Assembly: GCA_016930085.1 (NCBI GenBank)
Contig: JAFGHO010000071.1
Location: 1 to 39,323 of the forward strand
Origin: Spirochaetales bacterium
Lineage (GTDB): Bacteria; Spirochaetota; Spirochaetia; SZUA-6; JAFGRV01
Direction: 5' to 3'
DNA: 39,323 nt
Positions 1 through 39,323 of this stretch are shown here, in pieces (within the stretch, counting starts at the first letter, position 1; the number at the start of each line of letters is the position of its first letter). Under the pieces are notes generated by a model. That model was given only the letters and a program-made list of their open reading frames with translations, was not told where the DNA came from and did no database searches. A program made the position numbers and the translations under genes.

Positions 1-1757
1 AGCCGAGATCTTTCGGAGAACTGAAGGTGTTCGCAGATTTTGATGTGTTCCAGGCCGATGTAAAGACGTGCTGGTCTTCAGTCATCACGAATATATCGAC
101 ATATCCTGTTTTTCTCGATACCGGGTACACCTTTGCGCCTGGTTGCGCGTTAAAGGATCCGATCCGTTTCCATGTGGACCAGGAACCGTCCCACTGCTTG
201 CTGTAGACGCGGCCGTTGAGACCGACGGCGAATACGTGAATTCTGTTCTTGTCGCTGGCGATCGCCGAAACCGTTGCGACCGGCTGTCCGATCGAACCAA
301 GGGACCACCACCCTTTCCATGAACCGTAAGCACGGCCCGAATCCCAGGCGGCCGTCCAGACGTTCCCGTCCGTTCCTACGACAAAGGCGTCAAGTAATGA
401 CGAATAGCGAGAGATAAGTGCAGGTTCGGAACCGCACGTTGCAACACCGTTCGCTATCCTCCACCAGCCCTGCCATGCGCCGTTTGACTCGCTGTTGTCC
501 CATGCCGCCGTATAAATACCACCGTCCGAGCCGACAGCCATTACGTTCAATTGTTGCGAACCGCGGACCACGGCAGATACGGAAGAAGCACTCTGGCAGG
601 TAAGAGAACCGATAGTCCACCAGCCGCGGAATCCGGCTGAACCGTCCCGTGCCCTATCCCATGCCGCGGTATAGACGCGGTTGTTCGAGCCGACCGTAAA
701 TACGTCAAGTTTTTCAGGGTGGCGGGAAACGATTTTTACATCGGTACCAGGGGCGGTCACGCCATTAGCGATTTGCCACCAGCCCGCCCAGGAGCTTCCG
801 GTTTTTGCGGCGGTGAGGATCTTGCCGTCGCCGTTAACGCGTACGATGTCGATTCTCGAAGAATCACGGGAGACTGCGTCGGTACGGACGATGAAATTCG
901 GGGGATACATCGTGTAGATTGTATTGAGATCGCCGATGGAAAGCCGAACGTTCTGGCGTGAAAAAGTTGTCCCGTCGAGACGTGTGATTGCCGGTTTCGA
1001 CGTATCATTTTCAAATCCGGTGTAGGACGGGTAGAGCATGATTGACTGCCAGTCGAAATTGTGAAAGTTGAAACCGTCGTAACCGGAAGCAGAATATGTT
1101 TTGAAGTTGTGTTCCTTGTTGTCTAGAATGTTGTCGAAATGGATAGTGATGTAATTGTCCCTGTCCGTACGCGACTGTTCGTGGAACAGACCGAGTGCGT
1201 GTCCGATCTCGTGAACGGCTGTCCCGACCGAATAACCCGTCGCCAGATGGATCGTCTGTTTTTTACCCGTCATCCCTATGGCGGAGGAGTAGTAGCCATC
1301 CGAATCCTTGTTGAAAAAGAAACTGATGTAATTCTTTTCACTGCCGCGCTGCACAAACCTTACACCGAGGCTTCTGTAGTAATCGATTGCCGTGTTGAGG
1401 TTGGTCGTGCTTTTGAGACTCGATTCGATGTTAAAATACACCGTACGGTTCGGCCAGAATACGCTGGATTTTGTTCTACCCGCACCCTTAGAGGCGGAAA
1501 CGTCTTCCGGTTCCAGTACGATATCACCCTGGAAAACACATTTTCCATTGATTTCCTCGTATTCGATTTCCTCGCCGAGATACACGCCTGTTTTGACTGT
1601 TCCCTTTTGTCCGGGAAAGGCAAGGGGCATGGCTGCAGTTTCATTACCGTTTTCATCCGTGTCCGGGGCAGTATTGCCCGAATCAAGTGAGCAGCCTGTA
1701 AACATTAATGCGATGATGAGTGCCAACATGGCACATGTGGTTGTAATTCGATACATT
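1..1757 (-). CDS. Astacin-like metalloprotease lipoprotein with WW-repeat propeller (partial)
   Basis: This is an open frame of 585 codons that runs off the left edge with no stop, so the C-terminus is missing. It begins with a lipoprotein signal whose lipobox ends at Cys22 (LMFTGC). The catalytic domain has the extended zinc motif HEIGHALGLFHE at residues 182-193 (zinc ligands His182, His186 and His192; general base Glu183) and a Met-turn SIMLY at 238-242. This places it with astacin (M12A) metzincins. From about residue 300 there are at least five repeats of roughly 45-60 residues, each with a WxGWWxI-like start and a later VYTAAWD-like end. They resemble the blades of PLL-type lectin propellers. 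The protein is probably an outer-surface or periplasmic protease that binds glycans through the propeller; the substrate is unknown. An AAAGG ribosome site precedes the ATG. The protease call is firm; the lectin function is inferred. Confidence 0.9.
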
Positions 1758-2063
1758 TTCTATACCTTTCTGTAAGAACCATAAAAATTAGTTGCTACCG
1801 GAAACTCCGGCGGATCGAATCGACAGAGTGTCCTTGTACGGATACATACCGCTTCATCTGACTGATGATACAGTCGCCGGCTTGTTTTTACTCTCCGTTT
1901 ACGATCATGATGATAAAGATAGCACCACATGATATTGCTTCGTATGTTAAAGGCGGTATGGTTTTTTATGCTGTTTGGTATGGAAATGGATGGAAAAGAA
2001 ATTCAAGAGATGATCGTGCTGTATTAAGGCGATATATTGCCATAAACACAAAGAAATTGCCTT
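1758..2063. other. Intergenic region upstream of the protease gene
   Basis: About 306 bases lie between the start of the protease gene and the end of the chemoreceptor gene, both on the minus strand. It should hold the protease promoter, but I see no convincing -35/-10 pair. A short hairpin (CCGGA aac TCCGG) sits at about 1799-1811. No coding frame here is credible, and I see no clear terminator for the chemoreceptor gene. Confidence 0.4.
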
Positions 2064-3818
2064 TTATTCCCTGCCGATATGATGTTCCACCGTTATTTCG
2101 GGCTTTTCATCAGTTTTAAACTGATTGATTTCCGCGTCCATACTTGAAATACTCTTTTCGTTATTTTTTCCGATCTCAAGCAAATGAATCATCGAGTCTG
2201 ATATCTGCTTTGCCGTCAGTGCAACTTCTTCTATATTGTTGAGTGTTTGTGTTGAAATACCGGAACCTTGCTGTATGCTGTCATTGATCGAGCGTACGCT
2301 TTTGTTTATTTCGGAAGAACCGGTTTTTATCTCCTCTGTAATGGCTATCAGCGAGCCCAAAGCATTGACGATTTCACGGCTTCCGGATAAAAGTTCGTTC
2401 ATGCTGTAATTTGTCTCCTCCATCGCATCGGCAATTTCGGTGATTCCGCCGGCGAGGATCGAAAACGATTCCCCCGATACCCTGTTCAGTTCGGTTGCCT
2501 GGTTGATATCGTCGACGATTTGTTTGAGGGATTCGTTGATTTGACGCGAATAGGTTCTCGTCTGTTCGGAGAGTTTTCTTATCTCCCCCGCAACGACGGC
2601 GAATCCCCTTCCGGCACTACCGGCGTGTGCGGCTTCAATGGCGGCGTTCATCGAAAGTAAATCGGTCTGTGCTGCGATTCTGTTGATGATTTTGATCATT
2701 TCGAGCATGTGTTCGGTAAATCCGGCGATTTTAGAAACGGATTCCGTTGCTTTCTCCATTTTTTCAAGCCCGTTGTTTGCGGTAACGGAAAGCGTATTCG
2801 ACAATTTTTTTTTGTCTTCGACGACTTTTGAGATGTTCTGAATCGAAGAGGTCATTTCCTCAATTGAAGACGAAGACTCGGAGACTGCGGCGTATTGATT
2901 TTCGATTCTTGATGTGATATTGGACAATGCGGTAACTATCTGTTCGATAGAGGCCGCCGAATTTTGTATTTCTTTATGAAGATTATTGATGATATCCTTG
3001 CTGGACTGAAGGGTGTTGGAAATTTCATTGATACTTGACGATGTTTCTGTGGCGATACCCGTAAGGTCGTGGCCGATATTTTTTGTATCGGCTGAAATGG
3101 ATTTTATGTTGACGATGATTTTTTTTATCGATGAGACAAAGAGATTGAAATTGCCTGCAAGGCGGCCCACCTCGTCGGATGAAGTTATCGAAAGCGATTT
3201 TGTCAAATCCCCTTTCCCCTGAGAGAGATTGTACATGAAACGGGTTACCTGTTTTATTGTTTTAACCAGGCTGTTCGAGAAAATTAATGAAATGGTGAGG
3301 GCTATAACGAGAAAGACGATAAATATGGCGATACTCAAAAAGATAATCAGGCCGATATTGCCATAAAAAGATTCCAATGAATATCCCAATACAAGGTAGC
3401 CGGTTTTTTCGTTTCTGTAGATAACGGGATTTGTAACAATCATTATATTGTCCGCTATGGTACTCGAAGCGCTGTCGGTATCAAGAGTAAAATATTCCCT
3501 GTATTCAGCGCCTTCCTTGAGATTGACTCCCCCTAAAATATTGTTGTTTTTATAGACAAGAATGAATTTCATGTTTTCAAGGAGTTTCATTTCAAGGAGT
3601 TGCTCAAGCAGTTTGTTCTGCACCTCCCAGGCGACGAGACTCGAGATATTGCTACTCGTCAGGCCGACGATCACCTTAATATGATTGTATTTTTCTTTCA
3701 GAGAAAATTGAATGTTGCTATACTGGATAAAAAAGGAAAGAAGTATCGCCACGATGGATATAATGAGAATGACAAAAATGACAATTTTTGCGCGGATCGA
3801 AACCATTCGCTTGCTCAT
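2064..3818 (-). CDS. Methyl-accepting chemotaxis protein
   Basis: This is a 584-residue transmembrane chemoreceptor. A first membrane helix lies at about 9-31 and a second at about 155-180. Between them is a periplasmic sensor region of only about 120 residues. A HAMP linker follows (about 182-235), then a long coiled-coil signalling domain whose conserved hairpin tip is at about 385-420 ([11 protein letters not shown] and [18 protein letters not shown]). The tip is the binding site for CheA and CheW in this family. The C-terminus has no CheR-tethering pentapeptide of the NWETF type. The gene lies 46 bases downstream of a sensor-like lipoprotein gene on the same strand, which suggests one operon and a joint sensory role. 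A GAGGGGG ribosome site precedes the ATG. The ligand cannot be told from sequence. Confidence 0.95.
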
Positions 3819-3864
3819 ATAAAACCCCCTCGGATAGGATATAGATCTCAGGAAATCCGCGTGT

Positions 3865-4539
3865 CTATAATCTGTCTATATTCAATCCGATGGTAATTGT
3901 CCCTATGACTTTACTGGTGTTCGTGCCCTTGACCGGCAGTGATATCTGTACGAGATTCTCCTGAGTACTCTCGTCGTATTCGATCTCATCGATGAATATT
4001 TTTCCGTTTCCATTGTTATATGCGATTGTGAACTTATCTTCGTCACCCTGCCAGAAATCGGATGTTTTGTTGCTTAGCGCGACATTGCATCCCTGAATGT
4101 CCATGACAAAGATTTCCGAATAGAGCATATCTCCGCTTTTCTGGACCTTTCTGAGAAAATCGGATGCCTCATTATCGAGATACGAACGTATGAAATCAGA
4201 GGTTTCTTCGGATTTCCTCCACCGTTCATCCAGTTCATTTATTTTCTCCTGGCTTCTTCCGGCGTTCTCCCTGTTCGATTTTATTATTGTTTCGACAATT
4301 ATCGAGTTCTCTATCCAGTTGAGGATATCGTCATTGATGAGGACCATTATCTTGTTGGTGATAACGGGACTTGTTATTTTGTTTTCGACTTCATACGGCA
4401 TCGAGGCATTACCGGTGCTTTCGCTCCCGGAAGTAATCGATGTGGTATTACCGGATTGAGTGCTTTTCCTTTCACACCCCGATAAAACGAACATGATCAT
4501 TAGGGTCGATAATGTCATCGCAGTAAGCTTCTTCATCAT
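3865..4539 (-). CDS. Cache/PDC-like periplasmic sensor lipoprotein
   Basis: This 224-residue protein has a lipoprotein signal (lipobox FVLSGC, Cys22), followed by a low-complexity Ser/Thr/Gly linker. The rest has the pattern of a PDC/Cache sensor domain: a long N-terminal helix (about 65-140), then a strand-rich part with [13 protein letters not shown] and [17 protein letters not shown]. The Asp-rich FWQGDEDKF stretch is typical of single-Cache sensors. It lies directly upstream of the chemoreceptor gene. A reasonable model is that it binds a small molecule in the periplasm and passes the state to the receptor, but this is inference. The first of two Met codons is preferred because a GGAGG site lies seven bases upstream. 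Base composition matches its neighbours. Confidence 0.8.
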
Positions 4540-4571
4540 GGTAAATCCTCCTTAAAATGATGTCCCTGTAA

Positions 4572-4600
4572 AGTTTAGTGGATATGGACTGAAAAAACAA
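4572..4600 (-). promoter_or_regulatory. Candidate sigma70 promoter for the sensor lipoprotein / chemoreceptor operon
   Basis: On the minus strand TTGTTT (4600-4595) is followed after 17 bases by TAAACT (4577-4572). The predicted transcription start is about 25 bases upstream of the lipoprotein ATG, leaving room for its GGAGG site. The -35 box is weak, so confidence is moderate. Confidence 0.4.
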
Positions 4601-4971
4601 TAATTAATACGGTTTATTTCAGGCGGTTTATATGCATCGATAATGGTTTTCGAAAAAAACGAACGCATTGATTGCCGCAAAACACTTCATATCAAAGTGA
4701 ATGCCATACGTCATGGACATTGAAAAAAACGGGTACTGGAAAACCCGCATGTGCGTGTTTTCCAGTACCCGCAAGATATATTTTTTACCCAAGGCGGTAG
4801 CTTTTCGGTTTCACGTTATTTCCAGGTCGTTGTCATGTTTAAACCGTAGAGGCCTCTCCTGACTGTTTTCCCGTCTTTTTTAATGATGCGCATGGATATA
4901 CACAAGCAGTGATGACGCTATTTCACGCGGCGTATTTACCGCATGGGCCTGTTTCCCGGGGCCCCGATTCC
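4601..4971. other. Intergenic region with one strong hairpin
   Basis: About 370 bases between the phosphate butyryltransferase gene and the lipoprotein promoter. Apart from the terminator at 4724-4771 I see no gene, repeat or RNA in it. Confidence 0.4.
4724..4771 (-). terminator. Rho-independent terminator, minus strand
   Basis: A perfect 15-base stem (CGGGTACTGGAAAAC at 4730-4744 against GTTTTCCAGTACCCG at 4757-4771) with a self-complementary loop. Read on the minus strand it is followed by seven T residues. It lies about 200 bases downstream of the phosphate butyryltransferase stop, which it should serve. Confidence 0.8.
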
Positions 4972-5874
4972 CTAACGGTAGCAGGAATAAAGCCCCAGAA
5001 TGATTGAATTGATCATGGTTTGCACGGAATCCGCTCTCGAGGTCATGATAATTGGTACCTTCGCCCCAATGAGAATACTCGCCGCATCAGCGTCACCAAA
5101 AAAGGTGAGGGATTTGTAGAGAATATCGGCGGAAATAAGATCCTGCGCCACTAGGACGTCGGCATTACCCGCATAAGGGCTTTTAATTCCTTTTCTTTCG
5201 GCGGCATCCGCGAACAGCGCATTGTCAAGCGCGAGCGGTCCTTCGACCTTTCCGCCCTTTATTGTTCCGCGTTCCGCCATTTTTGAAAGGCATGCGGCAT
5301 CGATTGTTTCAGGCATCGAAGGATTGACCGTTTCCACCGGACTGAGAATGGCAACAACGGGTTTTTCGACCCCCATGTTTTTTACAAAATTAATGACGTT
5401 CTGTACGATATCCTGTTTTTGTTTCAAATCAGGCACGATGTTCAGGGCCGCATGAATGAGAAAAAGAAACCGTTCGAATTTCCGGTGTTTGAATGCAACG
5501 AGTGTCGATAGTATTCGTCCTATGTTGAGATTGTTTTCCTTCATGAGGACTTCCCTTAAAATTTCCCCTGTCTGAATTCCCCCTTTCATGAGAATGTCCG
5601 CTTCGCCCCTGGCAACGATTCTTACCGCATTTTTGGCAATGTTCGACTTTTTTAAGGTATGATTAATCTGATAATACACCAGATCTATTTTTACCTGTTT
5701 CGCGACTTCCTCGATTTCATCCCTGAAGCCGACCAGAATCGGTTCGATCAGCCCTTCCTGTCTGACAAACTCGACAGCCTGCAGAACATAGGGATCATTT
5801 GCCTGACACACGACCAGTTTGAACCTATTTCCAAGATTTTTGATAAACTCGAGTATGTCCTTAAAATCTTTCAC
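4972..5874 (-). CDS. ptb: Phosphate butyryltransferase / acetyltransferase family enzyme
   Basis: A 300-residue cytoplasmic enzyme of the phosphotransacylase family, which moves an acyl group from coenzyme A to phosphate and so leads to ATP formation by an acyl kinase. The C-terminal half has the signature KVEGPLALDNALF (about 209-221), then KGIKSPYAG, ADVLVAQDLISADILYK and VPIIMTSRAD, in the order seen in Ptb proteins. The 300-residue length fits Ptb better than the longer phosphate acetyltransferases. No butyrate kinase gene lies beside it in this window, so the partner kinase must be elsewhere. The start follows a GAGGGG site. It is preceded by a 366-base leader region and may have its own promoter. 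Acyl preference (butyryl, acetyl or branched-chain) cannot be read from sequence. Confidence 0.88.
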   Translation of the reverse strand: MKDFKDILEFIKNLGNRFKLVVCQANDPYVLQAVEFVRQEGLIEPILVGFRDEIEEVAKQVKIDLVYYQINHTLKKSNIAKNAVRIVARGEADILMKGGIQTGEILREVLMKENNLNIGRILSTLVAFKHRKFERFLFLIHAALNIVPDLKQKQDIVQNVINFVKNMGVEKPVVAILSPVETVNPSMPETIDAACLSKMAERGTIKGGKVEGPLALDNALFADAAERKGIKSPYAGNADVLVAQDLISADILYKSLTFFGDADAASILIGAKVPIIMTSRADSVQTMINSIILGLYSCYR

Positions 5875-5939
5875 TTTCCCCTCCTTAGTTTTATAATCAC
5901 TTCTGAGTTTTTGTCTACCTGTTTAGATTCCTCTTCATC

Positions 5940-5962
5940 TGACAGGTCTTCATGGCCTGTCA
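5940..5962 (-). promoter_or_regulatory. Inverted repeat in the ptb leader
   Basis: TGACAGG (5940-5946) and CCTGTCA (5956-5962) form a perfect 7-base inverted repeat around a 9-base spacer, about 65 bases upstream of the ptb start. It may be an operator or an RNA hairpin; no T-run follows, so a terminator is unlikely. Confidence 0.3.
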
Positions 5963-6137
5963 ACCATACCCATTCCTTCTCTTTCCAATGATAGCACTTT
6001 GACTATGCGGATTCAATGCTGATTGTGAGAAGATAGTAATTTAGCTCAGATTTTTTTTAATATCATATATTGTTTTTTATCAAACGTAATTCAATCGTAA
6101 TTCCGGATATTTCCGTTATTGTTCTTTCAGCTATATA

Positions 6138-6166
6138 GTCATACATAATGTCTACTGTATTGTCAA
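6138..6166 (-). promoter_or_regulatory. Candidate sigma70 promoter for ptb
   Basis: On the minus strand a perfect TTGACA (6166-6161) is followed after 17 bases by TATGAC (6143-6138). It would give a leader of about 255 bases before ptb. The stretch 5875-6240 holds no other gene that I can support. Confidence 0.45.
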
Positions 6167-6188
6167 GCCTTTTAATGAAAATTACGAT

Positions 6189-6228
6189 AAAAAAAACGAA
6201 TTTCTCCCTATTATGACTATGAGAGAAA
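6189..6228 (-). terminator. Terminator of the nfnAB operon
   Basis: On the minus strand TTTCTCTC (6228-6221) pairs with GGGAGAAA (6208-6201), with one G-T pair and a 12-base loop. TTCG and a run of eight T residues follow. It starts 13 bases beyond the nfnB stop, so it is well placed to end the nfnAB transcript. Confidence 0.6.
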
Positions 6229-6240
6229 CCGCTAGTTACC

Positions 6241-7695
6241 TTATTGTTTTTCAATAAAAGCGGTATGGATTTCACGGGCGGCTCTTTTCCCGGCCCCCAT
6301 CGCGCTGATGACCGTAGCGGCGCCGGTGACGATATCGCCTCCAGCCCAAACTCGGTCCCTCGACGTTTTACCGGTCTCTTCATCCGCTTCGACGGTACCC
6401 CATTTCGTCCGTACCGGTTCATCGGAGTTACTGAAAACGATCGGGTTGGGACGTGTTCCCAGGGCAACGATCACCGTATCGACATCAATGGCGAACTCGG
6501 AACCTTCGATTGCCACGGGACGTCTTCTTCCGCTTGCATCGGGTTCTCCGAGTTCCATCCTGATGCAGCGCATTCCCGTTACCCAGCCTTTGTCGTTACC
6601 GAGAATTTCGAGGGGATTGACGAGAAAATTGAATCGAACCCCTTCTTCATACGCATTTTCGACTTCCTCCGCCCGTGCGGGCATTTCCGCTTTCGATCTC
6701 CGATAAACGATATGAACCTCGGGCGGGGGACAATTGTCGCGTCTGCTTTTTATCATTCCGAGTCGAAGCGCGCATCTGGCCGCATCCATCGCGACATTAC
6801 CAGCTCCCACAACCGCAATTTTGCGGCCGATTTTGACCGGTGTATCCCATTCGGGGAAAAGATAGCCTTTCATGAGATTTACCCTTGTAAGAAACTCGTT
6901 CGCCGAATACACTCCATTCAGATTTTCTCCAGGTATCCGGAGAAAAAGAGGAAGTCCCGCTCCGGTCCCCAGGAAAACAGCATCGAATCCTTCCTTTTTT
7001 AAAAGCTCATCGAGGGAGTATATTTTCCCGATGACATAGTTGGTCCTTATTTCAACACCAAGACGCTCGATATATTCGATTTCCTTGCGGACAATCTGTT
7101 TCGGAAGACGGAACTCCGGAATTCCGTACACGAGTACACCGCCTGCGACATGAAGCGCCTCGAAAATGACGACGGTATGTCCCCGTTTTGCGCAATCCGC
7201 CGCGCAGGTAAGGCCCGCAGGTCCGGAGCCGACAACGGCGATTCTGTATCCTGTTTTTTGCGTATCTTTAATGGCACCGTTATTTTGAGACAGTTCCCAG
7301 TCCGCCACATACCTCTCGAGACGTCCTATTGCGACACTCCCTTTCTTTTTCCCCAGAATACAGGTAAGTTCACATTGCGTTTCCTGGGGGCACACCCTGC
7401 CGCAGATTGCGGGGAGATTATTCGTACTTTTTATGATACGTGCGGCCTCTTTCAGATCGCCTTTTCTGATTGCCATTATAAATTCAGGGATTGGAACCCC
7501 CACCGGACAACCCTCCTTGCATGTCGGTTTTTTACAATTAAGACAGCGTTCCGCCTCTTTTTTAGCCTCTTCTTCATCATACCCGAGGGCAACCTCGAAA
7601 AAGTCCCGAATGCGTTCATCCGGTTTTTTCAACCTCATGGGTTGCCTTTCGATCATCATCCGTTCCCTGGCAGTCAATTCATCTGATTTACTCAT
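6241..7695 (-). CDS. nfnB: NfnB: NADPH-binding subunit of ferredoxin-NADP oxidoreductase
   Basis: A 484-residue flavoprotein related to the glutamate synthase small chain. With NfnA it couples oxidation of NADPH to reduction of NAD+ and ferredoxin by electron bifurcation (or the reverse). The N-terminus has two iron-sulfur cysteine sets: CLNCKKPTCKEGCP at about 51-64 and CGRVCPQETQCELTC at about 98-112. An FAD-binding VVGSGPAGL lies at about 154-162, and an NADPH-binding VVGAGNVAMDAA at about 296-307. The C-terminal AGGDIVTGAATVISAMGAG is the usual end of the FAD domain. The start is set at 7695, not at upstream in-frame codons, because this ATG overlaps the nfnA stop as ATGA and has a GGACTGGGAAG site in front. 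Some annotations would call it gltA; the NfnA neighbour without a glutamate synthase large subunit argues for NfnB. Confidence 0.93.
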   Translation of the reverse strand: MSKSDELTARERMMIERQPMRLKKPDERIRDFFEVALGYDEEEAKKEAERCLNCKKPTCKEGCPVGVPIPEFIMAIRKGDLKEAARIIKSTNNLPAICGRVCPQETQCELTCILGKKKGSVAIGRLERYVADWELSQNNGAIKDTQKTGYRIAVVGSGPAGLTCAADCAKRGHTVVIFEALHVAGGVLVYGIPEFRLPKQIVRKEIEYIERLGVEIRTNYVIGKIYSLDELLKKEGFDAVFLGTGAGLPLFLRIPGENLNGVYSANEFLTRVNLMKGYLFPEWDTPVKIGRKIAVVGAGNVAMDAARCALRLGMIKSRRDNCPPPEVHIVYRRSKAEMPARAEEVENAYEEGVRFNFLVNPLEILGNDKGWVTGMRCIRMELGEPDASGRRRPVAIEGSEFAIDVDTVIVALGTRPNPIVFSNSDEPVRTKWGTVEADEETGKTSRDRVWAGGDIVTGAATVISAMGAGKRAAREIHTAFIEKQ

Positions 7696-8543
7696 CTTCC
7701 CAGTCCTTTGCACCCTTTCTTTCCACAATAATGGCCGACCGCTTCCTTTTCCTCTTCCAGATAGATGTTCTGCCTGGAAAGGACAAGGTTCCAGTCTACC
7801 TCGTGTCCGTCAAACTCCGGGCCGTCGACGCAGGAGAACATTGTCTTTCCCCCGATGTCGATCCGGCACGCACCGCACATCCCCGTGCCGTCAACCATGA
7901 TTGAATTGAGGCTGACGACAGTCGGCGTGTCAAATTCGTGCGTCGTCGCAGCACAATACTTCATCATAATCGGAGGACCGATCGCCCAGACCCTCTTGAT
8001 CGTGCCATTGCCGTTTTCGAGCTTCTCTTTCAGCGGAATGGTGACGACTCCCTTTTGACCATAGCTGCCGTCATCGGTACAAACGATGATTTCGTCGGAG
8101 ATGTCTCTCATCCGGTCTTCCCAGAAAAGAAGCGATTTGTTGCGAGCGCCGATAATCGATATAAGGTAGTTGCCCGCCGCCTTGAGTTCACGTGCAATCG
8201 GAAAAAGCGGGGCAATACCGACTCCCCCCCCGACGCAGATTACTTTTCCGTAGTTCCGGATTTCCGAAGCGCAGCCGAGCGGTCCCGTGACACTGACGAG
8301 TTTCTCACCGGCTTTCAGGGTGCCTAGATGAATTGTGGTCTTTCCCACTTCCTGAAAGACAAGGGTAATCGTACCGCTGTCTCGGTCATAATCGGCGATG
8401 GTAAGCGGTATTCGTTCCCCTTCTTCAGATATCCGCACAATGACGAACTGTCCCGCTTCTGCCTTTCGGGCGATATCCGGGGCGGCGACGATGATTAATT
8501 TGGTAGAGTCGGAAAATATTTCCCTTGAGATTATCTCAAACAT
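7692..8543 (-). CDS. nfnA: NfnA: NADH-binding subunit of ferredoxin-NADP oxidoreductase
   Basis: A 283-residue subunit of the ferredoxin reductase / dihydroorotate dehydrogenase electron-transfer type. An FAD domain (about 1-95) is followed by an NAD domain with VGGGVGIAPLFPIA (about 104-117). A [2Fe-2S] site follows in DGTGMCGACR (Asp218, Cys223, Cys226) with Cys238 in FSCVDGPEFDGH. An Asp plus three Cys arrangement is the one known for NfnA clusters, and all four candidate ligands are present. It is translationally coupled to nfnB by a four-base overlap. An AAAGGGAG site precedes the ATG. The pair likely balances NADH, NADPH and reduced ferredoxin in a fermentative metabolism, which fits the ptb gene just downstream. 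Confidence 0.93.
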   Translation of the reverse strand: MFEIISREIFSDSTKLIIVAAPDIARKAEAGQFVIVRISEEGERIPLTIADYDRDSGTITLVFQEVGKTTIHLGTLKAGEKLVSVTGPLGCASEIRNYGKVICVGGGVGIAPLFPIARELKAAGNYLISIIGARNKSLLFWEDRMRDISDEIIVCTDDGSYGQKGVVTIPLKEKLENGNGTIKRVWAIGPPIMMKYCAATTHEFDTPTVVSLNSIMVDGTGMCGACRIDIGGKTMFSCVDGPEFDGHEVDWNLVLSRQNIYLEEEKEAVGHYCGKKGCKGLGR

Positions 8544-8745
8544 GCTTTTGATCTCCCTTTATTTATGGAAATAACGGGTAAATAAATGGCGACATTGTAT
8601 AGTTGAGATTGTTACGCAACCTCGATATGCCGGTCGTTCACTCGAAGCGGTTATCCTCATTGGACCGGTCAAAAATATACTTCAGCCGGAATAAGGCAAC
8701 CAGTATAAAAGAAATATATCATATCTTTCAATAGTGCGTCAATAC

Positions 8746-8763
8746 CTGGCAAGCTGTTGCCAG
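8746..8763. repeat. Short perfect hairpin after the PilZ-like gene
   Basis: CTGGCAA (8746-8752), loop GCTG, TTGCCAG (8757-8763). It lies six bases beyond the stop of the PilZ-like gene. No T-run follows on either strand, so it may stabilise an mRNA 3' end rather than terminate transcription. Confidence 0.35.
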
Positions 8764-8768
8764 ATGAA

Positions 8769-9617
8769 TCAATGGGGAAACGGCGTATCGATTGGCGAAT
8801 CGCCTGAAGGTTTCCTGTTCAGTTTTACGATTTCGATACACTCGCCGATCCACATTTTATATCGTGGCGGGATAGCGTCCTGGTCGAAATTTATAATCAG
8901 TGATATAAGTCCCTTTTCCTTGCTTACTTCTTCAGATCGCTCGACCACACCGACCATTTCACCCATTTCCTTGAGCGCGTCGATCTTCATGAGCAGAATG
9001 ATCCGTTTATTGTAATATTCGGTCGGGGTTCCGTGTATTACGATCTTCGCGCTGAAAATGGAAATTTCGGTGAGAATGCATTTTTTCGCGTTACCGTCCA
9101 GAAAGAGAAAGGCTTCGATGGACTGAATTCCCATCCGGGCCTGATTTTTATCCCGGACAACGATGCGTTCGTATATTCGTTTTTCTTTTTCGGTCTGTTT
9201 ATTTATATACCTCCCGATAATGTCAATGAAATCGTCGGGGGGTTTTGTTAAAAATGAGAGTGTGAAAAAGAAAAGATCCGGTTTGTTTCCCTGATATTTG
9301 TTATAGGTGGTTACTTTCGCGTGAATATAAAACGTTATTTCCTTACTTGTATCGGGATGTCTGAATGAAAGCCGCAGGGATACCTTGCTGTTTGCCTTTT
9401 TTAGCTGCTCGAAAAAGGCGGTACTTATCTGAATGAGTATTTTCGCATCGATCATCGATGTAATGTAGAGAATACACGGGAAATTATCGTTTACGCATTT
9501 AAGCGTCGTTTTTTGGGCGAGGAGAGAGAGATTTTCAATCACATTCGTATTGAAAACAATATACTGATCCTTATAATTGTTATAATACTCTAAAAGCTGT
9601 TGCGGCGCATAAGCCAT
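8769..9617 (-). CDS. PilZ-like protein, divergent
   Basis: A 282-residue soluble protein. The N-terminal part (about 1-140) has alternating strands ending in LFFFTLSFLTKPPDDFIDIIGRYI. The C-terminal part begins with KRIYERIVVRDKNQARMG and then CILTEISIFSAKIVI, which matches the layout of a PilZ domain (an RxxxR switch, then a D/NxSxxG strand). The second motif is degenerate here, with TEISIFSAK in place of the usual D/N-x-S-x-x-G. This double-domain layout resembles PilZ proteins of treponemes and relatives. PilZ domains bind c-di-GMP; whether this one does is uncertain. A GGEDEF-EAL-type protein gene lies about 2.2 kb away. The gene stands alone with its own strong promoter. No secretion signal or membrane helix is visible. 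Confidence 0.6.
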   Translation of the reverse strand: MAYAPQQLLEYYNNYKDQYIVFNTNVIENLSLLAQKTTLKCVNDNFPCILYITSMIDAKILIQISTAFFEQLKKANSKVSLRLSFRHPDTSKEITFYIHAKVTTYNKYQGNKPDLFFFTLSFLTKPPDDFIDIIGRYINKQTEKEKRIYERIVVRDKNQARMGIQSIEAFLFLDGNAKKCILTEISIFSAKIVIHGTPTEYYNKRIILLMKIDALKEMGEMVGVVERSEEVSKEKGLISLIINFDQDAIPPRYKMWIGECIEIVKLNRKPSGDSPIDTPFPH

Positions 9618-9652
9618 TTAGTACTCCCGGACGTATTTGAGGATTCACTACC

Positions 9653-9681
9653 ATTATAAGAGGTTGTTATACTGTTATCAA
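9653..9681 (-). promoter_or_regulatory. Strong sigma70 promoter of the PilZ-like gene
   Basis: On the minus strand TTGATA (9681-9676), a 17-base spacer and a perfect TATAAT (9658-9653). The expected start of transcription is about 30 bases upstream of the ATG at 9617, leaving space for a CGGGAG ribosome site. Confidence 0.7.
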
Positions 9682-9765
9682 TAGGGTTTATGGCATGCGT
9701 TTCGATTGACATGAGCAAACCGGCCGACGATATGATATTGACATCTCTCTTTTGTATTTTCAGAT

Positions 9766-9809
9766 ATGTTTTGGTAAAAATGCCAACTGATTTCCAGCTG
9801 GATTTTTAC
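9766..9809. repeat. Dispersed hairpin element, copy 1 (degenerate)
   Basis: This copy shares the exact 20-mer ATGTTTTGGTAAAAATGCCA with a second copy at 14617-14636, and both continue into an arm ending ATTTTTACT. Here the hairpin is imperfect: GTAAAAAT (9774-9781) pairs with ATTTTTAC (9802-9809), with mismatches inside. Upstream bases are also alike (CTTTTGTATTTTC against CTTTTTATGTTCC). It lies between divergent genes, where a terminator is not needed. Confidence 0.6.
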
Positions 9810-9816
9810 TTATGGC

Positions 9817-9844
9817 TTGACATTTTCATTATTTTGCCTACAAT
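9817..9844 (+). promoter_or_regulatory. Orphan sigma70 promoter
   Basis: A perfect TTGACA (9817-9822), a 16-base spacer and TACAAT (9839-9844). It lies more than 350 bases upstream of the next clear gene, which seems to have its own -10 box, so it may drive an RNA or the small frame at 9915. Confidence 0.5.
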
Positions 9845-9914
9845 AGCGTTAATTATATAATCTTACTGTAATATATGCGGTTTCAGGTATTATTGGGGGA
9901 ACCGGAAACCGGAC

Positions 9915-10028
9915 ATGACGAATGGTTTCTATAAAAAGAATCATTTGAATTCGGAAACGGCAGCAAAGATGTGGGTGTTGCTTTTCCTTTTAGTGCGGTT
10001 TTCTCACCGGCCTGTATTTGTAAAATAA
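9915..10028 (+). CDS. Possible small protein, 37 residues
   Basis: A short frame beginning MTNGFYKKNH with a hydrophobic stretch MWVLLFLLV (about 19-27). It lies about 65 bases downstream of the orphan promoter at 9817-9844. A TTGGGGGAACC stretch about 14 bases upstream is a poor ribosome site. The helix is short for a membrane span. I do not recognise it. It may be chance, and the rest of the stretch from 9618 to 10204 shows no other gene. Confidence 0.2.
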   Translation: MTNGFYKKNHLNSETAAKMWVLLFLLVRFSHRPVFVK

Positions 10029-10138
10029 GATGGTTGTGGGAAATCAGTTTCTTGCTATGACAAGAAAAACGTTGTTTGTCAAGAAATGCGCTAAAACCCG
10101 GTGGAAATCGAAAACGTGCTTGTTGTATAAAAAGATAG

Positions 10139-10144
10139 TATAAT
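10139..10144 (+). promoter_or_regulatory. Candidate -10 box of the GHKL gene
   Basis: A perfect TATAAT at 10139-10144 within GATAGTATAATAC. No good -35 box lies at 16-18 bases upstream. Transcription from here would begin near 10151, just before the GTG at 10154, which favours the later TTG start at 10205. Confidence 0.4.
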
Positions 10145-10204
10145 ACAGAAAAAGTGACGTTGATTCGGTGGAAAGTCCGGGTAAGGGATCATGCAGGAAG
10201 AGTT

Positions 10205-10909
10205 TTGGATAAAAGCAAGCTGAGACAAATAGAAAAAAACCTCCGCAAGGCAATTGATAATGGTAAAGTAATAAGAATCATATCATATGCGATGTCGTCA
10301 TCTGTTGAAAAAGTCATGGACAGGGTGATTCAATGCCTGCTCGAGAAATACAATAAAGAGGATCTCAAGTCCGTTGTCTATACCTGTATCAAGGAATTGA
10401 TGATAAATGGAACAAAGGCAAATATAAAGCGGATATTCTTTGAGGAAAACGGACTCGATATTTATAATGAAACCGATTATAAAAAAGGAATCGCGCTTTA
10501 TAAGGAAGTCATGAAGGAAGAGCTTACTCTCGAATACGGGAAGAGGGCGAAACTCAAGGGCTTGTATGTCAAGGTAAACTTCATTCATTCGGCAGAGGTG
10601 CTTAAAATCGAGATCGTCAATAACACGGAAATTACTCCACAGGAAGAAGTACGGTTGCGGGAGAAGTTTGCCAATATCATGAAATACGACGACCTTATGC
10701 AGTACTATATGGACTACGGCGATGATACGGAAGGCGCCGGAATGGGGCTTGCCCTTATCATGATTCTTCTCATGGCGGAAGGAATCGATCCGGGATTTTT
10801 CCGAGTCGGTATCAGCAATAATGCAACTGTCGCGAAACTCGAAATACCGATTGTCGAAAATTACGAATGCGACAGGGATCGCGATCATGTGATTCGTATA
10901 CATGATTGA
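10205..10909 (+). CDS. GHKL-type ATPase domain protein
   Basis: A 234-residue soluble protein with features of the histidine kinase / Hsp90-type ATP-binding fold. An N-box-like helix CIKELMINGTKAN lies at about 62-74, and a G-box-like EGAGMGLALIMILL at about 190-205. There is no phosphorylatable His domain and no membrane segment. It may be an anti-sigma-type kinase, a phosphatase partner or a receiver-free ATPase. I chose TTG at 10205 because AGGAAGAG lies just upstream and the only likely -10 box puts the transcript start near 10151. A GTG at 10154 is the alternative, adding 17 residues. The gene is followed by a hairpin and a tiny gene on the same strand, which may be co-transcribed. The domain call is moderately firm; its partner is unknown. 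Confidence 0.65.
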   Translation: MDKSKLRQIEKNLRKAIDNGKVIRIISYAMSSSVEKVMDRVIQCLLEKYNKEDLKSVVYTCIKELMINGTKANIKRIFFEENGLDIYNETDYKKGIALYKEVMKEELTLEYGKRAKLKGLYVKVNFIHSAEVLKIEIVNNTEITPQEEVRLREKFANIMKYDDLMQYYMDYGDDTEGAGMGLALIMILLMAEGIDPGFFRVGISNNATVAKLEIPIVENYECDRDRDHVIRIHD

Positions 10910-10938
10910 TTTGTATGTCGATCTTCGATATACAAATC
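10908..10938 (+). repeat. Long hairpin at the 3' end of the GHKL gene
   Basis: GATTTGTATGTCGA (10908-10921), loop TCT, TCGATATACAAATC (10925-10938): a 14-base stem with one G-T pair that overlaps the stop codon. No T-run follows, so it is more likely an mRNA stabilising or processing structure than a full terminator. Confidence 0.5.
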
Positions 10939-11012
10939 CTGCTGAAAAACGGGTCAAGAAGACAATTTCTTCTTTTCTAGTTAGATTAGAGAACGAAAAG
11001 GGGGACGGGTAC

Positions 11013-11183
11013 ATGGATATACAAAACATAAAGAATGCGTCCGAGCAATTGGCACAGGTGCTGATGCTTGCCGCACAGCAAAAAGGGGATATCGCGGGAA
11101 AACTGATTCGCATGAATATCGAAACCGCCGTTTTTGTCGATAAACCGGATGATATGGGCCTCATGATCGATCTCTATGCCTGA
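11013..11183 (+). CDS. Small conserved-looking protein, 56 residues
   Basis: A 56-residue acidic to neutral protein beginning MDIQNIKNASEQLAQVLMLA. A strong AAGGGGGACGGG site lies just upstream of the ATG, and this decides the start over an in-frame ATG at 10902. The N-terminal MDIQ plus a Gln- and Ala-rich helix and a later GKLIRMNIET recall the very small YjfB-type putative motility proteins, but the match is by eye and weak. It is probably co-transcribed with the GHKL gene 103 bases upstream. No signal peptide or membrane segment is seen. Confidence 0.55.
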   Translation: MDIQNIKNASEQLAQVLMLAAQQKGDIAGKLIRMNIETAVFVDKPDDMGLMIDLYA

Positions 11184-11269
11184 TTTGCATAGGGCGAAAG
11201 CGGTTGCGGTGCTTTTCCCATCATGTTACAATGCATTACCATATACATGCTAAAAGAGGACGCGTCATC

Positions 11270-11764
11270 ATGAAGAAAATGTCGAGGCAACTTTGCATCG
11301 TTTCGTGTATTGCGGCGGGAGTTCTTTTCCTTCTCCATGGCTGCGGATCGCGGTATAATTTCGATCATGACCCCCCTTATATCAATGCGCGGATGAATGA
11401 AGTCTTTCCCGGTTCTATTAAAAACTCGCATAGAACGGAATACAACCTTCCGCTTCCGGAAAACTATATCGGTTATGAGGTCACCTATCTTGACGGGGCG
11501 ATCGTCATGATCGTGATCAAGGCACCGGATGAAAACGGGGCGGCGAAATATTTCGATCAGGCGGTTTTACCGGCGTTTGCGATGATGCATGAACATCATT
11601 ACGGTGAGGACGGGAAATGGAGGTATGTGACGGGAAAGGAGAAAGACGGGAGGCACTGGATCGGGTGGTACAACGGTATCTGGGTTTTCGAGCTTAACGG
11701 TCTGACTGAAGAATATTTCGATCTTGTTATCAGGGCTTCCCGTTTTATTTCAAGGAAAGAGTGA
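11270..11764 (+). CDS. Hypothetical lipoprotein
   Basis: A 164-residue protein with a lipoprotein signal: MKKMSRQLC, a hydrophobic core and the lipobox LLHGC (Cys25). The mature part is about 140 residues of mixed strands and helices with GYEVTYLDGAIVMIVIKAPDE and WYNGIWVFEL. I do not recognise a family. The ATG at 11270 follows AGAGGA and gives a proper signal peptide, whereas the longer in-frame start at 11204 would bury it. It lies between signalling genes on the same strand; whether it takes part in sensing is unknown. Confidence 0.75.
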   Translation: MKKMSRQLCIVSCIAAGVLFLLHGCGSRYNFDHDPPYINARMNEVFPGSIKNSHRTEYNLPLPENYIGYEVTYLDGAIVMIVIKAPDENGAAKYFDQAVLPAFAMMHEHHYGEDGKWRYVTGKEKDGRHWIGWYNGIWVFELNGLTEEYFDLVIRASRFISRKE

Positions 11765-11842
11765 ATACTCACCTCATATCGAGTTTCAATTGGTAAATGA
11801 TATGGCTTTTTGTCTTTTATTTTATTACATTATATATAACCC

Positions 11843-14539
11843 ATGAATTATTACGCAGGAATTCCATTTTTTGCTTTTCTTTTTGCCGTCGTTTTCTGGG
11901 TTTATGTTTTCGCCCGGAAAAAAAAGACACGAATCTATTATTCCTTTTTATTATTTATCGTGCCGTTTGTTTTCTGGAATTTTTTCAAATTCTTAAGCTG
12001 GCTTGATTTCCCGGAAAACGTTATCCTCCTTTTCCTTCGGATTAAATTCCTCTTTATTTTGAGTCTCGGGTATTTTATTGTCAATTTTGTCTATGCGTAC
12101 AGGGACAGAAAAAACGATATCATTTCCATATCTTTGGCCGTTCTCCTTCCCGTCGTTTTTATCGTTACAATGGCCTCCGATCTTGTGGTCGGGGGAGTGA
12201 AAGAATATTATTGGGGGACGGACGAGGTTGAGGGTACCCTCTATCTTCCCTTTGTTGTCATTTTTGTCGTTCTTCCCATAATATATGCATTGGCATTTTT
12301 TTATCTCAAAGGTCTTGAAAAAAGAAACAAAAACGAATACGATGCGACAGTTGATCGACTCCTGGTTATCGGCGGAGGGATAATACTCACCGGCAGTGTT
12401 TTTACCGGAATAGTCCTTCAACAATTATTTCAGATAGTGGATTTACCCGAGACGACTTCGGTATTTACAATTATTCTTGCCCTCATTTTCTATCGTGCGG
12501 TAAAAAAATATGATTTTCTCTCCATCGGACCGGAAGATATCGCCGTCAATCTTTTTGACAGTCTGCTGGACTGCGTGATCGTCGTCGATAATAAAGGCAA
12601 GCTTCTCCTGTATAACAAAACGGCCGAAGAGCTTTTTCATATAAGGGATAAAGGTGAGAAGTTCGATGTTTTTTCGATTTTGCCGGATTATCGCCATGAA
12701 CAGGACGATAAAGACAGGGAAGTGACCATTATTATCGAAAATGAACCCCGGTTTTTTCTCCTCTCTCATTCTCATATCAATAAAGCCGGCCATGATTCAG
12801 GCAAAATAATTATGCTCAAGGATATCACGGCAAGGAAGAAGGCGCAGAATGCGCTTTCCATGGAAAAAGAGAGGGCTTTTATTACCCTTAATTCAATCGG
12901 GGATGCCGTGATCACGATAAACAGGGATTTAAATATCATGTATATGAATCGAATCGCTGAACATCTCCTCGGCTTTTCCATGTCGGAAGCGGCGGGAATT
13001 AAGATAACCGACATCCTGAGAATCGTCTCTGAGGTAACGCGGGAACCGGTAAGCAATCCTTTTGTCACGGTACAAAAAAGAATGGAAGTCGTTTCAATCC
13101 CGGATCAGCTGGTGCTGATAAACAGGAAGGGACAGGAATACCATATACAAAGCAGTGTCGCGCCGATATTCGATTTCGATGCGGGGTATAGCGGTTATGT
13201 AATTGTTCTTCATGATATCAGTGAATCCAAAAACCTGCAAAAACAGATCTCATATCACGCGAGTCACGATGCGCTTACCGGACTTTATAACCGTGTGGAG
13301 TTTATTTCCAGACTCGATGAGGCTTTAGAATGTGAAGACTCATCGATCAAGGAACATGTCCTCTTCTATATCGATATCGATAATTTTAAAATAATCAATG
13401 ATACGGTGGGACATACGGGAGGTGATCAGTTTCTCATACAACTTTCGGCATTGATCAAGCATCTCGTGCGTCAGACCGATACGATCGCGAGGGTGGGTGA
13501 AGACGAGTTCGCTATTCTCCTGTTCAACTGTCCCCTCGATCTCAGCCTCACGATTGCGGAAAAAATCTGTAATCATGTGCGGGAAAGCATTTTTGAATAT
13601 CGCGAGCGGAAGATCACCGTTACGATCAGTATCGGGGTTGTTTCAATCAAACCCGGTACCGGGGATGCGTCATCCTTTCTTATCAAAGCGGACGAGGTGT
13701 GCAAGATTGCGAGGGAAAAGGGGGGGGACAGGGTTCATCTGTTCCGGGCCGATGATCTCTATCACATCAAACATCATACCGAACTCGAATGGGTTTCAAA
13801 AATCAAGAATGCCCTGGAACAGTCGCGACTTCTCCTCTTTTACCAGCCGATCGCATCATTGAGTGCGGATTCAAAAGGGGGCGACCATTTCGAACTTCTC
13901 ATCCGTATGGCGGATGAAAACGGCGGGATTATCGCGCCCGCCCAGTTTTTGCCCGCTGCGGAGCGGTACAATTTTATATCCAGAATCGATATGTGGGTGA
14001 TTGAAAATTTCTTCAAGCATTTCAATAAGTGGTATTGTAAAAATTCTGAAAGACGGCTTCATTGCTGCAGTATCAATCTGTCTGGCGCTTCCCTGAACGA
14101 TGAAAAAATGCTCGATTTTATCATCAGCCGTATCCGCGAGTATGCCATTCCCCCGGAGCTTTTATGTTTTGAAATAACGGAGACGATCGCGATCGTCAAT
14201 TTCTCAGAAACCGAACGTTTTATCAATACCCTTAAAAATATGGGGTGCAGTTTTGCCCTGGATGATTTCGGCAACGGGCTTTCCTCGTATAATTATCTGA
14301 AACGGCTCGCGGTCGATTACCTGAAAATCGACGGTTCATTCGTTAAAAATATCGTCTCCGATGAAAAAGACTACGCGATCGCGAAAACGATCAATACCCT
14401 CGGTCATCATATGGGATTGAAAACAATCGCAGAATATGTGAAGGATAAACAGACCTACGATCTTCTCGTTACCATCGGGGTTGATTTTGTTCAGGGGTAT
14501 TATATTTCGGTGCCGAAGCCGCTTGTGGAACTCACGTGA
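11843..14539 (+). CDS. Membrane PAS-PAS-GGDEF-EAL protein (c-di-GMP phosphodiesterase with degenerate cyclase)
   Basis: An 898-residue protein. About eight hydrophobic helices (1-222) resemble the N-terminal 7TM sensor region of some histidine kinases. Two PAS-like domains follow (about 232-335 and 340-465), then GGDEF (about 468-632) and EAL (about 645-895). The cyclase signature is GEDEF (552-556) instead of GGDEF, but the inhibitory RxxD site is kept as RQTD (543-546), five residues upstream. The phosphodiesterase looks complete: ELLIR (Glu684), Asn745, Glu777, DDFG (Asp807, Asp808), Lys828, Glu864 and Gln884. It therefore probably breaks down c-di-GMP, with the GGDEF part acting as a binding or regulatory domain. 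No clear ribosome site precedes the ATG. A strong terminator follows at 14625. A PilZ-like gene nearby may be a downstream target. Confidence 0.9.
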   Translation: MNYYAGIPFFAFLFAVVFWVYVFARKKKTRIYYSFLLFIVPFVFWNFFKFLSWLDFPENVILLFLRIKFLFILSLGYFIVNFVYAYRDRKNDIISISLAVLLPVVFIVTMASDLVVGGVKEYYWGTDEVEGTLYLPFVVIFVVLPIIYALAFFYLKGLEKRNKNEYDATVDRLLVIGGGIILTGSVFTGIVLQQLFQIVDLPETTSVFTIILALIFYRAVKKYDFLSIGPEDIAVNLFDSLLDCVIVVDNKGKLLLYNKTAEELFHIRDKGEKFDVFSILPDYRHEQDDKDREVTIIIENEPRFFLLSHSHINKAGHDSGKIIMLKDITARKKAQNALSMEKERAFITLNSIGDAVITINRDLNIMYMNRIAEHLLGFSMSEAAGIKITDILRIVSEVTREPVSNPFVTVQKRMEVVSIPDQLVLINRKGQEYHIQSSVAPIFDFDAGYSGYVIVLHDISESKNLQKQISYHASHDALTGLYNRVEFISRLDEALECEDSSIKEHVLFYIDIDNFKIINDTVGHTGGDQFLIQLSALIKHLVRQTDTIARVGEDEFAILLFNCPLDLSLTIAEKICNHVRESIFEYRERKITVTISIGVVSIKPGTGDASSFLIKADEVCKIAREKGGDRVHLFRADDLYHIKHHTELEWVSKIKNALEQSRLLLFYQPIASLSADSKGGDHFELLIRMADENGGIIAPAQFLPAAERYNFISRIDMWVIENFFKHFNKWYCKNSERRLHCCSINLSGASLNDEKMLDFIISRIREYAIPPELLCFEITETIAIVNFSETERFINTLKNMGCSFALDDFGNGLSSYNYLKRLAVDYLKIDGSFVKNIVSDEKDYAIAKTINTLGHHMGLKTIAEYVKDKQTYDLLVTIGVDFVQGYYISVPKPLVELT

Positions 14540-14616
14540 CCAACATAAGCGGGCAGATTCCTTCTCTGGTGCGGTTTTCGTTATTTTGATAACGGCTATA
14601 CTTTTTATGTTCCGGT

Positions 14617-14668
14617 ATGTTTTGGTAAAAATGCCACCTGCAAAGCAGGTGGCATTTTTACTATATTC
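14617..14668. terminator. Bidirectional terminator; copy 2 of the dispersed hairpin element
   Basis: A perfect 17-base stem, GTAAAAATGCCACCTGC (14625-14641), loop AAA, GCAGGTGGCATTTTTAC (14645-14661), with A- and T-rich arm ends so it can work on both strands. It ends the GGDEF-EAL gene. Its left part is identical over 20 bases to the element at 9766. Confidence 0.85.
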
Positions 14669-15102
14669 TTTGAAATAAAGGGGAAAATGAAGGAAGATAG
14701 AAAAGTAAATGAGTGATTGGTTTTTTTTCTGCAATGTCTGCATAAGAGAAAAAGCGGGAAGAAGTGGCTGATAATCGAGGAGGTGCATGTCACGTCTTTG
14801 ATGGGAATAATGCCGAACCATCATAGTGAGCAAGTGAAAGCAGTCTTCTGTATGGGATTCGTGACAAAATGATATAAGAAGAGAAGGTAATTGCAGAATT
14901 ATCTCACCTATTAGGGAAATAGATCAAAAATATGAGGATATCAGCTCTTGAGTTAAAAGTATATCTGATTAACATTGTAGTCATGATAAAAAAACCTTAC
15001 AGATAAAACATTGTGAAGCCTTCATTATATTAAAAATGGTTTCATTTTTTGAAAAAATATAATGTAAGTGATTTTAATTAAATAGTTCTGAAGGAGGATG
15101 CT
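14669..15102. other. AT-rich intergenic region, no gene seen
   Basis: About 430 bases, clearly more AT-rich than the flanks, between the terminator and the next gene. I see no credible coding frame, tRNA or repeat. A TTGAAA at about 15047 with a TTTAAT 18 bases later may be the promoter of the next gene, whose ribosome site AAGGAGG is very good. Confidence 0.4.
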
Positions 15103-15609
15103 ATGATTAAAAATGAAATTGTCAGGATGTGGGTGAACAGGGTTTTCGCATTTTTGGCAGGGGGATTGACTATTTTCATTATATTGCAATTTACAACAGT
15201 CAGTTATATAGAAGGGCAAAATACAAAGCTTAATAAGGAACTTGATCAAATAAAATATGAACCGGGCCGGCTTTTTGAACAAGGTAAAACATATTTCGAG
15301 AATAACGACTATAACAACGCTAAAAGAATATTAAATACGTTATTTGAAAAACATCCGATTTCCAAAGAAACGGCTGAAGGTAGAGCACTCTATGTTAAAA
15401 TAGAAGAAAAGCAAAAAGAAAGAGATAAAAAATGGGATGCAGCAGTTGGGGGAATCCGGAAGGAATGGGCAAAATCGATGGCTATACAATTAAAAGAGAA
15501 ATTTGAAAGGGAAAGGGAACAATTGGAAAAAGATATGGATTCCAATCTGGATAGGGAATGGGAGAGAATGAAAAACGAAATCAGAAAAGAATGGGAAAAG
15601 CAAATATAG
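15103..15609 (+). CDS. Membrane-anchored coiled-coil protein with TPR-like segment
   Basis: A 168-residue protein with one N-terminal membrane helix (about 13-32, FAFLAGGLTIFIILQFTTV). A TPR-like segment follows (about 55-90, FEQGKTYFENNDYNNAKRIL), then a highly charged helix (about 98-168) with repeats of the type IRKEWAK and IRKEWEK. The helix probably forms a coiled coil. The N-terminus is inside and the rest is likely periplasmic. No family is recognised. Its low GC differs from the surrounding genes, which suggests recent arrival or weak selection on codon use. AAGGAGG before the ATG makes translation likely. It may be the first gene of the transferred-looking stretch that holds the glycan cassette. 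Confidence 0.7.
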   Translation: MIKNEIVRMWVNRVFAFLAGGLTIFIILQFTTVSYIEGQNTKLNKELDQIKYEPGRLFEQGKTYFENNDYNNAKRILNTLFEKHPISKETAEGRALYVKIEEKQKERDKKWDAAVGGIRKEWAKSMAIQLKEKFEREREQLEKDMDSNLDREWERMKNEIRKEWEKQI

Positions 15610-15618
15610 GCACAAGAA

Positions 15619-15750
15619 ATGGGAATAATGCGGGTTTTAAGAAAATCACTTGGAATAGATAGTGCTGTCTTTTATAAAGAAACTGTGGATGTGCTTCGGG
15701 AAATACGTGGCCGGGATAATTCCGGATGTTATTTATTTTACTGTCATTGA
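15619..15750 (+). CDS. Possible small protein, 43 residues
   Basis: A short frame beginning MGIMRVLRKSLGIDSAVFYK with charged, helix-like composition. It lies nine bases beyond the preceding stop, so translational coupling is possible. No clear ribosome site is seen and I do not recognise it. It could also be the remnant of a longer gene. The rest of the stretch up to 15945 contains nothing I can name. Confidence 0.25.
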   Translation: MGIMRVLRKSLGIDSAVFYKETVDVLREIRGRDNSGCYLFYCH

Positions 15751-15945
15751 TTGATCAGTTAAAACCACATCGAATTATCTCACAATTATTGATAAGGATT
15801 GGAAAAAGGACTATCATTGAGTGGCGTGCAGAATGAGTCCGGCCGCAACGACAGAAACTAGTTTTATTCTGTGACCAACTGCCTGTCTCATCAAATTAAA
15901 AAAGAAGATATGATTGAATGAGCCCGCAAGGAGAGACGGATTGTA

Positions 15946-18231
15946 ATGAAAAAAACAACTAACATACGCAAAATTGCGTTCCTCGGCGATTATCTTCCCA
16001 GAAAGTGCGGTATAGCGACATACACAACAGATTTGCGTAATGCGGTTGCACTGGAGTTTCCGACCACCCAATGCCTTGTCATTCCGGTCAATGACATCGA
16101 AGGCGGCTATGCGTATCCGCCGGAGGTACGGTTTGAGATCACGGAACAGGACTTGCCGTCCTATCTGCGCGCGGCGGATTTCCTTAACATCACAGATGTG
16201 GATGTTCTCTGTGTTGAACACGAGTTTGGTATATATGGTGGGTTGGAGGGCAGTTACCTGCTGGCATTGCTGCACGAGCTGCAAATGCCTATCGTTACCA
16301 CGCTCCATACAATACTACGTGAACCAAATCCTGAGCAGCTGCGCGTGATGTGTGAATTAATACGGCTTTCCACGAGGCTTTTGGCTATGACTGAAAAAGG
16401 CCGGGAGTTTTTGCTCGATGTCTATCAAGTATCCTCAGACAAGATAGACCTTATTCCGCACGGTATCCCCGACATGCCATTTGCCGATCCCAATTATTTT
16501 AAGGATGAGTTTGGCGTTGCAGGCAGGCAGGTATTACTTACCTTCGGGCTCCTTTCACCTAACAAGGGTATCGAGTACGTCCTGCGTGCGCTGCCGGATA
16601 TCATCACTGAGTTTCCCAACACGGTTTTCATAGTGGTAGGCCAGACACACCCGAATATTCTGCGACATGAGAGTGAGTTTTACCGGTTAAGCCTCGAGCG
16701 TATGGCCAAGGCCCTTGGAGTTCAGAAGCATGTTGTATTCTTCAATCGTTTTGTCGAGTTGGAGGAGCTTATACGATTTATCGGTGCGACTGATATTTAC
16801 CTTACACCCTACCTGACTGAAACACAGATAACCTCGGGCACGCTTGCCTATGCCTTCGGCTCCGGTAATGCTGTTGTATCCACACCCTACTGGCACGCTG
16901 CAGAACTGCTGGCCGACGGCCGTGGTAAACTGGTACCGTTTCGTGATGCAGCAGCAATAGCGCATGCTGTAATCGATCTGCTGCACGACGAGCCGTTGCG
17001 ACATTCGATGCGTAAAAATGCCTATCAGAAAGGCCGTGAGATGGTATGGAGCCGTGTGGCGCAACTTTATGTGAAATCCTTCCACCAGGCAGGTCAGGAT
17101 CACAGCTTCGTGGGTCGGAAATCATCACCCATCAAGACCCTTGATGAGCAGCCGGATCAGCTGCCCATGCTGAAACTCGACCATCTGTATCGAATGAGTG
17201 ATTCGGCCGGAATATTTCAGCATGCCAGTTTTACGGTTCCGAATTTTGCCGAAGGCTATTGCACGGACGATAATGCGCGTGCATTGTTGCTGACGCTGAA
17301 ACTTCAGCAGTCGGGGCATCGTTCGCTTCGTATCAATGATTTGGCCGCATCCTATGCTGCATTTTTAAACTACGCCTTTGACAGGAAGAGCCACCGGTTC
17401 CGCAATTTTATGAGCTTCGACCGTCGCTGGCTTCAGGAAACCGGTTCGGAAGATTGCCATGGTCATGCCTTGTGGGCGTTGGGGCTCTGTATGGGGCATG
17501 AAGACCACGGCAGTTACCACATGCTGGCTGCAGAACTTTTCGAGCAAGCCCTTCCCGTTGCATCCGGATTCACTTCACCACGCGCGTGGGCGTTCACGCT
17601 TATCGGTATTGACGAGTACCTCGGGCGGCTGAGTGGCGACCGGCGTGCGAACCAGATTCGTGAATCACTTTCAGCGAAACTGATGCAACGCTATGCCGAT
17701 AGCGCGACCGAACACTGGCAATGGTTTGAAGACGTTGTTTCCTACGCGAATGCCAAGCTGTCGCATGCGCTGATACTTAGCGGCCGCAGGATGAACGATG
17801 ATATGATGCTTGAAACCGGTCTCAAAACATTACGCTGGCTGGTAAAGGTTCAAACATCTGATACCGGTTCGTTCCGGCCTATCGGTTCAAACGGATTTTT
17901 CAGGAGAGGACAGGAACGGGCATTGTTCGACCAGCAACCGATAGAGGCCCAGGTCACGGTATCAGCGTGCATCGAGGCATATTATGCAACAGCTGATTTG
18001 TCCTGGGCTGTGGAAGCACGACGGGCTTTCGAATGGTTCCTGGGACGGAACGATCTGGGATTGGCGCTTTATGACTCATGTACAGGAGGCTGCCGGGACG
18101 GTCTGCATGTCGACCGGTTGAGTCAAAACCAGGGTTCCGAGTCGACGCTCGCTTTCCTGCTGTCATTGGAGGAAATGCAGACACTCCAGAGCAGACTCAT
18201 CAGCTTCAAGGAACCGCAGGGTGAATCGTGA
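15946..18231 (+). CDS. GT4 glycosyltransferase fused to a helical (alpha/alpha)-type domain
   Basis: A 761-residue fusion. The first half (about 8-390) is a GT-B glycosyltransferase of family GT4: GDYLPRKCGIATYTTDL at the N-terminus, VEHEFGIYGG, then TFGLLSPNKGIEYVLRAL and TPYLTETQITSGTLAYAFGSG, where nucleotide-sugar donors bind in GT4 enzymes. The second half (about 410-745) has helix-rich segments such as YCTDDNARALLLTLKL and DCHGHALWALGL, like (alpha/alpha)6-barrel glycan enzymes. An AAGGAGA site precedes the ATG. The next gene, a GH130 enzyme, overlaps its stop by one base, so the two proteins are probably made together. Since GH130 enzymes act on beta-mannosides, this is likely a mannosyltransferase that makes a mannose-containing glycan. 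Donor, linkage and the helical domain's role are inferred. Confidence 0.8.
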   Translation: MKKTTNIRKIAFLGDYLPRKCGIATYTTDLRNAVALEFPTTQCLVIPVNDIEGGYAYPPEVRFEITEQDLPSYLRAADFLNITDVDVLCVEHEFGIYGGLEGSYLLALLHELQMPIVTTLHTILREPNPEQLRVMCELIRLSTRLLAMTEKGREFLLDVYQVSSDKIDLIPHGIPDMPFADPNYFKDEFGVAGRQVLLTFGLLSPNKGIEYVLRALPDIITEFPNTVFIVVGQTHPNILRHESEFYRLSLERMAKALGVQKHVVFFNRFVELEELIRFIGATDIYLTPYLTETQITSGTLAYAFGSGNAVVSTPYWHAAELLADGRGKLVPFRDAAAIAHAVIDLLHDEPLRHSMRKNAYQKGREMVWSRVAQLYVKSFHQAGQDHSFVGRKSSPIKTLDEQPDQLPMLKLDHLYRMSDSAGIFQHASFTVPNFAEGYCTDDNARALLLTLKLQQSGHRSLRINDLAASYAAFLNYAFDRKSHRFRNFMSFDRRWLQETGSEDCHGHALWALGLCMGHEDHGSYHMLAAELFEQALPVASGFTSPRAWAFTLIGIDEYLGRLSGDRRANQIRESLSAKLMQRYADSATEHWQWFEDVVSYANAKLSHALILSGRRMNDDMMLETGLKTLRWLVKVQTSDTGSFRPIGSNGFFRRGQERALFDQQPIEAQVTVSACIEAYYATADLSWAVEARRAFEWFLGRNDLGLALYDSCTGGCRDGLHVDRLSQNQGSESTLAFLLSLEEMQTLQSRLISFKEPQGES

Positions 18232-19736
18232 TGGACAAAGCGTTTACTGTCAATAACAATGGAATTACAACCGGTAAGATTTATCAAATGGTGCACGCAA
18301 AACGTATCGGGCCGACGCTTACCCCGGACCGCTCCCGGGTCCTGATGCGGCCATTTTATCCTGTCGTAAAAGATATCACGCGGAGAATCATCGCACGCAT
18401 TCTGGCACTCTCGGATGAAGAAGCAGTCAAAATGCTGTATCGGGTGCTGGGCGAGTTTGAAGACAGGCATGAACACGTTGAGAAAATATTCAGAAATCGT
18501 TTCATACAGGTAAAGCGCTTCATGGATGTGGGACAGGAAATATCATCGGAACGGCAGGCACTCATCGGGTCCTATTTTTCACACGAATATTCACCGGAGT
18601 CGGCGGCACTCTTCAATCCTTCCATTGTGCCGCACCCCGAGCAGACAGGGCTTCCTGCCGGTTCGCTGCGTTTTATTCTGAGTCTTCGCGCCACGGGCGA
18701 AGGGCACATATCCTCCATCACCTTCCGCATGGGCGTCATTAGTGCGCGGCATCGTATCACACTCACGCCTCCTGTTCCGTTTGTGACGGAACCGGAACCC
18801 GTACCCAACGCAGTTTACGAGAAAGCACTTTTTGCCCGCAAACTGAAGGAGGCGGGTCTGCACAATAACTTTTGCCGGTGCGTTGTGGATCAACTTCCCG
18901 GGGAATTTATCCTTGATGACCTGCGCCGCATTCTGGAGGAAGAACGCCGCAAAATGAATCCGGTCGATGCGATGGCCGACCGTGCCACACAGGGCATCCT
19001 GTTGCTCGCCGAATCCAACTATGAAGTGCGTTTTACTTCCGACAGCCGTGTCTCCCAGCGCGTTATCTTTCCATCAGTACCCAGTCAGAGTAACGGTATT
19101 GAGGATGCGCGATTCGTTCGATTTCAAACCAGTGACAATGGCTTTACCTACTATGCAACCTACACCGCGTACGACGGTAAGATCACGTTACCCCAATTGC
19201 TGGAGACCCGTGATTTTGTCCACTTCAAGTTTATTACACTCAATGGCGCCGCGGTGCAGAATAAAGGCATGGCCTTGTTTCCACGCAAAATCAACGGACA
19301 TTATGCCATGCTCTCGCGACAGGATGATGAAAACATCCTTCTGATGTACTCCGACAATATCCATTTCTGGCAAACGTCCAGGTTGTTGCTGCAGCCTTCC
19401 CAACCGTGGGAACTCGTGAAGATTGGTACCTGTGGTTCGCCTATCGAGACAAAGGACGGCTGGCTGGTGTTGAGTCACGGGGTAGGTCCCATGCGGAAGT
19501 ATTGTATCGGTGCTTTCCTGCTGGACCTTGAAGATCCCTCACGGGTTATCGGCCGCCTGCGTGAGCCGTTGCTGGAACCGAATGAAACCGAGCGTGAAGG
19601 TTATGTACCGAATGTCGTGTACACGTGTGGTGCGCTGCTGCACGGCAGTGAACTCGTTATCCCTTATGCAATGAGCGATTATGCCACGAGCTTCGCCACT
19701 GTGATGCTGGATGAACTTCTGGGGGCAATGGTATAA
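18231..19736 (+). CDS. GH130 beta-mannoside phosphorylase or mannosidase
   Basis: A 501-residue protein. An N-terminal region of about 240 residues (SHEYSPESAALFNPSIVPHP, then RATGEGHISSITFR) precedes a five-bladed propeller catalytic domain. NGIEDARF (about 289-296) holds Asp292, the expected general acid of GH130 enzymes. Later motifs are TYTAYDG, SPIETKDGWLVLSHGVG, EGYVPNVVY and IPYAMSDYATSFA. Family members split beta-mannosides with phosphate, or hydrolyse them, and phosphorylases can also run in the synthetic direction. ATG at 18231 overlaps the upstream TGA as TGATG; a GTG three bases earlier is the alternative. No secretion signal is present, so the substrate should be cytoplasmic, for example an internal mannan made by the upstream glycosyltransferase. 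Phosphorylase versus hydrolase is not resolved. Confidence 0.87.
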   Translation: MDKAFTVNNNGITTGKIYQMVHAKRIGPTLTPDRSRVLMRPFYPVVKDITRRIIARILALSDEEAVKMLYRVLGEFEDRHEHVEKIFRNRFIQVKRFMDVGQEISSERQALIGSYFSHEYSPESAALFNPSIVPHPEQTGLPAGSLRFILSLRATGEGHISSITFRMGVISARHRITLTPPVPFVTEPEPVPNAVYEKALFARKLKEAGLHNNFCRCVVDQLPGEFILDDLRRILEEERRKMNPVDAMADRATQGILLLAESNYEVRFTSDSRVSQRVIFPSVPSQSNGIEDARFVRFQTSDNGFTYYATYTAYDGKITLPQLLETRDFVHFKFITLNGAAVQNKGMALFPRKINGHYAMLSRQDDENILLMYSDNIHFWQTSRLLLQPSQPWELVKIGTCGSPIETKDGWLVLSHGVGPMRKYCIGAFLLDLEDPSRVIGRLREPLLEPNETEREGYVPNVVYTCGALLHGSELVIPYAMSDYATSFATVMLDELLGAMV

Positions 19737-19810
19737 ATGATAGTGGATTGTCTTCCGGGGGGAGGCTGCCAACAGTTCATTCGATTCATTGAAAGAGAAT
19801 GTGAATTCCC

Positions 19811-20983
19811 TTAAAAAAACTCGCTCAAATGAATGGAACCAGTTTTTGTAAAAAGCAGACGGGCATTCTCCGGGAAGTCGTCTCCGATTAATCCCGCAAG
19901 CTGGGCATCCTGTAACGAATAGCTTCCAAAGAGCAGTGACGAGAAAATATGCAACGGGATGATATTCTCTTCTTCATAAGACCGTTTGATTACCCGGTTG
20001 TTTTCGATGATATATGAACCGGTATTATGGGGAATAATCGGGTCTTCGATTGCAAAGGAAAACTCTCCGCATTTGACGGGATTATCCTGGAGTTTGAGTT
20101 TAAGCAGGTATTCGATATTGAGGGGACGTACCATATGATCGGCTTTCACGGTCTGTAATATACGGGGATTTTTGAAGACCAGATGAAGCGGAATATCTGC
20201 GGGAAGGACACATCTCGCTTCTTTGCATTGATCCTTGTGGGTACGGATAAATGTCATAAGACCCCGAAAGGCGTCCTGATCCGTCCATGCCATTTTGCTT
20301 ATCTGCATATTCATCTCAAACTGGCCGGCCGTTATCAACGAAAGGAGGATATATCCCCTGCATGTCCCGTCCCTGTAATAGAGAAACAGATGCTGCTTGC
20401 GAAAATTGAGTTCATCGATCATCTGTTTTAAACTGATATGTTTTGCCGTGATGCCGAAGGTGTAGTTTTTTACCCATTCATCCTGGACATTCCATACATC
20501 CTTGAGTTGTGAATCTTTTTCCTCGAATCGTATCATTGCGCCTTCTACGGGGAGTTCTTTAATATTGTCCGGCGAAAAGGAAAAAAAACAGGTGTCCCCG
20601 CTGTAGCCGTAGCCGAATTTCTCATAAAAAAAGAACTTGAACGGCCTGAGGGTCGAAAAGACCATGCCGCGCTTGACGTCTTCCTTGATGATGTGATTGA
20701 GGAGTTCACGGACGAGACCCTGATTTCTCATGTGCGGATGGGACTCAACCAGGGAAATACCCGACATCTTTTCCAGTGAACCGTAAATGTATGCTTCATA
20801 GTATCGGGAGATGGTCGCCGTTGCCAGCTGGCCGTCCTTGAAAAGCCCCCATGCCTCGTCCTCTGCGGTTATGGGAAAAATACGGGAAGTCCAGCCCACC
20901 TCATCGGGGAAACAATACTGTGCGAGTCTGCTGCACGCGTCTTCGTCCTTTTTCCCTTTCAAACGGCGTATCTGTTGAGCCAT
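19811..20983 (-). CDS. Eis-like GNAT N-acetyltransferase
   Basis: A 390-residue cytoplasmic protein. An N-terminal GNAT fold holds the acetyl-CoA-binding MRNQGLVRELLNHI (about 84-97), then STLRPFKFFFYEKFGYGY (about 111-128), the usual signature of Eis-type enhanced intracellular survival proteins. A second GNAT-like part and a C-terminal sterol-carrier-like domain follow; the protein ends in Phe, as Eis proteins commonly do, because the terminal carboxylate takes part in catalysis. Family members acetylate amines, including aminoglycosides and protein lysines; the true substrate here is unknown. It is a single gene convergent with the GH130 gene, with 74 bases between them and no obvious terminator. 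Confidence 0.82.
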   Translation of the reverse strand: MAQQIRRLKGKKDEDACSRLAQYCFPDEVGWTSRIFPITAEDEAWGLFKDGQLATATISRYYEAYIYGSLEKMSGISLVESHPHMRNQGLVRELLNHIIKEDVKRGMVFSTLRPFKFFFYEKFGYGYSGDTCFFSFSPDNIKELPVEGAMIRFEEKDSQLKDVWNVQDEWVKNYTFGITAKHISLKQMIDELNFRKQHLFLYYRDGTCRGYILLSLITAGQFEMNMQISKMAWTDQDAFRGLMTFIRTHKDQCKEARCVLPADIPLHLVFKNPRILQTVKADHMVRPLNIEYLLKLKLQDNPVKCGEFSFAIEDPIIPHNTGSYIIENNRVIKRSYEEENIIPLHIFSSLLFGSYSLQDAQLAGLIGDDFPENARLLFTKTGSIHLSEFF

Positions 20984-21252
20984 GAAATTACCTTAATCGG
21001 TTATACGGGGATATGTCAAGACCGGGCAGAAAAAAAAATACTTTATATTTTTTCACAGAGACAGCTGTTCTCGGACCCCGCTCTCTGATGTCCCGTTTAT
21101 ATAATTACCCCCATAAAATATAACGGTTAATTCCTGAAGGAATAGAAGTACCCATAAGACAATCAACCTATGTTTATTGCCCGATACCTGTGATAGAATA
21201 CCGTCGTCAATGTAAATGAACATGAAAAAACAATTGTCAAAGGAGTAACATC
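20984..21252. other. Divergent promoter region of the Eis-like and GH3 genes
   Basis: About 269 bases. It holds a small perfect inverted repeat, ATTCC tgaa GGAAT (21130-21143), which could be an operator. A TAGAAT at about 21195 is a possible -10 box for the GH3 gene, but no good -35 box matches. No gene is seen here. Confidence 0.35.
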
Positions 21253-23274
21253 ATGAAAAAAAACATTATCAGCATTCTTTATCTTCTTTTTTCCGTCACG
21301 TTTCTTTTTTCACAGGTATATAAAGACCCGAATGCTTCGATTGAAGAGAGGGTGAACGATCTTCTTTCGCGTATGACATTACGGCAGAAAATAGGGCAGA
21401 TGACTCAGGCGGAAAAGAATGCCCTCGATCCGGGCGATGTGGGCAACAATTGCATCGGTTCGATCTTGAGCGGGGCGGATTCGGAGGCGGAACCGAACAA
21501 CATCGCCTCGGACTGGGCGGACATGTATGACGAGTTCCAGCGTGAGGCGATGAACGCGAGTCTCGGAATTCCGGTCATTTACGGAGTGGACGCGATTCAC
21601 GGATTCGGTAATGTCAATGGGGCAACGGTGTTCCCCCACAATATCGGCCTCGGCGCCGCCCGCGATCCCGATCTTCTCGAAGAGATCGGCCGTATCGTCG
21701 CGCGGGAGGTCGCCGCAACCGGAGTCGACATGACGTTCGGCCCGTGTCTGACGGTCCCCCGCAACGAACGATGGGGGAGAACCTATGAAGGGTTCGGCGA
21801 AGACCCGGAAATACACCGACTGTTAGGCGGGCGGTATGTTACCGGCTTTCAGGGGCAGGACCTGAGTGGCGGGGAGCGGATATGCGCCACAGCAAAGCAT
21901 TGGGTCGGTGACGGAGGGACTACAAACGGCAAGGACCGCGGCGATACACAGGCTACGGAGCAGGAACTCAGGGATATTCACATGGCCGCCTACGAGTCGG
22001 CGTTCAGTGCCGGGGTGGGTTCCGTTATGATTTCATACTCGAGCTGGAACTCGCAAAAATGTCACGGAAGCGGAAGGCTTATCACCGATATTCTCAAAAA
22101 CGAGAAAGGATTCGACGGTTTCGTCATATCCGATTACAATGGTATTATGGAACTTTCCGGTTCGTACAGCGACCAGGTGAGGGCCGCCGTGAACGCGGGA
22201 ATCGATTTGTTTATGGAACCTTTCAACTGGCAGTCGTTCATGTCGACGCTCGAATCCCTTGTCGCAAACGGACAGGTATCGGAGTCGAGGATCGACGACG
22301 CCGTACGGAGAATTCTCCGCATAAAGTTCCGGATGGGGCTTTTCGAACACCCCTACGCAGACCGTTCGCTGCTTGCGAGCGTCGGATCGACGTCCCACCG
22401 GGCCGTTGCGCGGGAGGCGGTTCGAAAGAGTCTCGTGCTGCTGAAGAACGACGGTGTTCTTCCACTTTCAAAAAGCGGTTCGGTTTTTGTCGCCGGAAAG
22501 AACGCTGACGACATCGGCAACCAATGCGGCGGCTGGACGATCAGCTGGCAGGGGTCGAGCGGCAACATCACCGAGGGGACGACCATCCTTCAGGGAATCA
22601 GGAACACAATCGGTTCGTCGGGGAAGGTGACATTCAGCCGGAACGGAAGCGGCGCACAGGGACATGACGTTGCCGTTGTCGTCATCGGCGAAACGCCCTA
22701 CGCGGAAAGCCGCGGGGACTCGAACGATCTTTCGCTTGCCTCCGAAGACATCAGTGTGCTCAATACCGTCTCGAATGCCGGTATCCCGATGGTGGTTGTG
22801 CTGGTTTCGGGCCGGCCCATGCTCGTCACCGGTCAGATCGGCAACTGGAATGCTTTTGTCGCGGCATGGCTTCCCGGCTCCGAGGGCATGGGAGTCGCCG
22901 ACGTCCTGTTCGGCGATTACGATTTCAGCGGCAGGCTGGCTTTTACATGGCCGAGGGATATGGGGCAGATACCGGTCAATGTCGGCGATGCGGTTTACGA
23001 CCCGCTTTTTGCGTACGGCGAGGGGCTTTCCTACGGCGGAACGACGCCGGGGCCGACCTCCGCCCCGTCGGGTCAACCGGGCGACGTCAATGAAAACGGC
23101 ACTATCGATATCGTGGATGCGCTTTTAGTCGCGCAGTATTATGTCGGATTATTTCCCGCGGCTTACACGGCACCGGAGTCGATCGGGGATGTGAATGGAA
23201 ACGGTAATGTCGATATCGTCGACGCGCTTTTGATCGCCCAGTTTTACGTCGGGATCATCACCGGGTTTCCCTAG
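21253..23274 (+). CDS. Secreted GH3 beta-glucosidase with dockerin-like C-terminus
   Basis: A 673-residue exported enzyme with a signal peptide (about 1-21). The GH3 barrel holds the nucleophile Asp294 in GFVISDYNG; the second domain holds ETPYAESRGD, where Glu485 fits the acid/base residue of barley exo-glucanase-type GH3 enzymes. KHWVGDGGTTNGKDRGD (about 215-231) is the substrate-binding loop. A Thr/Pro/Ser-rich linker (about 596-607) leads to two repeats 35 residues apart, GDVNENGTIDIVDALLVAQ (610) and GDVNGNGNVDIVDALLIAQ (645). Their Asp/Asn pattern matches the calcium-binding loops of type I dockerins. The enzyme likely releases glucose from beta-glucans outside the cytoplasm. No cohesin is seen here. 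AAAGGAGTA precedes the ATG. The stop shares a CTAG with the converging gene. Confidence 0.9.
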   Translation: MKKNIISILYLLFSVTFLFSQVYKDPNASIEERVNDLLSRMTLRQKIGQMTQAEKNALDPGDVGNNCIGSILSGADSEAEPNNIASDWADMYDEFQREAMNASLGIPVIYGVDAIHGFGNVNGATVFPHNIGLGAARDPDLLEEIGRIVAREVAATGVDMTFGPCLTVPRNERWGRTYEGFGEDPEIHRLLGGRYVTGFQGQDLSGGERICATAKHWVGDGGTTNGKDRGDTQATEQELRDIHMAAYESAFSAGVGSVMISYSSWNSQKCHGSGRLITDILKNEKGFDGFVISDYNGIMELSGSYSDQVRAAVNAGIDLFMEPFNWQSFMSTLESLVANGQVSESRIDDAVRRILRIKFRMGLFEHPYADRSLLASVGSTSHRAVAREAVRKSLVLLKNDGVLPLSKSGSVFVAGKNADDIGNQCGGWTISWQGSSGNITEGTTILQGIRNTIGSSGKVTFSRNGSGAQGHDVAVVVIGETPYAESRGDSNDLSLASEDISVLNTVSNAGIPMVVVLVSGRPMLVTGQIGNWNAFVAAWLPGSEGMGVADVLFGDYDFSGRLAFTWPRDMGQIPVNVGDAVYDPLFAYGEGLSYGGTTPGPTSAPSGQPGDVNENGTIDIVDALLVAQYYVGLFPAAYTAPESIGDVNGNGNVDIVDALLIAQFYVGIITGFP

Positions 23275-24296
23275 GTCCGGGTATTTACCCCGGGTTTTTT
23301 CCCCCCGAGTCTCGGATTCGTGAAACGGTTGAGGATATCCCACCAGAACGGACTCCCCATCGATACACCGAAGGCGGTGATGAGAACTCCGATTATCTTC
23401 CATAACAGTGCAGGACCATCCGGCGGGGGGAATTCCGTCCAGCCGAGTATCATCTGAGTCTTTTCGATTGCGCTTCTTTTTTCAGCGATTATCTGAATCG
23501 TGTTCGAGTATTCGGCGCCCTCCAGACGCGTGTCTTCTATGATCGCCTGTGTCTCGGCGACGGCCAGTTCACTCAACCGCGTCCTCGTTTCAGGCTGCGC
23601 CATAAGTTTTTGCGCCATGCCGATCGTGTCCGCGTTGAAAAAAGCGGCGACAAAAAACCCGATCGCGAACAGAATTATCTGCGTGGTGCGTTTGTACCAT
23701 CCGGAGGCGCGTTCGGCGACGGATTGAAACCACTTATCGAAATTCTCCAAAACGGCGGCGGACCGCCCGCCGGTATCGCCGTGCTGTATACGCGCATCGC
23801 CGATCAGGGCGAGTATCGCATGACGGGCCGATTCATCGGATATTTTCAATGCCCCTTTTTCCATGAGGGTGAGAATATTGTCCGGAGTCGGGGGTTCCGT
23901 TACCGATTCCTCGCCGTGAATACCGGCTTCGACGAGCATATCCTGCAGCGTGAGAGCGAACTCCCTGCCGGGAATATATGAGGGAAGCTTTCCCTTTTTG
24001 GACAACGAGTTGATCAGGGGATGTTCGAAAAAGGCCCTGACGATATTCGAACCAGGCTTTTCATCCGTTTCGGGACGCGAACCTGAAACCGGAGAAACTG
24101 TGGGGTGAAAAAGTTTTTTCCCGGCGGTATGTGCATTACCCGGATCGAGGAGGTTTACGACGAGCATTACGAGATTTTTCTGCCGCATTCCGAATAATGC
24201 CGCGAGAATCTCGTTAATCCACATGCAGACGAGGCTCAGGAAAAAATAGATAAAACTCAGACCGATAAAGAGGTCGAGAATTCCGGACCCGCTCAT
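23271..24296 (-). CDS. Membrane protein of unknown function
   Basis: A 341-residue protein with one N-terminal hydrophobic helix (about 6-38), a long soluble middle part of about 160 residues with Pro/Ser-rich linkers, and two C-terminal helices (about 205-225 and 298-320) ending in GSPFWWDILNRFTNPR. I do not recognise its function; the FWWD...N ending and the N-terminal LSFIYFFLSLVCMWINE are seen in a widespread family of uncharacterised bacterial membrane proteins. It lies one base downstream of hisD on the same strand, so the two are co-transcribed. There is no terminator between its stop and the GH3 stop, and the four-base CTAG serves both. Confidence 0.75.
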   Translation of the reverse strand: MSGSGILDLFIGLSFIYFFLSLVCMWINEILAALFGMRQKNLVMLVVNLLDPGNAHTAGKKLFHPTVSPVSGSRPETDEKPGSNIVRAFFEHPLINSLSKKGKLPSYIPGREFALTLQDMLVEAGIHGEESVTEPPTPDNILTLMEKGALKISDESARHAILALIGDARIQHGDTGGRSAAVLENFDKWFQSVAERASGWYKRTTQIILFAIGFFVAAFFNADTIGMAQKLMAQPETRTRLSELAVAETQAIIEDTRLEGAEYSNTIQIIAEKRSAIEKTQMILGWTEFPPPDGPALLWKIIGVLITAFGVSMGSPFWWDILNRFTNPRLGGKKPGVNTRT

Positions 24297-24297
24297 A

Positions 24298-25605
24298 TCA
24301 TCCCCCTTTTTTTTCCGAAATGTCTTCGAGGCGTTTCATGACCGCCTTTCCGTGGAACATGAGGTCTTCCCGCCCGGCAAACTCATTGATCTTCGCCGCG
24401 TGCTTGAGCAGGGCCTCTTTCGAATAGTAGATGAGAGAACTCCGTTTGAAAAAATCATAAACACCGAGGGGGGAGAAGAAACGCGCCGTCCCTCCGGTGG
24501 GAAGAACATGGTTCGGTCCCGCCCAGTAATCGCCGACGGGTTCACTCGAATATTCGCCGACGAAAATGGCACCCGCGTGCCTGATGAGGGGGATGATCTC
24601 GTTTTCGTTTTCGACAATGATCTCGAGATGTTCGGGTGCGATTTTGTTGACCACGCGTGCGCCCTCGGCCATATCCTTTACCACGATGATCGCCCCGTAG
24701 GTCGATAGAATTCTTTTAATCAGCTTCTCGTGCTCCGTCCCCGCGAGATAGGAGAAGACGGCGGATTTCACCTTTTCCGCGAAATCGAATGAGTCGGTGA
24801 CGAGGACGGCGGATTCGTATCCTGTCCTGTGTTCCGCCTGGCTCAGGAGATCAAGGGCGACCCATTCGGGATTCGCACCCTTTTGTGCCAGAACGACCAC
24901 TTCAGAAGGGCCGGCGGTCATATCGATATCCACCTGGCCGAAAACCTGCTGTTTTGCGGTGGCGACATAGATATTGCCCGGCCCAACGATTTTGTCCACT
25001 TTCGGTATCGTTTCAGTGCCGTAGGCCATGGCGGCGATCGCCTGAGCCCCGCCCGCCATATACACCTTCGCGACGCCGAGCAGATCGAGCGTCGCTCCGA
25101 TAAGCGGGGTTTCCAGGAAGGCGGCCGGCGGGGTGGCGACGACAATGTCGCTAACCCCGGCAATACGGGCGGGAATAATATTCATGAGGACCGTCGAAGG
25201 ATAAAATGCCCTGCCTCCGGGGACATAGACGCCCACCCGGTCGAGCGGCCGGATCACCTGGCCCAGCCGGACGTTATCGGCGAACTCCGAAATCCATGAT
25301 TCCTGACGCTGGTGATTATGATATGCGGTGATATTGTCCCGGGCCGCAGAAAGTATTTCAATAATTTCACCATCGATTTTATCCCTGCATGCGGAAAGGT
25401 AATCGTTGCCGATAACCCTGTTCGTTTTATCGAGCGTGATGTGATCCAGTTTTTTCGTGTACTTCGCAACCGCCCTGTCCCCGTGCTTTCTGACACAGGC
25501 GATGATTCTGTTTACCGTGGATACGATTTTTTTATCGACATACCTTCCCCTGTTAATGATCCTCCCGACTTTGTCGTCCGCGTCACTGTATTTTATAATC
25601 TCCAT
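24298..25605 (-). CDS. hisD: Histidinol dehydrogenase
   Basis: A 435-residue enzyme that oxidises histidinol to histidine with two NAD+, the last step of histidine synthesis. The family motifs are clear: RPLDRVGVYVPGGRAFYPST, VDKIVGPGNIYVATAKQ, DMTAGPSE and DLLSQAEHRTGYESAVLVTD, whose Gln and His are zinc ligands. EPVGDYWAGPNHVLPTGGTA follows, and a C-terminal FHGKAVMKRL carries a further His. ATG at 25605 follows GGGGAGGAG and matches the usual N-terminus; an upstream in-frame start at 25674 is rejected. No other his gene is nearby, so it is separated from the rest of the pathway. The downstream membrane protein gene shares its transcript. Confidence 0.95.
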   Translation of the reverse strand: MEIIKYSDADDKVGRIINRGRYVDKKIVSTVNRIIACVRKHGDRAVAKYTKKLDHITLDKTNRVIGNDYLSACRDKIDGEIIEILSAARDNITAYHNHQRQESWISEFADNVRLGQVIRPLDRVGVYVPGGRAFYPSTVLMNIIPARIAGVSDIVVATPPAAFLETPLIGATLDLLGVAKVYMAGGAQAIAAMAYGTETIPKVDKIVGPGNIYVATAKQQVFGQVDIDMTAGPSEVVVLAQKGANPEWVALDLLSQAEHRTGYESAVLVTDSFDFAEKVKSAVFSYLAGTEHEKLIKRILSTYGAIIVVKDMAEGARVVNKIAPEHLEIIVENENEIIPLIRHAGAIFVGEYSSEPVGDYWAGPNHVLPTGGTARFFSPLGVYDFFKRSSLIYYSKEALLKHAAKINEFAGREDLMFHGKAVMKRLEDISEKKGG

Positions 25606-25675
25606 AATCACTCCTCCCCGTTCATGGCATCTATCACCCGTCTGGTCGTTCCTTCCATTACGAATGGGCAGCATT

Positions 25676-25704
25676 ATAGTAACAGAGTCGGCTTACGGAG
25701 TCAA
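25676..25704 (-). promoter_or_regulatory. Candidate sigma70 promoter of hisD
   Basis: On the minus strand TTGACT (25704-25699), 17 bases, TACTAT (25681-25676). It leaves a leader of about 65 bases before the hisD start. Confidence 0.5.
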
Positions 25705-25787
25705 TCGGGAACGGCGGATGCAGAGTGTTACGGGCGGTTGTCTCATCGATAATCGGGGATGTTCACGACACCTCATGTGCGTACGTA

Positions 25788-25816
25788 TTGAAGGGGCGGG
25801 CCAATCGGTGTAATAT
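25788..25816 (+). promoter_or_regulatory. Candidate promoter of the small lipoprotein gene
   Basis: TTGAAG (25788-25793), a 17-base spacer and TAATAT (25811-25816), about 40 bases upstream of the ATG at 25860. Confidence 0.45.
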
Positions 25817-25859
25817 ATGGATAATGATAAATTCGGGCGACGAAGAGGAGGATGCAAAG

Positions 25860-26291
25860 ATGAAACGGTTTTGCGTCATGGCTTTCATATGCATCGGCAT
25901 ATTGTCCTGCAACGGGGGAAAACCGGTCGATGTGACCTTTGATACGCTCGACGACCTATCCTTCACTCAGGGTATGCGTATATCGATCGAAGGATATTTT
26001 GCGGTTTCACCGACCGTATCGCTTCGATCGAAGAGTATTAACGCGCTGTTGTTCGAAAAACCTGAAAGCAAGGGGAAATCGATAACGGCGAATATCAGGA
26101 TAGGGGACGGTCCTAATCATGCGGAGAAGCTTCCGCGCTATTATACGGAAGCGGATCTACACATACATACGAATAAAAACGAAATTATCGGTGCAGGGAG
26201 AAGGGTGCGTATAACGGGCAAACGGTACTGCCACGGTAACGGTGATTCCTGCTATATAATGGTCGAGACCGTCGAGAAGATACGGGAATGA
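25860..26291 (+). CDS. Hypothetical lipoprotein
   Basis: A 143-residue protein. MKRFCVMAFICIGILSC gives a short lipoprotein signal (Cys17). The remainder resembles a small beta-barrel: repeated strands such as MRISIEGYFAVSPTV and VRITGKRYC, as in OB-like folds, though this is a weak reading. The start at 25860 follows GAGGAGG and gives a proper signal peptide; a longer upstream start is rejected. It is convergent with the next gene (11-base gap). Function is unknown. Confidence 0.65.
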   Translation: MKRFCVMAFICIGILSCNGGKPVDVTFDTLDDLSFTQGMRISIEGYFAVSPTVSLRSKSINALLFEKPESKGKSITANIRIGDGPNHAEKLPRYYTEADLHIHTNKNEIIGAGRRVRITGKRYCHGNGDSCYIMVETVEKIRE

Positions 26292-26301
26292 CGGTTGTCG
26301 T

Positions 26302-27792
26302 TCAATCCTTGTATACATCCGCATAGACATTGTCGGGATTTTTATAGATATCCCGGTTCACGAGACCGTATGTATAATCCCTTGACCACCTTGAGCTTAT
26401 CCCGTAAAACACCCTGTTGCGTGAATAGGGTGCAGCGTGAAAACGGATATTGTGAAACGAAACGATGATGATAAAAAAGATGATGTATGCAAAGAACGGA
26501 TATTGGGAAAACCGGCTGAGCAGCGGCGATAGTTTTTCACCCAGAAGATTGAGAAGGAGGACGGCAAGCAGACAGAGAAGCAGGCAGGGTACGACCCAGA
26601 ACTCGTAATAATGCGCCTCCCAGTAGGTGACATAGAGGGCGAAAACGATAAATCCGGAAAGAATGAAGAAAAAGGTACGCCGGTAGCGGACCCACATAAA
26701 CGGGAAAAATATAAGGCATCCGGCAAGCGTGATCAACGTAAAATAGGCGACCTGGTTATGGGTGATACCTTTTTCGTTTTCAGGTTCGTTTATTTTGTAA
26801 TCGTAGTCGTAATCGAAAGTCGAAAGATTTTTTCCGGGGACACTCGAGAGAAATGACTTTGTAAAACCCCGGAAGGGGTTTTTCGGATTGAAATTCTTGA
26901 AACCTTTTCCCCAGGTATCGAGGACGGCATATCCCATAATCCATCGCTGGAAGAGGGTGTTGCCGAAGATACTTCTGCTTTCACGCCGTTCCTCCCCTGA
27001 AAAGGGGAGATTATAGACCGATTCACCGGTATAGAAGAATCCCGCGCCGATGAGGATGATCCCGGAAAGCGCCATGACGGTGACGGTAAGATACCGCGCC
27101 CGTGGATTTTCTTCGATTTCCGGCCCCTTTTCCTTTTTTTCCATTGTGAACGGAGCCGGGATGGAAGGCCGGAACAGAAGCGGCGGAAGGAGGAGGGCGA
27201 TCACACTCAAGACGCAGGCAAACCCCATATACTGATGAAACATCACACCGAGAAAAAGAATGATGCCGGCGGGGAGTGCCAGCAGTACCGGTCTGCGTTT
27301 TGAACGTTCGATTCTCTGTATTATCCATACCAGGGCGATCATTGCCGAAGCCGGAAAGATTGCCGTATCGACCTTTGTCGCATAGGAAAGGTATCCATGG
27401 CAGAAACCGATGAGAATACCGCCAAGAATTCCCCAGAAAAGCCTCCCCGTCGATTCGAAGAGAAAGAGGACCGCGAAAAAAATCCCGATGCAGGCAAAAA
27501 GGATCGAACGCAGGCGGTTGTTGACGACCACATCGGTAAAGCCCGCCTCCGCGAAGTGCTCCATCATGAACTCGTGAAACAGTTTCCCACCGGACTCCAT
27601 ATGAAGGTGATGGGGATAATACATACATGTGGCGCCCGGTTTCAATGCGTGTTTGATGTTGTTGAGGTAGACGATCTGGTCGGAATCGAAATACTGCTGC
27701 ATATGGTGGAACTGAAAAAGGAAATAGAGAAGGCTTATTGCCAGCGCGCAAAGATACGGCAGATATGGCGCTTTGCGTATGAGAGACGTCAC
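26302..27792 (-). CDS. Polytopic membrane protein, GT-C glycosyltransferase-like
   Basis: A 496-residue protein with about ten to eleven membrane helices. An early loop between helices 1 and 2 holds YFDSDQIVYLNNIKHAL, the acidic Asp-x-Asp type loop found in GT-C enzymes, followed by PHHLHMESGG. GT-C enzymes use lipid-linked sugars on the outer face of the membrane. The C-terminal part after the last helix (FHAAPYSRNRVFYGISSRW) is likely periplasmic. It overlaps the upstream PH-domain gene by four bases (ATGA), so both are translated together. The assignment to GT-C is by topology and loop only, and it could be another kind of membrane protein. Confidence 0.55.
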   Translation of the reverse strand: MTSLIRKAPYLPYLCALAISLLYFLFQFHHMQQYFDSDQIVYLNNIKHALKPGATCMYYPHHLHMESGGKLFHEFMMEHFAEAGFTDVVVNNRLRSILFACIGIFFAVLFLFESTGRLFWGILGGILIGFCHGYLSYATKVDTAIFPASAMIALVWIIQRIERSKRRPVLLALPAGIILFLGVMFHQYMGFACVLSVIALLLPPLLFRPSIPAPFTMEKKEKGPEIEENPRARYLTVTVMALSGIILIGAGFFYTGESVYNLPFSGEERRESRSIFGNTLFQRWIMGYAVLDTWGKGFKNFNPKNPFRGFTKSFLSSVPGKNLSTFDYDYDYKINEPENEKGITHNQVAYFTLITLAGCLIFFPFMWVRYRRTFFFILSGFIVFALYVTYWEAHYYEFWVVPCLLLCLLAVLLLNLLGEKLSPLLSRFSQYPFFAYIIFFIIIVSFHNIRFHAAPYSRNRVFYGISSRWSRDYTYGLVNRDIYKNPDNVYADVYKD

Positions 27793-28571
27793 CCGTATCG
27801 TCCTTCCGGTTTGTTCGAACCGTCATTCTCTCCGATAATCGAAGAAAATTGTCTGAACACCTTTGACGCGTTTTTTATCGAAGCGATCGTCACTTTTTCA
27901 CCGGATTTTTTCATGAAAACGATCGTCCCGATACCGAGAAGCCGGAAGAGAATATTCTGTTTGAGGACGATATGATCGATTTCCGGAACGGAAAAAACAT
28001 AGAGTGACGTGCAGACGACACTGTTTCTGATGTAATACGCCTTTTTGCCCGCGTTATTTATCACAAGTGAGGAAAAAAGTGCCTGTATGTGATAAATAAG
28101 AAAAAAAAGACCGATATATCCCAGAACTAAAGCGATAATCACCTGTGCGGCGGTATCGAGCGACGACCTCGTGGGGAAATCGAAATGATAGATTTCATGC
28201 AGCCTGAAAAAGCGTACAATCTCTCCCAGCCAACCGGAAAGGTACGGATAGAGATTGAAAACAAAGATAAAGACGGTGACGGCGATAATCGTTTTTACAA
28301 GGATAAGATAAAAGGGCTGCCATGTTATGACGGTACCGGATTTTTCCAGCTGCATCATGGTTGAAAGGTACCGATAGATACAGTGCTCACGCACATGCCT
28401 GTAGATATTAATGTCCTTCAGTGTGGAAACGAAACGTGTGAAGCGGGGTTTGATCGATCGATCGATCACGGCGGCGATTGACCGGGCTATCCATAAACAA
28501 CCGGATTTCATTGCCCCGCATAACGTGAGAAAAAAGCTTTTTATTCGTCCGGATTCTTTCTGTGCGGCCAT
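27789..28571 (-). CDS. Bacterial PH-domain membrane protein
   Basis: A 260-residue protein. After a basic N-terminal part, two membrane helices lie at about 88-106 and 142-166. The C-terminal region (about 172-240) with LVINNAGKKAYYIRNSVVC, VPEIDHIVLKQNILFRLLGIG and TIVFMKKSGEKVTIASIKNA is a good match to the bacterial PH domains of the YdbS type. It lies 23 bases downstream of the ankyrin lipoprotein gene and overlaps the GT-C-like gene, so the three form one operon. Function is unknown; such domains usually mediate protein contacts at membranes. Confidence 0.75.
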   Translation of the reverse strand: MAAQKESGRIKSFFLTLCGAMKSGCLWIARSIAAVIDRSIKPRFTRFVSTLKDINIYRHVREHCIYRYLSTMMQLEKSGTVITWQPFYLILVKTIIAVTVFIFVFNLYPYLSGWLGEIVRFFRLHEIYHFDFPTRSSLDTAAQVIIALVLGYIGLFFLIYHIQALFSSLVINNAGKKAYYIRNSVVCTSLYVFSVPEIDHIVLKQNILFRLLGIGTIVFMKKSGEKVTIASIKNASKVFRQFSSIIGENDGSNKPEGRYG

Positions 28572-28594
28572 TCGCTCATATCCCGATCGTCCGG

Positions 28595-29290
28595 CTACAA
28601 CAGCGGTTTCTTCGGCCAGCGGATGCCGACTTCCGCCCCGTGCCGGATCAGCAGTTCCACGATCTCCGTATGATTGCCGTCTGCCGCAAGATGCAGCGGG
28701 ACATATCCCCGTTTGTTTTTTATATTCGGACTCATGCCTTTATCGAGAAGAAACGTGACAATATCCGTATAGCCCCTTTCGGAAGCCCAATGGAGAAGGG
28801 TATTGCCGCCCGAGTCGGTGAAATCGTAGGGTGAGCCCGCTTCGAGCAGAAGCATGACGGTCGACCGGTTGTCTTTTCGCAGGGCCCATTGTATGGGGGC
28901 GCGTCCGCTTTTGTCTTTCGCGGCAATGAGATTGTCCGAATCTTTCAGGAGCCCGACGATCCCGTCGTATCCCTCGTACGCCGCCCAATGCATGATCGTC
29001 ATTCCGTCCTTGTCGGGGATGGCCGTTTGTGCGCCTTCTCCGATGAGGAAATCGACGATATTTTTATAACCATCGCGGACGGCGAGATAGACGGGGGTCC
29101 TCCCTTCGCTGTCCTTTGCGTCAATGTCCATTTTTTTATCCGTAACCAGCGATTTGACCATTTCGAGATTCCCCGTATCGCATGCCCAGTGAAGGATGGT
29201 AAATCCTTCGGGATTACCCGAACATGAAAAAAACAGGAAACCGGTCATACAGAAAACGAATATGACGGATAGTTGTGATCGTTTTTTCAT
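28595..29290 (-). CDS. Ankyrin-repeat lipoprotein
   Basis: A 231-residue protein with a signal peptide ending in FLFFSC (Cys23), so it is lipid-anchored. It is followed by six ankyrin repeats of about 33 residues, each with the GxTxLHxA and ...VxxLLxxGA patterns (for example GFTILHWACDTGN and GNTLLHWASERGYTDIVTFL). The repeats run nearly to the C-terminus, so there is no extra domain. Ankyrin repeats bind other proteins; the partner is unknown and may be in the same operon. The start at 29290 gives a normal signal peptide; an upstream ATG at 29305 would add five residues only. It is the first gene of a three-gene operon. Confidence 0.88.
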   Translation of the reverse strand: MKKRSQLSVIFVFCMTGFLFFSCSGNPEGFTILHWACDTGNLEMVKSLVTDKKMDIDAKDSEGRTPVYLAVRDGYKNIVDFLIGEGAQTAIPDKDGMTIMHWAAYEGYDGIVGLLKDSDNLIAAKDKSGRAPIQWALRKDNRSTVMLLLEAGSPYDFTDSGGNTLLHWASERGYTDIVTFLLDKGMSPNIKNKRGYVPLHLAADGNHTEIVELLIRHGAEVGIRWPKKPLL

Positions 29291-29470
29291 TAAAGCCCGC
29301 TCCATATAAAAAGCATTGTTATGACATCCATTAATACCAGATGAAGACACTCACCGTCAAGGATAAAAAAACAAATCCGAATGAATATGATGTATGAACG
29401 AGAACGGAAGCGCAGGGGATGCGATGAATTTCGTGTCATGACGGAAGGCGGCCGCCGTTGCGGGGTTCTG

Positions 29471-29499
29471 TTGACATGGGACGATAAAAATACTATGGT
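29471..29499 (+). promoter_or_regulatory. Sigma70 promoter of the ABC importer operon
   Basis: A perfect TTGACA (29471-29476), 17 bases, TATGGT (29494-29499). Transcription would begin about 24 bases before the GTG. I saw no cobalamin riboswitch or clear Fur box in the 240 bases upstream. Confidence 0.55.
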
Positions 29500-29529
29500 C
29501 ATGGTTGTCCGGTAAAAGAGGTTGTATTT

Positions 29530-30513
29530 GTGCGATGTTTATTTCCATTAATGATGATACTGGTTGTCCTCACGCCTTCGGGTTGTCTCAGGCAGCGGGG
29601 GACAACAGGTGAGGCGCGGATTGAAGGCGACGGCTATCCACTCTCCGTCGTCGATGATTATGGAAACACGTTCGCGGTCCGGGAAAAACCCCGCAGGATT
29701 ATCTCCGGTGCGTTGTTTATCGATGAACTGCTGCTCTCGATTGTTCAAAAGGGAGATATTGCCGCCGTCACGAATTTCGCGGAAGACGGAGAAACGTCTA
29801 ACATTGAACACGACCTTGACGGTATTGAACACAGAATACCCTTCAATGTGGAAATATACCTGTCGCTCAAACCGGATATCGTCTTTCTCTCATCGTGGAG
29901 CGGTTTCGGGGGCGCCGAACAGCTTCGTGACGCGGGGATACCGGTCTGTATCCTGGATTTTCCCGTCACGTTTAACGGGGTTATTCGTACTATCAGGTTT
30001 CTTGCACGGTTGACCGCTGAAAAGGAAAGCGGTGAAGAACTGATCGAATGGATGGAAGATAAACTCAATCAAATCGAACGTTTACTTTCACCGCTGACGG
30101 AAGAAGAAAGGCTTACGGTAATGGATTATTCGGCGGATTTCGGCACATCCTTCGGCGCCGGTTCGATGTGGGATGAAATAGTGCGCCATGCCGGCTTGAA
30201 GAACGCGGTGGCGGCTCTGGATGCCGACAGATGGGGCGCCGTCCCGATTTCAAAAGAAGCACTCATCAGGCTCGATCCGGATATTATCATTTTACCGGAC
30301 TGGGTGTATGGAGAACGGGACGGCGCCGACAGGAACTATAGCCTTTTTATGGAAGATCCCGCGTTCAGGGTACTCTCCGCGGTCAAAAACCGGCGGGTTT
30401 ACCGGATTCCGGAAAAACACAGGAGTTCCGGTTCGCATTACAGTGTGTTAGGCGTTGAAGACCTGGCGCGGCGCGCTTATCCGACGATCTTCGGGCGGGA
30501 AAATGAGGAATAA
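29530..30513 (+). CDS. ABC importer substrate-binding lipoprotein (BtuF/FhuD type)
   Basis: A 327-residue protein with a lipoprotein signal (lipobox TPSGC, Cys19 from the GTG start). The rest is a type III binding protein of the TroA/FhuD/BtuF fold: VVDDYGNTFAVREKPRRIISG, then SLKPDIVFLSS, then a long connecting helix (about 165-200) and LIRLDPDIIILPDW. Such proteins bring haem, iron-siderophore or cobalamin to a FecCD permease. GTG at 29530 is favoured by AAGAGG eight bases upstream; an ATG seven codons later is the alternative and would shorten the signal peptide. The permease gene overlaps its end by 11 bases. Confidence 0.85.
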   Translation: MRCLFPLMMILVVLTPSGCLRQRGTTGEARIEGDGYPLSVVDDYGNTFAVREKPRRIISGALFIDELLLSIVQKGDIAAVTNFAEDGETSNIEHDLDGIEHRIPFNVEIYLSLKPDIVFLSSWSGFGGAEQLRDAGIPVCILDFPVTFNGVIRTIRFLARLTAEKESGEELIEWMEDKLNQIERLLSPLTEEERLTVMDYSADFGTSFGAGSMWDEIVRHAGLKNAVAALDADRWGAVPISKEALIRLDPDIIILPDWVYGERDGADRNYSLFMEDPAFRVLSAVKNRRVYRIPEKHRSSGSHYSVLGVEDLARRAYPTIFGRENEE

Positions 30514-31564
30514 ATCGGGATTCCCTCTATTAATTGTACTTGCCGTTCTGGTTCCGGTCGCTGTCATCCTCTGTACCGGAATCGGACCGGTGATGGTGGA
30601 CCCCGCCGGTATAATAGGAGTCATCCTCTCAAAACTCGGTTTCCTTTCGGCAGGGGAGGCGGACGAGGTTTTGGAGGTGACGATTCTGTTTGTCCGTCTT
30701 CCCCGTGTAATAACGGCATTGCTTGTGGGGGCCGCGCTTGCTTCAGCCGGCGCGACGATGCAGGGATTATTCAGGAATCCCCTTGCAAGTCCGGAAATTC
30801 TCGGTGTTTCGGCGGGTGGAAGTCTCGGCGCCGTCATCGCGATCGGCACCGGGCTTTTTTCGTTGAATATCTTTTTGATGCCGCTTGTTTCAGTGACGGG
30901 GGCCCTCGCCGCGGCCGCGGTGATTTATGTTATTTCCACTTACAGGGGCAATACATCGCTTCTTTTTATCATTCTCGCCGGCATGGCCGTTTCTTCCTTT
31001 TTTACCGGAATAATTTCCGCCGTCCTCCTTTTTACGGCCGAGCATCAGGTCAGCCAGTTTATTTTCTGGACAATGGGTGCTTTGGATCAACGGAGATGGG
31101 AACATATTATCATGGCACTCCCTATTCTCCTTCCCGTTATCATCCTCCTCGTCTTTTTTTCACGGGATCTCAACCTCTTTTCTCTGGGTGAGGAAAAGGC
31201 CCGGGTGCTGGGCATGCGCGTGGAACTGGTAAAACGTCTTTTGCTTTTCTTTTCGGCGGTCGCGACCGGTGTAGCCGTTTCGATCAGCGGAACAATCGGG
31301 TTTGTCGGACTCATGGTCCCCCATCTTCTGCGGCTTCTGATAGGCCCGGACAACAGGACGCTCGTCCCCGTCTGTGCGCTCGGCGGAGGACTCTTCCTCA
31401 TGACCGCCGATGCGATCGGCCGTACGGTTTTTGCCCCGTATGAAATACGGGTCGGTATTATTACTGCGGCTATCGGTGCGCCCTACCTCCTTTTTCTCAT
31501 CTTCGCTTACCAGCGGAAGGCATTCGGGGGAACGAAAGGAAGGGGGAATGCTCCGGTTTTGTGA
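30503..31564 (+). CDS. FecCD-family ABC importer permease
   Basis: A 353-residue inner membrane protein with about ten helices. The family segments are clear: LVGAALASAGATMQGLFRNP (about 73-92), LASPEILGVSAGGSLGAV, FWTMGALDQ and GTIGFVGLMVPHLLRLLIGPD. It forms the channel dimer of the importer. The start at 30503 overlaps the previous gene by 11 bases and matches the usual N-terminus, so an upstream in-frame ATG at 30455 is rejected. The end overlaps the ATPase gene by 17 bases. Confidence 0.93.
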   Translation: MRNKSGFPLLIVLAVLVPVAVILCTGIGPVMVDPAGIIGVILSKLGFLSAGEADEVLEVTILFVRLPRVITALLVGAALASAGATMQGLFRNPLASPEILGVSAGGSLGAVIAIGTGLFSLNIFLMPLVSVTGALAAAAVIYVISTYRGNTSLLFIILAGMAVSSFFTGIISAVLLFTAEHQVSQFIFWTMGALDQRRWEHIIMALPILLPVIILLVFFSRDLNLFSLGEEKARVLGMRVELVKRLLLFFSAVATGVAVSISGTIGFVGLMVPHLLRLLIGPDNRTLVPVCALGGGLFLMTADAIGRTVFAPYEIRVGIITAAIGAPYLLFLIFAYQRKAFGGTKGRGNAPVL

Positions 31565-32768
31565 TGTCGGTTACCGCATCGGCGGCACATGTATTATCGA
31601 CTCGGTGAGTTTTGAAGCAGGCGAGGGTGAGTTTATCGGCCTTATCGGTCCGAACGGTTCCGGCAAGACCACGCTGCTCAGGCTGGCGGACCGTCTCATT
31701 TCCCCCACGAAAGGATATATCACACTCAAAGGGAAGCCGCTTCATCGATATACGGAGCCGGAACTCGCGACACACTGCTCGTTTATGCAGCAGGAGGGGG
31801 CGGTGGGTTTTAACTTTACCGTTTCATCCGTCGTCATGTTCGGCCGTTATCCGTACAGGAGGTGGGCGCGATGGGAGACGGAAGAAGACAGGGAGAAAGT
31901 CCGCCGCGCGCTCGATTACGTGGGATTGCATGGATTCGAGGAAAGGCCGATACTGGAATTGTCGGGCGGTGAACGGCAACTCGTTTTTTTCGCCATGACA
32001 CTCGTGCAGGAGACGGAGGTGCTTCTTCTCGACGAGCCGACTTCGAACCTCGATATAAAACATCAGCAGAGAATTTTCTCGATGGCCGAAGAGTTGTGCA
32101 GGGAAAAAAAGACGATAATCGCAGCGATTCACAATCTGAACGAAGCTTCACGGTACTGTTCCCGGCTGGTTCTTCTCGATGAGGGACGAATCGCCGCGGA
32201 CGGGAAACCGGATAACGTCATCGCACCCGGCCTCATCGACCGCGTGTACGGGGTAAAGACCGATATCGGTATTAATACCTCGACGGGAAGCAGGCTCGTG
32301 AGTGTCGTCCCCCGGCGGGCGGGACCGGAAGGTCCGCGGGTCCATCTTATCGGCGGGGCGGGAAGCGCCGTCAATCTGACCAGGGAGCTGTTCAGGCTCG
32401 GTTTTCGGATCACGGGGGGAATCGCGCACGTAAACGATACCGATGCGATGCTGTGGAGGAGTCTTGGTATCGAAACGGTAACGACTGCGGCTTTTTCCGA
32501 GATCGACGGCGAAGCGGTTTCCGGGGCTGTTCCGTATGTCGTCGGGGCGGATTTCACGATTCTTTGTTCTTTTCCCGTCGGTGAAGGAAACGCGGCGAAT
32601 CTGGAACTTGCGGGAAAAGCCCGCCGTCTGATTATCGTCGAACCGGATGAGTATGAGGAAAGGGCTTTTTTTTCCGGTCGGGCGGAAACGATGTTCATGC
32701 GGCTGCGGGAAGGGGCGGCTTTATTGACTTATAGCGAAATAATCCGGATGTTCGAAGAAATGGTATAG
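31548..32768 (+). CDS. ABC importer ATPase with extra C-terminal domain
   Basis: A 406-residue protein. The first 250 or so residues are a FepC/BtuD-type ATPase: Walker A GPNGSGKTT (about 37-45), Q-loop CSFMQQ, signature LSGGERQL and Walker B VLLLDEPTSNLD. About 150 further residues follow that most family members lack. They read as a Rossmann-like alternation of strands and helices: GPRVHLIGGAGSAVNLTREL, GFRITGGIAHVNDTD and ARRLIIVEPDEYEERAFFSG. The extension may be a regulatory or ligand-binding domain; its ligand is unknown. The start at 31548 follows GGAAGGGGGA. It completes a three-gene importer whose genes overlap each other. Confidence 0.92.
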   Translation: MLRFCDVGYRIGGTCIIDSVSFEAGEGEFIGLIGPNGSGKTTLLRLADRLISPTKGYITLKGKPLHRYTEPELATHCSFMQQEGAVGFNFTVSSVVMFGRYPYRRWARWETEEDREKVRRALDYVGLHGFEERPILELSGGERQLVFFAMTLVQETEVLLLDEPTSNLDIKHQQRIFSMAEELCREKKTIIAAIHNLNEASRYCSRLVLLDEGRIAADGKPDNVIAPGLIDRVYGVKTDIGINTSTGSRLVSVVPRRAGPEGPRVHLIGGAGSAVNLTRELFRLGFRITGGIAHVNDTDAMLWRSLGIETVTTAAFSEIDGEAVSGAVPYVVGADFTILCSFPVGEGNAANLELAGKARRLIIVEPDEYEERAFFSGRAETMFMRLREGAALLTYSEIIRMFEEMV

Positions 32769-32797
32769 CCCGGAAACACAAATACCGTCAAAAGAGC

Positions 32798-32826
32798 TTG
32801 ACTATGGTATGCCGATGGTTTAGATT
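32798..32826 (+). promoter_or_regulatory. Sigma70 promoter upstream of the 171-residue protein gene
   Basis: TTGACT (32798-32803), 17 bases, TAGATT (32821-32826), about 34 bases before the ATG at 32860. Confidence 0.5.
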
Positions 32827-32859
32827 TAATACAGGTATATTTATATCAGGGAGACAATC

Positions 32860-33375
32860 ATGTCGATAATGCCGATAAAGGACGGAGATATTCTGTCGCT
32901 TATTGTCAGGATAAACGATCATTTCAGAAACAATATAACAAACAGGTTTCTCAGAAAAGCGCTTTTAGTCATGGAAATTCCCCAGTCGACATGGGACATT
33001 CTCGAGGGGATGGCGGACAAGGAAACGTACGGCAAGCTCGAGGGATATAAATTCCATGAACTCTATGAGTTTATTCTGGCCGCAGCGACGTTTATCCATC
33101 ACGCAAAGAAAGAAGTCAAACCCCGGCTGAAGTCCCTTCTCTCGTCGGGCTCGCAGACGATGCTGTCCAGAAACGGACCCGAGACGAACAAAGACAAGGT
33201 ACTGCGGGAAATGGCAATCAGTAATTTTGGTTCGAATCTCGGCATATTCGCCGATCTGGTCAATGAACTCTATATGAAAACGGTGGCACTCGACAAGGCA
33301 ACCCATAATAACAGAAATTGTGTATTTGAAAAAAATCCCGAACTCCAGCAGGTAGGCCAGTATCTGGTCGACTGA
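32860..33375 (+). CDS. Hypothetical helical protein
   Basis: A 171-residue soluble protein that is nearly all helix, with conserved-looking segments such as IPQSTWDILEGMADKETYG (about 39-57) and FGSNLGIFADLVNELY. It has no signal peptide or membrane helix. I do not recognise a family. It has its own promoter and an AGGGAGA ribosome site, so it is very likely expressed. It is convergent with the aminotransferase gene, with 21 bases between stops. Confidence 0.65.
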   Translation: MSIMPIKDGDILSLIVRINDHFRNNITNRFLRKALLVMEIPQSTWDILEGMADKETYGKLEGYKFHELYEFILAAATFIHHAKKEVKPRLKSLLSSGSQTMLSRNGPETNKDKVLREMAISNFGSNLGIFADLVNELYMKTVALDKATHNNRNCVFEKNPELQQVGQYLVD

Positions 33376-33396
33376 CATCGCCCGGATATAATCCGG

Positions 33397-34689
33397 TCAG
33401 CAGATTTCCCTGACGGCACGATCGATTTCCTCGAATAATTCTTCCATATCCCCCGTATCGATATTCGCGTAAGCGATTCGAAGCAGACGGTCTTCGATGG
33501 AAACCGTGCCGATGTGCCGTTCATAAAGAAGATACTGTCTGAGTTTTTCAGCGCTTCCCCTCTCGAGCCTGAAACACATGAAATATCCGGAATTATAGGG
33601 AAGTGGCTGCAGCGGAGAGTCTTTATCCCGTTTGGCCAGGATTTCCTTAATTTTATCGTATTTTTCCTTTACAATCCTGACGTTTTCTTCCTTTTCTCTT
33701 TCATAACTGCTGCTTTTGAGTGCACGTATGATGAGACTCTGGCCGAGCCTGCTGGAGTTCGAAATCGTGGAACGGATAAGTCCCATGGTTTTTTGTTCCA
33801 GCGCATGGTAGTGTTCCGTACCGAGTCCCTTGCCCCCGTAAGTAAGAAAACCGATTCTGAATCCCCAGACAAAATCCTCTTTTGTCGAACCGTCGAGTTT
33901 GACCGCGAGAATATTACGGTGAAGTCCCGCCAGCGCGGCGAAGACCGATTGCGGGTAGATATTGTCTTCAAAAAACAATCCGAAATACGAATCATCGGTA
34001 ATGACCAAAAGGTTCGATCCGGAATCGGCGGCTTTATACAGCACCTCGACAAGCGGCTCTATTTCATCGACGGTGGGCGAATAGCCGGTCGGATTGTTCG
34101 GAAAATTGAGAAGGATAATGAGTTTCTCCTTCGATCCATGCCGTTCTATTGTTTTTTGAAGACTCGGAAGATCGAGTTTTCCATTATCATTGAAAAACGG
34201 GACACTGACGATGTTCGCTTCCTTTTTCACTTCGAATATCAGGCGATAGTTGCCCCAGAACATATCCGGGATGATGATAGTGTCTCCCGGATCGATAAAA
34301 AGATCCGCTATTATGGAAATACCCGATGTAATCCCCGCGACGACAAGGGGATGGCTCGTCGGTTTTCCCGCAAGATCGGGATTCTTTTTTTCCATGTTTT
34401 TTTTCCAGAGGTCCCGCAGTTCAGGAAGCCCCGGCGTCGATGCATAGGGAAATATTTCTTCCGGATCGAGCGACGGTATAAGTTGTCGTATCGACGGGAG
34501 AAACAGCGGCTTGCCCTTTTGACCTGCCGTTCCGATGGTGGCGTTGTAACGGTGGGCATGTTTCGTTGCTTCCATGCTCTGCGCGACGATTCCCTTTGGG
34601 AAATAGAAGCGTTTCCCGAGCGATGAAAGCAAAGCAAACGCGGCTGTTCCTTCGAGTTTTCTGTTCAGTTCTATCGCTAACGGATTCAT
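33397..34689 (-). CDS. Class I/II aminotransferase
   Basis: A 430-residue PLP-dependent enzyme of fold type I. It shows YASTPGLPELRDLW, the substrate-side NFPNNPTGYSPT, DDSYFGLFF, and a PLP-binding lysine in LDGSTKEDFVWGFRIGFL with the phosphate-binding Arg further along. The N-terminus IELNRKLEGTAAFALLSSLGKRFYF is unlike the short ones of aspartate aminotransferase. It moves amino groups between an amino acid and a 2-oxo acid; the substrate cannot be fixed. Start codons upstream of 34689 are rejected because a promoter fits right over them and would give a transcript beginning at or near this ATG. Confidence 0.85.
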   Translation of the reverse strand: MNPLAIELNRKLEGTAAFALLSSLGKRFYFPKGIVAQSMEATKHAHRYNATIGTAGQKGKPLFLPSIRQLIPSLDPEEIFPYASTPGLPELRDLWKKNMEKKNPDLAGKPTSHPLVVAGITSGISIIADLFIDPGDTIIIPDMFWGNYRLIFEVKKEANIVSVPFFNDNGKLDLPSLQKTIERHGSKEKLIILLNFPNNPTGYSPTVDEIEPLVEVLYKAADSGSNLLVITDDSYFGLFFEDNIYPQSVFAALAGLHRNILAVKLDGSTKEDFVWGFRIGFLTYGGKGLGTEHYHALEQKTMGLIRSTISNSSRLGQSLIIRALKSSSYEREKEENVRIVKEKYDKIKEILAKRDKDSPLQPLPYNSGYFMCFRLERGSAEKLRQYLLYERHIGTVSIEDRLLRIAYANIDTGDMEELFEEIDRAVREIC

Positions 34690-34696
34690 GTGTATG

Positions 34697-34725
34697 AACA
34701 TATATAAAAACATCGATTGAGTCAA
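34697..34725 (-). promoter_or_regulatory. Promoter giving a probable leaderless aminotransferase mRNA
   Basis: On the minus strand TTGACT (34725-34720), 17 bases, TATGTT (34702-34697). The ATG at 34689 begins eight bases after the -10 box, where transcription normally starts. No ribosome site lies between. Confidence 0.45.
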
Positions 34726-34730
34726 GTTCT

Positions 34731-34744
34731 GGCAATGCTTTGCC
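34731..34744. promoter_or_regulatory. Small inverted repeat between divergent genes
   Basis: GGCAA tgct TTGCC, six bases upstream of the -35 box of the aminotransferase gene. A possible operator. Confidence 0.3.
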
Positions 34745-34871
34745 GTATAAATTTTACCATTTGTGCTGTTTCTGCCGGAAACTACTGGAAAAAGAATCAA
34801 ATCTTTTTTATTATATTCCGTGAGATTTTTATCAGTGCCATTACATTGGTGCTTTCCGGGAGGAAAATTTC

Positions 34872-37607
34872 ATGGGTGATTTTTACAGACAGACTCAAGA
34901 TGAGGTACTGAAGGAATTCAAGACGGTTATTGCGGAGGGGCTTTCCGAAAAGGAAGCGGAAGAAAGGCTGCTTTCCTGCGGTAAAAATGAGCTGATAGAA
35001 AAAAAACGGAAATCGCTTTTACAGATTCTTTTCAATCAGATAAAGGAGGTGATGGTTCTTATTCTGATTGTTGCCGCAATCGTCTCGATATTCCTCGGCG
35101 AGTATGTCGATGGGGCCGTTATCTTTGTCATCGTCGTCCTCAATACGATCCTGGGATTCTGGCAGGAGGTGAAAGCGGAAAACGCGATGGCCGCGCTCAA
35201 AAAACTTTCGGTTCCGTTCGTTCGTGTAAGGAGGGACGGCACTATCCGGGAAATCGCCGCATCCGGACTCGTGCCGGGCGACATTGTGATCGTTGAGACC
35301 GGTAATATCGTGCCCGCGGACGCACGACTCATATCATCACCCCATCTCCGCGTTCGGGAATCGACATTGACCGGTGAATCCGTGCCGGTCGAAAAGCATA
35401 CCGATCCGCTTCCCGGCAGGGCACCGATCGGGGACAGAAAAAACATGATCTACATGGGAACGATCGTCACGTACGGCCGCGGCGAGGCCGTGGTAACCGC
35501 GACCGGGATGAACACGGAGCTTGGAAAGATAGCGACAATGCTCGGGGATGTCGAGGAAGAACAGACACCCCTGCAAAAGCGGCTGGCCCGTCTCGGGGGC
35601 GTTCTTGCCGCTTCGGCGCTTGTTCTCGTTATCATTGTTTCCGCGATATCGCTCCTCCGGGGTGAAGACCGGTTGACGATGTTCATGACCTCGATCAGCA
35701 TGGCGGTGGCGGCGATTCCGGAAGGGCTTCCCGCCGTCGTCACGATCGCTTTGGCACTGGGAGCGCGAAGCATGTTGAAGAAGAAGTCGCTCATCAGAAA
35801 CCTGCCCTCGGTCGAAACACTCGGTTCGGTAACGGTTATCTGTTCGGATAAAACGGGAACCCTCACCCAGAACAGGATGACGGTAACCGGTATCGTGGTT
35901 CGGGAACAAACATATTCGATAGAAGAAGCCGTGACAAAGGAAAAAGAAGGCGGCGGCACTACCGTTTCTCTTTTTCTCGCGGGGGGCATTCTTTGTAACG
36001 ACGCCGTTCTCGCGGCCGGGATAGGTAATGGTGAGGATAGTGAGGCGGAAAATGCAGGACTTATCGGGGACCCGACCGAAGGCGCATTAATCGCTGCTGC
36101 CGCAAAAATCGGATTGGACAAGAAAGAACTCGAGCATGATCTGCCGAGGGTGGCGGAACTGCCGTTTGATTCGGGCAGGAAGAGAATGACCACGGTACAT
36201 GTGCCCGCGGATGAGTTGAGTGAAAAGACCCGACGCCTTATCGGGCTTTGTCCGGATTATAAAAAGGGCATGTATATCGCCTTTACAAAAGGTTCGGTCG
36301 ACGGGCTCATGCAGATATCGAAGAAGGCGGTACGGGACGGAAGCATCGAGGAGCTTTCCGATGACGCGAGGCGGAACATTCTCCTTGAAAACGAAAGAAT
36401 GGCGAAAAACGGCATACGGGTGTTGGGCGTTGCATGCCGGATGCTCGATCGGACGTCGTTTGACCGTCCCGATCGCTATGAAGAAGACCTTGTTTTTATC
36501 GGTATGGCGGGCATGCTCGATCCGGTAAGACCGGAAGCCGCCGAAGCGGTGGCCCTTTGCCGGCGTGCGGGTATACGGCCCGTGATGATCACCGGCGATC
36601 ATCCGCTGACCGCGCTTCATATCGCACGCCAACTCGGTATCACGGACGCCGACTCCTGCGTAACGGGAGAGGAACTCTCCTCGATGAACTTTATCGATCT
36701 CGAGCACGTTGTGGGTGAAGTATCGGTATATGCGCGGGTATCACCGGAACATAAAATGAAGCTCATCGACGCACTTCAGAGTGCCCACCATATTGTCGCC
36801 ATGACCGGAGACGGGGTTAATGATGCGCCCGCGTTGAAATCGGCGGATATCGGTGTTTCCATGGGGATCACCGGTACGGATGTGGCAAAGCAATCGTCGG
36901 ACATGGTATTGCTCGACGATAACTTCGCCACCCTGGTGTCCGCCGTCAAAGAAGGACGGACGATCTATGATAATATCAAGAAGTTTATCACATATATATT
37001 GACGGGAAATTTCGGTGAAATTCTGGTAATGTTGTTTGGACCGCTCCTGGGAATGCCGCTTCCCCTCGTCCCCACGCAGATTCTCTGGATCAATCTCGTT
37101 ACAGACGGGGCACCCGCCATCGCCCTGGGGTATGAGAGAACGGAAAAGGATACGATGCGAAGGCCTCCCTACGGGCCGGATGAAAGTCTGTTTGCCCGCG
37201 GTGTCGGCGCCCGGATACTCTGGGCGGGGGGATTGATCGCTTTTCTTTCTCTGGCCGCAGGCTATTTTTTCTTCCTCCGGGGTTCCGATGTCGATACGTG
37301 GAGAACGGTCGTGTTTACGACACTTACGTTTTGCCAGATGATGTATGTGATGGCGGTCCGTTCGTTTAAGGAATCAGTTTTCAGACTCAATCCGCTTTCA
37401 AACCCGGTATTGCTGCTTTCCGTCTTGTCGACAATCGGACTGCAAATGATGCTTGTCTATGTGCCTTTTTTTCAGGAGATTTTCAGGACCGCCCCCCTCT
37501 CATGGTTTCAGCTTTTCGTTTGTTGCGCTGCCGGATTGATCGTCGTTGCCGCGGTCGAGCTGGAAAAGCTTTTTTTGCGGTATATTCAGAAAAAAATGAA
37601 CAGGTAA
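34872..37607 (+). CDS. Ca2+-type P-type ATPase (P2)
   Basis: A 911-residue ion pump. In order it has the actuator TGES (167-170), membrane helix M4 with IPEGLP (282-287), the phosphorylation site DKTGTLT (Asp326), a nucleotide-binding part with KGSVD, TGDHPLT and the hinge TGDGVNDAP. M5 carries GNFGEILV and M6 carries NLVTDG, so the Glu, Asn and Asp residues of the calcium sites of SERCA-type pumps are kept. The M8 position matching SERCA Glu908 is Gln here (FCQMMYVMA), as in pumps thought to move one Ca2+ per cycle. It exports calcium across the inner membrane. GGGAGGAAAA precedes the ATG. Calcium is the best guess but Mn2+ is possible. Confidence 0.92.
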   Translation: MGDFYRQTQDEVLKEFKTVIAEGLSEKEAEERLLSCGKNELIEKKRKSLLQILFNQIKEVMVLILIVAAIVSIFLGEYVDGAVIFVIVVLNTILGFWQEVKAENAMAALKKLSVPFVRVRRDGTIREIAASGLVPGDIVIVETGNIVPADARLISSPHLRVRESTLTGESVPVEKHTDPLPGRAPIGDRKNMIYMGTIVTYGRGEAVVTATGMNTELGKIATMLGDVEEEQTPLQKRLARLGGVLAASALVLVIIVSAISLLRGEDRLTMFMTSISMAVAAIPEGLPAVVTIALALGARSMLKKKSLIRNLPSVETLGSVTVICSDKTGTLTQNRMTVTGIVVREQTYSIEEAVTKEKEGGGTTVSLFLAGGILCNDAVLAAGIGNGEDSEAENAGLIGDPTEGALIAAAAKIGLDKKELEHDLPRVAELPFDSGRKRMTTVHVPADELSEKTRRLIGLCPDYKKGMYIAFTKGSVDGLMQISKKAVRDGSIEELSDDARRNILLENERMAKNGIRVLGVACRMLDRTSFDRPDRYEEDLVFIGMAGMLDPVRPEAAEAVALCRRAGIRPVMITGDHPLTALHIARQLGITDADSCVTGEELSSMNFIDLEHVVGEVSVYARVSPEHKMKLIDALQSAHHIVAMTGDGVNDAPALKSADIGVSMGITGTDVAKQSSDMVLLDDNFATLVSAVKEGRTIYDNIKKFITYILTGNFGEILVMLFGPLLGMPLPLVPTQILWINLVTDGAPAIALGYERTEKDTMRRPPYGPDESLFARGVGARILWAGGLIAFLSLAAGYFFFLRGSDVDTWRTVVFTTLTFCQMMYVMAVRSFKESVFRLNPLSNPVLLLSVLSTIGLQMMLVYVPFFQEIFRTAPLSWFQLFVCCAAGLIVVAAVELEKLFLRYIQKKMNR

Positions 37608-37664
37608 AATAAGCAATTAAATATTGTAATTTGAATGTCAAAACGAAAAATATATGAAAAATAC

Positions 37665-37696
37665 TTGAAAAAAACCATGAAGTTACCTATTATAAT
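37665..37696 (+). promoter_or_regulatory. Promoter of the CBM9-like lipoprotein gene
   Basis: TTGAAA (37665-37670), 17 bases, TATTAT (37688-37693), overlapping TATAAT (37691-37696). The A-rich upstream stretch (37646-37661) may raise its strength. A hairpin follows in the 5' leader. Confidence 0.6.
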
Positions 37697-37711
37697 GCAA
37701 TTAATGTAGAG

Positions 37712-37733
37712 AGGAGAAGCCTCGTCTCCTTTT
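37712..37733 (+). promoter_or_regulatory. Leader hairpin with T-run
   Basis: AGGAGA (37712-37717) pairs with TCTCCT (37725-37730) around a seven-base loop, followed by TTT, ahead of the GGAG ribosome site near 37752. It might be a weak attenuator or stabilise the mRNA 5' end. Confidence 0.3.
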
Positions 37734-37761
37734 AAATCAAATTCGTGTAAAGGAGTGTGTT

Positions 37762-39048
37762 ATGAAAAAGTTATTTTTACTGGCATTGTTGTTGGGTCTG
37801 ATTTTCGGTTGTGTCAGTTCTGAAAAAGCAACCACAACAGAGAAAACAGACATGACAGCCGACGATAAAGCGGAAACGGCAGCGGCCGCCGAAGTCCAGA
37901 GAAGGGCGATACCCGGTTTTGTTGCGGCAAAAGCGGCAAAGGCCCCCGTCATTGACGGTGTGATCGGCAAGGATGAATGGAAAGACGGCAACATGTATCC
38001 GCTCGGTTTCAATCAATTGAGTTTGAGTGATCAACGTCCGCCGAAGGATCAGAATGACCTTTCCGGTGACTGGACTGTTGTTTTCAATGGCAAGACATTA
38101 TACGGGATGGTAACAAGAAAAGACGATGCTACCTTTCTCGATGCCGAAAATGTGTGGGAAAATGATTGCGTCGAGGTGTTTTTGGATCAGAAAGGCAAAT
38201 TCGTTCAGTTGAGAACACTCATCGGTGAGGATTTCGCCGGGGCCGAATTCGCGGGTAGCCAGAAGGCGGTATGGAGTGCCGACGGTAAGGTATTGGAGTA
38301 TTCGGTCGACATGCCGGAAGCCAATCTCGAGGGAACGGTATGCGGATGGGCGCTCGCTTTGGCGGATAATGACGGTTCGGGAAGGGATTATCAGCTCTAC
38401 CCGATCACCGGTCAGAACGACAGCTGGCAGGGGGTAAACCTGGGAACCCTTGTGTTCGGAAAAGCATCGGGTTCGGCGGAAGCGGCTCGCGTCGTGGTTC
38501 CTTTCAAGGCGAAAGCCGCGGCAGGCGATATCGCGGTTGACGGATCGTATTCGAACGATGAATGGAAAGCCGCGGTCAAATATCCTTTCCTTTTCAATCA
38601 GCTGAATACCAAAGACGAACGATTCAACAAGGACTTCAAAGACCTGTACGGCGAATGGGGCGTCGCGTATAAGGGCAATATGCTTTACGGCTATGTTCTC
38701 AGACAGGACGACAAAACGGTCGGAAGCGCCGGCGATGTCTGGGAAAACGACAGTGTCGAAGTCTTCCTCGATTCCGAAGGGAACTTCGCCCAGCTGAGAA
38801 CACTCATCGGCAAGAAATTCGACAGCGACAAATACAAGGGTACCGCTGTCTGGTCCGCCGACGGTTCTGTCCTAGAGTTTTCTTTTGATTTCGGAAAACC
38901 ATGCGCCTCTCTGGGAATCATCGGGTTCAATATCGCACTTGCCGACAATGACGGCGGTTCGACAAGAGAGTTCCAGCTTTATCCTGTTTTTGGCGTGAAT
39001 GACTGCTGGCAGGGCAAAAATCTTGCCGAACTGGAATTCGTAAAATAA
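37762..39048 (+). CDS. Lipoprotein with two tandem CBM9-like domains
   Basis: A 428-residue protein with a lipoprotein signal (lipobox LIFGC, Cys17) and an Ala/Thr/Lys-rich linker. Two copies of a domain of about 180 residues follow (about 55-235 and 245-428). Both show IDGxIGKDEWK or [15 protein letters not shown], DVWENDxVEVFLD, QLRTLIG, VWSADGxVLE and QLYPxxGxND.WQG.NL in the same order. This pattern is that of carbohydrate-binding family 9-like domains, where the acidic residues and Trp contact ligand or metal. It likely binds glycans or small ligands on the cell surface or in the periplasm. It follows a strong promoter with AAAGGAGTG, suggesting high expression. A strong terminator follows. 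Confidence 0.85.
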
Positions 39049-39069
39049 TACATACGACGTCAAGATATG

Positions 39070-39108
39070 AAAGCCCCGCGCGCCGAAAGGCATACGGGGC
39101 TTTTTTTT
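39070..39108 (+). terminator. Rho-independent terminator and intron insertion site
   Basis: AAAGCCCCG (39070-39078) pairs with CGGGGCTTT (39095-39103), with an inner GCC gaaa GGC pair and a run of eight T residues. It ends the CBM9-like gene. The group II intron begins two bases after the T-run, as is usual for class IIC introns, which target terminator stem-loops. Confidence 0.92.
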
Positions 39109-39109
39109 A

Positions 39110-39323
39110 GTGCGCCCGGCAGGGCGCACCCACTTGGAGGTGACCTGAGAAAACAGGAAGTCCTCTACAGGCCAGGCAGGGGGAACTGTTAGCCGGACGG
39201 CAAGGGTGTCCATCGTGAGGTGGAATCTGAAGGAAACCGCAGGCAAACCACTGCCCTGACGCGTCTCGCAACGAAGTTTCCGGCCACAGAAACCGTATAT
39301 GAGGCATACTGTCTGGATGAGAA
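39110..39323 (+). mobile_element. Group II intron, class IIC-like, 5' end (partial)
   Basis: From 39110 the sequence starts with GTGCG, the usual 5' end of group II introns. The stem GTGCGCCC (39110-39117) ggca GGGCGCAC (39122-39129) follows. Downstream, GTTAGCC, AAGGGTGTCC, TGGAATCTGAAGGAAAC, GCAAACC and TATGAGGC occur in the order that I recall from domain I of the Oceanobacillus iheyensis IIC intron. The intron stands right after a terminator, as IIC introns do, in the same orientation. The rest, including any reverse transcriptase/maturase gene and the 3' end, lies outside the window, so whether it is active cannot be judged. Confidence 0.88.

Follow-up and report, generated by a model that had tools for sequence, protein, structure and literature searches.

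The Gene at the Contig Edge

The window, that is, the whole 39,323-nucleotide stretch of Spirochaetales DNA that was analyzed, opened with a gene on the minus strand (positions 2–1756). The translation gave one uninterrupted frame of 585 amino acids with no stop codon and open at the 3′ side. Its N-terminus, MYRITTTCAMLALIIALMFTGC, was that of a signal peptide with a lipobox-like MFTGC and was followed by a prodomain, HEIGHALGLFHEQSRTDRD at residue 182, SIMLY at residue 238 and Trp-rich repeats up to the contig end. Based on the translation and the profile matches, it is nearly certain that the gene encodes a lipoprotein in which a pro-astacin is joined to a PLL-type propeller. A sequence-only reading of the same DNA had claimed an astacin and a PLL-type propeller behind a lipobox, and the profiles, the structure models and a complete homologue all agreed with this claim.

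The window started at base 1 of its contig. The first 24 bases occurred only once in the genome, and no overlapping sequence was found elsewhere for a leftward extension. Therefore, the gene was cut by the assembly, its 3′ end was lost, and the contig could not be extended on this side. Judged from the complete homologue L033, about 50 C-terminal residues (blade 7 of the propeller) are expected to be absent from the window protein. The G+C content of the propeller part was 56% and that of the protease part 48%; since the window itself spanned 41–55% in 3-kb steps, nothing was concluded from this difference. No substrate-linked neighbor of the gene was found.

The Catalytic Domain

The astacin catalytic domain (residues 101–285; positions 902–1456, minus strand) was recognized by Pfam, by sequence matches to solved structures and by Foldseek. 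The Pfam Astacin profile matched residues 101–284 with an E-value of 6.1e-33 and 114.5 bits against a cut-off of 22.5, and the best match of the protease part among the solved structures was meprin β (4.9e-23). The translation and the alignment placed the zinc motif HEIGHALGLFHEQ at residues 182–194 (positions 1175–1213, minus strand), and the HExxHxxGxxHE pattern, including the family Glu, was complete at residues 182–193. The Met-turn SIMLY (residues 238–242; positions 1031–1045, minus strand) retained Tyr242, and the His of SxMHY was replaced by Leu. This position was occupied by Leu or Met in 53 of the 55 relatives from Bacteroidota and Fibrobacterota and by His in most others. The zinc motif noted in the sequence-only reading was thereby confirmed, and the Met-turn was present in this altered form.

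Two cysteines located upstream of the zinc motif were both missing in the window protein and were present in the other 55 members of its clade. In the alignment, a Tyr was found in or beside the place of the lost cysteines. As far as can be judged from these residues, the loss of the pair could mean either that the gene is decaying or that the protein is adapted to a reducing niche.

The LegP profile (NF045530) matched with an E-value of 6e-44 and 150.5 bits, below its curated cut-off of 300. LegP, an astacin effector of the Legionella Dot/Icm system, resembled the window protein in its astacin domain and in the GD motif of its pro-part, but it stops after the protease and carries no propeller. 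The zymogens of crayfish astacin and meprin β (3lq0, 4gwm) shared the fold, the zinc motif and the FxGD prodomain, whereas these animal proteins have other C-terminal domains or none.

Lipobox, Prodomain and Candidate Activation Site

The predicted signal peptide was encoded at positions 1691–1756 of the minus strand. The lipobox MFTG-C22 was found by inspection, and Cys22 is the predicted site of lipidation. The Phe at −3 was atypical; a Phe in this position is tolerated in spirochetes. A lipobox-like signal was also found in 48 of the 55 relatives from Bacteroidota and Fibrobacterota.

The prodomain (residues 23–93; positions 1478–1690, minus strand) contained FQGD at residues 75–78, and the motif and its conservation suggest that Asp78 is the zinc blocker of an aspartate switch. 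The FQGDI at residues 75–79 corresponds to the animal-type FXGDI motif. In published accounts, FXGDI is described as common to animal astacins, its Asp blocking the zinc in the zymogen (PMC9848320, PMC9629494). Myroilysin from Myroides is, like the window protein, a bacterial astacin zymogen, but the review describes it as lacking FXGDI and being kept latent by a cysteine switch instead (PMC9848320). Among the sequences fetched, the GD motif was present at the expected distance in all 55 relatives from Bacteroidota and Fibrobacterota, in 35 of the 40 other bacterial relatives and in 6 of the 28 spirochete astacins.

A candidate activation site, Arg94-Thr95 in GAGRTKSSVFW (positions 1472–1477, minus strand), was proposed from conservation within the clade. 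It lay in the low-confidence, flexible segment of the AlphaFold model (residues 89–95). The form S[VAT]GRT was widespread in the clade; Arg followed by Thr, Ser, Asn or Ala preceded the catalytic domain in 49 of the 56 members, and a basic residue did so in all 56. The homologue L033 lacked the GRT form and had GAATNGSRW, with basic residues only. Cleavage at or near Arg94 would presumably activate the enzyme.

Characterized astacins lose their prodomain and bury the N-terminus that results (PMC9629494). A cut at Arg94 would separate Cys22 from the catalytic domain, so that the lipid would no longer tether the active enzyme. Hence, the lipid-anchored surface protease docked on glycans, as proposed in the sequence-only reading, was supported only in part: its active form is probably not lipid-anchored, because the anchor precedes the FxGD prodomain and the GRT cleavage candidate.

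The Propeller and Its Candidate Sugar Sites

Positions 2–901 of the minus strand were assigned by the profiles, models and blade alignment to blades 1–6 of a PLL/CV39L-type propeller, with blade 7 expected past the contig end. The repeat half was matched by the NCBIfam profiles for the CV39L lectin (E 1e-30) and the beta-propeller lectin (E 3.7e-29), both below the curated cut-offs. With the incomplete protein as the query, NF052348 and NF052350 gave 101.9 and 107 bits against cut-offs of 200 and 350; the complete L033 was likewise below both. The best match among the solved structures was CV39L (1.7e-5). The repeats recurred about every 50 residues (lags 52, 105 and 203), and this periodicity was above that of all 200 shuffles. 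The previously claimed five or more WxGWW...AAWD repeats were thus real as repeats and inexact as worded, since GWW was found in four of the six blades and AAWD in three.

The AlphaFold model of the window protein, built on a 25-row alignment, contained six blades at a mean pLDDT of 79.6, and the full-length model of L033 contained seven at 81.6; the propeller alignments were shallow for both models. When the window model was compared with the PDB by Foldseek, the PLL5 lectin (E 2e-14) and crayfish pro-astacin 3lq0 (E 4e-14, 223 columns) were retrieved. The L033 model retrieved PHL, PLL2 and PLL5 with a target TM of 0.79–0.83 (about 0.81–0.83 for PHL and PLL2). The structure prediction that had been suggested as a check on the propeller therefore recovered it, with the Photorhabdus PLL lectins as the best matches.

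The lectins PLL, PLL2, PLL5 and PHL of Photorhabdus, CV39L and BP39L share with the window propeller the seven-bladed fold, the Trp-rich repeats and the inter-blade aromatics, but all of them are stand-alone lectins. The sugar sites of the PLL family are formed by aromatic residues between the blades; in PHL, Thr194, Trp199 and Trp214 belong to the fucose site, and Arg186, Glu188 and Trp202 to the galactose site (PMC5584973). When the profile alignment was mapped to the blades, the equivalents of Trp214 were retained in blades 1–5 and those of Trp202 in blades 2–6. In contrast to the Photorhabdus-type lectins, the Trp199 equivalents were mostly Tyr (Leu, Tyr, Tyr, Trp, Tyr and Phe in blades 1–6), and the blades had an extra loop residue. 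The Thr194 position was occupied by Ser, Ser, Thr, Leu and Glu in blades 2–6. Sugar binding by the propeller is plausible from these residues; with the altered site positions, it may also have been lost or changed.

Homologues, Rarity and Origin

The complete homologue L033, a frame of 640 amino acids in a Fibrobacteria MAG (JADGQO010000167.1), was found in the scan of bacterial genomes. It matched residues 12–570 of the window protein with 39% identity in the best segment. Like the window protein, it had a lipobox, a GD prodomain, an astacin domain and a PLL-type propeller; unlike it, L033 was complete with seven blades, retained both catalytic-domain cysteines and had SVMMY as its Met-turn. 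A natural stop followed the seventh blade, so six of the seven blades lie in the window.

No second copy of the gene was present in its own genome. Two weak matches considered as further PLL copies there (on contigs C115 and C128) were rejected, since on inspection they were not PLL lectins. An astacin match was found in 28 of the 393 sampled genomes of the phylum, the own genome included, and none except that of the window extended over a propeller. In the same sample the propeller-lectin profile scored better than 1e-10 in the window only. Among the best 80 genome-wide loci listed, a PLL-type fusion was clear only in L033, and there may be further cases beyond these loci. Two others carried an astacin followed by propellers of other families, namely an astacin-tectonin fusion in a Fibrobacteria MAG (L067:5650–7401) and an astacin with another propeller-lectin type in a Bipolaricaulota MAG (L069:2979–4967), the latter without an evident lipobox. 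The plasmid homologues among the matches listed had an astacin or a propeller alone and none covered 80% of the query; no viral or phage homologues were found. The joining of an astacin to a propeller was not found in the literature searched, and no propeller appeared among the astacins in the available part of the 2023 review. The fusion is thus real and as unusual as had been supposed, although its parts are already known.

In a tree of 122 catalytic domains, the window protein was placed in a 55-row Bacteroidota/Fibrobacterota clade (99/91; bootstrap not settled), away from the spirochete astacins. Vertical inheritance from spirochete astacins is disfavored by this placement, and gene transfer is the likely origin of the astacin gene as far as the tree indicates. 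Both L033 and the window protein were near the base of the clade, the exact placement of the window protein within it not being fixed by the tree, and they were not sisters. Therefore, one ancestral astacin-PLL fusion or two separate ones are both possible on these sequences.

Genomic Setting

The FlaA protein of the spirochete periplasmic flagellar sheath was found in the genome (E 6.5e-62) and was absent from 14 control genomes. Dockerin type I domains were matched at least 148 times in the genome (150 of the 241 candidates were scored). A scaffoldin-like protein of 1680 amino acids (L145:1677–6719, minus strand; G000:C104) combined a CBM3 and an internal dockerin with three or more stretches of cohesin, and its gene was adjoined by that of a GH5 cellulase with CBM3 and dockerin (L145:7079–9070). 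Within the window, a GH3 gene was located at positions 21253–23274, and a GH130-type mannooligosaccharide phosphorylase-like protein (15946–18231) adjoined a glycosyltransferase-domain protein (18228–19736). No dockerin was found by Pfam in the 585 residues present of the astacin-propeller protein, the C-terminus of which is missing, and L033 also had none.

Going by this genomic context, the organism is a probable plant-fiber degrader and is probably anaerobic, which fits better than a life on mucin or algae. The proposal that the propeller docks on host mucin or algal polysaccharide was unsupported, as the PLL sugar-site residues were altered and the genome resembled that of a cellulosomal plant-fiber degrader.

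The dockerins, the scaffoldin-like protein and the adjacent cellulase together amount to an apparent spirochete cellulosome, which may outrank the astacin in interest; no described spirochete cellulosome was found in the literature searched. Cohesins were also found in three of the four other family members (G002, G003 and G004, with 7, 12 and 19 matches, part of them in frames above 5000 amino acids) and, beyond the family, in just one (G022) of the genomes sampled across the order and class.

Proposed Mechanism and Alternatives

It was proposed, as the probable reading with considerable room for doubt, that the protein is a secreted lipoprotein zymogen in which the activation cut is also the release from the membrane and the propeller does the targeting. 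Once exported, the protein would acquire its lipid at Cys22 and stay attached to the envelope, with Asp78 of FQGD plugging the catalytic zinc (ligands His182, His186 and His192, and Tyr242). The cut at or near Arg94 would be made by a trypsin-like or Arg-specific protease, and the new N-terminus would then be taken up by the catalytic domain, as happens in other astacins; Glu193 is present for this. The active astacin would shed the lipid-bearing pro-part and keep the seven-bladed propeller at its C-terminus. From then on it would be the propeller and no longer the lipid that keeps the protease on its target, by binding several sugar residues at once and so concentrating it on glycan-coated proteins, most likely in a plant-fiber or microbial-biofilm setting, as the genome suggests. 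The domains, the motifs, the fold match, their conservation and the rarity of the fusion are shown by the analysis, whereas lipidation, latency, the cleavage site, release, glycan binding and the target are inferred.

It is unlikely that the enzyme remains lipid-anchored, either uncleaved or with its halves staying together, so that the cell sticks to glycans through the propeller and the protease acts locally. The clear lipobox and the similar signals in most clade relatives agree with such an anchor, but it precedes a prodomain of the kind that characterized astacins lose before burying the new N-terminus (PMC9629494). The altered sugar-site residues, the scores under the NCBIfam lectin cut-offs and the unrelated C-terminal modules on other bacterial astacins would all suit a propeller that is a protein-protein or structural module without sugar binding, on a protease that processes the cell's own surface proteins. 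This explanation was considered slightly less likely again, since the inter-blade aromatics are largely kept and related astacins carry a tectonin or another lectin-type propeller at the same place. A decaying pseudogene or a chimeric contig is very improbable: the contig does end within the gene and the paired Cys are lost, but the catalytic residues are all intact in 585 open codons, the best matches of the window gene at 8769–9617 (54–56% identity) come from two other members of the family, and the genome contamination is 2%.

The proposed zymogen bears on whether bacterial astacins share the animal latency and whether their activation is a membrane release. More tentatively, and with somewhat more doubt than confidence, lipoprotein zymogens of the astacin family may form a lineage that is widespread in bacteria, with the animal-type aspartate switch, an activation cut that also frees the enzyme from the membrane, and three or more recruitments of propeller lectins as targeting modules. 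If true, this would go against what has been published, namely that FXGDI latency is confined to animal orthologues and that bacteria acquired their astacins sporadically from animal hosts.

In soil and marine bacteria (L033–L112), astacins whose prodomain carries the animal-type GD motif were common. This observation is at odds with the 2023 review, in which bacterial astacins are called sporadic and mostly found in animal-associated hosts (PMC9848320). Since the relatives are not limited to animal colonizers but include soil and marine bacteria, the clade bears on the origin of astacins. In Bacteroidota, two astacin genes were often located near each other on the same strand, with variable C-terminal modules (L037, L038, L044, L045, L046, L048, L049, L070 and L071).
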